A DNA stretch of 64,000 bases. Source: Methanolobus tindarius DSM 2278. Lineage in GTDB: Archaea; Halobacteriota; Methanosarcinia; Methanosarcinales; Methanosarcinaceae. The notes under the pieces were generated by a model that saw only the letters and a program-made list of their open reading frames with translations, searched no databases and had not been told where the DNA came from. A program made the translations under genes and the position numbers. This document shows positions 1 through 64,000 of the stretch, piece by piece; position 1 is the first letter of the stretch, and every line of letters begins with the position of its first letter. Location of the stretch: contig NZ_AZAJ01000001.1 in assembly GCF_000504205.1 (NCBI RefSeq), positions 1,338,879-1,402,878 on the forward strand. The letters run 5' to 3'.

Positions 1-1968
1 ATCCAGACCACTAGCCTCAATTCCATCAACCCGGATATTGCGGTTGGTATTTTCCAATATCTGCTCGGAAAGATGAGATACGAATATCGACATTGTACTG
101 TCATTTTCCATTAACACTTCAAGTATCCCTGCCATTATTTTTGCTGATGCGCCCGGTTCAGTAATCGACTCCAGTTCATCAGCCAGAACGAATTTTGCAG
201 ATTCATCTGCCACCACTGAAAATTCAGTAAGGGTTGTTTCAAAAGCGCCTGCATCCAGCGTACCTTTTGATTTGGCGAAGTAGTACATTGACTCTGTAAG
301 AGAGATTTCCATCATTTCTGCGGGAACCGGGAAACCCATGTGAGCAAGAATAATGCTTTGTGCAAGTAATTCCAGAAGGGAGGTCTTACCTCCCGAATTA
401 ACACCGCTTAAAAGTACAACGCGACTATCATCGTTTTCCAGGCCAAAGGAATTTTTACCAATGGAATAATCAACCGGAATTACATCCCCATGTCTTGAAA
501 GAAGGAAAAGATTTCTTCCGCTCTTTAACCCAACACCTGCACCATCTATGATAGCAGGCATTGTAAGACCGTAAGTTCTTGAAAAGAGGCCAATTGCAAA
601 ACCCACGTCAAAATCAAGAACTGACTTCACCATCTCCCGGGAAAGTTCCCTGTAAGCAGATAATATACGGGAAACTTCACGTTTATGATTGAACTTTCTT
701 TTCTGTGCCTTTTTGTCAAGGTATTGCCTTAAGTTGTTAAGACTTTCAACATCCGCCTCTATTGGATGCATTATTTCCTCAGGGAACAGAGAATCCACAA
801 GTAAACGCTCTTTTTTCTCCAGGTGAAGTTCATTGCATATCCTTTCAACAGCATCCTTTACAACTGAACTATAATTCTTATGCAGCTTCTTACTCAGTAT
901 CTCTTTCAACTCCATTGAGCCATTCATGACCTTTAGCATGTCCTGACCACTCAACGTCATCTGGCTATTCTCAAGAGATGAGTTCAGTTCTTCATTTACA
1001 GAACTGACAGTCTCAGCAACAACGACATTGAGACTTGAAATTGCATCGGATATCCTGTCAAGTTCAGCATCCATCCCGTGAACAATGTCACCATCCTCAT
1101 CAATAAGAGCAAGGGTCGATGATAACATTTCAATTGCATCGTCATCCATTTTCTCAAAAAAACTCACTCCTTTTGACCGTAGCAGTCTCACTAAATTCAC
1201 AGAGGACTCAAGGGAGCTGAGATTACGGGAAAACAGGAATATTTCTTTTTCCGGTATTATTTTATAATCATCGAGATCATCGAGATCAGATACAAATTCA
1301 GGTTCTATATCTTCAGGGAAATCAAAAGCCAGGAATTTATCACCTACTGCGATTACCTGTGAAAAACCTCTGGAAATATCTATTAGCTCTGATAGAGACC
1401 TTGCAAAATGGACATCAACTAAACCAGAAAATCGTTTTCTTGCAGATTCATAGTATTCCTGATCTGATGTGATTATCACACGATCGCGTATTTTTGGACA
1501 TTGGTACCTGAAATTAAGCTGGGAGACCGTTGACAGCAAATCAGCAATACTATCATCGCCTTCCAGCAGACTTGCTGTATGCATATAATATGAAACAGAT
1601 TCTCTTACCTGCATGATTTTTTCTGCTTTTGTGGAAGGATATGGGAAGAACACATGTAATTTCTCCCTGGAATAACCTGTATGAGCAAACTCACGTACAA
1701 GATCAAGCAATTTCTCGTAGACATCCATTGCCTCCCGTGTTCTCAAAAAATCAGCCATGGTTACGCCTTCCACCCTTGATGCAACATCCTGTATCAATGA
1801 TATAGCATAGCGTTGCCCTATTCCTTCAACTTCTGAAATGCTGGCAATATCCCCTGCCAGTATCGCATCAAGTGCCTGAACCTCACTACCAAAATGTTCC
1901 ACGAAACGTTTTGACATCTTATCCCCAATACCAGGAATATCCTGTAATGTCCTTACTTCTGCCATCAT
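1..1968 (-). CDS. MutS-like ATPase with N-terminal helix-hairpin-helix (3' part outside window)
   Basis: The reading frame is open from the ATG at 1966-1968 to the window edge (656 codons visible, C-terminus missing). The N-terminus carries two helix-hairpin-helix motifs (IPGIGDKMSKRF, residues ~10-25, and VEGIGQRYA, ~45-55), a DNA-binding module. A long helical middle follows, then the MutS-type ABC ATPase: P-loop GVNSGGKTSLL near residue 521 and Walker B FVLADELESI near 594. There is no mismatch-recognition domain of the bacterial MutS1 type, so this is one of the archaeal MutS2/MutS-related proteins; a role in recombination or repair is family inference. The start lies 5 nt after the stop of the DUF4130 gene, so it is the third gene of a minus-strand operon. 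A second ATG at 1963-1965 is equally possible. Confidence 0.85.
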   Translation of the reverse strand, partial: MMAEVRTLQDIPGIGDKMSKRFVEHFGSEVQALDAILAGDIASISEVEGIGQRYAISLIQDVASRVEGVTMADFLRTREAMDVYEKLLDLVREFAHTGYSREKLHVFFPYPSTKAEKIMQVRESVSYYMHTASLLEGDDSIADLLSTVSQLNFRYQCPKIRDRVIITSDQEYYESARKRFSGLVDVHFARSLSELIDISRGFSQVIAVGDKFLAFDFPEDIEPEFVSDLDDLDDYKIIPEKEIFLFSRNLSSLESSVNLVRLLRSKGVSFFEKMDDDAIEMLSSTLALIDEDGDIVHGMDAELDRISDAISSLNVVVAETVSSVNEELNSSLENSQMTLSGQDMLKVMNGSMELKEILSKKLHKNYSSVVKDAVERICNELHLEKKERLLVDSLFPEEIMHPIEADVESLNNLRQYLDKKAQKRKFNHKREVSRILSAYRELSREMVKSVLDFDVGFAIGLFSRTYGLTMPAIIDGAGVGLKSGRNLFLLSRHGDVIPVDYSIGKNSFGLENDDSRVVLLSGVNSGGKTSLLELLAQSIILAHMGFPVPAEMMEISLTESMYYFAKSKGTLDAGAFETTLTEFSVVADESAKFVLADELESITEPGASAKIMAGILEVLMENDSTMSIFVSHLSEQILENTNRNIRVDGIEASGLD

Positions 1969-1973
1969 TTAAA

Positions 1974-2819
1974 TCATACCTCCGACCCGGATGCAAAATT
2001 GTCGAGAGTACAATTTGCGATCCCCCTTTCAACTTTATACCTGTCCCTTTCGGACATCTTGCTCATTGAAGCTGAGGTCTTGGGTTGCAATTGCTTTGCA
2101 TGTGTCTTGTTTCTCCTCTTAGGGATTGCCTGTGAATCATAATACATGTCCCACAGGTCATCTATCTCATCAGTAGTCGATATGAATTCCAGACTTCCTG
2201 CAAGGGAAGCAGGGATATTTGTATAATGATCCAGTCCCACATGTCTTCCATTTCCTATCCATGCAACATCCCTTTGAATCACTGCAACCGGAAGATCAGG
2301 ATTTTTTCTTGCAAGCCATCGACAGAACATATCTCCAATGTGGTGCGGAGAATCTACTTTTACAGAAAGCACACCATTCACAGAATATGGACGTGCAAAC
2401 ATACACAAACGGTGATATGAACGACTAACATCACGCATGTAATTATAGTATTTTTTTCCGGTTCTTGTCTTGCCTGAATATAGCAATTCGACATTACCTT
2501 CACATGAAATCAAAAAGTTCACCAGCTCAATAGGACTTGAACTACGATGCCTCAGAACCATTGAAATGTAACCTTCAACATCAGGGTCACGCTGGAACAT
2601 CCTTGCTCTTTGTGAACCGAAAATGTAGCATACAATTTTAGAAGTATCAACTGTCGCCCTGAATCCCAGCATTTTTACGTCAGTTATACCTGCAAACTCC
2701 ATTTTCTGCTTCAGTGATTCCCTGTCCTTTGCACTGATGAGTTTGCAATCTTTATTCGCCATAAGTTCTGCACATGCAAGCAGAACACCTTCCACATTTT
2801 CCCTGAATGCTACTATCAT
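1974..2819 (-). CDS. DUF4130 / TIGR03915-type DNA metabolism protein
   Basis: 281-residue protein without signal or membrane segments. It matches the family described as the obligate partner of a radical SAM protein in putative DNA modification or repair (TIGR03915, DUF4130 C-terminal region); features include a basic mid-region and the segment DHYTNIPASLAGSLEF followed by a conserved aromatic/acidic stretch. Its ATG overlaps the stop of the upstream radical SAM gene by 4 nt (ATGA), which implies translational coupling and a joint function. The C-terminal ~45 residues (RRNKTHAKQLQP...) are basic and probably flexible. The reaction is not known. Family assignment is from recognition plus the paired neighbour. 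Confidence 0.8.
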   Translation of the reverse strand: MIVAFRENVEGVLLACAELMANKDCKLISAKDRESLKQKMEFAGITDVKMLGFRATVDTSKIVCYIFGSQRARMFQRDPDVEGYISMVLRHRSSSPIELVNFLISCEGNVELLYSGKTRTGKKYYNYMRDVSRSYHRLCMFARPYSVNGVLSVKVDSPHHIGDMFCRWLARKNPDLPVAVIQRDVAWIGNGRHVGLDHYTNIPASLAGSLEFISTTDEIDDLWDMYYDSQAIPKRRNKTHAKQLQPKTSASMSKMSERDRYKVERGIANCTLDNFASGSEV

Positions 2820-3958
2820 GCTCCCACACCTGTAAATGAGAAGAGATTTGTCTGTCTTTTTCCATTGAGTTCAATAAAAGGCCTGGCACGACTGATAACC
2901 ACACCCATACGTGAAAGTTCCTTTTCTGAATTAATCGGTCTTGACTGGATTATCCTGTTTGCACCCACCGGCCCAATTCCCGGCACTTTGAGCAAGTCGT
3001 CTCTGTTTGCGGTATTCACATTGATAGGGAACATATCAGGATTACATGAAGCAAGAAGCATCTTTGGATCCATATCCATAAGGAAACCATTATCGTCAAG
3101 AACAGAATCCAGATCACATGCAGTCATGCCATAATCTTTCAGAAGATAAGATGTCTGGTAAAGCCTTATCTCCCTCCACATAGGAGATGGAGCATTGTTC
3201 TCAAGAGGCGTGAATGGAACCGGATCAAAACTCATGAAATATGGTCTTCTTAGCTCATACCTGTTCATAAAATTCTCAACGGTTCCGATAATTTCCCTGT
3301 CAGATTCCTGAACTGCGCCCACCACAAATTGAGTGTCATTCGCACCTATAATGCGGCCTCTAAAACCTTCTTCCTTTCTTTTTTTGTTGATGAGATCACG
3401 GGTCCATTGCAAGCGCTGGAGTACATCATTCTTGTAATCAAAGTTCGGGCAGATCTCCGAGTAATTTATTGTACTTGTAGTCTCTGCATTTACCCCAAAC
3501 TTGTTTGCACACTCAGCGATCTCCTCCAGCAGATACTTAGGTGTCCCCGGCATCACACGAATGTGTATGTAACCTGTGAATCCCTGCCCCCGAAGAAGCC
3601 TTGCTACCTCCAGTTGCTTCTCAGCAGTCCTCTCGGCATCACCAATAACACCTGATGACAGGAATAAACCCTCAATTGCATTTCTGCGATAGAATGACCA
3701 CGTGATTTTCGTAATCTCTTCCGGACTTAACGATGCCTTCACAGAATCCCTGCCGCACCTGTTAGGACAATATGTGCACTCCCCGGAGCAGGCATTTGTC
3801 ATCAGTGTTTTGTAGAGCTGTATGCAGCGGCCATCGGGTCCGAAAGCATGACAGACAGCGCTCTGGTTGCAACTATCATACTTCGTGCCTTCGGACAATA
3901 CTCTCATCCTTTCCATAAGCGTCATATGGTGCTCATTAGCAGGACTTCTGTGGTTCAT
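2816..3958 (-). CDS. Putative DNA modification/repair radical SAM protein (TIGR03916 type)
   Basis: Radical SAM enzyme with the [4Fe-4S] motif CSGECTYC (CX3CX2C) near residue 55, followed by a TIM-barrel core (LFLSSGVIGDAERT, HIRVMPGTPKYLLEE, AETTSTINY). The C-terminus has a helix-hairpin-helix, LLKVPGIGPVGANRII, which points to DNA binding. This combination is typical of the radical SAM protein that pairs with the DUF4130 family. The reading frame can be extended to a TTG at 3991, but a TATA element on the minus strand (around 3980-3988) sits about 26 nt before the ATG at 3956-3958, so a leaderless start at 3958 is preferred; the ATG at 3925 is an alternative. First gene of the radical SAM-DUF4130-MutS-like operon. 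Confidence 0.85.
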   Translation of the reverse strand: MNHRSPANEHHMTLMERMRVLSEGTKYDSCNQSAVCHAFGPDGRCIQLYKTLMTNACSGECTYCPNRCGRDSVKASLSPEEITKITWSFYRRNAIEGLFLSSGVIGDAERTAEKQLEVARLLRGQGFTGYIHIRVMPGTPKYLLEEIAECANKFGVNAETTSTINYSEICPNFDYKNDVLQRLQWTRDLINKKRKEEGFRGRIIGANDTQFVVGAVQESDREIIGTVENFMNRYELRRPYFMSFDPVPFTPLENNAPSPMWREIRLYQTSYLLKDYGMTACDLDSVLDDNGFLMDMDPKMLLASCNPDMFPINVNTANRDDLLKVPGIGPVGANRIIQSRPINSEKELSRMGVVISRARPFIELNGKRQTNLFSFTGVGA

Positions 3959-4104
3959 CAGTGAAGAATATGCAGAGAAGAATATAAGCAACCTGTAAGC
4001 GGGGTGAAAGTATTCGATGAAAAGGCTGATGTGATAACACTAAAAAACAAACAAAAAACAGAGATACAAATCCAAATATGGGGTTTAAAGAAATGAAATC
4101 AGAA

Positions 4105-4120
4105 GAACGGGTAACCGTTC
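4105..4120 (-). terminator. Hairpin downstream of the ArsR gene
   Basis: Perfect inverted repeat GAACGG-GTAA-CCGTTC lying 10 nt beyond the stop of the ArsR gene (minus strand). On the minus strand it is followed by a pyrimidine-rich stretch. Likely terminator; no experimental support. Confidence 0.5.
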
Positions 4121-4130
4121 CTCAGAACAA

Positions 4131-4685
4131 TTACTCTTCAGCAATCTTTACTTTAACTTTCAAGATACTGATAGGCTCAAGTTTTTTCCACATAACTGTG
4201 GAATTCTTGTCAAAAACAAATTCATTGACATTCTTGTCAGAGAAAACACCATCGACTTCGTAGACAAAGAAACCTTCCTCGCCGTTTGTGGAAACAATAT
4301 TATCTTGGCCGTGAACGTCTTTTACTTCAACAACTGCTGCTTTCTTAAGTGCCTGAAGCAATGTTGCACCCTTTTCAACTTCAACAGTCCTGGAAGGTGC
4401 AAATATATCAAGTGCATGGAAAATATTCTTGTTATTAAGCTGCAGGACATGGGTCTTTCCATAAACCTTGCGCTGTATAAGGTCAGCATCTTCCAGTATA
4501 TTTGCGTGCTTTGCAGCAACCGGCACAGAGATGCTGAGCTCCCTTGCGAGTTCTGATATGTGCATTTCGCCCTCAGTCAGCCTTTGAAGCATCCTGAGTC
4601 TGGTTTCACTTCCAAGAGCGCTAAACAGCTTAAGACGGTCAGTATGCTCTGGATTCTCGGATTCATTGTTATCGAGAGTGCTCAT
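4131..4685 (-). CDS. ArsR-family winged-helix regulator with C-terminal DUF4430-like domain
   Basis: 184 residues. Residues ~15-85 form an ArsR-type winged helix (LFSALGSETRLRMLQRL, then HISELARELSISVPVAAKH as the recognition helix and LIQRKVYGKTHVL as the wing). Residues ~100-180 (GATLLQALKKAA, FFVYEVDGVFSDKN, FVFDKNSTVMWKK) resemble the ubiquitin-like DUF4430 fold, a module more often seen in exported ligand-binding proteins; here it may be a sensor or dimerisation domain (inference). No ArsR metal-binding Cys pair is visible, so the ligand is unknown. Monocistronic, with a TATA element about 25 nt before the ATG and a palindrome immediately upstream of that, which suggests autoregulation. 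Confidence 0.8.
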   Translation of the reverse strand: MSTLDNNESENPEHTDRLKLFSALGSETRLRMLQRLTEGEMHISELARELSISVPVAAKHANILEDADLIQRKVYGKTHVLQLNNKNIFHALDIFAPSRTVEVEKGATLLQALKKAAVVEVKDVHGQDNIVSTNGEEGFFVYEVDGVFSDKNVNEFVFDKNSTVMWKKLEPISILKVKVKIAEE

Positions 4686-4708
4686 AATTAGAAGTAATTC
4701 ATGTGTAC

Positions 4709-4731
4709 CATATATAGTTTTCTGCGAAAAC
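4709..4731 (-). promoter_or_regulatory. TATA box plus adjoining palindromic operator of the ArsR gene
   Basis: The minus strand carries the TATA element ACTATATATGG (about 4709-4718) about 25 nt before the ArsR start. Immediately upstream, covering the BRE position, is the perfect palindrome GTTTTC-TGC-GAAAAC (4717-4731). A repressor bound there would block TFB/TBP, so an autoregulatory operator is plausible. Confidence 0.5.
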
Positions 4732-4819
4732 AGCCCATCAAACGGTTCGTATCTTGAAAAAATAAAAAAATAAAACTAAAAATACTAATAATAAAAAGAA
4801 AAGTAATAATAAATATAAC

Positions 4820-5803
4820 TTACTTGCGTAATGCTTGTGTCTGTATATACAATTTCTCATCAAGAGAGCGCAAGTCAGTTGCGACAAATTCATGCGTCAG
4901 ATAATCAGGAGACACCATATCAACTATCTGCGAGCAATTCTCACTTGAAAATGGCATATGCTGATCCATCTGGTCCAGTATTCCCATCACAGACATTAAT
5001 CGTTCATGGAAAGGCAATTCTTCAAAACCTTCCGGAATTTCCAGATCCATAGAGTTGCGCATGAACTCGCCCGACAGACTGCAATGAAAATGCATTCCTT
5101 CTATTTTCTTAATGAAGTCCTCCGAATGTCTGGAAAGAAGATCAAGAACTACATTGATAGAGCAATTTTCGTCATCACATTTCATTGTGGCATTCATCAG
5201 GTGACCCGTATCAAGAACAAAAGCCCAGTTATCAAAATCAAGCAATGATGAAAAGTATTCAACATTCATAGAATCAAGGAATGTAAGTCCCGGCCACCAC
5301 AGATTTTCAAAGAACAATCTAACCGGGGGCTCTCCATCAGGATAAACAGAAACAGCTTTATTCAAAAAATCTGCTGTCGTTTCAAGCACATCATTATCTG
5401 TGCAGTTAAAACAGCGTGTGTAGACCTGTTCCAGTTCCGCATAAGATACATGAAAAACCGCATATTCCGCCTCCAGAATATGAGCATTATCAAGGGCTTT
5501 TCTGAAAGTCCCAATCACTTCGTCCTGGCTTCCGCCGCCAAAAACATAGATCCTTTCAAACTCCTCCATATCCTGTGTAAATACAGACGGATCAGCCCAT
5601 GCCCTGTGCCTTCCCATCCAGTAAGGCAGGTGGACTCCTACAATCAGATCCTTTGGTACATCATTAGGAAGAGGGGAGGAATCCACAAAAAGTTCCAGGC
5701 CATCAAGATCATGCCGAACAAGGAAATTCCGTATCTTTCCCCAATCAGAATCAAACATTTTCATGTCATTCTCATACAAAGAGAAGTTCACCGTCTCTTT
5801 CAT
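4820..5803 (-). CDS. cbiR: TIM-barrel (AP endonuclease 2 superfamily) protein, probable cobamide phosphodiesterase CbiR
   Basis: 327 residues of the xylose-isomerase-like / AP endonuclease 2 TIM-barrel superfamily. Metal-ligand segments of that fold are visible in order: GVHLPYW (~57), FHVSYAE (~118), FENLWWPG (~172), LDTGHLMN (~205) and GMHFHCSL (~240). The gene starts 11 nt after cbiZ, with GGTGA as ribosome binding site, so the two are one operon. CbiR of Akkermansia, from the same superfamily, hydrolyses the phosphodiester of cobamides to give AdoCbi-phosphate; pairing with CbiZ, which removes the aminopropanol side chain, fits a cobamide remodelling route. Function is therefore inferred from fold plus operon; another sugar-phosphate or nucleic-acid substrate is not excluded. 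Confidence 0.65.
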   Translation of the reverse strand: MKETVNFSLYENDMKMFDSDWGKIRNFLVRHDLDGLELFVDSSPLPNDVPKDLIVGVHLPYWMGRHRAWADPSVFTQDMEEFERIYVFGGGSQDEVIGTFRKALDNAHILEAEYAVFHVSYAELEQVYTRCFNCTDNDVLETTADFLNKAVSVYPDGEPPVRLFFENLWWPGLTFLDSMNVEYFSSLLDFDNWAFVLDTGHLMNATMKCDDENCSINVVLDLLSRHSEDFIKKIEGMHFHCSLSGEFMRNSMDLEIPEGFEELPFHERLMSVMGILDQMDQHMPFSSENCSQIVDMVSPDYLTHEFVATDLRSLDEKLYIQTQALRK

Positions 5804-5814
5804 AACTCAATCAC

Positions 5815-7014
5815 CTAATCCTGCGGCACCTTTAAGCACAAACCTTTGTGGTCACAGTTTTTTGCCATCCATGCAGTAACACGGATCCAGTTGTCTACAA
5901 TCAGATCCTTTTCATCAGTCAATTCATCAAATGGAACGAAGTCATCCATTCCAAGCATTCCGGGGAGAGATTTCATCACAGAAACCGCAACTCTCCTGCC
6001 GGCAGTTTCCGGAATAAGACCCCATGAAATCTCGTCAACAATATGCAGTATCGTACCGGTTGCCCCTACAAGTACCGGATTTTTAGACATCTCCCTGAGA
6101 ACTTTCAGGAAAGCTGCTTTGCGGTTAGCACCATTAAGTCCTGAGGCAACTTTCCAGTAATCAGCTTCTGATATTCCGAAACGTTCAAGCCTTACAAGCA
6201 TATCCCTCTGGGAAAGAGGACTCAGATCAGATTGAAGTTCAAGTGCTTTGTGAGTACATTCAATGACAGCCTTGCCAATAAGTTCCCCAAGCTTGGAATG
6301 CTGCCCAGAATCTGTCAGAGTTAAAGAGCTTGTTCCGTCACAAACTACTGCAATCATATCAGTTCCGGAACCTGTGGCAATAGAATTTGAATAGCGGCTT
6401 GGTGCCATGAGTTGCTGCAGGGCAGCAGCCTTTGCCTCACTTGCAGTTATGATTGACCTTGTCATCGCATATTCCGGCATATCGGCACCAATGACAAGAA
6501 TAAGATTAATTGTACCCTGAATTAACTGATGTGAACCTCCTTCCTGATAATAAGATGCTGGATCACCGGCACGCCCTCCATTGACTTCAATACCGGCAGT
6601 CATTATAGCAGTAACTTCAACTCCGCGGAAAGATTTCGTAACTATTGCAACGTTGTCCATGTTGGCAGCTGTCAGCAACCCGGAAGAAGTATCGGGGTCA
6701 GTCCCGATTCTTTCTGCAATAATACGAAGATAAGCAGGAACACTACCCCCTTCAAGTTCTTTTGGTGCATGCTTTCCTTTTGGAATCATGTGATTGAAAA
6801 CTGCCCTGACATCTTCACGATATCCACCGTTTAGCCATGAAGTTGTAAGTGTTTTGCGACCTTTTGGCAAGCTAACAAGAATGGAATCGCTGAATCTGTA
6901 AACTTTTTCCTTACTCGTGGTCTCAAAAAGAAGAGTGCTTTTCCTTTCCGCACTCCTGCTGTCTTTTGCAGGACTTGTACCTGCATCCGCCCCGTTTGTG
7001 GTTCTGGAAGTCAT
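5815..7014 (-). CDS. cbiZ: Adenosylcobinamide amidohydrolase CbiZ
   Basis: CbiZ cleaves the aminopropanol side chain of adenosylcobinamide to give adenosylcobyric acid, allowing archaea to salvage and remodel incomplete or foreign corrinoids for the methyltransfer reactions of methanogenesis. Family hallmarks are the blocks TTSWLNGGYREDVRAVFNH and the glycine-rich segment GIEVNGGRAGDPASYY, with AANMDNVAIVTKSFRGVEV between them. The N-terminal ~35 residues are Ser/Thr-rich and variable, and the region after ~residue 225 is the family C-terminal part. The frame runs up to 7050, but GGAG 9 nt before the ATG at 7012-7014 decides the start. No cobalamin riboswitch-like structure was recognised in the 210 nt upstream. 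Confidence 0.9.
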   Translation of the reverse strand: MTSRTTNGADAGTSPAKDSRSAERKSTLLFETTSKEKVYRFSDSILVSLPKGRKTLTTSWLNGGYREDVRAVFNHMIPKGKHAPKELEGGSVPAYLRIIAERIGTDPDTSSGLLTAANMDNVAIVTKSFRGVEVTAIMTAGIEVNGGRAGDPASYYQEGGSHQLIQGTINLILVIGADMPEYAMTRSIITASEAKAAALQQLMAPSRYSNSIATGSGTDMIAVVCDGTSSLTLTDSGQHSKLGELIGKAVIECTHKALELQSDLSPLSQRDMLVRLERFGISEADYWKVASGLNGANRKAAFLKVLREMSKNPVLVGATGTILHIVDEISWGLIPETAGRRVAVSVMKSLPGMLGMDDFVPFDELTDEKDLIVDNWIRVTAWMAKNCDHKGLCLKVPQD

Positions 7015-7224
7015 AGAATATTCTCCAGGATATAATAAAATTGACAACAAGTGTAATAGAGGGGCAGCTTGGACCTGATTGCACAGCTTACCACCAGCAT
7101 ATGTAAATACACATGATCTGCCCTGCGACTAAATCCGGTTACACGGAGGATTTGGTTGCACAGGACATTAATGAATATATCACTGAGTGTTTTAAATATC
7201 TTTTCAAACGGAACGGAGCTGGAG

Positions 7225-8679
7225 TTATGCCCTCGTTTCCTCACGATCATGTGATGCAGATGCAACATTTGCATTTCCTGATTTCAAAAGCTTTGAAACA
7301 TAGAACCTTGCCCATGCGAAGATAAACAACGAACCCAGAATGTTTCCTGTTACCATTCCCCACCATACACCAATAAGTCCCATGTCCAGACTGAATGCAA
7401 AAATAACTGCAAACAGGGGAACGAATATAAGAGCACGTAAAATGGACGCAAAGAGCGCATTCATGCCTTTGCCAACGCCCTGGAACAGAGAGGATGAAAG
7501 TAAACCAAGCGAGACTGTCGGGTAGAATATGCAGATGATCCTCAAAAATAAAGTAAGGTCATTTGTGATATGTGATGCACTTTCTGATTGTGTGAACACC
7601 CATGCAATCTGGGGAGCTAACACATAAGTAAAGACAGCTATCACTGTTTCCACTACAAGACCCACTTTCATGGAATATATGTGCGTGAAAGAAACTTTGT
7701 CATAGGAACCTTCACCATATGAAAAACCGGCTAGCGTCACAACTGCTGTGGCTATTCCTATAAGAGGGGCGATTGCAATGGTAACAACACGCCATCCCAC
7801 AGTGTAGACAGCCACACCATCAGTATCACTTACAGCGATTATGATAACATTCATCACAAGCATCATAAGAGCCATTGATGTCTGTTGTACTGATGCTGGC
7901 ACACCAACACGGAAAATATCCATGAGAATTCCTTTTTCAAAGTGGAAATCCTTGAAATCAAATGTGATGTATGTGTCCTTCCTGAAGAACAGCCAGTTAA
8001 CCATTATAACTGCGGTAACACCCATTGAGATTACTGTTGCCCATGCTGCGCCTGAAACACCAAAATCCAGAGTATAAATGAATATCGGATCAAGTATGAT
8101 GTTCAATACAGAACCGAATATCATGGCATACATAGCTCTTTTAGTATCACCTTCACTTCGCAGGATAGCATTTGCAACGTTGGTGAAGAAAAGGAGAATA
8201 CTTCCTCCAAAGATTATCTTTCCATACAAACTGGCCATTGATGCGGTCTTGCCTGCACCTATGAGAACGAATATAGGTTCAGCAAAAGTGTACAGGGGAA
8301 TTGTAAAAAGAGCTGAAAGAATCAGCATCAATATCATTGTGTGAACTGCAACATTATCAGCCCCGCATTTATCCCTTGAACCAAGTCTGCGGGAAATGGC
8401 CGAACCTGCACCAACACCGAGACCGTTTGACAATGCAATTATCACAAAGAAGAACGGGAACACAAAACCTACGGCTGCCAGAGCATCAGCTCCAAGACCT
8501 GAAACCCAGAATGTGTCCACTAAATTATAAAGTGTCTGGATTGACATCCCAAGCATGATTGGCAATGCCAGTTTGAGCATTGCCTTTTTAGGATCGCCAA
8601 GCATGGCCTTCATACCGGAAGTAGTTTCACCAAGGTCTGCTTTTGGTTCAGGACTATCAACACAATTATTACCAGTCAT
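7225..8679 (-). CDS. MATE-family multidrug/cation antiporter
   Basis: 484-residue integral membrane protein with about 12 hydrophobic segments in two homologous halves. MATE signatures are clear: LALPIMLGMSIQTLYNLVDT at the start of the first half, ADALAAVGFVFP, and VGVPASVQQTSMALM opening the second half. These transporters export organic cations and drugs using a Na+ or H+ gradient. The start overlaps the 3' end of the MarR gene by 11 nt, so regulator and pump form one transcription unit, the usual arrangement for ligand-inducible efflux. The substrate cannot be read from sequence. Confidence 0.9.
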   Translation of the reverse strand: MTGNNCVDSPEPKADLGETTSGMKAMLGDPKKAMLKLALPIMLGMSIQTLYNLVDTFWVSGLGADALAAVGFVFPFFFVIIALSNGLGVGAGSAISRRLGSRDKCGADNVAVHTMILMLILSALFTIPLYTFAEPIFVLIGAGKTASMASLYGKIIFGGSILLFFTNVANAILRSEGDTKRAMYAMIFGSVLNIILDPIFIYTLDFGVSGAAWATVISMGVTAVIMVNWLFFRKDTYITFDFKDFHFEKGILMDIFRVGVPASVQQTSMALMMLVMNVIIIAVSDTDGVAVYTVGWRVVTIAIAPLIGIATAVVTLAGFSYGEGSYDKVSFTHIYSMKVGLVVETVIAVFTYVLAPQIAWVFTQSESASHITNDLTLFLRIICIFYPTVSLGLLSSSLFQGVGKGMNALFASILRALIFVPLFAVIFAFSLDMGLIGVWWGMVTGNILGSLFIFAWARFYVSKLLKSGNANVASASHDREETRA

Positions 8680-9193
8680 TTGAAGCCTTCTTTATTTCGT
8701 TTTCCGAAGCAATATTCATTGCTGCCTTTTCAACAAGTGATATGAACATAGCTTTTTCATCATCGTTAAAGCCGTGAAGCAACACATCATTAAGATTTGC
8801 ACCAATCTCCATCAGGATCGGACCCATCTTGCGACCTTCTTCAGTAAGGTAGACACAGTAGGCGCGTTTGTCATTGGGATCCCGTTTTCTTATCACGTAA
8901 CCCTGATCCTCAAGTTTATTCAGAGAACGGGTTATCGTAGCCCTGTCGTATCGCAACATATTGGCAAGAGATTCCTGACTGACACCATCATGATGAAGCA
9001 GGCGCATGAAAAATGGAAATTGTCCGCTTCCCAGTCCATGAGGCTCCAGGGCATTTGAGAGATAGATGTTGATAGACCTGAACAGGTGAGAAATATCGCG
9101 GCCTATGCATTCGTTTTTTCCTATGCACATGCAGGAATCAGATTTATCGTTCAATTCGGAAGATTTAAGGCTAGAAGTCATTAAGGTCACCAT
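8669..9193 (-). CDS. MarR-family regulator of the MATE operon
   Basis: 174 residues with a MarR winged helix: helix-turn-helix SQESLANMLRYDRATITRSL (~95-115) followed by the wing IRKRDPNDKRAYCVYLTEEGRK. An extra N-terminal segment of ~30 residues contains three closely spaced cysteines (CMCIGKNECIG), which is uncommon for the family and could be redox-responsive (inference). It is the first gene of the MarR-MATE operon and sits just downstream of two palindromes that are probable MarR sites. Start chosen at the first ATG; the ATG at 9181 is also possible. Confidence 0.85.
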   Translation of the reverse strand: MVTLMTSSLKSSELNDKSDSCMCIGKNECIGRDISHLFRSINIYLSNALEPHGLGSGQFPFFMRLLHHDGVSQESLANMLRYDRATITRSLNKLEDQGYVIRKRDPNDKRAYCVYLTEEGRKMGPILMEIGANLNDVLLHGFNDDEKAMFISLVEKAAMNIASENEIKKASNDW

Positions 9194-9204
9194 AATGTTG
9201 CTAC

Positions 9205-9239
9205 TGCAATTATTGCAAACGCAATTGTTGCATATGCAA
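9205..9239 (-). promoter_or_regulatory. Tandem palindromic operators of the MarR-MATE operon
   Basis: Two dyads sharing TTGCA half-sites lie 12-46 nt upstream of the MarR start: TGCAAT-T-ATTGCA (9205-9217, perfect) and TTGCATATGCAA (9228-9239, perfect 12 bp). A TATA-like element (about 9253-9262, minus strand AGTATATG) is just upstream, so both palindromes fall between promoter and start codon, where a repressor would block initiation. Confidence 0.6.
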
Positions 9240-9293
9240 GTAACCTATAAAAACATATACTATGCAAAAAACAGAATCAAAAATGAAAGAAGA

Positions 9294-10211
9294 TTAATCA
9301 ACAAAAAGCTCAACGCCCATGAGCTCAAGGAAAATCTCTTCCAGTGACGGGACTATGGTACGCATTTCAACAATATCCCCGCCTTTTGAAGCAACCCATT
9401 TAGTTGTCTTGTTGACTACATTGATATCGTTTGTGATTACCACATAACTTTCATCAACTTCCTTGACAACTTCGGAGATAGTATAGTCTGCAATATCATC
9501 GACCTTAAACTCAAGACGATACTGGATCTTACCATACTCTTTCCTGATCTCTTCGGCAGTGCCAAGTGTTACAAGCTTTCCACCTTTTAAAATCAGTATC
9601 CTGTCACAAAGGCTTTCCACCTGGTACAGGTTATGAGCACTGAATATAATGGTCTTACCTGATTGCTTCAGGGAACGCACATAATCCGTGATGTACCTGG
9701 AAGTCATTGGGTCAAGACCAGATGCAGGTTCATCATAGATAAGGACATCGGGGTCATTGATTAGTGAGCGCGCAATAGCAACCTTTCGTTTCATACCTTT
9801 TGAAAGATCACCTATTTTCTTGCCATCCGGGTTGAGAGCAAGATCAAAAAGAAGTTCACGTATCCTTTTCTTAGCAAGGTCCTTGGGAACACAGTAAAGC
9901 TCTGCAAAGTACATGAGATAATCGTCTACTTCCATGCCCTCATAAAGCGGAGACTCTTCCGGAAGAAAACCGAGGAAAGACTTAATTTCAACTGCATCTG
10001 CGGATATATCCAGATCTTTCATATGGATAGAACCGGATGTGGGCCTGATTAGACTGCTGAGCATTTTCAGAGTGGTAGTTTTACCGGCACCGTTTGGTCC
10101 GACTATTCCGAAAATCTGCCCTTTTCCCACTGAGAAAGAAAGGTTATCAACGGCTACAAAATCGCCATATTCCTTGCGAAGTCCTTTAACTTCAATGATA
10201 GAAGGTTCCAC
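9294..10211 (-). CDS. ABC-2 type exporter ATP-binding protein
   Basis: ABC ATPase: Walker A GPNGAGKTTTLK, signature LSKGMKRKVAIA (LSGGQ variant of exporter type), Walker B DVLIYDEPASGLD, and the H-loop FSAHNLYQVE. The C-terminal ~80 residues are the DUF4162-like extension of Nat/CcmA-type exporters. The frame extends upstream of residue VEPSIIEVKG without an ATG; a TATA box (CTATATATAA region, 10231-10240) about 25 nt before the GTG at 10209-10211 indicates a leaderless transcript starting at GTG. The natural partners are the two permeases encoded divergently at 11255-14166; the MscS gene lies between them. Confidence 0.88.
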   Translation of the reverse strand: MEPSIIEVKGLRKEYGDFVAVDNLSFSVGKGQIFGIVGPNGAGKTTTLKMLSSLIRPTSGSIHMKDLDISADAVEIKSFLGFLPEESPLYEGMEVDDYLMYFAELYCVPKDLAKKRIRELLFDLALNPDGKKIGDLSKGMKRKVAIARSLINDPDVLIYDEPASGLDPMTSRYITDYVRSLKQSGKTIIFSAHNLYQVESLCDRILILKGGKLVTLGTAEEIRKEYGKIQYRLEFKVDDIADYTISEVVKEVDESYVVITNDINVVNKTTKWVASKGGDIVEMRTIVPSLEEIFLELMGVELFVD

Positions 10212-10263
10212 ACATAGACTATGAAACTGCCTATATATAAATTCAATTATAAAATAAAACAGA

Positions 10264-10286
10264 GCATAGTTGGATAACAACTATGC
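10264..10286 (-). terminator. Hairpin terminator after the MscS gene
   Basis: Perfect 9-bp inverted repeat GCATAGTTG / CAACTATGC with a 5-nt loop, followed on the minus strand by the T-rich stretch TCTGTTTTATTTTA. It lies 11 nt past the MscS stop and upstream of the TATA box of the ABC ATPase gene, so it probably separates the two transcripts. Confidence 0.65.
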
Positions 10287-10296
10287 CAATAAGACC

Positions 10297-11106
10297 TTAG
10301 TTCTTATACATGTGCACATCCAGTTGAGGGAATGGAATCTCAATATCCTGTGCACCGAATTCTGCATGAATAGCTATTGTGAGGTCGTTCTTTACACCCC
10401 AGAAGTCTGAAGTGTTAACCCATGCACGAAGTTGTAGATTCACTGATGAATCTGCAAGTTCTGTGGTTATAACTGCAGGTGCCGGGTCTGCCAAAACACG
10501 GGAATCTCTTTTAATAACATCCATTGCAATTGCAACTGCCTTAGGAACATCTGTGGAATAACCTACACCCACATCAACAGCCACTCTTCTGGTGGGCATG
10601 CGGGTTGCATTCACAATAGGGCTTCCCCACACAAGTTTGTTAGGAAGGGTTATGAACTGGTTATCAGGTGTGAGAAGTTCTGTTGCCATTATTCCCACTG
10701 CATGTACCGTACCTGACATACCATTAACTGTAACATATTCTCCTTTATCAAGCGGCCTGAGAGAAGCAATCCATATACCTGCAGCCAGGTTGTTAAGAGA
10801 ATCCTGCATACCAAATCCAAGAACTAAGCCGATAACTGCTGAAAGTCCGACTACGACTGAACTTATGTTAACTCCAAGTGCGCTGACTACTGCCAGTAAC
10901 ACACCCACATATAGCAGGGCGCGCAGGAAACGCACAAGGAATTCAATTATCAGTTCAGGAAGTTTTGTCTTTTTCAATCCTTTGCGGAACGTACCTGAAA
11001 GCACTCCCGCAATAACAATTCCGGCAACAAGCACCACAAGAGCAAATACAATACTTGCCACTGTGATATCTGTATAAGGAATTGTCTGAGATAAAATATC
11101 TGCCAT
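10297..11106 (-). CDS. Small-conductance mechanosensitive channel (MscS family)
   Basis: 269 residues. Three N-terminal transmembrane segments (~17-40, 62-82, 85-108) precede the MscS beta domain. The pore-lining third helix and its exit show VVVGLSAVIGLVLGFGMQDS and LNNLAAGIWI, followed by PLDKGEYVTVNGMSGTV, a classic MscS block. It opens under membrane tension to release osmolytes during hypo-osmotic shock. GGAG lies before the ATG. It is divergent from the ABC permease operon and upstream of the ABC ATPase gene, from which a hairpin terminator and a separate promoter appear to isolate it. Confidence 0.9.
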   Translation of the reverse strand: MADILSQTIPYTDITVASIVFALVVLVAGIVIAGVLSGTFRKGLKKTKLPELIIEFLVRFLRALLYVGVLLAVVSALGVNISSVVVGLSAVIGLVLGFGMQDSLNNLAAGIWIASLRPLDKGEYVTVNGMSGTVHAVGIMATELLTPDNQFITLPNKLVWGSPIVNATRMPTRRVAVDVGVGYSTDVPKAVAIAMDVIKRDSRVLADPAPAVITTELADSSVNLQLRAWVNTSDFWGVKNDLTIAIHAEFGAQDIEIPFPQLDVHMYKN

Positions 11107-11254
11107 TTATCACAACTCCACTAAATAATAGAAATTTGAAAGACTTATTGTTAAATACTGGGTGCTTCAGGACATATAACTCTTTTTAATTTATATACAT
11201 GGGATTTTTATGAAATAGATATTAATATAATAGATTACTAATAAAATAATTACT

Positions 11255-13069
11255 ATGCCAGGCTGGTTAACTATCGCAAAATGGGAGTTGATGCGTTCAA
11301 AGCTCAAATTTGATACGCGCTCAATAATCATGCTCGTAATATCACTCATACTCGTAATAGTGGCATCCTACGCCGCATCACAAACCGGGATGAGCATGAA
11401 CCAGAAAATATACCTTGTAGCTTTTTCGCAGCCAGAGGTGCAACCAATTATCCAGACAGACCAGCGCTTTGACTACATGCTTGTAGACAGGTTTGAGGCT
11501 GCCGTTTATTATGAATACGGAGCCGACATGGCAATTATAGGAAATAATGTCTACCTCAGCGACACAAGAAAAGCTGCATCTGCGGGTGACGCACTGGAAA
11601 ACACATTCATAGAATACAGAGAACTTGTGCTCACATCATACAATGATATAAACAACAGTCACCCGGTCTGGGTCACAGTCCATGACCTTGAAAGGCCGCA
11701 GGACTTCCAGCTTGCAGGATCCACAGATACGCTGGATGAACTCAACAGAGGTTACAATAGAACAGCAGCGCTTGACACCGTCCCTGGTGGTCGTGAAGCT
11801 GCAAGCGGTAGTGGCAGCGGACGTGTAAGAACAGGTTCATCAACAATATCTCCCGAAGACATCGAAGCACTGGATGCCATGGAAGGAAAGACATTCTTTG
11901 AGAAGCAGACCCTCTCAACACCATCAAATTTCAATCCGCCTGTACCTTTTACAGCAATACTTTATGCATTCCTGTTCATATTCCCGATATATTTCGTTTC
12001 ACAATTTTATTCTACAAGCCTGATGGATGAACGTACCAACCGCAAAGGTGAACTCATACTTATAGCACCGCTAAGAAGCAGGGATGTTGTTATTGGCAAA
12101 ACAGTTCCATACCTTGTAATAACAATGGCAATACAGGCAGCTATAACTCTTTACATAATCGGAGTGCCATCAACACTTGCAGATCTGGAAAGAGTTGTTC
12201 TGATACTGGCTGCAATACTTCCGGTAATACTACTCTTCTTTGCACTCTCATTTTACAGTGCAATCCTTTCAAGAAGTTTCAAGGAACTTACTTTTGCAAG
12301 CGTTTTCCTTTCAGTCGTAATCTCAGGTTACCTGTTCTTCCCGGCAATGTTTGCAAACATTCACGCAATTAGTTCCATTTCCCCTATTACCCTAATAGTC
12401 AGGCTCATAGAGGGAGAAGCAGTACCCATGAATACATACCTGTTCTCAACATTACCGTTCTACCTTGTGGCAGGAGCAGTGTATGCATTTGGAACTTCAA
12501 TTTTCAGGGAAGAGGATCTGTTCACCCAGAAATCAATCGGGTCAAAGATAATAGACTGCTTTGAGATGTTCCTTACATACCGTTACGGTTCTGTATTTTT
12601 CCTCAGCATAATCTTCATCCCGGTAGTATATATGACACAGCTCATGCTCATTGTCATGCTCTTCAACCTGCCGGTTCCGTATTCAATAATTGCAATGATA
12701 ATCCTGTCAGCACTGGCTGAAGAGATAGTCAAATCCATTGGAATTTACACACTTTTCAAGAGAAAGATAAGCGAGATTACATTCAAAAATGCTGTTAAGC
12801 TTTCAGTACTTGCAGGTGCGGGATTCTTTGTGGGAGAAAAAGCTGTTGCAGTCCTTACACTTGCACCTATTGCAAGTTCAGCGTTCGGAACGGTAATGAC
12901 AATGGGTGCATTACTGTTGATACCACTTCTCCTGCATATAACAACCATACTTATCAGCTCACTGGTAATGTACTGGAAAGGCCCGGATGCCTACAAATAT
13001 GCAGTCGTAGCCGCAACAATATTCCATACCATATATAACATGACAATTCTAAGGGGGCTGTTATTCTGA
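11255..13069 (+). CDS. ABC-2 permease fused to a C-terminal PrsW-like membrane protease domain
   Basis: 604 residues. The N-terminal half is an ABC-2 type permease: TM1 at ~24-44, a ~180-residue external loop rich in Ser/Gly/Arg around residue 190, then a TM bundle beginning FTAILYAFLFIFPIYF with the cytosolic segment MDERTNRKGELILIAP typical of such permeases. After ~residue 430 the pattern changes to PrsW-like: LAEEIVKSIG (EExxK, ~488), GFFVGEKA (~523), LLHITTIL (~562) and FHTIYNM (~590), matching the four conserved motifs of glutamic-type intramembrane proteases. A TATA element ~25 nt before the ATG suggests a leaderless operon start. Probably exports, and perhaps processes, a surface component (inference). 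Confidence 0.75.
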   Translation: MPGWLTIAKWELMRSKLKFDTRSIIMLVISLILVIVASYAASQTGMSMNQKIYLVAFSQPEVQPIIQTDQRFDYMLVDRFEAAVYYEYGADMAIIGNNVYLSDTRKAASAGDALENTFIEYRELVLTSYNDINNSHPVWVTVHDLERPQDFQLAGSTDTLDELNRGYNRTAALDTVPGGREAASGSGSGRVRTGSSTISPEDIEALDAMEGKTFFEKQTLSTPSNFNPPVPFTAILYAFLFIFPIYFVSQFYSTSLMDERTNRKGELILIAPLRSRDVVIGKTVPYLVITMAIQAAITLYIIGVPSTLADLERVVLILAAILPVILLFFALSFYSAILSRSFKELTFASVFLSVVISGYLFFPAMFANIHAISSISPITLIVRLIEGEAVPMNTYLFSTLPFYLVAGAVYAFGTSIFREEDLFTQKSIGSKIIDCFEMFLTYRYGSVFFLSIIFIPVVYMTQLMLIVMLFNLPVPYSIIAMIILSALAEEIVKSIGIYTLFKRKISEITFKNAVKLSVLAGAGFFVGEKAVAVLTLAPIASSAFGTVMTMGALLLIPLLLHITTILISSLVMYWKGPDAYKYAVVAATIFHTIYNMTILRGLLF

Positions 13070-13095
13070 GCGGAGCAGGGAATTCATGCAGGAAA

Positions 13096-14166
13096 ATGAA
13101 AACTGTTGCAAAGAAGGAATTCAAAGACCTTCTTACAGAGAAAACTTTCATACTTGCTATTATAATCCAGCTTTTCATAGCATCGTTCTCAACCTTCCTC
13201 GTCATAGGCCTGACATCATTCTATGACCCAACAGCACTTGGAAATGTTGACTTTGAAGGAGTGAACATAGGAGTTGTCGGAACCGCAGATGATGAACTTT
13301 ACCAGATACTTATAGAAAATAATGTGGAAACTTACCTATATGACGATTTCATTCCAGCCTACGGAGACTTCTTTGACCGGAAAATAGATGCAATCATAGT
13401 GACACCTATTGGAACAGCCGAAGGCACAGACCTTCTTAATGTTGATATATACCTGCCAAAATCAGAAATTAAAGCCACTGTCATATCTCTCCAGCTGAAG
13501 GAATCACTGGAACAATACGAACAGGGTGTCAGGGATGTCAGGACACAGAGACTTCCGGGATATTCACCCATAGATTTCAACATCATAAAGAGAGGAGTAC
13601 GTGCTTCCTCAACATTCTTTGAATTCGTTTATGTGGCACTGCTTCCACTACTTGTATTCACACCTGCTTTTATCTCAGGTGGCCTTGTGATTGATTTCAT
13701 AACAGAGGAATATGAACGCAAAACAATGGATTTGCTCCTCGCATCTCCTGCATCCTTGCTTGAGATTATAAGCGGCAAAGCCATACTTGCCATTCTTGTT
13801 GTACCGGTACAATCATTTGTATGGATGCTGCTCCTTTCTATGAACAGAATATCCATAGATAATTCACTCCAGATTTTGCTGGTGGTCACTCTGATAGCAG
13901 GAGTGCTGGTATTCTCAAGTACAATAATTGCAGTGTTCTTCAAAGACAGGGGGGTAGCACAGCTGCTGTACTCACTTGTGTTGATATTCCTGTTCATGTC
14001 GTCGTACCTGTTCACAAATTCCCCGCTCAACCTTGTAACAAGACTTTCTATCAATAGCATTCCTGTAATTGAAAGCTGGACATGGACTGGTATTTACCTT
14101 GTTCTGGCGCTGCTGCTCTACATGGCAACAATGTTTGTAATCAAAAAAGACCCACGTAACATTTGA
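13096..14166 (+). CDS. ABC-2 type permease
   Basis: 356 residues with one N-terminal membrane segment (~14-38), a ~140-residue external domain, and a C-terminal bundle of about five transmembrane helices starting FFEFVYVALLPLLVFTPAF. The motif EEYERKTMDLLLASPAS is the cytosolic coupling segment found in Nat/YhaP-like permeases. It begins 27 nt after the previous permease and is followed within 20 nt by a surface-protein gene. With the ATPase encoded at 9294-10211 it would complete a heteromeric exporter. Substrate unknown. Confidence 0.85.
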   Translation: MKTVAKKEFKDLLTEKTFILAIIIQLFIASFSTFLVIGLTSFYDPTALGNVDFEGVNIGVVGTADDELYQILIENNVETYLYDDFIPAYGDFFDRKIDAIIVTPIGTAEGTDLLNVDIYLPKSEIKATVISLQLKESLEQYEQGVRDVRTQRLPGYSPIDFNIIKRGVRASSTFFEFVYVALLPLLVFTPAFISGGLVIDFITEEYERKTMDLLLASPASLLEIISGKAILAILVVPVQSFVWMLLLSMNRISIDNSLQILLVVTLIAGVLVFSSTIIAVFFKDRGVAQLLYSLVLIFLFMSSYLFTNSPLNLVTRLSINSIPVIESWTWTGIYLVLALLLYMATMFVIKKDPRNI

Positions 14167-14185
14167 AAAATATGAACGGAAGATA

Positions 14186-16012
14186 ATGATGCGACTGATC
14201 AAGCTGCTATTACTTACCATAATCCTGATAGCATTCATAAATCCCGTAGATTCAACTGCAATTAAAGAGGAAGACATATGGATCTTCCAGGGTTCGTATG
14301 AACTTGGAGTAGGAGAAAGGGCATACCTTGAAGGCTTCACAGTGAAAGTAAACGAGTTAGATAGTGATAATATAACAACTGCAACTCTGTTAATATACAG
14401 TAACTCCGTTTTTATGGAATCTTTTGAAGTGGATTCAGGAGTCAATAATGAATACATCTATGACGGAGAGTTGAAAATCAATGTCGCATCCATTGAAAAT
14501 TCTAAAGTTTCCCTGGAAATTTACAAACATAAATCGGAGCTTGTGTGGGTCACTGATATTCCAAAGACTGCATTTAAGACAGGAGATTCCCTGACAGGAA
14601 ACGACTACCGCATTACACTAAATGGGATTAATGAAGGAGTAGCAGAAGTAGTTGTCAACCTTGACGGAGAAGAGTACGAGAGAACATACACAAGTGGCGC
14701 TTATGAAAAGTTCTCAGAAGATTTCATGATTAATATTGTGTACATCAACAAGAACACACAGGAAGTCTTCATCGAAACACTCAAACCTGGCGAACCTCAG
14801 ATCCAGATCGATGCAGGTAATATTCAGGAAAGTTATGATCCGGATGATTATGTGGAATATGAACTTGTGGTCACTAATAACGGATCAATACCGCTACACG
14901 GAATCATACTCACAACTGAATGTGACGATGGTAAAGTTGAGCTTGTAACACAGCAGCACTCAATACTTGAACCGGGGAAGAAGAAAAAATTCCAGATACG
15001 TGTAAAGCCTGATGTTGAACCTGTTACCAGGAATATCACAATCACTACCAGTGTGGAAGGTTACGATTACAGGGGAAATGAATACAACAATGAGAAAGAC
15101 ACAGAGGCAACTGTAAATTCGTATATTTCCATTGAAAAAGAAGTCATTTCCAAAGAAAAAATATCAGAAGATCCGGAATTTGGAACTGAACAGTATTTCC
15201 AGATAAACATTACAGTTGCCAATAAAGCAAATTTCCAGACTGCAGTTACAGTCACCGATATTTTGCCACCTGAATTCATACCAAATGATATTGAAAGCAC
15301 TGAATGGTCAATGGCACTTAATGCAGGAGAAACAAAGAGTATTGGCTATTTTGCATCCTCAACCGAACCGGGAGATTTTACTTTTGAGCCAGCCACTGTT
15401 GTGTGGAAAGATAGCGGTGAAACTTACAGCATGCAGTCTAACCCTATAGAAGGAACATTCCATGTCAGCGGTTCAAAAGTTATGTTACAGAAAGAAATCA
15501 CTTCCAGCTACATGGTTGTAGGAGAAACTATTGATGTTATTCTCAAAGTCACAAATGACGGGGACAAGGATATCGATATCTCTTTCAGGGAAGATATGCC
15601 GGATGAACTCACTTATGTCGTAGGAGAAAGGCAGTGGCATGGAACACTGGCAGCAGGCGACGTAAAAGAGTTCACATATACTGTAAAGGCTGAAAGAGCC
15701 GGGGAATACTACCTGCCTGAAACTGAACTTAGTATTACGGATGAAAATGATAAGAAGGATAATGTGGTCTCAGATGAACTTTTCCTTTTCATTGATGACA
15801 TACCCGCAGAGCTAGAAGAGGAAAGCTACGAAGAGACTTACAATCAGGTTGATGCCTCATCAGCATACTCCAGTGATACAACAGTTGCAGACCCAGATAT
15901 TACAAGTGTTGAAATCATGAAGTTCCTTGTTTCATCTTTTGCAACACTTTTCACTGTTATTGCAATCGTACCGACTTTTGCATATTTATTTATATCCAGA
16001 GTATATAAGTAA
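14186..16012 (+). CDS. Large surface protein with repeated CARDB/DUF11-like domains, C-terminal membrane anchor
   Basis: 608 residues with a signal peptide (~1-25), an extracellular region of ~550 residues and one C-terminal transmembrane helix (~578-602). Several Ig-like beta domains are visible; those from ~residue 210 onwards have the CARDB/DUF11 pattern of repeated phrases about divergence and conflict, e.g. YELVVTNNGSIPLHGI, ITVANKANFQTAVTVTDILP and VILKVTNDGDKDIDISF. It is the third gene of the exporter operon and may be its cargo, a scaffold, or an external partner of the permeases. No enzyme motif is seen. Confidence 0.7.
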   Translation: MMRLIKLLLLTIILIAFINPVDSTAIKEEDIWIFQGSYELGVGERAYLEGFTVKVNELDSDNITTATLLIYSNSVFMESFEVDSGVNNEYIYDGELKINVASIENSKVSLEIYKHKSELVWVTDIPKTAFKTGDSLTGNDYRITLNGINEGVAEVVVNLDGEEYERTYTSGAYEKFSEDFMINIVYINKNTQEVFIETLKPGEPQIQIDAGNIQESYDPDDYVEYELVVTNNGSIPLHGIILTTECDDGKVELVTQQHSILEPGKKKKFQIRVKPDVEPVTRNITITTSVEGYDYRGNEYNNEKDTEATVNSYISIEKEVISKEKISEDPEFGTEQYFQINITVANKANFQTAVTVTDILPPEFIPNDIESTEWSMALNAGETKSIGYFASSTEPGDFTFEPATVVWKDSGETYSMQSNPIEGTFHVSGSKVMLQKEITSSYMVVGETIDVILKVTNDGDKDIDISFREDMPDELTYVVGERQWHGTLAAGDVKEFTYTVKAERAGEYYLPETELSITDENDKKDNVVSDELFLFIDDIPAELEEESYEETYNQVDASSAYSSDTTVADPDITSVEIMKFLVSSFATLFTVIAIVPTFAYLFISRVYK

Positions 16013-16039
16013 AGTAAAAATATTAATCAGGAATTGAGT

Positions 16040-16453
16040 ATGAATATTGCAGCGTTTATAGGATCTTCGATGCTTTTTGCCCTGTTCGCCATTGTAGTGC
16101 TCTTTGTCCTGATAAATATGTCATCACGACTTGCACTTATTATTTTACTGATAATCCCGCTTGCATTCATACTTGTTATTCCTGACATATCAATAGCTTT
16201 TCTTTCCATCCAGCAGATGTCACTTGCAAACGGACTTGTACCGGTGAATAATTTCCACATATTGCTCATGATATGGTCAACACTCATAGGTGTCATCCTG
16301 TACACAGAATTCCTGACATGGTATCTTGGAAAGGGCATGAGGATGAAGAAAAATTCCGATGGTTCTATGAAAGCCGGAGTTTCTTCAACCCTGGATAAAG
16401 GCTTGTATGATTTTGTAGGGAAAGTCAGAGGAATCCTTAACCGCAAGAAATAA
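16040..16453 (+). CDS. Small membrane protein of the exporter operon
   Basis: About 137 residues with three hydrophobic segments (~5-30, 32-55, 75-95), then a basic cytosolic tail (KGMRMKKNSDG, RGILNRKK). The frame opens at TTG 16034, but AGGA 8 nt before the ATG at 16040 favours that start. It follows the surface protein by 27 nt and is followed by a hairpin terminator. No family recognised; its location suggests an accessory role to the exporter. Confidence 0.6.
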   Translation: MNIAAFIGSSMLFALFAIVVLFVLINMSSRLALIILLIIPLAFILVIPDISIAFLSIQQMSLANGLVPVNNFHILLMIWSTLIGVILYTEFLTWYLGKGMRMKKNSDGSMKAGVSSTLDKGLYDFVGKVRGILNRKK

Positions 16454-16464
16454 TCTGCGCAAAA

Positions 16465-16490
16465 GTGTTATGCAAATAACACATCTTTTT
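16465..16490 (+). terminator. Hairpin plus T-tract closing the exporter operon
   Basis: Perfect 7-bp stem GTGTTAT / ATAACAC around the loop GCAA (16465-16482), followed by ATCTTTTT. It lies 11 nt after the stop of the small membrane protein gene and has the form of a factor-independent terminator. Confidence 0.65.
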
Positions 16491-16491
16491 A

Positions 16492-16505
16492 CACATAATT
16501 ATGTG
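16492..16505. promoter_or_regulatory. 14-bp palindrome upstream of the TM2-like gene
   Basis: CACATAATTATGTG is a perfect 14-bp palindrome located 28 nt before the next start codon and directly after the terminator. It occupies the promoter position of the gene at 16534 and could be an operator or a TATA element with symmetric flanks. Confidence 0.35.
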
Positions 16506-16533
16506 AGGGATATTCCTGGATACCGAAGAACTA

Positions 16534-16809
16534 ATGGAAAGCAATAATGAAATAGCAACTGCCACTGAAGAGTTTAAACCACAAGCATGGAGAGCAGGAC
16601 TTTATTCTGCCATATATCCCGGACTGGGACAGATGTATAATGGAGACTTTAACAGAGGAGCTTTTTATTTTGTCCTTGCCTTCATACTCATAATCACATT
16701 TTATTTCGTAATAACGTTCTTTATTTTCATTGTATTCTGGATCTACAACATATACCAGGCTTACAGCTATGCCAGAAGTTTCAGTAAAGGCATCAATAAA
16801 GATGAATAG
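16534..16809 (+). CDS. Small TM2-like membrane protein
   Basis: 91 residues. The segment LYSAIYPGLGQMYNGDFNRG followed by two long hydrophobic helices (~43-62 and 63-80) matches the TM2/DUF5683-like pattern (proline-glycine loop before a helical hairpin). Such proteins are small membrane proteins of unknown role. A terminator separates it from the exporter operon upstream, and it is convergent with AIM24. Confidence 0.65.
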   Translation: MESNNEIATATEEFKPQAWRAGLYSAIYPGLGQMYNGDFNRGAFYFVLAFILIITFYFVITFFIFIVFWIYNIYQAYSYARSFSKGINKDE

Positions 16810-16871
16810 AAAAGTGAAGACAAAAAGACGTAACTAAAAAAGAGCAAAAAAAGAAGAGCTATATGCCCCTC

Positions 16872-17705
16872 TTATGCAGGATTATTTCTGTTATATGGTG
16901 CTGCTGCAAGTGATGAAACACCGCTTGCTCCGATAGAACCGTAAACCGGCTGTGTTGGTGCAAGCCAAACTGTTCCTGTTCCTTCAAAAGTCTGGAGGAG
17001 ACCTTCGCCTGATGTAAGCTTTCCTGCAATTCCTTTGCCTGATCTTTCAACACTGAATTTCACTGAATCAGATCTTAGAAGGGCAAAGTTTCCGTCAACC
17101 TGGAGACGCTCGTTGTCAAGATTATATTTCAGGATCTCAGACATAGGCACCGGACTTTCAAGTATGCATGTACCTGTTCCGCTAATCTTTGTCTGGAACC
17201 ATCCTTCCCCACCAAAGAGACCTGCAGAGATATTCTTCTGGGAAGCTACCCCTACTTCAAGGCTTGATTCAGCGCAGTAGAAAATGCCCTTGTCCACGAT
17301 TATAGAACCATTGTCAAGACTTACCACGATGAAATGACTGAAACTTGGCTCAAGGAATACCTCTCCAGTACCCTTATAAAGCGGATTGAATGCAGATTCG
17401 TTTGTGAGCTTGTTTTTGATCATCTTCTTTGCAAGGCCACCGACACCACCTATGTTAGCATCACATGTGATGTTACCTTTCTGGAAGTAAAGAGCTCCAG
17501 GCTCCACGATTACACCGCTGTTGTTTAATGTGACCTTTACCTGCTTAAGGGTCATACCTGCCTGCTGAATATAGTACAGATGCCTTGCAAGTGAAGGGTT
17601 CTTGCTTCCTGTGAGAGATTTATACTCTATAATCTCTGCTTTGAAATTTCCTTTATCGACACTATCAAGAACGTTAATGTTGTTATAGAATTTACTTTCC
17701 GCTAT
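16872..17705 (-). CDS. AIM24 family protein with a non-canonical or lost start codon
   Basis: AIM24 (DUF124, TIGR00266-like) protein. The first in-frame ATG (17553-17555) lies inside the conserved domain (QQAGMTLKQVKVTL). Upstream the frame stays open for 58 more codons and encodes clear family sequence (NFKAEIIEYKSL, SKNPSLARHLYYIQQAG), but none of these codons is ATG, GTG or TTG before the TGA at 17730-17732. The codon just before GCG-GAA-AGT is ATA (17703-17705), preceded by GGATGTGG, so translation probably starts at this AUA, or an ATG was lost or misread. The rest has typical glycine-rich beta strands (GTGEVFLEPSF, LFGGEGWFQTKISGTG, SGEGLLQTFEGTGTVWLAP). Function unknown; beta-sandwich family related to phospholipid scramblase-like folds. 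Confidence 0.75.
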   Translation of the reverse strand: MAESKFYNNINVLDSVDKGNFKAEIIEYKSLTGSKNPSLARHLYYIQQAGMTLKQVKVTLNNSGVIVEPGALYFQKGNITCDANIGGVGGLAKKMIKNKLTNESAFNPLYKGTGEVFLEPSFSHFIVVSLDNGSIIVDKGIFYCAESSLEVGVASQKNISAGLFGGEGWFQTKISGTGTCILESPVPMSEILKYNLDNERLQVDGNFALLRSDSVKFSVERSGKGIAGKLTSGEGLLQTFEGTGTVWLAPTQPVYGSIGASGVSSLAAAPYNRNNPA

Positions 17706-17787
17706 AATACCACATCCAGATTGGAGAAATCACATTAAGGTAGATTAATTTTGCTTTTTCATTCGGATAATATATTAATATATGACA

Positions 17788-17800
17788 TATAAATATATCT
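17788..17800 (+). promoter_or_regulatory. TATA box of the alpha/beta hydrolase gene
   Basis: TATAAATATATCT lies 17-29 nt before the ATG at 17817, so transcription should begin at or within a few nt of the start codon (leaderless). The interval with the divergent AIM24 gene also contains AT-rich TATA-like elements on the minus strand around 17767-17778. Confidence 0.5.
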
Positions 17801-17816
17801 AAACTGTAAAATCAAT

Positions 17817-18614
17817 ATGTACTCTAACCCGATAAAACATGGCAAAGAACCATACAAAATTGCAGTTATACATGGCGGCCCCGGAGCTCCCGGAACTGTA
17901 ACTGACATGGCTGAGCAACTTTCAGACAGAAATAGTGTACTGGAACCTTTACAGACTGCTATGAGTGTTGACGGGCAGATTAATGAACTTAAATTGATGT
18001 TGAAAAAACATGCAAAATTGCCAGTGACCCTTATAGGACACTCATGGGGAGCATGGCTGGCTTTCATGTTCACTGCAAGTTACCCGGCTTATGTCAGAAA
18101 GCTAATTCTTGTGTCCAGCGGGCCATTTGAGGAGCATTATGCCAGACTGATTATGTCCACCAGACTTGAAAGGCTTGGTGAGACTGGAAGACAGGAATAC
18201 CTGCACCTGAGTACAAGCATGAATGACCCTGCTGCGCGCAATAAAAATATTGCTTTTACAAAATTTGGAAAACTGATTTCTGATGCTGATTCTTTTGAAC
18301 TGGAATCAATGTGGGAGATTAATCCGGTATTCTGTCATGACTGCTATGATCTGAATAAAAGGGTATGGGAAGAAGCCGATTATCTGAGAAGATCAAAAAA
18401 GCTCCTAAAAATGGGAAAAGACATCCACTGTCCGGTAGTTGCCATACACGGAGACTATGACCCGCATCCATACCAAGGTGTAAAGGAACCTCTCTCAAAG
18501 ACACTGGATGACTTCAGGTTCATCCTGCTTGAAAACTGCGGACACTATCCGTGGCTTGAAAAGCATGCATCCAGTGAGTTCTACAAGGTTCTGGAAAAAG
18601 AGCTTGAAAGTTAA
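17817..18614 (+). CDS. Alpha/beta hydrolase
   Basis: 265 residues of the alpha/beta hydrolase fold. The oxyanion-hole region IHGGPGAPGTV (~20) resembles proline iminopeptidase-type hydrolases, the nucleophile elbow is GHSWGAW (Ser ~75), the acid is likely in HGDYDPHP (~205) and the catalytic histidine in ENCGHYPWLE (~240). A small cap domain lies between ~110 and 180. Cytoplasmic, monocistronic. The substrate (peptide, ester or other) cannot be inferred. Confidence 0.85.
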   Translation: MYSNPIKHGKEPYKIAVIHGGPGAPGTVTDMAEQLSDRNSVLEPLQTAMSVDGQINELKLMLKKHAKLPVTLIGHSWGAWLAFMFTASYPAYVRKLILVSSGPFEEHYARLIMSTRLERLGETGRQEYLHLSTSMNDPAARNKNIAFTKFGKLISDADSFELESMWEINPVFCHDCYDLNKRVWEEADYLRRSKKLLKMGKDIHCPVVAIHGDYDPHPYQGVKEPLSKTLDDFRFILLENCGHYPWLEKHASSEFYKVLEKELES

Positions 18615-18632
18615 AGAAAAAACAAAAAAAGA

Positions 18633-18654
18633 CTGATGAATAATTATTCATCAG
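18633..18654 (-). terminator. Palindromic terminator containing the ABCE1 stop codon
   Basis: A perfect 22-bp palindrome with half-site CTGATGAATAA. The TAA stop of the minus-strand ABCE1 gene (18644-18646) sits at its centre, and the minus strand continues CTTTTTTTGTTTTTT. The plus strand lies after the hydrolase gene, so the site may act in both directions. Confidence 0.7.
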
Positions 18655-20416
18655 CAATGTTGTGATAGTAATATTCGCCCTTGGATTTTTGTTCCCTGTC
18701 AAGCCTTGAGTCCTTTTTGTTAACCCTTGGCCGGGAAGTATCTTCATCACGCCTGAATGTGATATCCAGATTTGCAAGGAACTTATTCATACCATCCTGC
18801 ATGCTGGATGGTTCATGAGCCTTACCGTAGACTGCCGGTTCACCTTCAAACACAATGAGACGCTCACTGAGCATGTCTATCATGTAAATATCGTGGTCAA
18901 CAACCATTGCAGTTTTACTGTTGTTCTCGGCGAACCTCTTAATGACTTTTGTTGCCATTGAACGCTGCTCAACGTCAAGGTGAGCACTTGGTTCGTCAAG
19001 AATGTACATGTCAGCATCCTGACAGAGACATGCTGCAATCGCAACCCTCTGGAGTTCTCCGCCACTGAGCTCTGTAAGCATGCGTTCATAGAGTCTTTCA
19101 ATGTTCAGCGGTTTTGCAATCTCAGTCTGGAAATAACTGCTATTGAATTTACTGGAAAGACCGCCCAGGAAATAGCGAACCTGCATAGGACTGTCAGCTT
19201 TGATGTACTGAGGCTTGTATGCTATCTTGATGTCAAGGTCAAGTTTACCTTCATCAGGCTCCACTTCACCTGCAAGTATCTTGACAAATGTGGACTTACC
19301 GATACCGTTGGGACCGACAATTCCCAGAACTTCTCCTTCTTTCAGTGAACCGCCATCGGTTGAAAGTCCAAAGCCTTCACCGTATTTCTTGGAGAATGCA
19401 TCATAGTCTACAAGTGTGTTTATATCAGTTTCAACTCTTGGAGGGTGAACCTCAAACTTAATTGCTTCAGGTCTTACACGCACGTTCTCTTCTGGCAGGA
19501 AACCTTTAAGATACTGGTTGATTGCGATACGCACACCTTTTGGATGGGTGATGACACCATATCCACCGGGCTCACCGTATGCAACGTGTACTGCATCGGC
19601 AAGCATGTCAAGTATAGCAAGGTCGTGCTCTACAACAAGAACCGCCTTGTCTTCAGAGATCTCCTGAATGAGCTGTGCGGTGTTAATACGCTGGTAAATA
19701 TCGAGATATGGACTTATTTCATCAAAGAAGTAGAAATCTGCATCTTTAGCTGCACAGGCTGCAATGGCAACTCTCTGGAGTTCCCCACCACTGAGCTCTG
19801 TGATTTTACGGTCCATTACATGTGAGAGATTGAGACGTTCAACGAGTTCAGGGAGTTTGCCGCGCTCATCGGTCTTGTCAAGGAGTTCACTTGTCTTGCC
19901 CTTGAAAGCCTTTGGAATCATATCCACATACTGTGGTTTCTGTGAGACTTTTATGTCACCATCGACTACATCACTGAAATAATCGTAAAGAGCTGTACCT
20001 GCATAGTGTTCAAGAACCTTTTCCCAGTTACTGTTATCCTCTGAGAAGTTAGGGACCAGAGTACCGGAAAGGATCTGTACTGCGGTACTTTTACCGATAC
20101 CGTTAGGACCAAGGATACCTGTTACTTTTCCAATTTGTGGGATCGGCAGGCCATATAGGGCAAAGCCATTAGGACCGTACCTGTGGGTTGGTTCGGTGAG
20201 TGCCTCCGGAAGACCAATTATCATTATAGCTTCAAAAGGACATTTGTGGACACATATTCCACAACCTACGCACATTTCTTCGGAGATTATTGGTTTTCCG
20301 TCTTCCCCAAAGATGATGGTCTCGTCACCCGTCCTTACACGGGGACAGTATTTTTCACATTCGTGACTGCAACGTCTTGGCTGACACCTGTCTTTGTTCA
20401 ATATGGCAATTCGCAT
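18644..20416 (-). CDS. ABCE1/Rli1 ribosome recycling ATPase
   Basis: 590 residues, the usual ABCE1 length. N-terminal Fe-S region: CQPRRCSHECEKYCP and a ferredoxin-like CVGCGICVHKCP, ligands for two [4Fe-4S] clusters. Twin ATPase domains each have a P-loop GPNGIGKST (residues ~104 and ~371) and signature LSGGELQRVAIA. ABCE1 splits ribosomes into subunits after termination with aRF1/aPelota and is essential in archaea. It is followed on the same strand by an EMC6-like protein gene upstream (20479-20892). The stop codon is embedded in a palindromic terminator. Confidence 0.97.
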   Translation of the reverse strand: MRIAILNKDRCQPRRCSHECEKYCPRVRTGDETIIFGEDGKPIISEEMCVGCGICVHKCPFEAIMIIGLPEALTEPTHRYGPNGFALYGLPIPQIGKVTGILGPNGIGKSTAVQILSGTLVPNFSEDNSNWEKVLEHYAGTALYDYFSDVVDGDIKVSQKPQYVDMIPKAFKGKTSELLDKTDERGKLPELVERLNLSHVMDRKITELSGGELQRVAIAACAAKDADFYFFDEISPYLDIYQRINTAQLIQEISEDKAVLVVEHDLAILDMLADAVHVAYGEPGGYGVITHPKGVRIAINQYLKGFLPEENVRVRPEAIKFEVHPPRVETDINTLVDYDAFSKKYGEGFGLSTDGGSLKEGEVLGIVGPNGIGKSTFVKILAGEVEPDEGKLDLDIKIAYKPQYIKADSPMQVRYFLGGLSSKFNSSYFQTEIAKPLNIERLYERMLTELSGGELQRVAIAACLCQDADMYILDEPSAHLDVEQRSMATKVIKRFAENNSKTAMVVDHDIYMIDMLSERLIVFEGEPAVYGKAHEPSSMQDGMNKFLANLDITFRRDEDTSRPRVNKKDSRLDREQKSKGEYYYHNIADE

Positions 20417-20478
20417 GTAAGATCCCTGTTAATAAAACTATCAATAAAATAGAGTGTTAAAAGATAAAAAATAGAAGA

Positions 20479-20892
20479 TCAATTCAGAAGCAATGTCCAT
20501 GTTACAAGACAGAAGTCAACAACTATGAACTCTACGTAGAACCAGTCCTTAAAACCAAACTCTTTGGGCTTTATCTTGAATATCGGGAATGAGAATTTCA
20601 TGACATAGAAGGAAATACCGACTATGAACATCATTATTACATACCATTTAATGGTGGGGTCATCACCGACACCAAGCTGCATATAGGCAATTGAACCTGC
20701 TACTATACCTAAAATAGCGGCAACTGCCGTTTTGATGATTCCCTCCTTATGAGCCTGCTTCTTTTCCTCCGGTGTTTTCATCTTGAACTGTGTCTTACCG
20801 GGGCGGGAAGGAGTAGGAGCTGGTTGCGCATCATCAGCGGGCTTTACTTCATTTTTAGCCACTGATGACTTTTTCTTGGATGATTTTGACAA
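20479..20892 (-). CDS. Small membrane protein, possibly EMC6-like
   Basis: 137 residues: a charged, Lys/Pro-rich N-terminal ~55 residues (TPSRPGKTQFKMKTPEEKK) then three hydrophobic helices (~52-70, ~82-100, ~118-135), the last containing acidic residues (WFYVEFIVVDFCLVTW). Three short helices after a soluble tail resemble archaeal EMC6-like proteins, but this is a weak resemblance. The start is TTG at 20890-20892 with GGAGA 12 nt upstream; no ATG is available. It lies 63 nt upstream of the ABCE1 gene on the same strand. Confidence 0.55.
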   Translation of the reverse strand: MSKSSKKKSSVAKNEVKPADDAQPAPTPSRPGKTQFKMKTPEEKKQAHKEGIIKTAVAAILGIVAGSIAYMQLGVGDDPTIKWYVIMMFIVGISFYVMKFSFPIFKIKPKEFGFKDWFYVEFIVVDFCLVTWTLLLN

Positions 20893-20980
20893 ATTGATCT
20901 GATCTCCTGGTACAACTTGGATAGTGTGGGTACTATAAAATCAAGTACTTATATAAATGTTTATCCTGCCAAGGAGAACT

Positions 20981-22003
20981 TCATACAAATTCATTGCTAA
21001 GTACATTTTCTATCTTATCAATGGAAAGTGCATTAAAACCGATGGAATCGAGGTGTTTTGCAAATCTTCCGGGGCGATGGCCGTTGGGATGATAGACAAC
21101 CGTAAACTCCGGATCGATGTTCTTTACCATATCTTCAAGCCCGCGTGCGTCAAGATGATCACTTATCTGGATTGCAGGATAGCGATAATCACTGCGCCCT
21201 GTCATGACAAATTTGGAGATATTTGCCGGGAGTTTGTCCAGGTCCCAGGGCGGTACTATACTTATACTGTCACCGCAGCAATTGCCGAGATATTCCAGTT
21301 CCCCGGCATCCTCTAGAAGAGTTTTTGTAAGGGAAAGTGACTGGTCATCCATTTCTATGACACCTTCATAACCAAATCCCCTCAGAAGTTCCACAGCTCT
21401 TTGCGCTTTGCCGAATGCATAGGCTCCAAAAGCAATTGAAGTATTGTCCCTGAAAGCGTTCTCAAAACCTTCCAGGTCATCATCAAAGAAGCAGGTTGTG
21501 TCCCCGGGGTCACCGTAGTTGGCTTCGGTAATAAGAAGGTCACATTCAGGAAGCATGGAAGCATCTTTCACGTCACCTGTGACAAGTATGCGGGTTCCCA
21601 CTTCGTTTTCCCACATGAATGCCACAGAGCCAACAGTATGGAAATTAGGGAATGTGTGAACTTTTACACCACTGACCTCAATGGTTTCCCCGACTTTGAA
21701 TGTCCTGCCTGCATACTTGCGATCATGACGTATCTCAAGTGCAAGGGCGGTCTTTTCAGAGCAGACTGCACGGTCAGAAAGCATAGCAGACTTGCCGTTA
21801 TGATCAGAATGTGCGTGGGTGATGAGATAAGCATCAGGTTGCTGGTATTTGGCAGGAGTTCGGGTTGTATCAATAGAAAAAGTTACAAGTTTTCCTTCGG
21901 TTGACCTGAACTTAATAGAAAGATGAGGTTTAAACGAACCACGGGAATTCTTCTCCCTGAAAACCATTACACCAAGATCAACCAGTTCTTTCAATTTCTG
22001 CAT
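20981..22003 (-). CDS. Metallo-beta-lactamase-fold hydrolase, probable nuclease
   Basis: 340 residues with the metallo-beta-lactamase zinc site THAHSDHNG (HxHxDH, ~82) and downstream ligands FPNFHTVGSVAF and VTGDVKDASML. The later segments SIAFGAYAFGKAQRAVELL and the C-terminal FTVVYHPNG resemble SNM1/CPSF-type exonuclease-like proteins of archaea (YSH1/exonuclease-of-lactamase-fold group) rather than small-molecule hydrolases. A full beta-CASP domain of aCPSF1 type and KH domains are absent. Acts presumably on DNA or RNA ends. GAGG directly precedes the ATG. Confidence 0.8.
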   Translation of the reverse strand: MQKLKELVDLGVMVFREKNSRGSFKPHLSIKFRSTEGKLVTFSIDTTRTPAKYQQPDAYLITHAHSDHNGKSAMLSDRAVCSEKTALALEIRHDRKYAGRTFKVGETIEVSGVKVHTFPNFHTVGSVAFMWENEVGTRILVTGDVKDASMLPECDLLITEANYGDPGDTTCFFDDDLEGFENAFRDNTSIAFGAYAFGKAQRAVELLRGFGYEGVIEMDDQSLSLTKTLLEDAGELEYLGNCCGDSISIVPPWDLDKLPANISKFVMTGRSDYRYPAIQISDHLDARGLEDMVKNIDPEFTVVYHPNGHRPGRFAKHLDSIGFNALSIDKIENVLSNEFV

Positions 22004-22116
22004 CCCTCGAAACTGGAATGAGCTTAAGCTATTTACGCTTTTTCGAAAACAGATAAAAACAGGATGTTGTGAATGGAATTATACAGGAATAAAAGCAAGA
22101 ATAAAAAACAAAAGTC

Positions 22117-22133
22117 AGGTGCTTAAAGCACCT
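22117..22133 (-). terminator. Terminator with the thioredoxin stop codon in its loop
   Basis: Palindrome AGGTGCTT-A-AAGCACCT; the TAA stop of the thioredoxin gene (22123-22125) lies at the centre. The minus strand continues GACTTTTGTTTTTTATTC. Confidence 0.65.
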
Positions 22134-22392
22134 TTTTAAGTTCCTCAAGGAGGATTCCTGAGGTAGTAAGGCCTGTGAAGCGCTTTGCCACTTCTCCGTC
22201 TTTGAGAATGATAAGTGTAGGTACTGCCTGAATACCATATTGTGCTGCAAGACTCTGGTTCTGGTCAACATCAATGACTTTTACATCAATCTGACCTGCA
22301 AGTTCAGCTTCAACCTTTTCAAGATGAGGCTTCTGCATCTTACAAGGTCCACACCAGGTTGCACTGAAATCTAGAAGTTCCACTTTGCTCAT
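22123..22392 (-). CDS. trxA: Thioredoxin
   Basis: 89 residues with the thioredoxin active site WCGPCK (~12), the cis-proline VPTLIIL and glycine GEVAKRFTG. Reduces disulphides in the cytoplasm, probably with a NADPH or ferredoxin-dependent reductase encoded elsewhere. Start set at the ATG 22390-22392 with GAGGTG 6 nt upstream; a GTG three codons earlier is unlikely. A possible TATA element on the minus strand near 22559-22568 would give a long (~150 nt) leader. Confidence 0.93.
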   Translation of the reverse strand: MSKVELLDFSATWCGPCKMQKPHLEKVEAELAGQIDVKVIDVDQNQSLAAQYGIQAVPTLIILKDGEVAKRFTGLTTSGILLEELKKVL

Positions 22393-22589
22393 ATAATACA
22401 CCTCTTTATTGTATAGTCGATGAATAAATTATTTTTACTTATCGATACAAGAATGCACCTTCAGTAGGAATTAGTCTTCCTAGTGATAATTTGTCCCCGC
22501 AAATTATATGTCTCTTTCGAACGGTGATGCACTTTGCATACACAACCATGTTGGCAATTCTATATAAACATTTCGCCGGCATTATATAA

Positions 22590-23381
22590 TTACATCCTTC
22601 TTATCTTTGAAGTAAGATCAAGAGGCTTTGCATAATATGGAGCTGTAGTCACAATGAAGTCTACATGTTTTGCATAATCAGAGACCATGCTAAGTTCAAT
22701 TCCCCCGACTGCTATCTCAAGATGTGGATTCAATGACCGCAGTTCCGGTACAAATGTTTCCAGCTCTTCAGGGCTATAATGGTCAAGTAAAAGTATGTCT
22801 GCCACCGGAGCAGCTTCCAGAGCTTCTTCCCTGGTTCTTGGTTCGATCTCAACCTTACGCATTGCCCTGAGATTTACCTGCTTCTCCATTACATCAAGGT
22901 GATTCTGTGTGACAAGAATGGAATCACTTAGAGAATTACGGTGATGGTCGCCTCCACCGATCTTTACTGCCTTGAGCTCATATTTCCTGAATCCCGGATG
23001 GGTCTTGCGACTTGTTGCCACCATTATATCAGGATTGGACTTTCTTGCAAGTTCAACAGTAAAGCGTGTTTTTGATGCAATGGAACAGACCATTGAAAGG
23101 AATGTCTGCGATATTCTCCAGAGCTTAAAGATAGTTGGAAGATCTCCCTGAGCTTCAAAAATAACATCATTCGGATTAAACTCATCCCCATTTGAAACCA
23201 TGTTCACGACTTCAAGACCATTTTTCCTGTAGAAAGCCGCAAGGTCATCCATACAAGCAGCAACACCATGTTCCCTTGATTTTATACGAATCCGGCCATT
23301 GCCTTCTATCTCAAGAAACTCAGTAGTCTCATCTCCGTATGGGCAATCTTCTGTAAGGTAAAGGTCAAAAAAGTCTATCAT
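22590..23381 (-). CDS. modD: ModD-like protein (quinolinate phosphoribosyltransferase family)
   Basis: 263 residues of the nicotinate-nucleotide pyrophosphorylase fold, closest to ModD: LTEDCPYGDETTEFL (~8), SIASKTRFTVELAR (~100), VATSRKTHPGFRKYELKAV (~120), GGGDHHRNSLSDSILVTQNH and the terminal VTTAPYYAKPLDL. ModD proteins are associated with molybdenum or tungsten use in other organisms but the reaction is unsettled. It differs from NadC in the substrate-binding Arg/Lys pattern. GGTGAC lies before the ATG. No modABC genes occur nearby. Confidence 0.8.
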   Translation of the reverse strand: MIDFFDLYLTEDCPYGDETTEFLEIEGNGRIRIKSREHGVAACMDDLAAFYRKNGLEVVNMVSNGDEFNPNDVIFEAQGDLPTIFKLWRISQTFLSMVCSIASKTRFTVELARKSNPDIMVATSRKTHPGFRKYELKAVKIGGGDHHRNSLSDSILVTQNHLDVMEKQVNLRAMRKVEIEPRTREEALEAAPVADILLLDHYSPEELETFVPELRSLNPHLEIAVGGIELSMVSDYAKHVDFIVTTAPYYAKPLDLTSKIRRM

Positions 23382-23579
23382 TTTGTCACCTGCATGAGTA
23401 ATAGTGTGGATGATTCATAACTATTACTATTTTTGTGCTACAACTAAAATCAAAAACTCACATCCCACTTTAGATATAAATATATAGACTCCCTCTCATT
23501 TTGAATATACATTACAATTTCTTTGATATTAAATACTCAGATCAAATCGGGTGAAATCAGGCAAAAGGATGTGCATGCA

Positions 23580-24437
23580 ATGTTTAAGAAAAAGATAGAA
23601 TTGATAATCGTATTTTTGGTAATAACTGGAGCGTGCACATTAGTTGCAAGTGCAGACCAAACCAACGATTCTGACAAATACACTTTCCAGAATTACGGTG
23701 GCGAAGTTTACACACCTGAACCGATGGAGTTTGGGGCTAATTTGAATGACAACGAGAAGGAAACTTTAGAGAATGGAACTGAAAGGAAACATTTACTGCT
23801 CCAGTTTTACGAAATTCCAGGTGAAGTACAGTTTGAATTGTTAGAATTATATGGCCTTCATGTTTTAAGTTACGCCGGCTCCGAAGCATATGTGTTTTCA
23901 ATGCCAGCAGATTATACTGCGGCTGACCTGCCGGATAATGTAGGACTGAGATGGATGGGAGAAATTCCGGTGGAGAACAAGTATCAATATTATGGTACGG
24001 ACGTTCCATATTATGCAAAGATGGAAGATGGGAATGTAAAATTAGCTGTTTTCTTTTATGAAGATGTAACTTCACAAGCTTCAATAAACATAATACAAAA
24101 ATACACAGATAATTTCTCAGCTCCTTCCAACCTAAGACCGTGGTATTATGAAACAATTACCAATGAAACAAATATATCTTTAATTGTCAAGGAAGATGCT
24201 GTTCAACAAATCGGATACTATGGCTCTGAACCTGTGCCGGAGTATGGTAGGGATTTTGTAGACAATGAAGAAACAGAAGAATATGAGTATTATATTGTAG
24301 ATGAACAAGAAAATAACAGTCAGGAAACTGCTGAAAACATCAATGATTCGGAAGAGAAAGAAACTGCCGGCTTCACAGCAACCATTGCAATCATGGTTTT
24401 TGCATTGATTGCTATTTTTAACGCAAGGAAAGACTAA
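23580..24437 (+). CDS. Exported protein with PGF-CTERM-like archaeosortase signal
   Basis: 285 residues from the ATG at 23580 (earlier in-frame starts give an implausible leader). A signal peptide (~1-25, ELIIVFLVITGACTLVASA) and a C-terminal tripartite signal (TAGFTATIAIMVF, helix, FNARKD) resemble PGF-CTERM with Ala in place of Pro, implying archaeosortase processing and lipid attachment (inference). The central segment (LLLQFYEIPGEVQFELLELY, YVFSMPADYTAADLP) resembles the inhibitor/propeptide region of archaeal surface subtilases, but no protease domain follows. An acidic Asn/Glu-rich linker precedes the anchor. Confidence 0.65.
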   Translation: MFKKKIELIIVFLVITGACTLVASADQTNDSDKYTFQNYGGEVYTPEPMEFGANLNDNEKETLENGTERKHLLLQFYEIPGEVQFELLELYGLHVLSYAGSEAYVFSMPADYTAADLPDNVGLRWMGEIPVENKYQYYGTDVPYYAKMEDGNVKLAVFFYEDVTSQASINIIQKYTDNFSAPSNLRPWYYETITNETNISLIVKEDAVQQIGYYGSEPVPEYGRDFVDNEETEEYEYYIVDEQENNSQETAENINDSEEKETAGFTATIAIMVFALIAIFNARKD

Positions 24438-24451
24438 AAAAGAAAATAAAA

Positions 24452-24468
24452 GGAGGAATTAGTCCTCC
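24452..24468 (-). terminator. Hairpin overlapping the acs stop codon
   Basis: GGAGGA-ATTAG-TCCTCC; the acs TAA stop (24459-24461) lies in the loop, and the minus strand continues TTTTATTTTCTTTTTT. On the plus strand it follows the exported-protein gene, so it may serve both convergent genes. Confidence 0.65.
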
Positions 24469-26348
24469 AGTGTAGAAATGTCTCCGGGGTCCTGGCCAAG
24501 TTCCTGAGCCTTGAGGAGACGTCTCATTATTTTTCCGCTTCGGGTCTTTGGCAGGGATTCCACGAACTCGATCTCTGATGGAATTGCTATCGGACCGAGG
24601 TTCATCCTGACGTGGTAGACAAGTTCCAGTTTGAGTTTATCGCTGGCTGTGTAGCCCATACGTAGAATAATGAAAGCCTTGATAGAATCTCCCTTGAGTG
24701 GGTCTGGTTTTCCGATAACTGCTGCTTCTGCAACAGCTTCATGGGAAACGAGGGCACTTTCAACTTCTGCACTACCGATGTTGTGACCGGCAACGATCAG
24801 GACATCATCTGAACGACCGAGGATCATGATGTAGCCGTCCTCATCCTTTACAGCAAGGTCGCCTGCTGCGTAGTAGTTCCCAACAGTGCTCCAGTACTGG
24901 CGATACCTCTCATCGTTGTTGTAAACCGTTCTCATCATGGAAGGCCAGGGTTCCTTAATAACAAGGAAACCACCTGTTCCGGCTGGAACCGGTTCTCCAT
25001 TTTCATCAACGACATCTGCAACTATACCCGGAACCGGACGGCCTGCAAAGCCAGGTTTCATCGGCTCACCAATAGCGGTTGTAAGCATGTGCATTCCGGT
25101 CTCAGTCTGCCACCACGTATCAAGTATCGGACACTTTTCCTTACCGATTACACGATAGTACCACTCAAACGCCTCCGGGTTGAGTGGTTCACCTACAGAA
25201 CCCAGTATTCTCAGTGAACTGAGGTTGTACTTTTCAGGCCACTCCTCACCCATTCTCATAAACATTCTGATAGCAGTCGGTGCTGTGTAGAAGATAGTGA
25301 CATCAAACTCCTCTATCATGCTCCACCAGACACCAGGGTCTGGATAATCAGGAGTTGTTTCGGATATCAGGATAGTTGCTCCCATGGCAAGTGGACCATA
25401 TACAATGTAACTGTGGCCTGTGATCCATCCCGGGTCTGCCGTACACCACATGACATCGCTCTCCTGGAGGTCGAACATGTTCTTTGTAGTATAATATGTA
25501 CCAACCATGTAACCGCCGCATGCGTGAACGATTCCCTTTGCAGGACCTGTTGTACCACTGGTGTACAGGATGAACAGCGGATCCTCGGAATCCATTACCT
25601 CAGGCTCACATTCCTTTTCCACATCTTCCATTATTTCATAGAAATCGACCTCAATCTCAGAGAAAAGTTCCATCTGAGGTGTCATTCTCCTTAGAACAAC
25701 AATCTTCTCTACACTGGAAGCATTAACAACAGCCTCATCTACAAGAGTCTTGAGGTCAATCCTCTTTCCACGCCTGAGACTTGCATCAGCAGTAATGACA
25801 ATCTTTGCCTGTGCATCCTTGATTCTGGAGTGAAGCGCATTTGCACCGAATCCGCCAAATACAACACTGTGTACGGCACCGATACGTGCACATGCGAGCA
25901 TTGCAATAATCTGCTCCGGGACAAACGGCATGTAGATACAAACTCTGTCACCCTTCTCTACTCCAAGGGACTTGAGACCGTTTGCAAATCTCATAACCTC
26001 ACGGTAAAGCTGGCGATATGTGAGAATCTCTTCCTTGCCATCATCACCTACCCAGATGATAGCTACCTTGTTCCTTTTACCGTTCATCACATGCCTGTCA
26101 AGACAGTTGTGAGTGATATTCATTTTAGCATTGGTAAACCATTTTGCATATGGGTGGTCCCATTCTCTGACCTTATCCCACTTCTCAAACCATTCCAGTT
26201 CTTCAGCAACGTTTTCCCAGTGTTTTTCAGGATCTTTAAGGAATTCATTGTAAGCAGTTTCATAATCGCCTATCCATGAATTTTCTTTTACGGAAGGATC
26301 AGGAAGATAGCTTTTCCCATCCAATTTGACATCAAAATTTTCAGACAT
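24459..26348 (-). CDS. acs: Acetyl-CoA synthetase (AMP-forming)
   Basis: 629 residues, full length. ANL-superfamily motifs: YTSGTTGPAKGIVHACGG (A3, ~262), DTWWQTETGMH (A5), GRSDDVLIVAGHNIGSAEVE (A8, hinge) and LPKTRSGKIMRR (A10 with catalytic Lys). It converts acetate, ATP and CoA to acetyl-CoA; in methylotrophic Methanosarcinaceae this serves acetate assimilation. GGAG lies 6 nt before the ATG. The stop codon is embedded in a hairpin. The upstream 387 nt contain at least one distal TATA element, so a long leader is possible. Confidence 0.96.
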   Translation of the reverse strand: MSENFDVKLDGKSYLPDPSVKENSWIGDYETAYNEFLKDPEKHWENVAEELEWFEKWDKVREWDHPYAKWFTNAKMNITHNCLDRHVMNGKRNKVAIIWVGDDGKEEILTYRQLYREVMRFANGLKSLGVEKGDRVCIYMPFVPEQIIAMLACARIGAVHSVVFGGFGANALHSRIKDAQAKIVITADASLRRGKRIDLKTLVDEAVVNASSVEKIVVLRRMTPQMELFSEIEVDFYEIMEDVEKECEPEVMDSEDPLFILYTSGTTGPAKGIVHACGGYMVGTYYTTKNMFDLQESDVMWCTADPGWITGHSYIVYGPLAMGATILISETTPDYPDPGVWWSMIEEFDVTIFYTAPTAIRMFMRMGEEWPEKYNLSSLRILGSVGEPLNPEAFEWYYRVIGKEKCPILDTWWQTETGMHMLTTAIGEPMKPGFAGRPVPGIVADVVDENGEPVPAGTGGFLVIKEPWPSMMRTVYNNDERYRQYWSTVGNYYAAGDLAVKDEDGYIMILGRSDDVLIVAGHNIGSAEVESALVSHEAVAEAAVIGKPDPLKGDSIKAFIILRMGYTASDKLKLELVYHVRMNLGPIAIPSEIEFVESLPKTRSGKIMRRLLKAQELGQDPGDISTLED

Positions 26349-26735
26349 GTTTACTCCATTTATAACTAATAACCATTATGTTTCTTTTATGACCCTGATT
26401 AATCTCAGAGTCTTGAACCAATACCTGCAGAGCAACCGTCTCATGTCATTTTGAAAAACAAACAAAGGTTCTTATGGAACCCCGGGACATGAAAGGGACC
26501 GCATTGAAAGAGCAAACTAAGTTTAGTCACTCCTCAATCATCATGTATAATCATGATAATAATATATACCTATTTTGGTCTCCAGACAGATACCATGTAA
26601 TAAAAACAACCACAATAGTATGAAAAAATATGAGAGACCATGTAGACTAACAGGAGAAAAACAATATCAAAACCTAAATTCAGACAGAATTATCTCTGGA
26701 TGAAATCAAGATCAGAACTAAAAAAGAGAAAAGAA
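26349..26735. other. Intergenic region upstream of acs
   Basis: 387 nt with no credible coding frame. On the minus strand GGTATATATT (26561-26570) is a TATA candidate that would give a ~190-nt acs leader, and CATAAAAGA (~26390) is a proximal alternative with a ~20-nt leader. A dyad ATCATG-TATAAT-CATGAT (26540-26557) covers the expected distal start site. A small hairpin GGTTC/GAACC is near 26470. The end next to NAC is T-rich on the minus strand and may terminate NAC transcription. Confidence 0.5.
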
Positions 26736-27086
26736 TTATGATGAAAGTGCCAGAATTGCTTCTGCCAGATCACCGTTTGCAGTCTTCAAAGCTTCAAGAG
26801 CCTGTTCCTGCGAAACGCCCGCCTGCTCAGCAACCATTCTCACATCATCATCAGGAATTTGCAATTCCCTGGCGACTTCTTCCGGAGTACCGACTACCTG
26901 GTAAGTATCTACACCCTGAGCATTCATGATGGAGACATTTGCATCGTTAAAAACAATATCCTTTTCAGGAGTCCTGATAATAACCTGCTCAACATCATCG
27001 ATCTCAGTGATGTTTATACCCATCTGTTTCATCATCTGCTTAACTTTTGCAGGGTTCATTCCCCTGCCACCTATTCCCGGAAACAT
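26736..27086 (-). CDS. nac: Nascent polypeptide-associated complex protein (archaeal NAC)
   Basis: 116 residues. An NAC beta-barrel domain (MKQMGINITEIDDVEQVII, VSIMNAQGVDTYQVVG) is followed by a C-terminal UBA domain (DVRMVAEQAGVSQEQALEAL). In archaea NAC is a homodimer that binds nascent chains at the ribosome exit. GGTGATTAC precedes the ATG. The N-terminus MFPGIGGRGMNPAKVKQMMKQ is typical. Confidence 0.95.
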   Translation of the reverse strand: MFPGIGGRGMNPAKVKQMMKQMGINITEIDDVEQVIIRTPEKDIVFNDANVSIMNAQGVDTYQVVGTPEEVARELQIPDDDVRMVAEQAGVSQEQALEALKTANGDLAEAILALSS

Positions 27087-27142
27087 GTAATCACCTTATA
27101 TGAAATTATTTTGAATTATTAAATTAACCAGATAAATCTTGC

Positions 27143-27475
27143 TTAGCAGCAACCGCCGCCACAGGATGAAGTGTTACAGCCGCCACCATTCTGGTTGTCG
27201 ATGATAAAGCCCTTACCGGAAGGACCATCTACATAATCGATCTTTGCTTCTGAAAGACCATCTGCATCGTCCTTGTTCATGACGATCTTAAGTCCTTTGT
27301 CCTCAACTACAAGGTCATGTTCTTCGCTGATATCGTCCTCAAGTGACATTCCATACTGCACACCGCAGCAGCTCATGCCTGCAACAAATACTCTAAGAGC
27401 GAGACCTTCTTTACCCTGTTCTTCAAGCAGTGCTTTTAATTCGACTGCTGCATTGTCAGTTATTTCTACCATTGT
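27143..27475 (-). CDS. HesB/IscA-type iron-sulphur carrier with Cys-rich tail
   Basis: 110 residues from the ATG at 27473-27475, which has GAGGAA 6 nt upstream; the 11 codons upstream are leader. A-type carrier core: MVEITDNAAVELKALLEEQG, then GMSCCGVQYGMSL with the first conserved Cys plus a neighbouring Cys. The usual C-terminal CGCG is replaced by an extended tail with four cysteines (GGGCNTSSCGGGCC). Probably carries or delivers Fe-S clusters to apoproteins. The stop codon lies inside a small hairpin (27139-27152). Confidence 0.88.
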   Translation of the reverse strand, partial: TMVEITDNAAVELKALLEEQGKEGLALRVFVAGMSCCGVQYGMSLEDDISEEHDLVVEDKGLKIVMNKDDADGLSEAKIDYVDGPSGKGFIIDNQNGGGCNTSSCGGGCC

Positions 27476-27600
27476 TGATTCCTCATTATTTATTTGAAAT
27501 TGATACAAGGTGACTACCGGGTAATCCCTTATATGTGTTTTTGATATATAAGTATATTCGCATTGGTACGAACATTCTGGCCGCCTGTAAAACTCAGAAC

Positions 27601-28842
27601 TCAGACGAATTCTACGTCGTCATCAACCGGATTTCTCAGAACTTCCCCGCTTGAAGCATTGATCTCCACTGAGTTTCTCTGGCCTTTGACTTCCCATACA
27701 GGTACATAGACAAGTTCTACACTAAGGTTAATATCTGATGCTGCTGGCTTAAACCTTTTGTGTTCAGAGATTATTGCATCGCCCTTAGTATCATCAAAAC
27801 GCAGGTCACGTGTATATTCCTCAATAATATCATCAAGCAATTTCTTAGTAGTTTCATCCTCTGTAGTCACAGGCATCTTGACATCATATTCCACATTTGG
27901 GACTGTAACTGTCTTCTGCACATTCTGAAGGTTCATCTTTTCCTGATTACCGTTCAGGGCATTAACATATCCGGAACCGTCTCCTGAGATATCTATAATT
28001 TTGGAACGGTAACGGTGTTCCACATTAAGAGAGTAATCATACATCCAGAAAGGTACAAACTTCAATATTGCCGTATTGGCACCACGGATGTGCGGAGCAG
28101 CCAGGGAATAAGCCTTGTCAACGGATATATTCACCGGCGGTGAGTGAAGGCTCATTACAATGGGTTCTTCTATTGCCGGAGTTGCCGGAGCTGCAAGGGT
28201 TTCATGAGAAAGTTCCATCTCTGGTTTTGCTTCCGGTTCCTCAAATGCTTCAGATACATAAGACCCTTCAGGAGCTAATTCTACCTCTGCAGCAGCACGA
28301 GGGCGATAATACCTGACTTCCATAGGAGCGTCGTCCGGGACAATAACAGGTCTCTGCGGGCGTGAAGCCAGAGATTCATCAAGAACCTTTTCATCAACAT
28401 GTGGAGAAGAACCGGTTCCAAATATTGCGTTGATAGCTTCCTTTGCAACCTCATCAACACTGCTGGAAGCAGGTTTCTTAGCACACAATACATCCAGAAG
28501 TTCAAGTTCATTAGTTGTTCCTTCCATATCTGCAAGTATTGCCCTGCCAATCCTTGTAGCCACATCATCACGTGTCCACACGTTTACACCGATGTCACGT
28601 GCATTGAGTAAGAATGACTCACTGACATCGCTTGCCAGTATGTAAAGACCCTGTCCCTCCACCACCTGGCTTTTGAAATCCCTGATGTCATCAAGGTCAG
28701 GATTGTATGAAAGTTTAAAAAATGTCTTTGTGCCGTCTTTTTCGGCTATAAGGTCATATCTGAATGAATCGGACATATCATAGCCCGCTGATGTGAAGAT
28801 ATCCCTCAATATTCGCACTAGTTTCTGTTTCATTATGATCAT
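27601..28842 (-). CDS. Unknown protein with nuclease-like N-terminal domain
   Basis: 413 residues, soluble. The N-terminal ~105 residues (LRDIFTSAGYDMSDSFRYDL, DGTKTFFKLSYNPDLDD, GLYILASDVSESFLLNARD, VNVWTRDDVATRIG) have the alternating pattern of a restriction-endonuclease-like alpha/beta fold and resemble the N-terminus of the HTH regulator at 56179. The middle (~125-245) is Pro/Glu/Ala-rich and probably disordered. The C-terminal half (IRGANTAILKFVPFWMYDYS, ELVYVPVWEVKGQ) contains two similar beta-rich segments. ATG at 28842 or 28833, both behind AAGGAT. Function unknown. Confidence 0.6.
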   Translation of the reverse strand: MIIMKQKLVRILRDIFTSAGYDMSDSFRYDLIAEKDGTKTFFKLSYNPDLDDIRDFKSQVVEGQGLYILASDVSESFLLNARDIGVNVWTRDDVATRIGRAILADMEGTTNELELLDVLCAKKPASSSVDEVAKEAINAIFGTGSSPHVDEKVLDESLASRPQRPVIVPDDAPMEVRYYRPRAAAEVELAPEGSYVSEAFEEPEAKPEMELSHETLAAPATPAIEEPIVMSLHSPPVNISVDKAYSLAAPHIRGANTAILKFVPFWMYDYSLNVEHRYRSKIIDISGDGSGYVNALNGNQEKMNLQNVQKTVTVPNVEYDVKMPVTTEDETTKKLLDDIIEEYTRDLRFDDTKGDAIISEHKRFKPAASDINLSVELVYVPVWEVKGQRNSVEINASSGEVLRNPVDDDVEFV

Positions 28843-28902
28843 TATCCTTTTTACAGGTTAACTAAAATAGCTTTCTGTGAATAAAAACATAAAGGTAAAA
28901 AA

Positions 28903-28918
28903 GACCCTGAATAGGGTC
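28903..28918 (-). terminator. Hairpin-T-tract terminator of the KaiC-like gene
   Basis: Perfect stem GACCCT-GAAT-AGGGTC starting 4 nt after the TGA of the KaiC-like gene, followed on the minus strand by TTTTTT. Confidence 0.7.
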
Positions 28919-28922
28919 GATA

Positions 28923-29687
28923 TCATAGGACACGGGTAGTTGTTTCAAGTTCAATCCCCTTATTTGTTACCATATAGGAAATTGTCCTGTTAGGAACCAG
29001 CATCCCACGCATTTTCCTAATCATGATAGTCCTTTCAATTTCACTACCACGTTCCTTTATCCTGAACTCAATAACACCGTCACAGATGTGACGCAGAGTA
29101 TTCTCTGTAATAGAGTCATGCATCCCGCTTGTCATCAAAATAAGGTGGATGGCCCCGGTTGCCTTTCCAATGGAAGAAATCATCTCAATAACTTCCACAA
29201 CGTTGTTAAGGTCATAAGCTCTCAGGAAATATGATATAGAGTCCACAACACCGCGGTATTTCTGTTCTCTTGGCTGTTTGGCGGCTGTTTTAAGAAGAGT
29301 CATGGAATCTATTCCCTTTTTAAGGAATTCCTTTGCAGACAGTTCACTTGTGAACTCTTTTGGAAGAACACCGTAGAATCTAGGAAGATATGCATCCACA
29401 AATTGCAAATGGCCATCCTCTACAAATTTCTCTACATCCCATTTCATGTCCTCCATCTCATGGACTATTTCCTGGGCAGGGTGCTCTGAAGTAAAATAGA
29501 AAACATCTTCATTGTTCAGAAGACCACCATAAACAAACTGCTGGGCAAACATTTCGGAATTTGCCCCGGGCTCTGCAAGAATGAGAATAGTTGTTCCCGG
29601 AGGAACTCCTCCTCCAAGCTGTACGTCAAGTCCGGCTATACCTGTAGGGATTCTGAATCCACCTGTACCATCAAAACTGTAATCCAT
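28923..29687 (-). CDS. KaiC/RadA-like protein with degenerate P-loop
   Basis: 254 residues with the RecA/KaiC core: GFRIPTGIAGLDVQLGGGVP opens the domain as in KaiC and RAD55-type ATPases, and VYGGLLNNEDVFYFTSEHPAQE is the equivalent of the alpha/beta segment after Walker A. The Walker A itself is AEPGANSEMF, lacking the GK(S/T) required for nucleotide phosphates, so ATP hydrolysis is doubtful. IHLILMTSGMHDSI occupies the Walker B position. Probably a regulatory pseudo-ATPase (inference). Divergent from hisI. Confidence 0.75.
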   Translation of the reverse strand: MDYSFDGTGGFRIPTGIAGLDVQLGGGVPPGTTILILAEPGANSEMFAQQFVYGGLLNNEDVFYFTSEHPAQEIVHEMEDMKWDVEKFVEDGHLQFVDAYLPRFYGVLPKEFTSELSAKEFLKKGIDSMTLLKTAAKQPREQKYRGVVDSISYFLRAYDLNNVVEVIEMISSIGKATGAIHLILMTSGMHDSITENTLRHICDGVIEFRIKERGSEIERTIMIRKMRGMLVPNRTISYMVTNKGIELETTTRVL

Positions 29688-29791
29688 AGTCTGACCCCTG
29701 ATAATAAAAATATTTAGATTTAATTTGCAGTGAATTATATTAATACAGATAGATAATAGTATTTTATAGTATATAGCAATTAGTGGTGGAC

Positions 29792-30154
29792 ATGATAAAT
29801 CTCGATGATCTGAAATTTGACAATGGTCTCATCCAGGCCATCGCACAGGACAGTAATACTAAAGAAGTACTTATGTGCGCCTTTATGAACAGGGAAGCAC
29901 TTGAGAAAACAATCGAGACTGGCATTGCCCATTACTGGAGCCGCAGCAGGCAAAGTCTCTGGAAAAAGGGAGAAAGCTCAGGTCACACTCAGAAAATCAT
30001 AGAGATACGCATAGATTGCGACATGGATGCCATACTTATGCTTGTTGAGCAGGTAGGAGGAGCATGTCACACCGGATTCAGGTCATGCTTTTACAGGACT
30101 ATTGATGGAAAAGAAATTGGGGAGAAAGTTTTCGAACCGGAAGACGTTTACTGA
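29792..30154 (+). CDS. hisI: Phosphoribosyl-AMP cyclohydrolase (HisI)
   Basis: 120 residues, the size of a stand-alone HisI. It opens the adenine ring of PR-AMP in histidine biosynthesis. Metal-binding and active-site blocks: [20 protein letters not shown] (~44-64), the DxDxD motif IDCDMDAI and the zinc cysteines [14 protein letters not shown]. Start set at the ATG 29792 with GGTGG just upstream. Other his genes are elsewhere (hisH at 42316), so the pathway is dispersed. Confidence 0.95.
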
Positions 30155-30165
30155 ATTTTTATTCA
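30152..30165 (+). terminator. Small hairpin at the hisI stop codon
   Basis: TGAAT-TTTT-ATTCA; the TGA stop forms the first three bases of the stem. Stem only 5 bp, so weaker than the other sites of this type. Confidence 0.4.
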
Positions 30166-30290
30166 TCATTAACTGCTGACACAAACAGCGTTTACACTTT
30201 TTTTCTGTCGCCTGAAACATGATAGCGAAACATGATGATGAAACATGGCGGCAATAATATTATAATAGAATCAGCAGCTTATCTGTAATT

Positions 30291-32132
30291 ATGGAAAAGT
30301 GTTCACAGAACAGACAAATAATTGTTCCCGATACCAGTGCAGTCATAGACGGGATCCTTACCGGAAGGATACGTGATGAGGGACTTCTGGATGTAGATAT
30401 TTATGTACCTGAAGCTGTCATGGCTGAGCTGGAAGCCCAGGCAAACCGTGGACTTGAGATAGGATACAAAGGTCTTGAGGAAGTACAGGAACTCCAGAAA
30501 TTCGCTGAAAGCGGCGATATAGGATTATTTTTCACAGGCATCCGACCTAATTCGGATCAGGTTAAACTTGCAAAGGGCGGAGAGATAGATGCCCTCATAA
30601 GAGAAACAGCAGTTGGTCTTAATGCAAAATTTGTTACAGGAGACAGAGTCCAGTCACTTGTTGCAAAAGCAAAGGGACTCGATGTGGATTTTGTTAAGCC
30701 TCCAATGGAGGAATTCGGACCACTTCTTGTTGATGAGTTTTTCACACCTGACACAATGTCTGTCCACCTGAAACACAAAGTCAGCCCTATGGCAAAAAGA
30801 GGCTCCATTGGAAATGTGCAGTATATGAAGATAAGGGAGGAACCTTGCACATATCAGGAACTGAAAATGATTTCCAGGGAATTACTTGACAGGGCACGCT
30901 CTGACCAGGAATCATTCACTGAAATGTCATTCAGCGGTGCAACGGTACTGCAGATCAGGAACATGAGGATTGCTATTTCAACACCCCCATTTTCAGACGA
31001 TGTGGAGATTACAATCGTAAGACCTATTGCATCAGTTTCACTGGAAGAGTATCGTCTTAGTGATGTACTCAAAGAAAGGATAAGAAGCCAGAGAGGAATT
31101 CTCATAGCAGGACCGCCTGGTGCAGGTAAGTCCACCTTTGCAGCAGGAGTTGCAATCTACCTTAAAGACAAGGGATTTGTGGTTAAGACAATGGAATCCC
31201 CTCGTGACCTGCAGGTTCCGGGAGAGATCACCCAATACGCACCTCTTGATGGAAGTCTTGAGAACACCGCAGATGTACTTCTGCTTGTGCGTCCTGATTA
31301 CACCATATATGATGAGGTGCGCAAGACAAAGGATTTCGAGACTTTTGCCGACATGAGACTTGCAGGTGTAGGCATGCTGGGAGTTGTTCATGCAAACCGC
31401 GCAGTAGACGCTATCCAGAGACTTATCGGCAGAGTAGAACTTGGTGTTATTCCCCAGGTTGTTGATACGGTTATTTTTATTGACAAGGGTGAAATTGCAA
31501 AAGTACAGATCCTTGAATTCACAGTAAAGGTTCCTGCCGGAATGATGGAACAGGACCTTGCACGTCCTGTAATTCTTGTTTCTGACCTTGAAACCGGAAA
31601 GAGTGAGTTTGAAATATACACCTACGGCGAGCAGGTTGTAGTCATGCCTCTTGGGGGCGAACAACAGAGAAGCCCTTCATGGAAACTGGCCGAAGGAGAA
31701 GTTGAGGATTATATCAGCAACTATGCAAATGGTCCGATAGAAGTGGAAATGGTCTCTGACAACCGCGCCTTTGTGCGTGTAAGGGACAAAGATCTCCCAA
31801 GAGTTATCGGAAAAGGTGGAAAGACCATTGACGAAATTGAAAGGTCATTGGGAATTCATATTGATGTACGCAAGTTTGAGGATGGAGAGGAACGCAAAGT
31901 TCGCGATAAAAAGGAACACCACCCGATAATAGAGCGCAGCAGAAAGCATGTGATTTTAAATGTGCCTGAGGCTGCATCAAAGGATGTTGAAGTATACGCA
32001 GGTGAAGGATTCATGTTCTCAGCAACTGTAGGCAGGCATGGAGATATTAAAGTGCGGGCGGATTCAGAGATCGCACATGATATTATGTATGCTTTGCAGG
32101 AAGGAGAAGTTCTCTGGGTAAAAGAAATATGA
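30291..32132 (+). CDS. PINc/VapC family ATPase (PIN-ATPase-KH)
   Basis: 613 residues. An N-terminal PIN nuclease-like domain (VPDTSAVIDGILTGRI with acidic residues; GEIDALIRE; VTGDRVQS), then a PilT/VirB11-like ATPase with P-loop AGPPGAGKSTFAAG (~273) and GVVHANRAVDAIQ, and a KH-type RNA-binding domain (LPRVIGKGGKTIDEIE, ~510). This architecture is conserved in archaea and is thought to act on RNA; the substrate is not established. A TATA-like element ~30 nt upstream suggests a short leader. Confidence 0.92.
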   Translation: MEKCSQNRQIIVPDTSAVIDGILTGRIRDEGLLDVDIYVPEAVMAELEAQANRGLEIGYKGLEEVQELQKFAESGDIGLFFTGIRPNSDQVKLAKGGEIDALIRETAVGLNAKFVTGDRVQSLVAKAKGLDVDFVKPPMEEFGPLLVDEFFTPDTMSVHLKHKVSPMAKRGSIGNVQYMKIREEPCTYQELKMISRELLDRARSDQESFTEMSFSGATVLQIRNMRIAISTPPFSDDVEITIVRPIASVSLEEYRLSDVLKERIRSQRGILIAGPPGAGKSTFAAGVAIYLKDKGFVVKTMESPRDLQVPGEITQYAPLDGSLENTADVLLLVRPDYTIYDEVRKTKDFETFADMRLAGVGMLGVVHANRAVDAIQRLIGRVELGVIPQVVDTVIFIDKGEIAKVQILEFTVKVPAGMMEQDLARPVILVSDLETGKSEFEIYTYGEQVVVMPLGGEQQRSPSWKLAEGEVEDYISNYANGPIEVEMVSDNRAFVRVRDKDLPRVIGKGGKTIDEIERSLGIHIDVRKFEDGEERKVRDKKEHHPIIERSRKHVILNVPEAASKDVEVYAGEGFMFSATVGRHGDIKVRADSEIAHDIMYALQEGEVLWVKEI

Positions 32133-32147
32133 TGAAACTTCATCATA
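32128..32147 (+). terminator. Palindrome containing the PINc ATPase stop codon
   Basis: Arms TATGATGAA / TTCATCATA separated by 2 nt; the TGA stop is at 32130-32132, inside the first arm. Followed by GTTCTTCTTTTTTAATG. Confidence 0.65.
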
Positions 32148-32255
32148 GTTCTTCTTTTTTAATGATTTCTTTTTTTGTCGTTTTGAAATAAATTAACTGT
32201 CATTTTTCGAGTTCAAAACCTATTTATATGCAAAAATAATTAATTTTTAATTAGA

Positions 32256-33815
32256 ATGGATGTCGATATAAAACGAGGCTATGAGATCCTCCCGGACAAT
32301 AATATCATATTCGGGATCAGAATCATCAATAATACAGACATTATTATTTCTGACGTGCAGGTAATCCTTGATTACAATGAATCGGTTTTCGAGTTGCAGG
32401 AAGACAGAGTACTGAAACTGGGCGACATACAGCCTACAATTGCCCGGACTGCAAAATTCACACTTAAACCAGGTGCATGTATCCACGATGAGAAAATCGA
32501 AGCCAGCATAATATATCGCGACACTAAGCAGGAAAAGCACATGGTAGCCATGCAGGCAAAGGATGTACATTGCATCTGCCCATTCCTGCGTCCAAAACAA
32601 ATTACAAAAAACCAGTTCCTCCAGTTATCGGCCTCGTGGCATTATGTTGACATGGGCATTAATTTTGAAGGTATCAGAGCAGAACAACTAATCTCATTCC
32701 TGATGCAGACCTGTGCAAGAAATCTTTATGCAGTAGACGGATACACAATTTCAGGAACAAATGTGCTGCATTTTTCGAGTCAGGCAGGCGAAAATACCCA
32801 TTACCTGTTCACAGCCCTGATTAAAGAAAATGAAGGACTCACACAGGTGATGTTCAGGGCAGCTTCTGACAGGAAGTCAGGATTAGATGGTTTTCTCAAT
32901 GAAATCGTTTCAGAGCTCAAACATCTTGTTAGTTCAGTAAATTCTGCAAAAGATATTGGCTTCATCAAAAATGAACTAGTATCCACTATAATAGATACTG
33001 TGGTTCCGAGAAAAATTCCAACGGATAAAAGAAATTCTTCAATGAATATCCAGAGAACAGGAATGCAAAAGAGACTTTCAGGCACTCTGAGAGAAGATGA
33101 ACATAATATCCGAAAGCCTGAAGATGTTGACGTTGCGAAAATGTATGAATCGTATTTAAAAGAAGTAAAAAAGAAGCCTAAAATGAAAGTCGCTGAAACT
33201 GCAGATTCAACTGCTTCTTATCCCAGGGAACTTTTTACTTCCGAAAGAGAACTCAGAACCATTCACAGCACTGCCCCAACCAGAAAAGAGAAAAATGATG
33301 TAAAGAAACCAGAAAGATCTAAGAAAAAAATACTGAGACAGGCACTGATCATTACTTTTGTTTTCTTACTTGCCGTGCTTCTGATACAAAATACAGGATT
33401 AAAAGAAAGAATCGCAGGTGAATATGTTACTTCGTCATCCGAGTCTGCAGAGAATGTTGTTATAATTATGTTCAATGCTGTGAATGCAGGTGATTTTACC
33501 ACTGCTTTTAAGCTATGTGAGGGACAGGCCTTCCTTGTACCTGCAAGCGTACAGATGATATTCAACAACAATGGAATAGAAGCAGGTGGTATCAAAGAGT
33601 TCAACATCGTGTCAACGGTTGTTGAAGATGAAATTGCAGTAATTGAAACAAATTGTACTGCTGTCACCTTTAATATCATGGGCAATGAAAATGAACCGGA
33701 GATTATTGATGTATATTTCCAGTTGCAGAAAAGCGGAGCAGACTGGGTAATTACAGGAATAGCATTTGACCAGCCTTATGAGATAGAAACAGCTACGTAT
33801 GCTGAAATTAATTAG
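32256..33815 (+). CDS. Unknown membrane-anchored protein with external NTF2-like domain
   Basis: 519 residues. Residues 1-105 are an Ig/CARDB-like beta domain (FGIRIINNTDIIISDVQVIL) on the cytoplasmic side; ~130-245 is an alpha/beta domain (LYAVDGYTISGTNVLHFS, LFTALIKENEGLTQVMF). A basic Ser/Lys-rich linker follows, then one transmembrane helix (~358-378, LIITFVFLLAVLLIQ) and an external ~125-residue domain resembling SnoaL/DUF4878-like folds (VVIIMFNAVNAGDFTTAFKL, ADWVITGIAF). TATA (TTTATATGC, 32222-32230) ~27 nt before the ATG, so leaderless. No function assigned. Confidence 0.6.
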   Translation: MDVDIKRGYEILPDNNIIFGIRIINNTDIIISDVQVILDYNESVFELQEDRVLKLGDIQPTIARTAKFTLKPGACIHDEKIEASIIYRDTKQEKHMVAMQAKDVHCICPFLRPKQITKNQFLQLSASWHYVDMGINFEGIRAEQLISFLMQTCARNLYAVDGYTISGTNVLHFSSQAGENTHYLFTALIKENEGLTQVMFRAASDRKSGLDGFLNEIVSELKHLVSSVNSAKDIGFIKNELVSTIIDTVVPRKIPTDKRNSSMNIQRTGMQKRLSGTLREDEHNIRKPEDVDVAKMYESYLKEVKKKPKMKVAETADSTASYPRELFTSERELRTIHSTAPTRKEKNDVKKPERSKKKILRQALIITFVFLLAVLLIQNTGLKERIAGEYVTSSSESAENVVIIMFNAVNAGDFTTAFKLCEGQAFLVPASVQMIFNNNGIEAGGIKEFNIVSTVVEDEIAVIETNCTAVTFNIMGNENEPEIIDVYFQLQKSGADWVITGIAFDQPYEIETATYAEIN

Positions 33816-33845
33816 TGAATAAAGGTAGCATTTACTCATACAGCT

Positions 33846-34403
33846 CTAATCCTTCCCCAAAACCACAGCTTTATTAGGAAACATCTTTGGCCTGTCCAAA
33901 ACCACAAACCCAGCCTTGCTGGCAATATCAAGCATCTCATCAAATGCCTGTTTTGAAACGTGCATCGGCGGCTCAACTATAAGAATTCTGCCATCTTTTC
34001 TGACCAGAGAAACCAGTTCCCTGAAGAAACTCTCCTGATCCGGCAGTTCGTGGACAACGTAGAAAAGAAATACAAAGTCAAACTCCCCGGATACACCAAT
34101 TCTCTCACTTTCGCATTTGTGAAGCTCTATATTCAGTTCTTCCCCGGACAAACTGATTTTCTCTTTTACCTTCTGAAGCATGCCTTCCTGAAGATCAACT
34201 GCCACTACACGCCCGCTTTTTCCGACCATCCGACCCATATCCATTGTGAAGAATCCCGGACCGCAGCCTATTTCCAGAACTTCCATACTTTCCCTGACAT
34301 AGGGACCGAGTATCTTCTGAGGGTTCTGCAGCCATCTGCGAATCCTGTTATCGAGGCTGCCGGACTTTTCTACAGGGCATACGTTTGGGTTGTCATTGGA
34401 CAT
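33846..34403 (-). CDS. Class I SAM-dependent methyltransferase
   Basis: 185 residues. SAM-binding motif I VLEIGCGPGFFTMDMG (~43), motif II VVAVDLQEGML, motif III FDFVFLFYVVHELPD and post-motif GRILIVEPPMHVS. This is the short Rossmann methyltransferase form without a substrate domain, so the methyl acceptor cannot be told. It is the last core-like gene before the accessory Fic island. Confidence 0.85.
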   Translation of the reverse strand: MSNDNPNVCPVEKSGSLDNRIRRWLQNPQKILGPYVRESMEVLEIGCGPGFFTMDMGRMVGKSGRVVAVDLQEGMLQKVKEKISLSGEELNIELHKCESERIGVSGEFDFVFLFYVVHELPDQESFFRELVSLVRKDGRILIVEPPMHVSKQAFDEMLDIASKAGFVVLDRPKMFPNKAVVLGKD

Positions 34404-34570
34404 GTGAGGATGCTCTTTTGGAGTGATTATGAGTGCAGTTTTGCGACAATTTCAAGGATTTATTATAATCTCTTGTAAAGTTGGCATTCTCATCATAAAT
34501 AGTCTTGCTATAGAGATTTGGTTGCAGAGGGCATGAAAATGGTCGGCAGGCTCTGCAGGTGTATTTGGTA

Positions 34571-34606
34571 GGTGACCACAAAAGTGCTATATAGAATGTG
34601 GTCACC
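34571..34606. repeat. Left copy of the inverted repeat bracketing the Fic gene, around its TATA box
   Basis: Perfect arms GGTGACCACA (34571-34580) and TGTGGTCACC (34597-34606). The 16-nt spacer contains TATATAG (34588-34594), placed ~25 nt before the ATG at 34616. A protein bound to both arms would cover the promoter. A near copy occurs at 35518-35554. Confidence 0.7.
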
Positions 34607-34615
34607 CATTTATAT

Positions 34616-35515
34616 ATGCATATTGAAAAGAGAAAACAGGGAAACAATACGAAATACTACCTGTCTCACTCCTACCGTGTCGGAAAAAAGACGAGAAAGA
34701 TACGGCATTACCTGGGCCTGAACCTGACTGAAGAGAAGATTGAGGAGCGCAGGGAGGAAGCTGAAAAAGAGATAATGCAGCAAATGCAGGCTAAGACCGA
34801 CCTGCTGAAGTTCTCGCTTACGAAAAAAGAGATCGAGAAGCTCAACGAGTACGACAAGGATGTGGAAATAGTTCACCTTGATGTGGACGGCTGGAAGGCG
34901 TTCACGGAGAAATTCGTGTTCAATACCAATGCCATTGAGGGTTCGACAGTTACCCCGGAAGAGGTGCATGACCTGCTACGGCATAATGAGGAGGCCACCA
35001 ACTCGGATGAGATGGAGGCTCTGAATGTTGCAAAGGCTGTGGAGTTCATACAAAATACGGATGAAGAGCTGTCACTGGAGCTTATTACCAGGCTTCACAG
35101 GATATGCTTTGAAGGTTCCAAGAGCTTTGCCGGAAAGCTCAGGGATGTTGAGGTTGTGATCCGCAATGCCTATGGGGAGATCGTGCACCAGGGCATCCCG
35201 ATGGAGGAGATCAAAAGAGAACTAGAGGACATGGCCGGTTGGTACAGGGATAATTCGGATGAGCTTAAACCCCTTGTTCTTGCCGCCCTGATCCACAACC
35301 AGTTCGAGTACATCCACCCCTTTGAGGACGGCAACGGCAGGGTTGGCAGGCTACTGCTGAACTATGTGCTACTGAAACACGGGTATCCTCCCATCAATAT
35401 ATTGTTTGAGGACAGGGGCAGGTATTACTATTGCCTACAGCAGTATTCCAAAAAGAACAGCCTAGAAGAAACATTGGAGTTTCTGGTTGAGCAGTATCTG
35501 AAGGGGATGGAGTGA
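34616..35515 (+). CDS. Fic family protein (class II type)
   Basis: 299 residues. The catalytic Fic motif HPFEDGNGRVGR (~235) is intact with the His and the anion-binding glycines, so AMP-transfer or related activity is expected. Residues ~97-102 read TNAIEG, matching the (S/T)xxxE(G/N) inhibitory helix of class II Fic proteins. The N-terminal ~60 residues are basic with a predicted coiled coil (LTEEKIEERREEAEKEI). The frame opens at GTG 34598 inside the inverted repeat, but TATA spacing favours a leaderless ATG at 34616. Base composition and codon use (many CTG, GAG, AAG) differ from flanking genes, suggesting transfer. Target unknown. Confidence 0.85.
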   Translation: MHIEKRKQGNNTKYYLSHSYRVGKKTRKIRHYLGLNLTEEKIEERREEAEKEIMQQMQAKTDLLKFSLTKKEIEKLNEYDKDVEIVHLDVDGWKAFTEKFVFNTNAIEGSTVTPEEVHDLLRHNEEATNSDEMEALNVAKAVEFIQNTDEELSLELITRLHRICFEGSKSFAGKLRDVEVVIRNAYGEIVHQGIPMEEIKRELEDMAGWYRDNSDELKPLVLAALIHNQFEYIHPFEDGNGRVGRLLLNYVLLKHGYPPINILFEDRGRYYYCLQQYSKKNSLEETLEFLVEQYLKGME

Positions 35516-35517
35516 AT

Positions 35518-35554
35518 GGGTGACTACAAATTTGATAGGGTTTTGTGGTCACCC
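35518..35554. repeat. Right copy of the inverted repeat bracketing the Fic gene
   Basis: Arms GGGTGACTACA (35518-35528) and TGTGGTCACCC (35544-35554), one mismatch, 15-nt spacer. It starts 3 nt after the Fic stop codon. The final GGG codon and the TGA stop of the convergent helicase gene (35549-35551 region) are made from its right arm. Confidence 0.65.
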
Positions 35555-38500
35555 AACTATAAGCCTCGCAGTTTCTCTTAATAAATGAGCAGGCATTGGA
35601 TACTTTAGTTTCCATATAAAACTGATAGGTTTTTCACCTTCATGACTTACGTATTCCACCGGTCCCAAGAAATAATAAGGTTGAGCTAAAGAATTGATCT
35701 TTTTGTTTATCCTTACAAAAAGAAGGATTGTTTGACCCATATTTTTGTGATTGATGTATCTCTGTGCTGTTTTCGAATCAACTCTGGTTGATGCCTGGCT
35801 TTGCCAATGGAAGAGTGTTTCGTTAATTGCATAATCATTGTACATCGTAGTTGGAGAATAATCCTTTTCATTCTTGTTTAAAGTAATGAAAAATACATCT
35901 GTCTTTTTATCCATTATAGGCAGCACACCAGATTGCACGGTGTGATTATTCTGTAAATCAAAATAACCAAGTCCAGCGAGAGCCTCTGCTTGCGTATATT
36001 TGGAATGCAAACTCAAAGATGAAACGTACGGCAATATTAGTTCAGGAGAAATGGCTTTTATGATGCTCTTTTTGTATTCTAAAAGCATGATTATTTCATC
36101 ATAGATTACAGGATTATCTAGCAACTTAGAAAACGCATCGTTTAATGAAGCAAACTCTTCTTTATTCCAAATAGTTAGAATAAACATTGTTAGATGGTAT
36201 CTTTCTTTTTCAGAGAATGTTGCTTCTTCTATATTATTCACATTTAGATGCCTGAGAACACAATCAATATAATTGCTATCATCTATATGTTGGATTCTTC
36301 TCAAGCCACTAGTTAATTTCTCTTCATCAGGTTCATTGAAATTATCAATGATTCCAGCTTCTGCTAGCCCTCTTGACCAGCACATCTTTTTGTAGATATC
36401 ACCGAGATCTAGATTATAGTAGTTTATGAAATTCTCAAAAGATAGTTCCATTCCCGTGTCGGCAACAAAGCTAGAAATTCTCTTCACAATTGTTTGTCGT
36501 CTTAGATTGAGAACATGACTAATGTTATCTAAAATATATTCTTTAGATTTCCTTTCTAATTCTATGTTACAACCGGCAGGCAAGTGAGGGAATCCTTGCT
36601 CGATTTCTAAAGCGATATCTTGACCTATATTTTCAATCAATGCTTTGAACTTCAAATCAAATCTATAGTTTTTGTTTGCTTGTCCCACGAAATCCAATAC
36701 AGTTAAACAGTCTTTATCATCACTTAACCGAAGTCCACGTCCTAATTGTTGCAAAAATATTGTTAAACTTTCAGTTGGACGTAAAAAGAGGACTGTGTCT
36801 ATTTCTGGAATATCAACTCCTTCATTGTATAAATCTACAACGAAAATGAAGTTAATCTCTTTATTCAACAACCGTTTTTGAACAGAGCTTCTTGCATCTT
36901 TACTAGAATCTGAAGTCAGATACTCACTTGGAATGTTATTTTTATTGAATATCTCAGACATGTATTTTGCATGTGCTTTTGAAACACAGAAACCTAGACC
37001 TTTAGCATTTCTGATATCTAAAACTGTGTCAATGGTTTTTTCACAAATTAGTTTTGCACGATTTTCATCTGCAGTGTAAAGTTCGCTGAGTTCACTTTGA
37101 ACATAACCACCACGTTGCCACTTTAAAGTAGAATAATCAACACTATCAGTAATACCGAAATATTGGAAAGGACACAACAACTTTCTGTCTATTGCATCTG
37201 GTAAACGAATCTCTGCAGTTATGTGATTATCAAAGAACTTCTTAACATCCAAATTATCAGTACGTTCTGGAGTTGCAGTTAAACCCAAGAGGCAGCTTGG
37301 ATTTACATGTACTAAAAGTGTTTTGTAGTTTGGAGCCGCTGCATGATGGAACTCATCTACTACAATATAATCAAAATATTCAGATTCTAAAAGAGTATGA
37401 ATTTCTTTTGAATTGTATGTTTGAATTGATGCAAATATTTGTTCCGTATTTGAAGGAATATTCCCACCAAACATCATACCCCCAAAATTGTGATCTCTTA
37501 GAACCATTCTAAATGTGTACAGAGATTGTTTCAATATCTCTTCCCTATGTGCTATGAACAATAAGCGCGGTTCTCTTTTGTGGCTTGCAAAAAATTCCTG
37601 CCTGAATTTCTTGAAATCAAAGGCTGCAATCATAGTTTTTCCAGTGCCCGTTGCAGCTACAATTAAGTGTTTGTTTCTACGCAGTTGACGTTCTGCCCAT
37701 ATTGATTCGAGTATTTCTTTTTGGAATGGATATGGCGTTAAATCAAAATTTGGCATCACAAAGTCAGTATTATTATCGTGTTTTTCTGCTTGTAATGCTT
37801 TTATCAATCTCGACTTGTTATCTTTTTTATAAGTCTCAAATTCCCTATCATTCCAATATGTATCAAAAGTAGCTTTTATTTTAGCCCATTGAAATGGCTG
37901 CTCATATTGACTTATTTTTATGTTCCATTCTAATCCATCTGTTAATGCTGCATTAGAGATGTTAGAAGAACCAATATATGCAGAAGAAAAACCAGTTTGT
38001 CTTTCAAATAAGTAGGCTTTTGCATGCAATCTCGTTCGTCTAGTATCATAACTGACTTTCAAGGTTGTGTTTGGCAAAGTTTCTAGAAACTCAATTGCCT
38101 TTGAATCCGTTGCACCCATATAACTTGTTGTTATAACTCTTAATTCACTTCCTTTTCTTGAAGTGAACTCTTTTAGTTCTTCTAGGAGTATTCTAATGCC
38201 ACTCCATTTTATGAATGAACAAAGAATATCCACTCTATCAGATGACAAAATCTCTTTTTTAAGTTGAGAAACTAGGGAAGGATCCTGTCTCGTGCCTGTT
38301 AGTAATGCGCCTAAAGAAAGAGGAGTATCAGGACGTGAGAAATCAACACTCAGATTTTCATCTAAAACAGCCATGAGTTTTTCAGCAGTTTCAGAAACAT
38401 CTAAACCTTGGGTTTCAATATCATAACGATTCAAAATATCTAGTATTTCGTTGCATAATTCAATCTGTATATCAATCTTTGTTTTTCCACTTTTATCACT

Positions 38501-38668
38501 TTTGATCTCAGATAAAGCATGAGAAAGGACTCGATACAGATATTGTGCCAAATAATCGTTGCTATCAGAATCATTTAGTCGAGATAAATGTTTGTGCTTA
38601 TCATCAATATTGAATAAGTTTTCAGAAAGAAATTTGTTTACAATATGTTCATACAATCCTGATTTCAT
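35549..38668 (-). CDS. PLD-nuclease/superfamily 2 helicase with DUF3427, putative defence protein
   Basis: 1039 residues from the ATG at 38666-38668 (GGGTG upstream; a TTG 7 codons earlier is possible). Order: uncharacterised helical N-terminus (~1-125), a phospholipase D-like nuclease domain with HAKAYLFERQTG (~215) and IGSSNIS, a superfamily 2 helicase core (P-loop AATGTGKTMIA ~339, DEFHHAAAP ~437, GLTATPERTD, and QLGRGLRLSDD as motif VI), then a ~400-residue DUF3427 region. This fusion is common in bacterial and archaeal mobile and defence islands; a role in restriction of foreign DNA is inference. The gene is AT-rich relative to neighbours. Its stop codon lies in the Fic-flanking repeat. 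Confidence 0.85.
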   Translation of the reverse strand: MKSGLYEHIVNKFLSENLFNIDDKHKHLSRLNDSDSNDYLAQYLYRVLSHALSEIKSDKSGKTKIDIQIELCNEILDILNRYDIETQGLDVSETAEKLMAVLDENLSVDFSRPDTPLSLGALLTGTRQDPSLVSQLKKEILSSDRVDILCSFIKWSGIRILLEELKEFTSRKGSELRVITTSYMGATDSKAIEFLETLPNTTLKVSYDTRRTRLHAKAYLFERQTGFSSAYIGSSNISNAALTDGLEWNIKISQYEQPFQWAKIKATFDTYWNDREFETYKKDNKSRLIKALQAEKHDNNTDFVMPNFDLTPYPFQKEILESIWAERQLRRNKHLIVAATGTGKTMIAAFDFKKFRQEFFASHKREPRLLFIAHREEILKQSLYTFRMVLRDHNFGGMMFGGNIPSNTEQIFASIQTYNSKEIHTLLESEYFDYIVVDEFHHAAAPNYKTLLVHVNPSCLLGLTATPERTDNLDVKKFFDNHITAEIRLPDAIDRKLLCPFQYFGITDSVDYSTLKWQRGGYVQSELSELYTADENRAKLICEKTIDTVLDIRNAKGLGFCVSKAHAKYMSEIFNKNNIPSEYLTSDSSKDARSSVQKRLLNKEINFIFVVDLYNEGVDIPEIDTVLFLRPTESLTIFLQQLGRGLRLSDDKDCLTVLDFVGQANKNYRFDLKFKALIENIGQDIALEIEQGFPHLPAGCNIELERKSKEYILDNISHVLNLRRQTIVKRISSFVADTGMELSFENFINYYNLDLGDIYKKMCWSRGLAEAGIIDNFNEPDEEKLTSGLRRIQHIDDSNYIDCVLRHLNVNNIEEATFSEKERYHLTMFILTIWNKEEFASLNDAFSKLLDNPVIYDEIIMLLEYKKSIIKAISPELILPYVSSLSLHSKYTQAEALAGLGYFDLQNNHTVQSGVLPIMDKKTDVFFITLNKNEKDYSPTTMYNDYAINETLFHWQSQASTRVDSKTAQRYINHKNMGQTILLFVRINKKINSLAQPYYFLGPVEYVSHEGEKPISFIWKLKYPMPAHLLRETARLIVG

Positions 38669-38815
38669 AGCACCCACGTTCACAATCAATATTTGTTAAG
38701 AAAATGGAGTTAAGAATATATCAATAAATTGCTTTTGAAAGAGAGTCTTACAAAAATCACATACCAAATCCTAATATACACTCCCAAACAATTTACAGCT
38801 CAGGAGAATCTTATC

Positions 38816-40111
38816 ATGAAAGTATCCATTATTGGTTCAGGCTACGTTGGATCAGTCTCAGCCGCTTGTTTTGCAGAACTCGGGCATGAAGTCATCTGCA
38901 TTGACATTGACGAAGAGAAAGTAAAACAGATCAATGCAGGAATTGCACCTATCTGGGAAGAGGGACTGGATGAACTGCTGGGGAAGTATAGCCAGAAGAC
39001 ACTCATTGCCACATCGGATTATGATTATGCTGTTGAGAACTCCGATGCTTCATTTATCTGCGTTGGGACGCCATCAGGAGAAGATGGGAGCATTGACCTC
39101 TCAATAGTCAAAGCTGCAAGTGCCAGCCTTGGGAAAGCAATTGCAAAGAAAGATCACTATCATGTAGTGGTTGTAAAGAGCACAGTAGTGCCTGAAACAA
39201 CCGAGAAGGTCGTACTTCCGATAGTAGAAGAGTACTCGGGCAAAAAGGCAGGAAAAGACTTTGGTGTTGTAATGAACCCGGAGTTCCTCAGGGAAGGCAA
39301 GGCTGTCTACGACTTCATGCACCCTGACAAAGTTGTGGTTGGTGCAATCGATGAGAGATCCTCTTTTGTCGTATCTGAGCTCTATCGCAAGCTGGAATGC
39401 GAGATAACTCACACCAATCCAAGGACAGCAGAGATGATTAAATACGTCAACAACTCTTTCCTGGCAACCAAGATATCCTTTGCCAACGAAGTAGGAAACA
39501 TCTGCAAGCAGCTTGGCATTGACACATACGAGGTCATGGATGCCGTGGGAACTGACTTCAGAATAGAGCGCCAGTTTCTCAACTGCGGTGCAGGATTTGG
39601 CGGCTCATGCTTCCCTAAGGATGTGAAAGCACTCATCGGCAAAGCAAACCAGATAGGATACGCACCAGAACTTCTCCAGTCTGTTGTTGATGTAAATAAC
39701 AGGCAGCCCCTAAAGATGATCGAACTCCTTCAGGAAAAGATTGGTGAGCTAAAGAACAAGAGAATAACCGTACTTGGTCTGGCCTTCAAGAACGACACCG
39801 ATGACATCAGGGAATCAAGATCCATTCCGGTTATTGATAAACTGCTGGAACTTGGAGCTGATGTCGCTGCATACGATCCGATGGCTGAGGAAGGTATGAA
39901 AAAAATATTCCATGATGTTGCGTACTGTAAAAGCTCGGTAGAAGCTCTTCAGGAGGCAGATGGATGCCTTATTATGACAGAATGGAACGAATTCAGAAAT
40001 CTGGATCAGGAATTTGCTGCCATGGCAAACAGAGTTGTCATTGATGGCAGAAAACTTATCAATCCAGAGAAACTCAGCACCGAGATCGACTACGAAGGCA
40101 TCTGCTGGTAA
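38816..40111 (+). CDS. ugd: UDP-glucose 6-dehydrogenase
   Basis: 431 residues from the ATG at 38816, with AGGAGA upstream; the 29 codons before it are not coding. N-terminal Rossmann domain IIGSGYVGSVSAACFAELGH, central FLATKISFANEVGNIC, catalytic cysteine motif GAGFGGSCFPKDVKAL (~263) and C-terminal UDP-binding LAFKNDTDDIRESRSI. Oxidises UDP-glucose to UDP-glucuronate with 2 NAD+, feeding glycan or exopolysaccharide synthesis. UDP-N-acetylmannosamine dehydrogenase is a less likely alternative. TATA candidate CTAATATACAC at 38771-38781. Confidence 0.92.
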   Translation: MKVSIIGSGYVGSVSAACFAELGHEVICIDIDEEKVKQINAGIAPIWEEGLDELLGKYSQKTLIATSDYDYAVENSDASFICVGTPSGEDGSIDLSIVKAASASLGKAIAKKDHYHVVVVKSTVVPETTEKVVLPIVEEYSGKKAGKDFGVVMNPEFLREGKAVYDFMHPDKVVVGAIDERSSFVVSELYRKLECEITHTNPRTAEMIKYVNNSFLATKISFANEVGNICKQLGIDTYEVMDAVGTDFRIERQFLNCGAGFGGSCFPKDVKALIGKANQIGYAPELLQSVVDVNNRQPLKMIELLQEKIGELKNKRITVLGLAFKNDTDDIRESRSIPVIDKLLELGADVAAYDPMAEEGMKKIFHDVAYCKSSVEALQEADGCLIMTEWNEFRNLDQEFAAMANRVVIDGRKLINPEKLSTEIDYEGICW

Positions 40112-40138
40112 GTCGGGACACTAATAGCCGGTGAGAAT

Positions 40139-40399
40139 ATGACCGAGACATTCACCCTTGGAATCGGTGAAAGGAGGAACATCAGCAAAAGTTTCCTCGG
40201 AAACATTATAGATATGATGTACTGCGGAATGTCTTCAGAGAACACCTTTTCCATGGGACTTCTTTTTTCAAAAGGTTACCAGGGACATGCCCTGAACCTT
40301 TATTATCCTAGAAAATCGTCATCTATCGTATTGAACAAGCAAAAATACTACGTTGTTGATGTAAATTCGGAATATATAACTCTTCAGTTATCCAACTAA
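40139..40399 (+). CDS. Small protein of unknown function
   Basis: 86 residues beginning 28 nt after the ugd stop, with GGTGAGAAT before the ATG. It is soluble and beta-rich towards the C-terminus (KQKYYVVDVNSEYITLQLSN). Codon use matches its neighbours and the ribosome binding site is good, so it is probably real. No family recognised; possibly cotranscribed with ugd. Confidence 0.55.
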   Translation: MTETFTLGIGERRNISKSFLGNIIDMMYCGMSSENTFSMGLLFSKGYQGHALNLYYPRKSSSIVLNKQKYYVVDVNSEYITLQLSN

Positions 40400-40453
40400 A
40401 ATCAAAGATTTTTAATACTTTAAGTAAAAAGGACTGCTCTGTTGGTGCAGACC

Positions 40454-41110
40454 ATGAAAAACGATAATCAGGTAAAAGACGATATCAACGGCAGGTTACA
40501 CTCTCTTGACCAGACCGTCAGAAGTGTGGAAAAACGACTTCGTGCAGTGGAACGAAGACTCTCTGTTGACGTACCCGTGGAAGACTACATACCGGAGTAC
40601 GAGACTAATTTGGAGGAAGCACTTGAGAGCACAATGACCGAGGTCATCTCAATACGTGCCGAGATGAATAATCTCATTCTAAATAATTCCCGGAATCACG
40701 AATATGACATACTGTTACAGGAACTCAACTCTGAGATAACCAGCCTTAATTCACAAATCACAGAGCTGCGGGAAGAGAATATCAAACTCTCAGAGCAGGT
40801 CATGATGAAAGACAACTCGGAAACCGAGGAAATTCAAACTCTCTCAGTGGATATCAGGAATGAGATTTCACAACTGAATATGCGTCTGGAAAAAGCTGAG
40901 AACCACAACCGCATCAATATAGGTTCTGTGAAAGTGCCGGTTGAACTTTCAGGAATTGTGGGAGCCGCAATTCTGGCACTTACAGGATTCCTCATCATGA
41001 ACGGACAATGGGACATCATAAGGTCTGCTTATTTCTCATTCGGCATTGCCCTTGTATTTGCTGTTGCAGTTCTTATGAAGTTCTATCTGGTCAACAGCAA
41101 AACAGCATGA
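40454..41110 (+). CDS. Coiled-coil protein with two C-terminal membrane helices
   Basis: 218 residues from the ATG at 40454 (GGTG 8 nt upstream). Residues ~10-155 are mostly heptad-like coiled coil (LHSLDQTVRSVEKRLRAVE, LNSEITSLNSQITELREE, IRNEISQLNMRLEKAE), followed by two hydrophobic helices (~168-185, ~195-213) joined by a short loop. The topology suggests a long cytosolic rod on the membrane. No known family. It is followed by a hairpin-T-tract terminator. Confidence 0.7.
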   Translation: MKNDNQVKDDINGRLHSLDQTVRSVEKRLRAVERRLSVDVPVEDYIPEYETNLEEALESTMTEVISIRAEMNNLILNNSRNHEYDILLQELNSEITSLNSQITELREENIKLSEQVMMKDNSETEEIQTLSVDIRNEISQLNMRLEKAENHNRINIGSVKVPVELSGIVGAAILALTGFLIMNGQWDIIRSAYFSFGIALVFAVAVLMKFYLVNSKTA

Positions 41111-41164
41111 AAAATTTATCAGGGACAGAATTCTAAAACTCTAAAATTTTAAAAAAATAAAGAA

Positions 41165-41199
41165 TGAGAAAACCAGATCGATTTTCTCACACTTTTTTT
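41165..41199 (+). terminator. Terminator between convergent genes
   Basis: Stem TGAGAAAA (41165-41172) / TTTTCTCA (41182-41189) followed by a run of seven T at 41193-41199. The TGA stop of the minus-strand Ig-like gene (41187-41189) is part of the second arm. Confidence 0.65.
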
Positions 41200-41618
41200 A
41201 CTTTCAGGAAATAATCGTTACTATAATCCAGATAGCCTTCCTGCATTACCTTGACAGAAAGGTAACCTTCTGTCTTACCTTGTGGAAGTGAAATGCCCAG
41301 GAACCTGTACTGGAACTCACCGTCGGCATCTGTAATTCCACCTGCCGCTTTTTCTCCTGACGGACCCCACACAACGACATTAGCATCGCCTATCGGCCTT
41401 CCATCTTTGTCAAAGACATTGACAGTAAGGTATGGTGAATCCCCAGTCCCCCCAGTTAAATTAAAACTGCTGCAATTAGAAGATGCAAACATAGTATCGG
41501 GAACAAAAGGTGTGCTTGTTACGGCCGAGAGAATAGTATAGATACCTATCATACCGATGATCGTGAGGACAACAATTCTTATTGGAAGGCCTACGGATGC
41601 AGATTCATCATCTAACAT
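41187..41618 (-). CDS. Membrane-anchored Ig-like protein (paralogue 1)
   Basis: 143 residues. One N-terminal hydrophobic helix (~11-33, LPIRIVVLTIIGMIGIYTIL) follows a short acidic segment LDDESASVG, reminiscent of archaeal pilin-like N-termini but without a clear class III cleavage site. The external part (YLTVNVFDKDGRPIGDANVV, GGITDADGEFQYRF) is a carboxypeptidase-regulatory/Ig-like beta sandwich. It is the second gene of a pair with a paralogue 30 nt upstream. Confidence 0.65.
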   Translation of the reverse strand: MLDDESASVGLPIRIVVLTIIGMIGIYTILSAVTSTPFVPDTMFASSNCSSFNLTGGTGDSPYLTVNVFDKDGRPIGDANVVVWGPSGEKAAGGITDADGEFQYRFLGISLPQGKTEGYLSVKVMQEGYLDYSNDYFLKVKKV

Positions 41619-41641
41619 AAGAATCAGAAAAATAAAAAGAT

Positions 41642-41663
41642 GTCAGGATCATGAAGTCCTGAC
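41642..41663 (-). terminator. Hairpin with stop codon of paralogue 2 in its loop
   Basis: Arms GTCAGGA / TCCTGAC with an 8-nt loop containing the TGA stop (41649-41651); the minus strand continues ATCTTTTTATTTTTC. It also lies just upstream of the next gene, so it may attenuate rather than fully terminate. Confidence 0.55.
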
Positions 41664-42164
41664 TATCATTACAGCATCTTTTTTTTCGAAATCGTAGAAA
41701 CCATCAGTCGAAATACTGAGATCCATGGTCCCTTCATTCTGATTCGGACCAAGGCTGATGGGTGAACCACCACTACTTGAGTCCGTGCTGAGGAGGCACT
41801 TTCCGTTATCATCCGTGGTATTGGTGGCCACACCACCAAGTCCACGAAGTACTACATTGGCAGCTCTTACAGGATAGCCGTCAGGATCGGTCACAGATAT
41901 TGCCACATCAATTGCAAATGGGGAACCTGCCGTAGCCGAATCAACTATTACGGTGTTACCGGAAGTCATACTTGAAGTTTGTTCACCGGCTTCATCGATA
42001 TTTACAGACATATTCTTAGTTGGAGGAGGGATAATAGCTACAAGTGCCGCAAGGGCAACCATACCAACCACCAACATGACTACTATATTGATAGGAAGCT
42101 CAATGGCCCTATCATCATTAAACAGTTTTTCAATCTTTGGCAAAAAATCACCGAATGCTAACAA
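41649..42164 (-). CDS. Membrane-anchored Ig-like protein (paralogue 2)
   Basis: About 171 residues if started at the TTG 42162-42164; a TATA element (TTTATATCC, ~42178-42185) supports a start near there. N-terminal DDRAIELPINIVVMLVVGMV parallels the LPIRIVVLTIIGM of the downstream gene, followed by an external Ig-like domain (VTDPDGYPVRAANVVLRGLG, TNTTDDNGKCLL). Ser/Thr-rich linker after the helix. The family is widespread in Methanosarcinales as small surface proteins; role unknown. Confidence 0.6.
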   Translation of the reverse strand: MLAFGDFLPKIEKLFNDDRAIELPINIVVMLVVGMVALAALVAIIPPPTKNMSVNIDEAGEQTSSMTSGNTVIVDSATAGSPFAIDVAISVTDPDGYPVRAANVVLRGLGGVATNTTDDNGKCLLSTDSSSGGSPISLGPNQNEGTMDLSISTDGFYDFEKKDAVMIVRTS

Positions 42165-42315
42165 AAGAACATTGGATATAAATTTATTGATTTGTTTTTG
42201 ATTTTTATGTTGTTATGTGAATAATTAATGCATAAAATAATGAAAGGTAAAACTGCATAAACAACAAAATCCCACATCGTTACATTCATGTACCAAAACC
42301 CTTCTTTAATTTCAC

Positions 42316-42924
42316 ATGAAGAAGATCGTTATCATCGATTACGGGCTTGGCAACCTCAGAAGTGTTCGCAAGGGGCTGGAACACGCAGGTGCAGACGTAA
42401 TCATTTCAAGTGACCCTGAAGAGATAAAAAATGCGGATGGTGTAATTCTTCCGGGTGTTGGTGCTTTCAGGGATGCGATGAAGAACGTGGAAGTTCTAAG
42501 AAGCACCATTGACGAATATGTTGAATCAGGAAAGCCAATGCTCGGTATCTGCCTTGGTCAGCAGATGATGCTTAGCACATCTGAAGAGGGAGGAGTAACA
42601 GAAGGCCTTGACCTTGTAAAAGGTCAGGTACTCAGATTCCCACACTCTGAACTTAAAGTTCCTCACATGGGATGGAACTCAATAAAAATTACACAGGAAC
42701 ACCCTATTTTTGATGGAATACCTGAAGGTTCATACGTTTATTTTGTACACTCATACTATGTGGACACATCAGACAGGAACACGCTTATTTCATGCGAATA
42801 CGGTACAGAATTTGCAGCCGCTATTGTCAATGATGCAGGAAATGTAATCGGAACCCAGTTCCATCCTGAGAAGAGCGGCGACACAGGCCTTAAAATACTG
42901 GAGAACTTTGTTGCTATGTGCTAA
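42316..42924 (+). CDS. hisH: Imidazole glycerol phosphate synthase glutaminase subunit (HisH)
   Basis: 202 residues. Class I glutamine amidotransferase: IIDYGLGNLRSV at the N-terminus, oxyanion strand PGVGAFRDAM, nucleophile GICLGQQMM (Cys ~79) and the His-Glu dyad QFHPEKSG (~183). It supplies ammonia to HisF in histidine and AICAR formation. hisF is not in the window. The gene overlaps no neighbour but is followed 11 nt later by the PurM-like gene, so the two are probably cotranscribed. Confidence 0.96.
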   Translation: MKKIVIIDYGLGNLRSVRKGLEHAGADVIISSDPEEIKNADGVILPGVGAFRDAMKNVEVLRSTIDEYVESGKPMLGICLGQQMMLSTSEEGGVTEGLDLVKGQVLRFPHSELKVPHMGWNSIKITQEHPIFDGIPEGSYVYFVHSYYVDTSDRNTLISCEYGTEFAAAIVNDAGNVIGTQFHPEKSGDTGLKILENFVAMC

Positions 42925-42935
42925 GGGATGAGAAT

Positions 42936-44255
42936 ATGGATATTGAAGGCTACGCAAAAAGAGGGCTCAGTAATAACGTACCTGACCTTGAAGATAAGCT
43001 GACTGCCAGAATTCTGGAAGTCAAGAAAACAAATCCTGAACATGCACGTAAACTTGCACAGGCAACCATCACAGAGGCAAAAGCAACCCTTGTCCTGAAA
43101 GGTGATGTACTCGAACCCACCGTATCCGGTGTTACAATGGGAGAATTCGGTGTCGGATCCAGGGGTCTCGGGGATTTCTACACCCATGAGAAGATAGCCG
43201 AGGTAATCGGCAAGACAAAAGCGGTCGTGGACACCACACATCTTGATGACTCGGGAGTTGTGAAATCCGAAGGAGGAGAATATGTCATCCTCACAGTTGA
43301 CGGAATGCACTCCAGACTTAGCGATTATTCATTCCTTGCAGGATTCCACGTTGCAAGGGCAGCACTACGTGATGTCTATGTCATGGGTGCAAGACCTGTG
43401 GCAATGCTTTCAGACATTCACGTTGCAGATGACGGAGATGTTGGCAAGGTCTTTGACCACATTGCAGGTATCACTGCGGTGGCCGACCTGTCAAATATCC
43501 CACTTATTACAGGCAGCACCTTAAGAATCGGTGGCGACATGGTCATCGGGGAGCGCATGACCGGAGGAGTCGGTGCTGTTGGTGTTTCAACTGACCTCAC
43601 ATCCCGTGAACAGACACAGGTAGGAGATGTCATCCTCATGACAGAAGGAGCAGGTGGTGGAACAATATCCACAACTGCGCTCTACTATGAGATGCATGAA
43701 ATCGTTGATGAGACCATCAACATTAAATTCCTCGAAGCATGCGAGAAACTTCTGGATTCAGGTCTTGTAAAACACATTCATGCAATGACAGATGTCACAA
43801 ACGGTGGAATCCGGGGAGATGCAAAAGAAATATCCAGAACAGCATGTGTCAAGCTCATTTTTGAAGAAAAGGAGATGAGAAAACTTGTCAACCCTAAGGT
43901 TCTTGATATGCTCGAGTCACTGGAAATCGACTACCTTGGAGTTTCCCTTGATGCACTGCTCATCATTGCACCGGAAGAATATGCTGAAGATATCATGAAG
44001 ACCATCAGAAGCGCAGATGTCGATATTTCAGTTATTGGAAAAGTCGTAGAAGGGACCGGCGCAGAAGTCATAATTGACGGAGAAGCAAGAGACTTTACAC
44101 CACGTTTCAGGGAATCAGCATACACGCCTATCAAGAAGATGATAGGTGATGAAAATCCACGTGACTTTGATGAAATGAAAAAAGCCATTGATACAGCAGC
44201 CCTCAATGCAATTGAGAAGAAACGCCGCGTTGTTGAAATGGTTAAAAGAAAGTAG
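42936..44255 (+). CDS. AIR synthase-related (PurM/HypE/SelD superfamily) protein
   Basis: 439 residues from the ATG at 42936 (GGGATGAG upstream; the GTG at 42918 is less likely). ATP-grasp-independent PurM-like fold: a glycine-rich region FGVGSRGLGDFYTHEKI (~70), metal/nucleotide segments THLDDSGVV and LTVDGMHSRL, GARPVAMLSDIHVADD and MTDVTNGGIRGDA. The N-terminal ~60 residues are an added helical domain. Such methanogen proteins are often called AIR synthase-like or methanogenesis marker-like; PurM itself is excluded by sequence. Substrate unknown. Ends in a strong terminator. Confidence 0.82.
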   Translation: MDIEGYAKRGLSNNVPDLEDKLTARILEVKKTNPEHARKLAQATITEAKATLVLKGDVLEPTVSGVTMGEFGVGSRGLGDFYTHEKIAEVIGKTKAVVDTTHLDDSGVVKSEGGEYVILTVDGMHSRLSDYSFLAGFHVARAALRDVYVMGARPVAMLSDIHVADDGDVGKVFDHIAGITAVADLSNIPLITGSTLRIGGDMVIGERMTGGVGAVGVSTDLTSREQTQVGDVILMTEGAGGGTISTTALYYEMHEIVDETINIKFLEACEKLLDSGLVKHIHAMTDVTNGGIRGDAKEISRTACVKLIFEEKEMRKLVNPKVLDMLESLEIDYLGVSLDALLIIAPEEYAEDIMKTIRSADVDISVIGKVVEGTGAEVIIDGEARDFTPRFRESAYTPIKKMIGDENPRDFDEMKKAIDTAALNAIEKKRRVVEMVKRK

Positions 44256-44273
44256 AAAGGATTTCCTTTCTAC
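44252..44273 (+). terminator. Perfect 10-bp hairpin with the PurM-like gene stop codon in its stem
   Basis: GTAGAAAGGA-TT-TCCTTTCTAC; the TAG stop (44253-44255) lies in the first arm. Only a short T-rich stretch follows on the plus strand (ACCTAAAATTTG). Confidence 0.6.
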
Positions 44274-44323
44274 CTAAAATTTGAACCTCAAAAATCCACA
44301 TTTTATATTTCTGCATATTGTGA

Positions 44324-45673
44324 TTAATCTTGTCCGACACCAATCTGATTTTCAGATTCTGATTCATCTTTTAATTTCTCGACAACAAGCACAACACCGT
44401 CCTTTTCAAGTATCGTTACCTTGTCATCTTTTTCAATAACATCTGATGAGCGTGCTTTCCAATGCTGCCCCCTATGGAGAACATATCCAGTCTGACCGTT
44501 CCCAATAGGTTCAAGTGCAAGAGCCATGTCACCGATAAGTTCACCAAATAGTGGTTTTTTTCGCCTAACCTCAAATACCTTGTAAATGATGAACACGAAG
44601 AAAAGCCCGATCAATATTGTCGGTGTCGCCACAGATATTATCAGTGTCCGCTGGAATTCAGCCGGAGTATAGTTATTTGGAAAATCAGTGGGAACCAGCA
44701 ATATGCTGCCTGCAATTATACACACAAGACCCGCAATTCCGAAGACTCCAAAACCCGGAGCCTGGAATTCAAGTACAAGCAGTGCCACACCGGCAACAAC
44801 CAGAAACAGGGCACCGATATCCACATCAAAGCCTGTTCCGATAAGTCCGAGTGCAATAGCTATTACACCGAATAGTTCAGCACCAAAACCCGGATGTGAG
44901 ATTCCAAGTATGATGGCATAAACACCAAGGAGCAGAAGCATCGAGGATACAATCGGATTGGAGATAATACCCATAAAAGCCAGTCTCAGAGATGGTTCAT
45001 AATAAGTGATATCCGCACCGTTTGTATCAAGAACTTTATCTTTTACTTCAACACCATCAAGCTGTGACATCAAATCATCAATATCTGATGCAACATACTC
45101 AATAACCCCATACTCAAGAGCTGTTTGGGCATCAAGATTCAGGTTCTCTGTTATGAATTTCCCGGCAGCAGTCTCATTACGACCATGCATTTTTGCATTT
45201 TCGGTTGTCCTCTTGACAATCGCATTGATTATCTTGTCTTCCTCTACAGGTTCACTTCCGCTTGCAGTGACAGTAACAGGCTGTGCAGAACCTATAATAG
45301 TATAAGGTGCCATCGCAGCAATGTCAGTGCTGATGAGTATCAAAGTACCGGCAGACCATGCTTTTGTGCCTTCAGGATAAACATATCCAATAACTGGGAC
45401 ATCAGTTGCAGCAATCTGCTCCATTATGGAAAGTGTTTCGTCAAGATTGCCGCCTGGTGTGTTGAGAGTGATGACAAGAGCCTCATAGTTGTCATTTTCT
45501 GCAAAAGCAATAGCATCTGCTAAAACATCATCCGTCACAGGAGTGATAGAATCAGATATATCCACCACCAGAACCTTCTGCTGTTCCGCAGCACATGCAT
45601 TGCCTGAAAAAACAGATAAGAGCAACGTTAAAAAAAGAAAAGTGCTCAGGTATGACCGGCACTTATGTAACAT
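44324..45673 (-). CDS. NfeD-family membrane serine protease (ClpP-like)
   Basis: 449 residues from the ATG at 45671-45673, preceded by GGAGG. Signal peptide/first helix ~5-25, then a ClpP/SppA-like protease domain (ALVITLNTPGGNLDETLSI, IGYVYPEGTKAWSAGTLIL with the likely nucleophile Ser ~95), four to five membrane helices (~235-350) and a C-terminal OB-fold NfeD domain (VLHRGQHWKARSSDVIEKDD). Such long NfeD proteins cleave or organise stomatin partners in membrane microdomains. The gene starts 10 nt after the stomatin gene. Confidence 0.92.
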   Translation of the reverse strand: MLHKCRSYLSTFLFLTLLLSVFSGNACAAEQQKVLVVDISDSITPVTDDVLADAIAFAENDNYEALVITLNTPGGNLDETLSIMEQIAATDVPVIGYVYPEGTKAWSAGTLILISTDIAAMAPYTIIGSAQPVTVTASGSEPVEEDKIINAIVKRTTENAKMHGRNETAAGKFITENLNLDAQTALEYGVIEYVASDIDDLMSQLDGVEVKDKVLDTNGADITYYEPSLRLAFMGIISNPIVSSMLLLLGVYAIILGISHPGFGAELFGVIAIALGLIGTGFDVDIGALFLVVAGVALLVLEFQAPGFGVFGIAGLVCIIAGSILLVPTDFPNNYTPAEFQRTLIISVATPTILIGLFFVFIIYKVFEVRRKKPLFGELIGDMALALEPIGNGQTGYVLHRGQHWKARSSDVIEKDDKVTILEKDGVVLVVEKLKDESESENQIGVGQD

Positions 45674-45683
45674 AATTCCTCCA

Positions 45684-46448
45684 TCACTCTTTCTTGGTAA
45701 ATGCCTTTGAAAAGGCTGCAACTTCTGCAACATCTGTGGAATTAGCCACCACAATCATGTTCTTTTCCCTTGCTATCTCAGCATATGTCTGCAATTCCCT
45801 GAGCTTGATTGAAACCGGCACTTCCTCATAAAGGCGTGCAGCATCTTTCATCTTTGTAGCGGCAATAAACTCACCGTCTGCCAGAATGATACGTGAACGC
45901 TTTTCACGCTCTGCTTCTGCCTGCTTTGCAATTGCACGAAGCATTGTGTCATCAATACTTACGTCTCTGAGAGTTACACCGGTAACCTTGATTCCCCACG
46001 GATCAGTGGAAATATCAAGCTGCTCCTGGATGTTCCTGTTGACATCTTCCCTGTTGGAAAGCACATCATCAAGTTCAAGCTGGCCGATAACATCCCTGAG
46101 TGTTGTTTGAGAAAGCATTGCAGTTGCATACTTGAAATTCTCAACCTCATTGACTGCCTTTGTGGGATCAATAACCTGATAATAAACAACAGCATCAACA
46201 GCCACGGTTACATTATCCTTTGTGATTACTGCCTGTTTTGGAACGTCAATTGCAACCACACGAAGGTCTATCTTTACAACCGTATCGATTATAGGAATGA
46301 TAAGAAACAGACCCGGGCCTTTGACTCCACTTAGCCTTCCCAGACGGAAGATTACTACACGTTCATATTCATTAACGATCTTGATAGCCTTGGACAATAT
46401 AATAACTGCCACTATAGCTAACGGAAAAAGAATATCAGTCAAAACCAT
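45684..46448 (-). CDS. SPFH/band 7 (stomatin/slipin) protein
   Basis: 254 residues. An N-terminal membrane helix (~3-22) is followed by the band 7 domain: IVNEYERVVIFRLGRLSG, GLFLIIPIIDTVVKIDLR and GVTLRDVSIDDTMLRAIAKQ, ending in a coiled coil. Stomatins oligomerise on the membrane; adjacent NfeD proteases process them. The promoter (minus-strand CTTTATATC, ~46493-46501) and AGGAGAGT before the ATG serve the stomatin-NfeD operon. Confidence 0.95.
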   Translation of the reverse strand: MVLTDILFPLAIVAVIILSKAIKIVNEYERVVIFRLGRLSGVKGPGLFLIIPIIDTVVKIDLRVVAIDVPKQAVITKDNVTVAVDAVVYYQVIDPTKAVNEVENFKYATAMLSQTTLRDVIGQLELDDVLSNREDVNRNIQEQLDISTDPWGIKVTGVTLRDVSIDDTMLRAIAKQAEAEREKRSRIILADGEFIAATKMKDAARLYEEVPVSIKLRELQTYAEIAREKNMIVVANSTDVAEVAAFSKAFTKKE

Positions 46449-46859
46449 ATTTTGCCACTCTCCTGAAGAAGAAATAGAGAATTTGTTAGATAGATATAAA
46501 GAGCCTACTTCTTAAAAATATGCCGGTGGAGAAATAATGAAAGCTCAGCTCTTAAGGGGGTTAAAAACAATAAAAAAGATATAGAAGGCTGGGTCTGAGT
46601 ACTTGTTTGAGGGGATGTACACGAAAGCATGAAAGCATTGTTATTATTGAAATAACATTTCAGACCCAACAGATTATAGAACTCATTTATTGTTTATTAA
46701 TGTGATTGATTTTGACGTTAATAATTTCAAACAAATAGTTTAAAAACACCATGCTGCGATGAATATATAAATAGTCAATATAAATATTTCGCTCTTTTAA
46801 TAACCAGGGCTAACAAGCAAACACATAAATCCAATATATACTATCTAAGACTAGATACA
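46449..46859. other. 411-nt intergenic region between stomatin and the DHH protein
   Basis: No credible coding frame. It holds the stomatin promoter (minus strand, ~46493-46501), a nested inverted-repeat element that may be a minus-strand small RNA (46565-46672), and the DHH gene promoter (AATATATAC, 46833-46841) ~25 nt before its ATG. The remaining ~120 nt (46680-46800) are AT-rich without other repeats that I can see. Confidence 0.5.
46565..46672 (-). ncRNA. Candidate small RNA with nested hairpins and terminal T-tract
   Basis: On the minus strand an 11-bp outer stem is formed by GTTGGGTCTGA and TCAGACCCAGC (46660-46670 with 46588-46598, one G-U pair), enclosing an inner perfect hairpin TGTTATT/AATAACA (46639-46657). 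The strand then runs into TATCTTTTTTATTGTTTTT, as at other terminators here. A TATA-like ATTAATAAACA (~46693-46703) lies about 25 nt before the outer stem. Transcription is not shown; it could also be an unusual terminator for a plus-strand or stomatin leader transcript. Confidence 0.35.
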
Positions 46860-48983
46860 ATGAGCGAGAAATGTGTAGAATGCAACGGGAAAGGCTATAG
46901 TGTCACAGGCACTGCTAAGTGTCCCGAGTGCAAAGGGACGGGAAAATCAAAGTCTGTAGACTTTATGAAACTTTCAGAGAAGGATATGGCAAATTTCTTG
47001 AAAAATGGTTCTTCCTGCAACAACTGCGGCGGGACAGGAGAGATTGAAGAGAGAATAAAATGTGTTGCATGTGACGGGAAAGGCACATTTTACAAGTGCA
47101 AGGTATGCGGAGCAGAAATGGATCGTTTTTACAATGGAGATGAAGTATGCCAGCCATGCGCAAAGAAGCAGATTGTCTACAAACTTGACAACACATGCAC
47201 CCTTGATGAGCTTGAAGTCGGGAAAATGTACCATTCAACAGTAAGGAACATTGCTGATTTCGGTGTTTTCGTAGACCTTAATTCAAATCTTAGAGGCCTT
47301 ATTCATTCCAGCAACATGAATGGAACCCTTGAAGTTGGTGAGCCTGTTATTGTCAGTTTAAAGGAAATTAAACCAAGAGGAAAAATGGATCTGGTTCCAC
47401 GCAAGCTGAAAGAATACCAGACCATCGAACTTGAAAAGAAACTCCCTATTATACTTGCCAGCGAAATGTCGCAAATGGTAGGTAAAAAGGTAAAAGTCCA
47501 GGGAGAAGTTATCCAGATTAAACAAACTGCAGGGCCTACAATATTTACAATTGCAGATGAAACCGGACAGGTTTCGGGTGCTGCTTTTGAGAGCGCAGGC
47601 GAGAGAGCTTATCCGGAAATTGAAGCTGACATGATAGTTGCTGCCACCGGTGAAATAACAGCTCGCGGCGACAGTTTCCAGCTTGAAGTCCAGAGTCTTA
47701 AAAAACAGACAGGACCACAGGAAACCGAGATTCTCCAGCGCATAGAAGATGCTATTGATAAAAGAGCAGAGCCTTATGAGATTGAATTTATGGTAGAGAG
47801 TGAGGTTCTTGAAAATCTCAGACCTATCATGAAAAAGGCTGCAAAGGAAATCAGGAAGGCAATCATAAAATCCACACCTATTCTCTTGCGCCACCATGCA
47901 GATGCCGATGGTATGACTGCAGCACTGGCTATTGAGAAGGCAATCATTCCACTCATAAAAGAAGTAAATGGAGCAGACGGAGAATATTATTTCTACAAAC
48001 GTGCACCTTCAAAGGCACCGTTCTATGAAGTGACCGATGTAGTCCGTGATATCAACTTTGCACTGGAGGATGTAGTCAGGCATGGACAGAAGATGCCACT
48101 TATCATAAGTGTAGATAACGGATCTTCCAACGAGAACGTAGCTGCAATGAAACAGGCACAAGTGTATGGCATTCAGATGATAGTTATGGACCATCATCAG
48201 CCTGACGATGTGGTTGATGAATACCTGTTAACCCATGTAAACCCGGCACATGTCGGAGGAGATTTCGGCATGACAGCAGGTATGCTATGTACCGAAGTAG
48301 CACGTATGATAAACGTCAACGTGGAAAACGAAATAAAGCACCTTCCTGCTGTAGCTGCTCTTGGTGATCGCTCTGAAGCGGAAGAGGCAAGGAGATACAT
48401 TGAACTGGTATCTGACAGGTACACAGAACAGAACCTGAGAGATATGGCACTTGCCCTTGACTTTGCAGCATACTGGCTCAAGTTCAACACTGGAAAAGGC
48501 ATGGTTGACGATATCCTGGATTTTGGCGATCATACAATACACAAAAACCTTGTCAATGTTCTTTGTGAACAGGCAAACGGAATGATAGCCGAACAGATGG
48601 ATGTCTGTATGGCCCATGTGAAATCCCAGGACCTTCCAAATGGTGCAATCCTCAATGTTCTTGATGTGGAAAACCACGCCCATACATTCACATTCCCACC
48701 ACCCGGAAAGACATCAGGTGAAGTTCACGACAAATTGTGTAAGAAATATGATGGAAAACCTGTCGTAACTATAGGATACGGACCTGACTTTGCTGTAATC
48801 CGCTCAAAGGGAGTTCTTATGAATATACCACAGATGGTAAGGGAACTCTATGAGGAAGTAAACGGCGGTGGCGTAAACGGTGGAGGACACCTTGTAGTCG
48901 GAAGTATCAAATTTGTACAGGGTATGCGCACAGAAGTGCTTTCAAAACTTGTAGAGAAAATAGGTTCCGTAGGAGTTGAATAA
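46860..48983 (+). CDS. Archaeal RecJ-like DHH phosphoesterase with zinc-finger, S1 and OB domains
   Basis: 707 residues. N-terminal DnaJ-type zinc clusters (CVECNGKGYSVTG, CPECKGTGK, CNNCGGTGEIE, CVACDGKG, then CKVCGAEM), an S1 RNA-binding domain (~120-185, VRNIADFGVFVDLNSNLRGL), an OB fold (~200-280, KVQGEVIQIKQTAGPTIFTI), and the DHH nuclease core (LLRHHADADGMTAA ~344, SVDNGSSNEN, MDHHQPDD ~443) with the DHHA1-type GGVNGGGH near the C-terminus. Related to archaeal RecJ/GAN nucleases acting on single-stranded nucleic acid. Leaderless promoter. Ends in a palindrome containing the stop codon. Confidence 0.93.
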   Translation: MSEKCVECNGKGYSVTGTAKCPECKGTGKSKSVDFMKLSEKDMANFLKNGSSCNNCGGTGEIEERIKCVACDGKGTFYKCKVCGAEMDRFYNGDEVCQPCAKKQIVYKLDNTCTLDELEVGKMYHSTVRNIADFGVFVDLNSNLRGLIHSSNMNGTLEVGEPVIVSLKEIKPRGKMDLVPRKLKEYQTIELEKKLPIILASEMSQMVGKKVKVQGEVIQIKQTAGPTIFTIADETGQVSGAAFESAGERAYPEIEADMIVAATGEITARGDSFQLEVQSLKKQTGPQETEILQRIEDAIDKRAEPYEIEFMVESEVLENLRPIMKKAAKEIRKAIIKSTPILLRHHADADGMTAALAIEKAIIPLIKEVNGADGEYYFYKRAPSKAPFYEVTDVVRDINFALEDVVRHGQKMPLIISVDNGSSNENVAAMKQAQVYGIQMIVMDHHQPDDVVDEYLLTHVNPAHVGGDFGMTAGMLCTEVARMINVNVENEIKHLPAVAALGDRSEAEEARRYIELVSDRYTEQNLRDMALALDFAAYWLKFNTGKGMVDDILDFGDHTIHKNLVNVLCEQANGMIAEQMDVCMAHVKSQDLPNGAILNVLDVENHAHTFTFPPPGKTSGEVHDKLCKKYDGKPVVTIGYGPDFAVIRSKGVLMNIPQMVRELYEEVNGGGVNGGGHLVVGSIKFVQGMRTEVLSKLVEKIGSVGVE

Positions 48984-48990
48984 CTCCTAC
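48969..48990 (+). terminator. Perfect 9-bp hairpin with the DHH-gene stop codon at the loop
   Basis: GTAGGAGTT-GAAT-AACTCCTAC; the TAA stop (48981-48983) spans loop and second arm. A T-rich run follows about 30 nt later (TTGTTTCTTTTTTAAT). Confidence 0.65.
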
Positions 48991-49035
48991 TGAAAACAAA
49001 AATATAAATTCTTAATTGTTTCTTTTTTAATCCGA

Positions 49036-49647
49036 TCAATCCACACGTGTAATACGTACAAGTGAGTGAACAGGAACTTCTGATAGAGTCTCTGAGCCGC
49101 TCTTGTCTACAAGTACTGCAATTGCCATTGGTTTTGCACCGGAACTGCGCAGATGCGTTACTACATCAGACATTGTGTTGCCGGTTGTAATGACATCATC
49201 CACTATGATACATTTCTTTCCTTTGATACCTGCAAAGTTTCTGCTGAAAGCTCCATTGAGTTTTGAGTCATCACCCTGCTCATTGTAAGCATGGTAAACT
49301 GAAAGTTCCGTGTTAAGCTCTTCTGCCATAAGACTTGCAAGAGGTACACCACTCAAGCCAATTCCTACCACCAGATCAATTTCACTTCCGGTTGCCTCTA
49401 CAGTATCAATGACCATGTCACACATGGCAATTCCTACATGGCGCATCCTGAATGCGCTCTTTCCTATGCTGCTCCAATTGACAGAGATGTCTTTTGGTGC
49501 AGAGGAAACTTCTTCCTTCTTTGCGCGTGTCAGAAGCCATGTGACAGTTTCCCGGGAAACGTTAAGCTCATCTGCAATTTGCCTTGTAACAAGGCCATTT
49601 GCCTGCAATTCAAGGGCCTTTTGGATTAATTTATCAATATTCTTCAT
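49036..49647 (-). CDS. Orotate phosphoribosyltransferase-like regulator (GfcR type)
   Basis: 203 residues: an N-terminal helix-turn-helix ([20 protein letters not shown], ~18-38) fused to a PRTase-fold domain with the PRPP motif [15 protein letters not shown] (~150). The catalytic loop of true PyrE is not evident, so this is the regulatory family whose haloarchaeal member GfcR controls sugar metabolism genes; ligand sensing by phosphoribosyl compounds is inference. It lies 52 nt downstream of nob1 on the same strand. Confidence 0.88.
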
Positions 49648-49699
49648 GTGAATCCCGTATATTCATCTTTAACTTATATGTAATATATCAACAGAGATG

Positions 49700-50179
49700 T
49701 TATATTTTTCTTTTGCGCCTTTTCTTCAGGGGAGAACCACAAACAGGACAGATATCACCGCTATCAAATTTCTTCCGGCATCCGGTACACTGTTTTTGCC
49801 ACACCAGAACATCCTTTATCTTTTTCTGTGCCACAGGCTTTACTTCAAGTCCCAGAACTTTTGCGACATTCTGGACTGCATAGTCATCTGTCAGGAGAAC
49901 TGAATTTCCTTTATATTCAAGAGCCTTGGCCAGAATATCAATATCCGTGGAGGACAATTCCTCACAGTCTCTTGTCTTGTTGGCAGTCTGCATGACCTTT
50001 TCACGGAAAGAATCCTCCGGCATTTCGACCCTTGCACCACTTTCCCGGGCAAGGTCAAAGCGCATTGCAGCCTCACTGCTTTTCAGTTCATTTACAACTG
50101 AAGGTATAGTTATGATTCGATAAGGCTCTATTCCGCTACCCATAATAAAGACCGCAGAATCTGCGATGTAGTATTCCAT
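49700..50179 (-). CDS. nob1: rRNA maturation endonuclease Nob1
   Basis: 159 residues. An N-terminal PIN domain (YIADSAVFIMGSG with catalytic Asp; STDIDILAKALE; VLLTDDYAVQNVA) is followed by a zinc ribbon (CTGCRKKFDSGDICPVCG) and a basic tail KKRRKRKI. Nob1 cleaves at the 3' end of 16S rRNA during small-subunit maturation. Divergent from the KaiC-like gene at 50292. Confidence 0.95.
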   Translation of the reverse strand: MEYYIADSAVFIMGSGIEPYRIITIPSVVNELKSSEAAMRFDLARESGARVEMPEDSFREKVMQTANKTRDCEELSSTDIDILAKALEYKGNSVLLTDDYAVQNVAKVLGLEVKPVAQKKIKDVLVWQKQCTGCRKKFDSGDICPVCGSPLKKRRKRKI

Positions 50180-50247
50180 ATAATGCCAGATACTTTCTGA
50201 ATATACATTAATTCTTTGTCACCCATTTGTGCAATTATTACACAATT

Positions 50248-50287
50248 TAATATATACTTGTAAATACATATAAACTCAGGAGGAACT
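50248..50287 (+). promoter_or_regulatory. Promoter and Shine-Dalgarno of the first KaiC-like gene
   Basis: TTAATATATACTTG (50248-50261) is a TATA element; the predicted start site is ~25 nt downstream, leaving a short leader with CAGGAGGA 6-13 nt before the ATG. This gene thus differs from the many leaderless ones. Confidence 0.5.
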
Positions 50288-50291
50288 TCTA

Positions 50292-51002
50292 ATGGCAAGA
50301 ATATCCAGCGGTATCAAAAGCCTTGACAAAAGGCTACAGGGCGGCTTCCCAGAAGGAGAATGTATTCTCATCACAGGTAAGCCCGGTACAGGAAAAACAA
50401 TATTTGGAATGCAATTCCTGTACAATGCCTGTCTCGAAGGCAAAAAATGTATCATGTTGGCAACAGAGGAAACTCCGGAAAAAATAGTAGAGCATGGAAA
50501 AGCTATCGGATTTGATCTGGAACCTTTCATTGAAAGCAAACAACTTACAATGATACGTTTCTTTGAGATGAGAGTAATGAATATGAAAGAAGATCCGGGC
50601 AGCTTCACATTTATGAACATTGACACGCTGAATAATCTTGCCCATATTATTGATGATGATGTGAACGTAATTGTTGTTGACAACCTGGGGACATTTTCCA
50701 TCGGAGTGGATCTTAAAACATTCAAAGAAGAACTTGAAGTGCTTTCATTCCTGCTTTCCACACAAAAAAGAACATCACTTATGATAATGGATGCCGCTGC
50801 ACATGAATTTACGCATAATATCGCTGAATATTCAACCTATGGAACAATCAAACTGATGTTCAAGGAAAATCCTTACACAGGTAAAATGGAAAGATTCATG
50901 TTCATCCCTAAGATGAGAGGAACGAAAATCACCCTGGAACTTATCAATTACGATATTACAGAAGAGGGTATTACTCTGTTTTCACCAAAAATGAATAGAT
51001 AA
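50292..51002 (+). CDS. KaiC-like RecA-superfamily ATPase (tandem copy 1)
   Basis: 236 residues, a single KaiC/RAD55-like domain. RISSGIKSLDKRLQGGFPEG opens it, Walker A is GKPGTGKTIFGM (~33), the segment IMLATEETPEKIVEHGKAIG is the KaiC-type sensor helix, and VIVVDNLGTFS gives Walker B. It has about 60% visible identity with the next gene. Single-domain proteins of this kind in archaea act in signalling or motility (ArlH-like) or recombination mediation; role here unknown. Confidence 0.88.
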   Translation: MARISSGIKSLDKRLQGGFPEGECILITGKPGTGKTIFGMQFLYNACLEGKKCIMLATEETPEKIVEHGKAIGFDLEPFIESKQLTMIRFFEMRVMNMKEDPGSFTFMNIDTLNNLAHIIDDDVNVIVVDNLGTFSIGVDLKTFKEELEVLSFLLSTQKRTSLMIMDAAAHEFTHNIAEYSTYGTIKLMFKENPYTGKMERFMFIPKMRGTKITLELINYDITEEGITLFSPKMNR

Positions 51003-51103
51003 TCTAAATTCTGTGCTCACTGAAGTAGCTAATATTATACAGAATGCCATTATATAATATGCATTATGTATTAACTATTACAAAGAAAAACGCGGTGTAA
51101 ATT

Positions 51104-51829
51104 ATGGAACGGATATCTACAGGAATTCCTGAAATCGACAAGAAAATACAGGGAGGATTTCCTGCAGGGGAATCTTATCTTTTGACAGGAGAACCAGGGA
51201 CAGGTAAGACAATATTCGGGTTGCACTTTCTTTATAATGCATGCATGGAAGGTAAAAAATGTGCAATGCTGGCAACTGAAGAAACTCCTGAAAAAATCGT
51301 ACGACATGGAAAAACTGTGGGACTTGACATTGAACCTTTTGTAGAAAGCAATCAGCTTACAATGATACGTGTGCTTGAAAAAAGAATAGAGGGTATGGAA
51401 GATAAATATGCAAACATTATCACAAATACCAGTGACCCACGCAATATCAAATATATCATTCCCGAAGACGTAGAGGTAATTGTCATCGATAATATGGGTA
51501 CATTTTCAATAGGAGAAGAATTGAACGTGTTCAGGGACAAACTTGACACCCTTATTTACCTTTTTGCAGAATCAAAATGGACATCTCTTATAATAATGGA
51601 TGCGACTGCACATGAACTCACTCACAAGATATCTGAATATTCAAGTAGTGGAACCATCAAATTGATGATAAAAGAAAATCCATATACCGGTAAAATGGAG
51701 AGGTTCATTTATATTCCTAAAATGAGAGACACGGAAATATCACTTGAGATAATAAACTATAACATAACCGGACAGGGAATCAAGCTGTCTGCTTCAAAGT
51801 CCTCTTCAAAGACAAATAAATTAATATAA
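51104..51829 (+). CDS. KaiC-like RecA-superfamily ATPase (tandem copy 2)
   Basis: 241 residues, paralogue of the preceding gene with the same order of motifs: RISTGIPEIDKKIQGGFPAG, Walker A GEPGTGKTIFGL, MLATEETPEKIVRHGKTVG, Walker B VIVIDNMGTFS and the shared C-terminal ENPYTGKMERFIYIPKMRDT. GGTG precedes the ATG. The 100-nt gap contains an AT-rich stretch that could hold its own promoter. Recent tandem duplication followed by divergence. Confidence 0.88.
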   Translation: MERISTGIPEIDKKIQGGFPAGESYLLTGEPGTGKTIFGLHFLYNACMEGKKCAMLATEETPEKIVRHGKTVGLDIEPFVESNQLTMIRVLEKRIEGMEDKYANIITNTSDPRNIKYIIPEDVEVIVIDNMGTFSIGEELNVFRDKLDTLIYLFAESKWTSLIIMDATAHELTHKISEYSSSGTIKLMIKENPYTGKMERFIYIPKMRDTEISLEIINYNITGQGIKLSASKSSSKTNKLI

Positions 51830-51869
51830 TTGGGACCATTCTCCACTAAATACCGGCAGGATTGATAAA

Positions 51870-52649
51870 ATGGATATTTCAAAAGCTAAAGACATCATCG
51901 TTGAGTTTATCAAGGAAAAAACAACTGAGGCAGGCGTTAAAGGTGCTGTTGTAGGTCTTAGCGGAGGGATCGATTCTGCGCTTACTGCATACCTGACAGT
52001 TGAAGCTCTCGGAAAAGAAAATGTTCTTGGTATACACATGCCTGAACTCACTCTGACACCTGCAGAAGATGTTCTGGATGCCACAGAAGTTGCAGAGAGA
52101 CTTGATATTGAATTCAAGACTGTTGATATATCAGAGATACTTGCAGGATACCTTAACTCAATTCCTGAAGGTGCAGAGTCTAACTCACAGGCCAACGGAA
52201 ACCTCAAAGCCAGAATAAGAATGTCAGTTCTCTATTATTATGCCAACATAATGTCCAGAATGGTGATGGGAACAGGTAACAAGACAGAGATTCTTCTCGG
52301 ATACTTCACTAAATACGGCGACGGAGGAGTTGACCTTGAACCTATAGGTGACCTTTACAAAACAGAGGTAAGGGAAATGTCAAAAATCATGGAAGTTCCT
52401 GAAGAAATCATCACAAAAGCCCCATCTGCAAGACTCTGGGCTGACCAGACAGATGAGGATGAACTTGGAATTACATATGAACTGGTGGACAGGTTCCTTG
52501 CACTTTTACTTGAGGGGGAAACACCTCAGGTAGCCCAGAATACTCTTGGGATGAGTGTAACTCAAAGAGATTCAGTCCTGAAAAGGATTAATGCAAACCT
52601 GCACAAACAGAAATCTGCACCAATTGCAGAACTGAAATCATTAAGATAA
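51870..52649 (+). CDS. nadE: NAD+ synthase, ammonia-dependent
   Basis: 259 residues, the short NadE form without a glutaminase domain. P-loop pyrophosphatase motif GLSGGIDSALTAYL (~30), then MVMGTGNKTEILLGYFTKYG and GDGGVDLEPIGDLYKTEV typical of NadE, and PSARLWADQTDEDELG. Amidates deamido-NAD+ with ATP and ammonia. Convergent with tiaS 13 nt away. Confidence 0.95.
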   Translation: MDISKAKDIIVEFIKEKTTEAGVKGAVVGLSGGIDSALTAYLTVEALGKENVLGIHMPELTLTPAEDVLDATEVAERLDIEFKTVDISEILAGYLNSIPEGAESNSQANGNLKARIRMSVLYYYANIMSRMVMGTGNKTEILLGYFTKYGDGGVDLEPIGDLYKTEVREMSKIMEVPEEIITKAPSARLWADQTDEDELGITYELVDRFLALLLEGETPQVAQNTLGMSVTQRDSVLKRINANLHKQKSAPIAELKSLR

Positions 52650-52662
52650 ATTAATAAAGATA

Positions 52663-53967
52663 TCATCTGCCAGAAAAGACTGGCACTTCCTCATTTTTGA
52701 ATCGTAGAAGTTGTTTTGCAAGATGGCGCCTTGCACATGGAGGAACTTCATAGAATCCCGGAACAATATCTCTTTTAACTTCGGTTTTTTCTGGAATATC
52801 TGAGCTGGTGCTGCATTTCTTACACCTGTAACCCTGACCTGAGCCAGAAGATTTCATTCTCTTTCCACAGGAAGGACATGGAGGATTCCTGATATCATAA
52901 GCCTTTGACAGCTCTGTAATTTTTATCTTTTCAATGTTGATTGTATTTTCAGTAACACTGCCATAAACAACTACTCTGTCACCAGGAATCAGTTTACGAA
53001 TTAATTCCCTGAAATTCTTTGTAGGCTCAAAGGCAGCACAGTCAATGACATCTCCTGATACGTCTTTCAACATAAATATTGTATGTCCCCCTCTGATGGT
53101 CACGGGTTCGGAACAAACCTCACCTTCCAGAATATAGGAATGCATCTCTTCAATGTCACTAATTGATGAAACTGATACCAAATGCATATCTGTTCCCTGA
53201 TTGGTACGATAAATGCAGACTCGTTCCACAGGTTCTGAAACTACAAAGGAAGCAGCTTTTTTGACAGAACCTGCATCCTTTCCCCTGATTCCATAAAGAA
53301 CAGGATCACCTGAATGTGGAACACATACTACCATATCGTTTACCAGATCCACGGTGTCCCATGTGTCAGGATATGTCTGTTTATCTGCTTCAAAAAGAGA
53401 GCTTTCATCAACACTACGCCTGGTTCCCCATACATCTTTTTCCCTGTAAGCAAGAAACTCGTAAGTGTGGTCCCAGTCAGGATCAAGCATTGCCCCGCAT
53501 GCAGAAAGAGCACCTATAAGACCGCGTCCATTCTTGAAAGCCTGAAACTCAAGATTTAGTTCAGAAGCAAGTTCCTTTGCTTCATCTATTGTGATTACAT
53601 CTTTAACAGCACGTTTGAAAAAGGAACTTAGCTTGTCACTTACAGAATCGAACTGTTCCTCATCAACAAAAACAACACCAGGATTTGTATTTTCGTTATC
53701 CAGGCATGCCATTGATGATACTTTATCAGTAACATGTCCGATGATTTTCTCCTTATCATCACATTCAATAAACAGTGCCACTGATGCATTTCCGCGGGTC
53801 TTGAAGGGAATTGTAGGATTAAGGCGCACAAGTATTGGTTCTGATATAACCTGTGCAAATGAAGAAAGCTCGTCTCTTAAAAGAGCACACAAGTAGGTGG
53901 TGCACATCCCTTCCCTGGAATCTGTGTCATCAATTCCAATGACCATTTTAGTGATTTCACTGCTCAT
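52663..53967 (-). CDS. tiaS: tRNA(Ile2) 2-agmatinylcytidine synthetase TiaS
   Basis: 434 residues. TiaS attaches agmatine to C34 of tRNA-Ile2 so that it reads AUA rather than AUG; archaeal specific. N-terminal kinase-like TCKD domain (VIGIDDTDSREGMCTTYL, LNPTIPFKTRGNASVALF), central FLD, an OB domain (RGGHTIFMLKDVSGDVIDC) and a C-terminal zinc ribbon (CPSCGKRMKSSG, YRCKKC). The ATG at 53967 or an ATG seven codons later may start it. Confidence 0.96.
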   Translation of the reverse strand: MSSEITKMVIGIDDTDSREGMCTTYLCALLRDELSSFAQVISEPILVRLNPTIPFKTRGNASVALFIECDDKEKIIGHVTDKVSSMACLDNENTNPGVVFVDEEQFDSVSDKLSSFFKRAVKDVITIDEAKELASELNLEFQAFKNGRGLIGALSACGAMLDPDWDHTYEFLAYREKDVWGTRRSVDESSLFEADKQTYPDTWDTVDLVNDMVVCVPHSGDPVLYGIRGKDAGSVKKAASFVVSEPVERVCIYRTNQGTDMHLVSVSSISDIEEMHSYILEGEVCSEPVTIRGGHTIFMLKDVSGDVIDCAAFEPTKNFRELIRKLIPGDRVVVYGSVTENTINIEKIKITELSKAYDIRNPPCPSCGKRMKSSGSGQGYRCKKCSTSSDIPEKTEVKRDIVPGFYEVPPCARRHLAKQLLRFKNEEVPVFSGR

Positions 53968-54033
53968 TTGATCAATTGGAGATATTATTGATTAGTGTTA
54001 AATGATTCCTTAGGGATGAAAATTACCTGACTG

Positions 54034-55932
54034 TTATTCTTCTATTATCGGCAAAAGGACATGTATTTCAGTACCTTTACCAACTTCGCTGACTGCACGG
54101 ATAGAGCCCCCATGAGCCTCAACCACGCTTTTACAAAGATACAGGCCAAGACCATTTCCACCGTAACGGCGTGTAAGGGAACCATCTACCTGATAGAAGC
54201 GTTTGAAAATATTAGGCATTTCTTCCTGAGATATTCCTATACCCGTATCCCTGACAATGATTCTAATATTTTTGTCCTCGTGAGAAGCCACAACTGTAAT
54301 CAAACCATCAGATGGAGTGAATTTTAAGGCATTTTCAAGTATGTGTGAAAAGACCTGTTCCAGATAGGTAGTATTACCACATATGAAAGGCAGAGGAAAT
54401 GAGTATTCCTTTTTCATTTCAGGGAGCTCTTTGTCTTTAAAGACAAGCAACTCATCTATCACATTGTCAAGTACATTAACAATATTTATGGAATCAAGGT
54501 GATATTGTATATTTCCGGAACGGATATTCTGCATATATAATAGAGAATCAATTAGTTTATGCAACCTTTCAGCATTTTGAAGAATTACACCTATGCCTTT
54601 TTTCTGATCCTCATCCAGTGAACCCAAGTGTCCCTCAAAAAGTAGTTCACTATATCCTTTAATTGGAATCAGTGGTGTTTTGAGCTCGTGGGTTATATTT
54701 GCCATGAACTCGTCTTTCATACGGTCTAAGGATTCCAGTTCTTTATTGTTCTCAGCAACTTCCTTTGAATAGGATTTTATCTTTTCCTCATTCTCCCTTC
54801 TTTGTATTATCTTCCACGTACCTTCCATGAGAAGTGTTATCTGCCTGATATCAGAACTGTCATAGTTTCCATTCTTATTACCCACACCTGCTATCATGAC
54901 AATATTACCGGAATCAGATATTGGTATACAAAGATAATTACGGATATTTACATGACCTGCAGGAGAACCTTTTTTGATAGGAGAATCATCAGGATAATTA
55001 TTTGAGATAATAGGTTTACGCTGCTTTACGATCATCCCCCACAGATTATCTTCTGATATATTGCAATCCATATTTACCGTTTTAATCTCATAACCCGATT
55101 TTGTAATTTCAGACCATGAATACATGGCAAAAGTTGATTCAGCTTCATTAACAAAGCCAATATAGCCTACACTGCTTTCAGTAAGATTTATCGCTTTTTC
55201 AAGGGAAAAATCAAGGATTTCTTCTGTTGTAGAATCAGAGTATTGATTTAGTTCAAGCAGAGCTTCAAGTCGGGATTCATCCAGAAGCAGTGCTTTTTCA
55301 GCAATTATTCTGTCAGTAACATCTTCGCCTGATATGGTTACACCAGCAAATTTCCCATCCTCGATAAAAGAAACAGCATTCCAAAGAACAGTTTTTTTGG
55401 ATCCATCTGCACATAGAATAGGAACTTCGAGATCTGTGACAGAATCCAACTCTTCTGAGAGGAATTGATTCCAGTAAGAACGCATTTCTGATCTGTAGTC
55501 TTCAGGAAGAAGTAAAGAAAACCATTTGCTACCGCAAATCTGGCATTCATCATAGCCGGTGATTTCAAGGATTTTCTTATTGACACATGAAACATTCCCC
55601 TCTGTATCTAAAAAAAGTATAATCATAGGCAGGATATCCATTATCTTATGGGATTTTATCTTCTCATTCTCAATTACATTATTCATTTCCTGCATCCTGT
55701 GAACAAATAGTGAAACAATTATTCCAAACAACAGGATTATGAAAAACATTGAAAGGCGCATGTATATTTCATGAGTTGAAAGACCGAAAATCAAGCTATC
55801 CGGAAACGATCTTTGAGAGAAGAAAATGTAGTCCAGTAATGCATCTGTTAACCAGGAAAATATTCCAAAGATGAAGGAGAATACGATAATATTTCTGGTA
55901 CCCAGAAAATATCTATCAAGTACAGACATCAA
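54034..55932 (-). CDS. Membrane sensor histidine kinase (PAS-GAF-HisKA-HATPase)
   Basis: 632 residues. Two membrane helices near the N-terminus (~15-37, ~58-78), a PAS domain (~90-205, IILFLDTEGNVSCVNKKILE), a GAF domain (~225-380, SVGYIGFVNEAESTFAMYSW, IPISDSGNIVMIAGVGN), a HisKA dimerisation domain with the phosphoacceptor in NITHELKTPLIP (~412), and HATPase_c: LENALKFTPSD (N box), RDTGIGISQE (G1), FKRFYQVD (F), GGNGLGLYL (G2). Signal unknown; the external loop is short, so sensing is more likely through the cytosolic PAS/GAF. No response regulator adjoins it. Confidence 0.93.
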   Translation of the reverse strand: MMSVLDRYFLGTRNIIVFSFIFGIFSWLTDALLDYIFFSQRSFPDSLIFGLSTHEIYMRLSMFFIILLFGIIVSLFVHRMQEMNNVIENEKIKSHKIMDILPMIILFLDTEGNVSCVNKKILEITGYDECQICGSKWFSLLLPEDYRSEMRSYWNQFLSEELDSVTDLEVPILCADGSKKTVLWNAVSFIEDGKFAGVTISGEDVTDRIIAEKALLLDESRLEALLELNQYSDSTTEEILDFSLEKAINLTESSVGYIGFVNEAESTFAMYSWSEITKSGYEIKTVNMDCNISEDNLWGMIVKQRKPIISNNYPDDSPIKKGSPAGHVNIRNYLCIPISDSGNIVMIAGVGNKNGNYDSSDIRQITLLMEGTWKIIQRRENEEKIKSYSKEVAENNKELESLDRMKDEFMANITHELKTPLIPIKGYSELLFEGHLGSLDEDQKKGIGVILQNAERLHKLIDSLLYMQNIRSGNIQYHLDSINIVNVLDNVIDELLVFKDKELPEMKKEYSFPLPFICGNTTYLEQVFSHILENALKFTPSDGLITVVASHEDKNIRIIVRDTGIGISQEEMPNIFKRFYQVDGSLTRRYGGNGLGLYLCKSVVEAHGGSIRAVSEVGKGTEIHVLLPIIEE

Positions 55933-56178
55933 AAATACTCCTCAAATGAAATTTATATTTCGCCAATCTCTGGTTCCATATTTATACTCAACAAGCAATG
56001 CACCAACTATCGTAAAAAAACAAGATGTTATTGTATATACAACATTATTTCCGCACATCAGATAAATAATTTACTCATAAAATATTATTATTTGTTATTC
56101 ATAAGGATAAGGAGTCTGTATTTAAAGAGGATTTGCAAGATAATTATATATAGATGTGCAAACAATGCCTATTTACTT

Positions 56179-57159
56179 ATGACAAAAGACATCCTCATAC
56201 ATCAGATTATTGATGTATTACAGCAAGCCGGCTTTATGGTCTCAAAGCGATGTAACATTCGTCCACGTAGCTTTGACCTTGCAGCCAGAAAAGGGGATGT
56301 TCTCATCTTTTACAAGGTACTGTATAATATAGATGGCCTGAATGAGGAAACTGCAAGGGAAATGAAAAGCCTTGCACGCTATCTTGGAGGAACTGCTGTT
56401 CTTATAGGTGCTAAGACCAGAGATCAGATGCTGGAAGACAGCGTGGTTTACATGCGATATGACATTCCCGCTGTGAATGTCCAGACCCTCTATGACTATT
56501 TTGTAGAGGATGTACCACCTCTTGTATCCGCAGCTCCCGGTGGACTCTATGTATCTATTGATGGGGATGTGCTGAAAGAAGCACGCAAGAGAACTGCAAT
56601 GTCACTTGGAGCGCTTGCTACTGAACTTGGAGTGTCAAGGAGAACCATTAGCAAGTACGAAGAAGGAGGCATGGATGCGTCAATAGATATTGTACTTCAA
56701 CTTGAGGAGTTGCTGGATGTTGCACTTGCAAAATCCATAGACATACTCCAGTGTTTTGAAAAGCGAGCCAGTTTGGAGAAACCACAGCAGGAAAAGACCA
56801 GTGAAGCGCAACCGGATGATGGTATACTTGGAATGCTTAATGCTCTGGGATACCAGGTAATGTCCACAAGCCAGGCACCATTTAAGGCGATATCTAAGGA
56901 TACATCTGACACATTGCTTACAGGCGTAAGCACATACAGCAGCGCAATGATTAAGCGTGCAGATCTGATGAGCAGCATTTCCTGTGTTACAATGACAAAG
57001 TCGGTTTTTATAATAAACGGACAGATAAAATCCGAGACTGTGGAAAACACCGTGCTTATCGAAAAAACTGAACTGGATAAGCTATCTGGTACTGAGGAGC
57101 TTGCTGAGCTTATTGATGAAAGGACAAAGAAGCATAATATCAATATTGATATTTCCTGA
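56179..57159 (+). CDS. HTH regulator with nuclease-like N-terminal domain
   Basis: 326 residues from the ATG at 56179; TTATATATAG (56144-56153) gives a leaderless or very short leader start, and the frame extending to 56092 is non-coding. N-terminal ~120 residues (VLQQAGFMVSKRCNI, SFDLAARKGDVLIFYKVLYN, GGTAVLIGAKTRDQM) form a restriction-endonuclease-like fold common to a family of archaeal HTH proteins. Then a Xre/cro-type helix-turn-helix (MSLGALATELGVSRRTISKY, ~165-185) and a C-terminal domain resembling the N-terminal one (IKRADLMSSISCVTMTKSVF). Regulator of unknown genes. Confidence 0.85.
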   Translation: MTKDILIHQIIDVLQQAGFMVSKRCNIRPRSFDLAARKGDVLIFYKVLYNIDGLNEETAREMKSLARYLGGTAVLIGAKTRDQMLEDSVVYMRYDIPAVNVQTLYDYFVEDVPPLVSAAPGGLYVSIDGDVLKEARKRTAMSLGALATELGVSRRTISKYEEGGMDASIDIVLQLEELLDVALAKSIDILQCFEKRASLEKPQQEKTSEAQPDDGILGMLNALGYQVMSTSQAPFKAISKDTSDTLLTGVSTYSSAMIKRADLMSSISCVTMTKSVFIINGQIKSETVENTVLIEKTELDKLSGTEELAELIDERTKKHNINIDIS

Positions 57160-57261
57160 TATCATTAAAGGTACTGAAAACTTACAGAGATTCCCTGAAT
57201 ATTTCGACTTTTTTGGCAAATCCAAAACCCTAATATACAGAAATCCCTTTTAGAACTAACA

Positions 57262-57870
57262 ATGACTACCAACATTGCAGTACTTGTTTCAGGAAGAGGA
57301 TCGAACTTACAGTCCATTATAGATAATATCGAAAGCGGATACATTGGGAATGCAAAGATATCCGTTGTTATAAGCGATGTTGGTGACGCGTATGCACTTG
57401 AGCGTGCACGCAATCATGGAATTACTGATGTGTTTGTCGACCCTTCGGATTATTCAGGTAAACAGGAATACGAAAAAGAGATAATGGAAGTCCTGAAAGA
57501 CAATGATGTCGATTTGATACTCCTTGCAGGATACATGCGTCTTGTTGGTAAAGACCTGATAGCAGCATACCGTAACAGTATAATAAACATACATCCTGCA
57601 CTGCTCCCTTCTTTCAAAGGACTTCATGCACAACAACAGGCTTTTGAATATGGCGTGAAGGTAAGTGGCTGTACAGTTCACTTTGTTGATGAAGGAATGG
57701 ATACCGGACCTATAATTATACAGAAATGCGTGCCTGTACTTGACACAGATACTGCAGATGACCTTGCAGCCCGCATACTTGAACAGGAACACAAGATTTT
57801 TCCGGAAGCTGTGAAACTCTTTGTTGAGGGTAAACTTAAAGTGGAAGGTCGAATTGTAGTACACACATAA
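57262..57870 (+). CDS. purN: Phosphoribosylglycinamide formyltransferase (PurN)
   Basis: 202 residues. Uses 10-formyl-tetrahydrofolate to formylate GAR in purine synthesis. N-terminal substrate loop VLVSGRGSNLQSII, catalytic block INIHPALLPSFKGLHAQ with the Asn-His pair, and the catalytic Asp in VDEGMDTGPIIIQ. Most methanogens without folate use formate-dependent PurT instead, so PurN fits a THF-using species. TATA (CTAATATACAG, ~57229-57239) gives a leaderless start. First gene of the C1 cluster. Confidence 0.95.
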   Translation: MTTNIAVLVSGRGSNLQSIIDNIESGYIGNAKISVVISDVGDAYALERARNHGITDVFVDPSDYSGKQEYEKEIMEVLKDNDVDLILLAGYMRLVGKDLIAAYRNSIINIHPALLPSFKGLHAQQQAFEYGVKVSGCTVHFVDEGMDTGPIIIQKCVPVLDTDTADDLAARILEQEHKIFPEAVKLFVEGKLKVEGRIVVHT

Positions 57871-57946
57871 ATAAACTCATATTAACCAAATACGACCCTG
57901 GTAAGCCAGGATTTCAAAAACATATACAATCTTTAACGTGGTAACA

Positions 57947-59182
57947 ATGTCTTACATCTCAGAAATTGACCCGGATATTGCAGAAGCCTTAAGGCTTGAA
58001 GCAAACCGTCAGGATTACAAGCTGAACCTGATAGCATCAGAAAACTATGCAAGCCGTGCTGTAATGGAAGCACAGGGCTCTGTCATGACAAACAAATACG
58101 CAGAAGGATACTCTGGAAAGCGCTACTATGGCGGTTGCGAATTTGTAGATATTGCAGAAGACCTTGCTATTGAGAGAGCAAAGGAGATCTTTGGTGCTGA
58201 ACACATAAATGTGCAGCCACACTCAGGTTCCGGTTCTAATATGGCATGTTATTTCTCAGTCCTCAAACCAGGGGACACCATCATGTCAATGGACCTCACA
58301 CACGGTGGTCACCTTTCACACGGAAGCCCTGTAAACTTTGCAGGACAGCTCTATAATATAGTACCATACGGTGTTGACAAGGAGACAGAAGCCCTTGACT
58401 ACGATGCACTTATGGCAATGGCAAAGGAACACAAGCCACAAATGATTGTCTGCGGTGCTTCAGCATACTCTAAGACACTCGACTTCAAGGCATTCAAAGA
58501 CATCGCTGATGAAGTGGGAGCATACCTCCTTGCAGATATCGCACACATTGCAGGTCTTGTAGCTGCTGGTGCACACCCAAGTCCTGTAGAATACGCTGAT
58601 TTTGTCACAACCACAACCCACAAGACCCTCAGAGGTCCAAGAGGTGGAATGGTAATGTGCAAGGAAGAGTACGCAAAGGACCTGAACAGGTCCGTTTTCC
58701 CTGGAATTCAGGGAGGACCTCTCATGCACATAATTGCTGCTAAGGCTGTTGCATTCAAGGAAGCACTTGGAGAGCAGTTCAAAGCAGACCAGTTCCAGAC
58801 AGTAAAGAACGCAGATGCCCTTGCAAAGGAACTTCAGGCAAGAGAATTTGACATAGTATCCGGTGGAACTGACAATCACGTAATGCTCCTTAACCTTAAC
58901 AAGTTCGACATCACAGGAAAAGAAGCTGAAGCTGGAATGAGCAAGGCAGGAATTGTCCTTAACAAGAACACAATCCCATTTGAGACCAGAAGCCCATTCA
59001 TTACAAGCGGAATAAGAATCGGTACACCTGCAGCAACAACAAGAGGAATGAAAGAAGACCAGATGAAGGAAATCGCAGAATACATTGCAGAGGTCGTTAA
59101 CAACCTTGACAATGATTCAGTCCTCCACGGTGTCAATTCCGATGTTGAGCAGATGTGCAGCGGATTCCCTGTTTACAAGTAA
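57947..59182 (+). CDS. glyA: Serine hydroxymethyltransferase
   Basis: 411 residues from the ATG at 57947 (GTGGTAAC upstream; the GTG at 57938 is unlikely). Fold type I PLP enzyme: [19 protein letters not shown], the PLP Lys in [16 protein letters not shown] (~225), and [17 protein letters not shown]. Interconverts serine and glycine with methylene transfer to THF (or H4MPT in some archaea); with folD next door, THF is the likely partner here. Stands 77 nt after purN. Confidence 0.96.
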
Positions 59183-59227
59183 ATTAAAAACGCAGGCTGT
59201 ATAGAAACTACATCAGGTGTTTGCATA

Positions 59228-60088
59228 ATGGCAGAAGAGAACTACGATTCCAGGAAGATAGACGGCAGAAGCCTGTCAAAGAAAGTGGAAGAGCAGGTAA
59301 AACAGGGAGTTGACAAGCTAAAAGCAGAGAAGGGAGTTATTCCCGGACTTGCAACCATACTTGTTGGCGAAGACCCTGCATCCAAGATGTATGTCCGCCT
59401 TAAACACAAGGCATGTGAAAGAGTTGGCATACATGCAGAGGATCATAATATGCCTGAGTCCACCACACAGGAAGAACTTATGCTGCGTATTCAGGAATTG
59501 AATGCCAGGAAGGACATACATGGAATTCTCCTGCAGTTACCTCTTCCAGAACACCTTGATGATAAATCTGCAATGCTTGCAATTGACCCTGCAAAGGATG
59601 CAGATGGATTCCACCCATACAACATGGGTAAGCTCCTCATCGGTGATGAAGGGCTAGTACCATGTACTCCAAAAGGTGTTATCAGAGCACTTGAAGAATA
59701 TAACGTGGAAATTCAGGGAAAACATGCAGTCATCGTTGGACACAGTAATGTTGTTGGAAAACCAATGGCTGCAATGTTAATCAACAGGAATGCAACGGTT
59801 TCTGTATGCCATGTTTTCACCGACGATCTGACCAAGTTCACACTTGATGCAGATATCCTTGTGGTCGGAACCGGTGTTATGCACCTCATTAAAGCTGATA
59901 TGGTGAAGGAAGGTGCAGTGATCTTCGATGTAGGAATCACCGAGAAAGAAGGCAAGGTTTACGGGGATGTTGATTTCGATAATGTCGTGAAGAAGGCTTC
60001 ACTGATAACCCCTGTTCCAGGAGGCGTTGGTCCTATGACCATTGCAATTCTCATGGAACACGTGCTTATGTCAGCTTCAAACTGCTGA
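59228..60088 (+). CDS. folD: Methylene-THF dehydrogenase/cyclohydrolase (FolD)
   Basis: 286 residues. Family blocks: [17 protein letters not shown] with the catalytic Lys (~60), [34 protein letters not shown], and the NAD(P)-site [14 protein letters not shown] followed by [10 protein letters not shown] and [13 protein letters not shown]. Interconverts methylene-THF and formyl-THF, linking glyA to purN. FolD is rare in methanogens that use only tetrahydromethanopterin. GGTG precedes the ATG. Confidence 0.96.
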
Positions 60089-60175
60089 TAAGCACACTTA
60101 TATTTTATTAATTGAATACTATTTTGGCAAAACTTTTTGCCCATTTACCTTTGATTAAAACTACCAGGTTGAATA

Positions 60176-61411
60176 ATGGTTGTTGATGTAGACATATGCG
60201 GCTTGAAAGTTGGTGACGAGCATCCTGTAAGACTTATGGGTATCATCAATCTGAGCAAGGAATCCTTTTACAAGGGTTCTGTTGTTAGTAACGATTCTCT
60301 TCTTGATGTTGCACAAAAGATGATTGATGACGGTGCGACTATACTTGATATTGGTGCCCGTTCAACATGGCCACTTGCAAATCCGGTTATCAGTAAGGAA
60401 GAAGAACTTAATCGCATGACACCTGCACTGGAAATGCTGAATGACAATGTGGATGCCCTCATTTCTGTAGATACTGTTTATGCCAGCGTTGCTAAAGAAT
60501 CCCTGAAACATGGTGCGGATATAATCAATGACGTTTCCGGATTTACGACAAATCCTGGAATGGTGGATGTTGTTGCCGAATACGACTGTCCTGCTGTTGT
60601 TATGGCATCTGAAAAGGTTCCTGGTGACCCAATTGGAATGGATGCAATCATGCAATCTCTTGCTGACATCATCAGCAGAGCAGATGCAAAGGGTATCGAC
60701 ACCAGCAAGTTCATCCTTGACCCGGCAGTAGGTAAATGGATACCTGAAAAAGACCCGATTTTTGATTTTGAGACCATAGATCAGTTCGAAAGTCTCAGGG
60801 TTTTTGGCAGACCACTGCTTGCAGCAGTATCACGAAAATCCTGCATCGATGCTGTGCTTCACAAACCGGCAAATGAAAGGCTGTATGGAAGCCTTGCTGC
60901 AACTGCAATTGTTATTCACAAAGGTGCCCACATTGTAAGAACCCATGATGTCGCTGAAACAAAGGATGTAGTTGAAGTAGCGGCTGCAATGAGAAAAAGA
61001 CAGCCGATTGTTAAAGAAGGAGATTTTGAGGTCACTATTTCAGATATAACGCACCCTGATGATGCTGAATATCTCATGAAAAGCATGAAGGTTACAGGTT
61101 CCGGTGCAAAGGTCATGAAGAACAAGACTGTGAGCAAGGTTGTTCGTGTGAATAACATTACAACCACAGAAGCACTGATAATCAAGCAGGAGATCCTTGC
61201 AAGAGGTGGCGATGCTGCCCTTGAACGTGATGCTGTGTCACACGAAACCGACAAGACTGATGTACTCATAATAGGTACCATATTACAATTTGAGAAACTG
61301 GTCCATAAGCTCTCATTCCAGGCACGCAACCTTCCGCTTATTGCAGAGATGATTGCGGAAGTGCTTGAAAATGATATGGATGTTGAGCATGGTTACCTGA
61401 GGGAACTATGA
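60176..61411 (+). CDS. Dihydropteroate synthase-like protein
   Basis: 411 residues. The N-terminal ~265 residues are a pterin-binding TIM barrel (VRLMGIINLSKESFYKG, TILDIGARSTWP, SVDTVYASVAKESLKHG, ADIINDVSGF, PLLAAVSRKS). The C-terminal ~145 residues (VTISDITHPDDAEYLMKSMK, GTILQFEKLVHKL) are an extension typical of archaeal DHPS-related proteins. In the context of folate genes it may be the folate DHPS; a role in methanopterin synthesis is the alternative. The next gene starts within its stop codon. Confidence 0.85.
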   Translation: MVVDVDICGLKVGDEHPVRLMGIINLSKESFYKGSVVSNDSLLDVAQKMIDDGATILDIGARSTWPLANPVISKEEELNRMTPALEMLNDNVDALISVDTVYASVAKESLKHGADIINDVSGFTTNPGMVDVVAEYDCPAVVMASEKVPGDPIGMDAIMQSLADIISRADAKGIDTSKFILDPAVGKWIPEKDPIFDFETIDQFESLRVFGRPLLAAVSRKSCIDAVLHKPANERLYGSLAATAIVIHKGAHIVRTHDVAETKDVVEVAAAMRKRQPIVKEGDFEVTISDITHPDDAEYLMKSMKVTGSGAKVMKNKTVSKVVRVNNITTTEALIIKQEILARGGDAALERDAVSHETDKTDVLIIGTILQFEKLVHKLSFQARNLPLIAEMIAEVLENDMDVEHGYLREL

Positions 61412-62028
61412 TAATCTCATCTGCAAAGCCCTTTGAAGAAATACTTGAAATGCTGAAAGACGAGGATGACATATTCGTTATTGGCTGTAATGCATGTGCT
61501 GCAAAGATACATGTTGGCGGCGAACCTGAAGTTCTTGAAATGTGCCAGCGTCTTGAAGATGCAGGAAAACATGTTATTGGCTGGGTTATCCCCAGTGCAG
61601 CCTGTAGTGTGGCTTCATATGATTCACTCGTTGAAAAAAACCCTGCAATAAAGGAGGCAAAGACTATTCTTGTAATGGCCTGCGGAAGTGGAGTTTCTAT
61701 TGTAGCCGGTGTTGTGGATATGCCGGTTTATCCTTCAAATGACACTGTATCCCTTGGAGGAAGAACTCAGGGAGAGGTTGTTCCTGAACTCTGTGCCATG
61801 TGTGGCGAATGTAAGATCTATTACTTTGGCAGCGTTTGCCCGAAGAGTTTATGCCCCAAACATTTACTGAACGGTCCTTGTGGAGGTTCAGTAAACAAAA
61901 AATGCGAAGTCGATCCTGAAAAGGACTGTGCATGGGAACTTATCTGCAACAGGCTTGAAAAAATAGGAAGACTTGACCTGCTTGACATCACATGGGATGC
62001 CGAAGAAGGCACTAAAGATTCAGTCTGA
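61408..62028 (+). CDS. MetV-like protein (methylene-THF reductase C-terminal domain family)
   Basis: 206 residues starting with ATG that overlaps the previous stop (ATGA). Cys-rich, with CNACAAKIHVGG, CSVASYDS, ELCAMCGECKIYYF, CPKSLCPKHLLNGPCGG and CEVDPEKDCAW, likely ligands for Fe-S or zinc. This domain is fused or paired to MetF in acetogens (MetV). No MetF is found in the window, so a partner elsewhere or a different role is implied. It overlaps the 3' end of the convergent regulator gene by 9 nt. Confidence 0.8.
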   Translation: MIISSAKPFEEILEMLKDEDDIFVIGCNACAAKIHVGGEPEVLEMCQRLEDAGKHVIGWVIPSAACSVASYDSLVEKNPAIKEAKTILVMACGSGVSIVAGVVDMPVYPSNDTVSLGGRTQGEVVPELCAMCGECKIYYFGSVCPKSLCPKHLLNGPCGGSVNKKCEVDPEKDCAWELICNRLEKIGRLDLLDITWDAEEGTKDSV

Positions 62029-62766
62029 TATAACTGCAAATTTATTATTGTTGTCCTGAATTGCCGATAAATTACTTGCAGGATAATATTTCCTAAACCT
62101 TCCATCTTTTTCATCACGTATCATATTTTCATCTTTCAACCTGGTTATGTGCCAGTGAATAGTGCTCTTGTCAACCCCGATTTTTTCAGATAATTCCTTA
62201 CCAGTCACACCTGGTTCATCACATATTGTTTCCAGGACACACTTTCTGGTATCACCTTGCATATTAGAACCTGCAGCTTGCAGATCGTTCTCATTGGAAT
62301 TCCCTTTGCTGAAGTAATTAATAAATCGCCCCTGCTTTAGAGCAATAAGTAGATTTGAAAGCTGAAGCTTATCAGCATGATACCTGAAGGTTCCTCTTTT
62401 CATCTTCAGTTCTGAAAGAACATCACTCTCTGAGCACCCAGGATTTTCTGATACATATGAAAGTATCTTTTCCCTGTTCTTTTCACCTTTTGTACATGCT
62501 ACTTTTCCAAGAAGCAACGGGATGAATTTACCTATTGAAACTATGATGAACCAGATGGTACAACCTATCCATATGAATTTGAAATATAAGGGAAGATCCC
62601 AGAAAGTCAGAATTCCATCTGAACCTGTATTATGGATATTCTCCGGAGGAATGTCTTCTGGAGGTTCAAAGGTGACATAAACTTCGGCACTTGCAACATA
62701 ACAATTGCAGATAATCAAAATCAAAAAAATTATTATTTTCAAGGTGTCGTGTAACTTTAATTTCAA
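62020..62766 (-). CDS. Membrane-bound regulator with two winged-helix domains
   Basis: 248 residues. Signal-anchor helix ~9-27, external loop of ~30 residues, second helix ~50-80, then two wHTH domains in the cytoplasm: ILSYVSENPGCSESDVLSEL with RGTFRYHADKLQ (~100-145) and VLETICDEPGVTGKELSEKI with STIHWHITRLKDE (~178-220). This one-component layout couples an external signal to DNA binding. The start must be TTG at 62764-62766; the frame is closed by a TGA seven codons upstream. Convergent with the MetV-like gene. Confidence 0.8.
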   Translation of the reverse strand: MKLKLHDTLKIIIFLILIICNCYVASAEVYVTFEPPEDIPPENIHNTGSDGILTFWDLPLYFKFIWIGCTIWFIIVSIGKFIPLLLGKVACTKGEKNREKILSYVSENPGCSESDVLSELKMKRGTFRYHADKLQLSNLLIALKQGRFINYFSKGNSNENDLQAAGSNMQGDTRKCVLETICDEPGVTGKELSEKIGVDKSTIHWHITRLKDENMIRDEKDGRFRKYYPASNLSAIQDNNNKFAVISD

Positions 62767-63233
62767 GTAATGGACCCCACCATCACATCATTTGTAGATA
62801 CGTACTACGTTTAAACAAACTTCAGCTTGAAGATAACAAATATGTGATATATAGATTATGGCCAATCATTCCAACTAATTTCAAAATACTATTTTACCAT
62901 ACATAACCCACTATTTGATACAGAGAAGAAAAAAGTAGAAAACGCCACATACAGGCAGGATTATTAATCAATCCTTTAACATAAATATTACAAATATAAA
63001 TATAATTCATATTTTTGCATACTCAGTTTAAACGATGGCCACAATAGTTAAGTATTTCAAAAAATAATTTTACGATGTCACATTGGAATAATGTGGAGTG
63101 GGGTCCAAACTAAACTTGCAGAGTCGGCTTGAACCCCGAAACGCCCTAAGGCAAGGTTATGGTTGGTTTTGATAGTGTTTAAGGTTTGCGTAATCTTGCC
63201 TCAGGAGTAATTTGAAACGAGGTAAGAAAGAAA
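62767..63233. other. 467-nt divergent intergenic region
   Basis: AT-rich region with no coding frame. It contains a perfect 10-bp inverted pair TGGACCCCAC (62771-62780) and GTGGGGTCCA (63098-63107), extending to ~19 of 24 matches, which could be terminal repeats of a small non-autonomous element or a shared leader motif. Two GTTTAAAC palindromes occur at 62809-62816 and 63026-63033. A TATA candidate for the regulator is near 62849-62857 on the minus strand. The right end is the structured leader of the exported-protein gene. Confidence 0.5.
63098..63205 (+). ncRNA. Structured 5' leader of the exported-protein gene
   Basis: Two hairpins: GGGGTCCAA (63100-63108) with TTGAACCCC (63129-63137), one mismatch; and CCTAAGGCAAG (63145-63155) with CTTGCCTCAGG (63195-63205), one mismatch, 39-nt loop. 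They lie 29-135 nt upstream of the ATG at 63234. It may be a cis-regulatory RNA, but no known riboswitch class is recognised. Confidence 0.35.
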
Positions 63234-63647
63234 ATGAAAACTAGCATAATTGCAAAGATAGGAATTTCGATGTTAGTAATGTTGATAGCCGTTGGAACAG
63301 CATCTGCATCAGGAGGGGGATCGTATGCGACCGCAGAAGAAATAGAGGTTGCAGACGGAGATTTTGAAATGATTCGAGGTACTTACAGTGCAGATGACTG
63401 GTATGTTTTTGAGGAAGTTGGCAATGGTGATACAATTTATGTTGACATACAAGAATCATTTACAGATGCAGGTGGTTTCTTGGACTTGCATGACGACGGT
63501 CAGGGAGATATAGAGATACATCTGCCTAATTCTAATGATGACCAAGAAACAAGTGTTACATCAGACCCACTGCCTCGTATTTATGTTGAAGCAGGAACAC
63601 AGTTTTCTTATAAATACTTGGTTGCAAGGAATAGTCCGCTATTCTAA
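63234..63647 (+). CDS. Exported beta-rich protein, PPC-like
   Basis: 137 residues. A signal peptide (~1-26, ISMLVMLIAVGTASASGGG) is followed by SYATAEEIEVADGDFEMIRG and YSADDWYVFEEVGNGDTIYV, the pattern of bacterial pre-peptidase C-terminal (PPC) domains, here alone without a protease. GAGGTAAG precedes the ATG. The next exported protein gene starts 86 nt downstream after a terminator. Confidence 0.65.
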   Translation: MKTSIIAKIGISMLVMLIAVGTASASGGGSYATAEEIEVADGDFEMIRGTYSADDWYVFEEVGNGDTIYVDIQESFTDAGGFLDLHDDGQGDIEIHLPNSNDDQETSVTSDPLPRIYVEAGTQFSYKYLVARNSPLF

Positions 63648-63662
63648 GAATAAAATTTGGAT

Positions 63663-63699
63663 GGAAGGATTAAAATGCAGAATCTTTCCTACTTTTTTT
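63663..63699 (+). terminator. Hairpin-T-tract terminator after the PPC-like gene
   Basis: GGAAGGATT (63663-63671) / AATCTTTCC (63681-63689), one mismatch, followed by TACTTTTTTT. Confidence 0.65.
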
Positions 63700-63733
63700 A
63701 TAATGGTGAATTGACTTTTAGATAGAGGATCGA

Positions 63734-64000
63734 ATGAATAAGCTCGTAATTTCAACATTGATATTAATTACATTATGTAGCATGTCCCAATCTACTGCTG
63801 CAAATGAGGAATTGGAAATAAACATCACTGCCATTGCTGATTTAAATCAAACAATCGGAAAAGATGTTATGAGTTTAGTAGATTCTAATGGTCTTATTAT
63901 TGACAATGCCCCATTGTTTACCACATTATGGAGTCTTGATGAAAAGCATATGTTGATTTACGTATATATGAGTGCACATCAAAAAAGCAAGGGAGCCTTT
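63734..64000 (+). CDS. Exported protein, 5' part only
   Basis: 89 codons are visible, running off the window. AGAGGAT precedes the ATG. The N-terminus (KLVISTLILITLCSMSQSTA) is a signal peptide. The visible mature part (EEINITAIADL-like acidic start, then SLVDSNGLIIDNAPLFTTLW) has no recognised domain. Probably a second exported protein of the same locus. Confidence 0.6.
   Translation, partial: MNKLVISTLILITLCSMSQSTAANEELEINITAIADLNQTIGKDVMSLVDSNGLIIDNAPLFTTLWSLDEKHMLIYVYMSAHQKSKGAF

Follow-up and report, generated by a model that had tools for sequence, protein, structure and literature searches.

The stretch of DNA analysed here, termed the window, is 64,000 nucleotides of the Methanolobus tindarius DSM 2278 genome. 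It contains an open reading frame in which an ABC-2 permease half is followed by a PrsW-type protease domain at the C-terminus, together with a set of closely spaced neighbors. The features of the locus, in window coordinates, are as follows.

9294..10280, minus strand: DrrA/GldA-like ABC ATPase, divergent from the fusion gene (PF00005, 2e-28; PF13732, 7e-9)
10297..11106, minus strand: MscS-type channel, between the ATPase and fusion genes
11255..13069, plus strand: ABC-2 permease/PrsW-type intramembrane protease fusion, 604 aa, open reading frame with an ATG start
11255..12529, plus strand: permease half of the fusion, residues 1-425 (structure model, VIA-align, weak PF12698 match)
12563..13066, plus strand: PrsW-type protease domain of the fusion, residues 437-604, with E489/E490/K493, F524/E528/K529, H561 and H591/N595 (alignment, model, hhalign)
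13096..14166, plus strand: 356-aa second ABC-2 permease, its gene 26 bp downstream of the fusion gene (PF12698, 6e-14)
14186..16012, plus strand: surface protein, 608 aa, with DUF11/BatD-like domains, and a signal peptide and C-terminal transmembrane segment recognized by eye; 19 bp after the second permease gene
16034..16453, plus strand: small protein, 139 aa, no family match, a membrane protein as judged by eye; lineage-specific neighbor
16534-16809, plus strand: small protein, 91 aa, sub-threshold DUF5683 match
16872-17555, minus strand: AIM24-family protein (PF01987, 158 bits), adjoining the operon

A first-pass annotation of the window had described a complete ABC-2 permease half in the fusion protein, and the structure model of residues 1-425 bears this out. 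TM1 is followed in the model by a loop of about 185 residues and then by TM2-6; the loop is predicted to be extracytoplasmic. The model of the whole protein has a mean pLDDT of 71.8, with the loop at 130-230 poorly modeled. Structural comparison of the permease half using VIA-align gave NosY as a match with Z 16.7 (223 residues, rmsd 4.0 A), followed by ABCG5/8 (Z 16.5, 229 residues, 3.8 A) and ABCA7 (Z 16.4, 233 residues, 3.8 A). Rows 1-41 of the result were all ABC-2 exporter permeases with Z of at least 11, and the row after these had Z 7.0. Foldseek returned nothing at E <= 0.001 for the whole-protein model that includes the permease. Pfam searches with the window protein gave a sub-threshold match to ABC2_membrane_3 (PF12698; E 0.012), and this family was matched at E <= 10 in 27 of 29 chosen fusion orthologs, with 2e-16 as the best value. 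In profile comparisons with hhalign, the permease half scored 88% against the second permease and 0.3% against PrsW. The features of an ABC-2 exporter, namely the permease fold, two permease genes and an ABC ATPase, are all present at the locus. From gene linkage and fold we infer that the ATPase, the fusion and the second permease form one exporter of this kind.

The four PrsW-like motifs that had been reported in the C-terminal third were located in the open reading frame at residues 487 (LAEEIVK), 523 (GFFVGEK), 559 (LLHIT) and 590 (FHTIYNM). They are not chance occurrences, as their residues are kept across 154 distinct C-domains: E489, E490, K493, E528, K529, H561 and H591 are identical in all 154, a set in which the lowest identity is 20% between any pair and 23% to the window protein. 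These domains come from loci that we selected from the match lists and fetched, so they do not sample at random the 203 matching genomes described below. Position 595 is N in 148 of the 154 and D in 6, HxxxD replacing HxxxN in L117, L165, L166, L170, L171 and L232. F524 is F in 154 of 155 alignment rows and E528 is E in all 155; the rows number one more than the distinct domains because one C-domain occurs twice (L155 and L183) and was counted once. The invariance held at each sampling: in 52 full-length proteins (after removal of matches with fewer than 550 aligned residues and of sequences identical to or contained in others), then in 72 proteins across the phylum (L044 left out as the same gene as L105), and then in the 155 rows (frames shorter than 450 aa and identical sequences left out). 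Within L154-L243, no row was taken from L172, which lies at a contig end, from L178 and L179, which are distant relatives, from L238, with a frame of 444 aa, or from L180-L182, which are further matches in genomes already giving L154, L156 and L159. Thus conservation of the motif residues among orthologs, which the first-pass annotation had left to be examined, was found to be strict across the sampled phylum.

The pattern of these residues is that of PrsW. E489, E490 and K493 form an EExxK motif within a modeled helix at 476-502. F524 and E528 provide FxxxE, which we take to be the second PrsW motif, in the next helix, and the genome's stand-alone PrsW also has this motif (GFAALES). According to a passage of PMC4602095, PrsW proteins are marked by EExxK, an extra His and HxxxD, and CAAX-type proteases by EExxxR and HxxxN. 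The fused domains have the extra His that CAAX-type proteases lack (H561), together with HxxxN or HxxxD in the last core helix. The HxxxD form seen in six orthologs is the form given for PrsW in that passage.

Profile comparison supports the same assignment. When the fused domains were compared with 30 stand-alone archaeal PrsW sequences using hhalign, the alignment spanned 154 columns at a probability of 96% and brought all four motifs into register, whereas control profiles (MATE, MscS and the second permease) gave less than 1%. The Pfam PrsW model, PF13367, found no match in the window protein, either whole or as the C-domain alone. Elsewhere this model exceeded its curated cut-off at 20 fusion loci in 147 genomes, at 17 of them alone and at 3 with neighboring same-frame stretches, and matched 3 more loci below the cut-off; we assigned these loci to the fusion against the match positions of the fusion searches. 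Among nine fused C-domains scanned separately, five were above the cut-off (L108, L110, L114, L118 and L120) and four had no match (the window copy, L036, L115 and L104). L104 exceeded the cut-off at the locus level, yet its separate C-domain gave only a weak Rce1-like match (0.77). Scans of whole fusion proteins matched PF13367 at E <= 10 in 2 of 29, and the NCBIfam models assigned no protease name to the fusion. Since Pfam misses many of the fused copies, the domain appears to be a diverged PrsW that routine scans often overlook.

The fold of the protease domain is consistent with this assignment, but the argument rests on motifs and profiles because the structural scores are low and ABC-2 permeases share the topology of APH-1, without clear homology according to the part of PMC6588880 that treats it. 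The model of residues 429-604 has a mean pLDDT of 90.8. Its top VIA-align matches were a chain of the multipass translocon (Z 10.6), a chain of the BOS complex (10.4) and APH-1, a subunit of gamma-secretase (9.9-10.3), all below the Z of about 13 under which, by the tool's own warning, a match may mean only a common helical arrangement. Lower matches included ECF S-components, Mce1, SpdC (6.6) and the CAAX protease Rce1 (4cad; Z 6.2, 126 residues, 3.6 A), and CcmB, LptF and NosY also appeared, with Z of 5-6. In Foldseek the domain had no match at E <= 0.001, the lowest E being 1.2. Searches by sequence for a solved structural relative gave none for the protease-domain profile and none that was convincing for the stand-alone PrsW of the genome. 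As ABC-2 permeases and APH-1/Rce1 bundles share topology, the fusion may join two distant cousins of one fold. Over the 155 rows, K and R are frequent in the predicted inside loops 417-446, 503-512 and 574-581 and rare in the outside loops 470-475 and 540-550; loop 417-446 is also rich in D and E. If the N-terminus of the permease is taken as inside, E489 and E490 would lie in mid-membrane, with E528, H561 and H591 slightly outward. Such an outward lean of the presumed catalytic residues would be as expected for a site-1-like protease, the type that the first-pass annotation had proposed.

The fusion is widespread in the sampled phylum. Matches were found in 37 of 60 genomes, the source genome included. 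A sample of 392 genomes from across the phylum gave matches in 203 at E <= 0.001, although in at least two of these (G250 and G084) the match is weak and partial. Named carriers include Methanolobus, Methanomethylovorans, Methanosalsum, Candidatus Methanoperedens and Haladaptatus. Several genomes of the window's own family had no fusion match, for example G028, G030, G033 and G036. G250, also of this family and without a full-length fusion match, carries a 270-aa stand-alone PrsW (L178, 1438-2247; PF13367, 78 bits) that ends in a zinc ribbon (PF13240). In the widest search for relatives, all matches listed were within the phylum. Plasmid records yielded one match, in a haloarchaeon, where the protein is annotated merely as "ABC transporter permease subunit".

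In an unrooted tree of 115 fused domains and 30 stand-alone domains, a single branch divides the two groups with support of 99/96. The fused sequences were representatives with less than 80% identity, and the stand-alone sequences were the best Pfam scorers plus L031; L144 was omitted, as the frame picked had no motif. The two groups also stay apart in a FastTree analysis of 62 fused and 31 stand-alone rows, with L178 added. Divergence of the N-terminal half of the fusion tracks that of the C-terminal half (r = 0.91, 0/999 permutations). These results are consistent with a single origin of the fused domain without amounting to proof of it, because the bootstrap had not settled, the tree carried a long-branch warning, above all for L031, and the stand-alone rows were best Pfam scorers. 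L031 (1177-2127) is the sole stand-alone PrsW of the source genome recognized by Pfam, and it lies outside the window.

The closest neighbors of the fusion are conserved. The second permease lies directly downstream of the fusion at all 69 distinct loci. A DrrA-like ATPase was found upstream at 63 of 65 distinct loci (those with 4 kb of upstream sequence or with the ATPase found), divergent at 56 and on the same strand at 7; the two without it were L044/L105 and L104. Models TIGR01188 and GldA match the ATPase below their cut-offs. In Methanolobus and some of its close relatives the MscS gene separates the ATPase from the fusion; in other lineages the ATPase is mostly directly beside the fusion. 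When flanking ORFs of 72 loci were clustered, the clusters listed that spanned lineages were the second permease (72/72) and the ATPases (68/72), and the other listed clusters of at least 30 loci were antisense within the fusion or the second permease. Neighbors shared within the Methanosarcinaceae were the surface protein (29 loci), the 139-aa small protein (25), and MATE, MarR and 398-aa proteins (24 each). The MarR and MATE genes lie beyond the ATPase. Some upstream genes were common to L108-L114. No candidate substrate gene adjoining the module and shared across the phylum was found among the 40 clusters listed. The ORFs that come first after the second permease, selected mechanically at 36 of the 72 loci and read by eye, revealed no family beyond close relatives. 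A search for defense systems using PADLOC gave no match for the fusion, the second permease or the surface protein, and 20 models matched the ATPase. The PHROGs models for phage origin matched neither the fusion nor its two small neighbors.

Taken together, these observations suggest a DrrA-like ATPase acting with two permease halves, one of which bears a C-terminal PrsW-type glutamyl protease that would cut membrane peptides, while the pump removes or exports the product; we give this explanation an even chance of being correct. The fused protease is probably active, to judge from residues conserved as they would be in a working enzyme, and it would sit beside the transport path with its active site at the middle of the membrane or toward its outer half. 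Its substrates would be membrane-inserted peptides, such as what is left of signal peptides, transmembrane stubs or a short precursor of hydrophobic character; the pump would then pull the cut product out of the membrane or export it. It is plausible that the molecule exported is the molecule cut. Against this explanation stand the failure to find, among the clusters listed and the ORFs read, a candidate substrate gene shared beside the module across the phylum, the lack of a PrsW HMM score for the window copy, and the fact that a protease serving in regulation would be expected to show an identical pattern of conserved sequence. More tentatively, and with somewhat less than even probability, the module may be a widespread, unannotated archaeal ATP-driven "cut and extract" machine, with protease and ABC-2 translocator in one polypeptide, which clears signal peptides and stubs or makes and exports a hydrophobic peptide signal. 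To our knowledge, the ways in which archaea dispose of cleaved signal peptides and membrane stubs, or send peptide signals, are poorly understood. The fusion is matched in about half of the genomes sampled from the phylum, yet the sole annotated copy seen is named as an ABC transporter permease subunit.

Several known systems resemble the proposed complex in part. Exporters of the NosFY, DrrAB and GldA type have the same ATPase and permease fold but no protease domain. The C39-type peptidase-containing ABC transporters do carry protease and exporter on one chain, but there the protease is a soluble N-terminal cysteine protease domain and the exporter is of another fold. In EcsAB-RasP and PptAB-Eep, an ABC exporter is linked to an intramembrane protease, as described in parts of PMC7478892, PMC2996298 and PMC7564271, but these are bacterial systems with separate genes and a site-2 metalloprotease. 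In the relevant part of PMC7564271, mature signaling peptides are exported by PptAB and matured by Eep, with interplay between the two suggested. The archaeal complex would do in one unit the jobs of these separate pairs, and with protease and pump on one chain the connection of ABC transporters with intramembrane proteolysis would become directly testable by structure and biochemistry.

The fused domain itself resembles the PrsW family (PF13367; B. subtilis PrsW, peptidase family M82) in the motifs and profile matches given above, but differs from it in lying behind an ABC-2 permease half, in having K after the E of motif 2 in 155 of 155 rows, and in its separation from the 30 stand-alone archaeal PrsW domains in the tree. 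NCBI model NF041647 (ABC transporter permease subunit/CPBP intramembrane protease) describes a comparable arrangement, an ABC-2 permease followed by a clan-related protease over 636 model positions, the order being judged from the model name and from what matches each end: the second permease of the locus matches its N-terminal part (1e-9, 40.3 bits), and a CPBP protein encoded elsewhere in the genome matches its C-terminal part (37.8 bits). These matches are loose, as the model also gives matches in 13 of 14 control genomes and exceeds its cut-off in none. The protease of NF041647 is of CPBP rather than PrsW type, and the model (cut-off 435 bits) did not match the window fusion and matched 1 of 29 fusion members, at 0.61. 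The existence of this model means that a fusion of an ABC-2 permease with a clan-related protease is, as a kind, known to annotators. The PrsW type of the fusion, its spread and its conservation appear to be new; no paper on a PrsW-ABC permease fusion was found among the matches listed in a search of titles and abstract starts of open-licence literature.

A different reading, which we consider unlikely but the strongest of the alternatives, is that the protease serves regulated intramembrane proteolysis, cutting a membrane-bound regulator or surface protein, with the ABC part acting as an ATP-driven sensor or gate and exporting no product. The large loop after TM1 in the fusion model would suit such a sensor, and a MarR-type gene is present at 24 of the 72 loci, all in the Methanosarcinaceae. 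No regulator gene shared across lineages, however, was seen beside the module, either among the clusters listed or at the 36 loci read by eye, and we know of no sigma factors in archaea. Precedents exist in bacteria: passages of PMC4602095 and PMC10202637 describe B. subtilis PrsW as the site-1 protease for RsiW, and in the part of PMC2996298 that deals with it, RasP is affected by EcsAB, for which no transport substrate is known. The section of PMC3482391 on PrsW fusions likewise describes sensory partners such as PilZ, cNMP-binding and FHA domains, along with Zn-ribbon and toxin domains; it makes no mention of ABC permeases.

It is improbable that the domain is a structural, non-proteolytic clan member that only stabilizes the transporter, in the manner of APH-1. 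The best structural matches, to the chains of the multipass translocon and the BOS complex and to APH-1, which we presume to be non-catalytic, do point in this direction. But the EE pair, K, E and both H residues in 154 of 154 domains, with N or D always at 595, would be hard to explain for a scaffold, and a passage of PMC11980579 gives EE and HxxxN as critical for catalysis in CAAX-type relatives.

The first-pass annotation had also proposed the adjoining 608-aa surface protein as the substrate, and in this respect the earlier interpretation, which otherwise holds for the fusion and for the conservation of its motifs, is supported only in part. Of the 64 distinct loci whose downstream sequence was long enough, BLASTP with the window copy as query found the surface protein at 29, all in the Methanosarcinaceae as judged from record titles or genus labels, and gave no match at 35, where a strongly diverged relative could have escaped detection. 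A general substrate is unlikely with this distribution and was rejected as a rule, and a protein limited to one lineage cannot explain a protease domain whose motifs are kept in all 154 orthologs examined. That the domain is a dedicated processor of this neighbor is therefore very improbable, in spite of the gene order, the close spacing and the 29 loci, as the surface protein also diverges quickly (identity down to 29%) while the motifs stay unchanged. It may be a lineage-specific client in the Methanosarcinaceae. Scans of the DNA gave 27 promoter-like sites against 22.5 expected, a count that is not informative for an archaeon, and 12 terminator-like sites against 6.1 expected.
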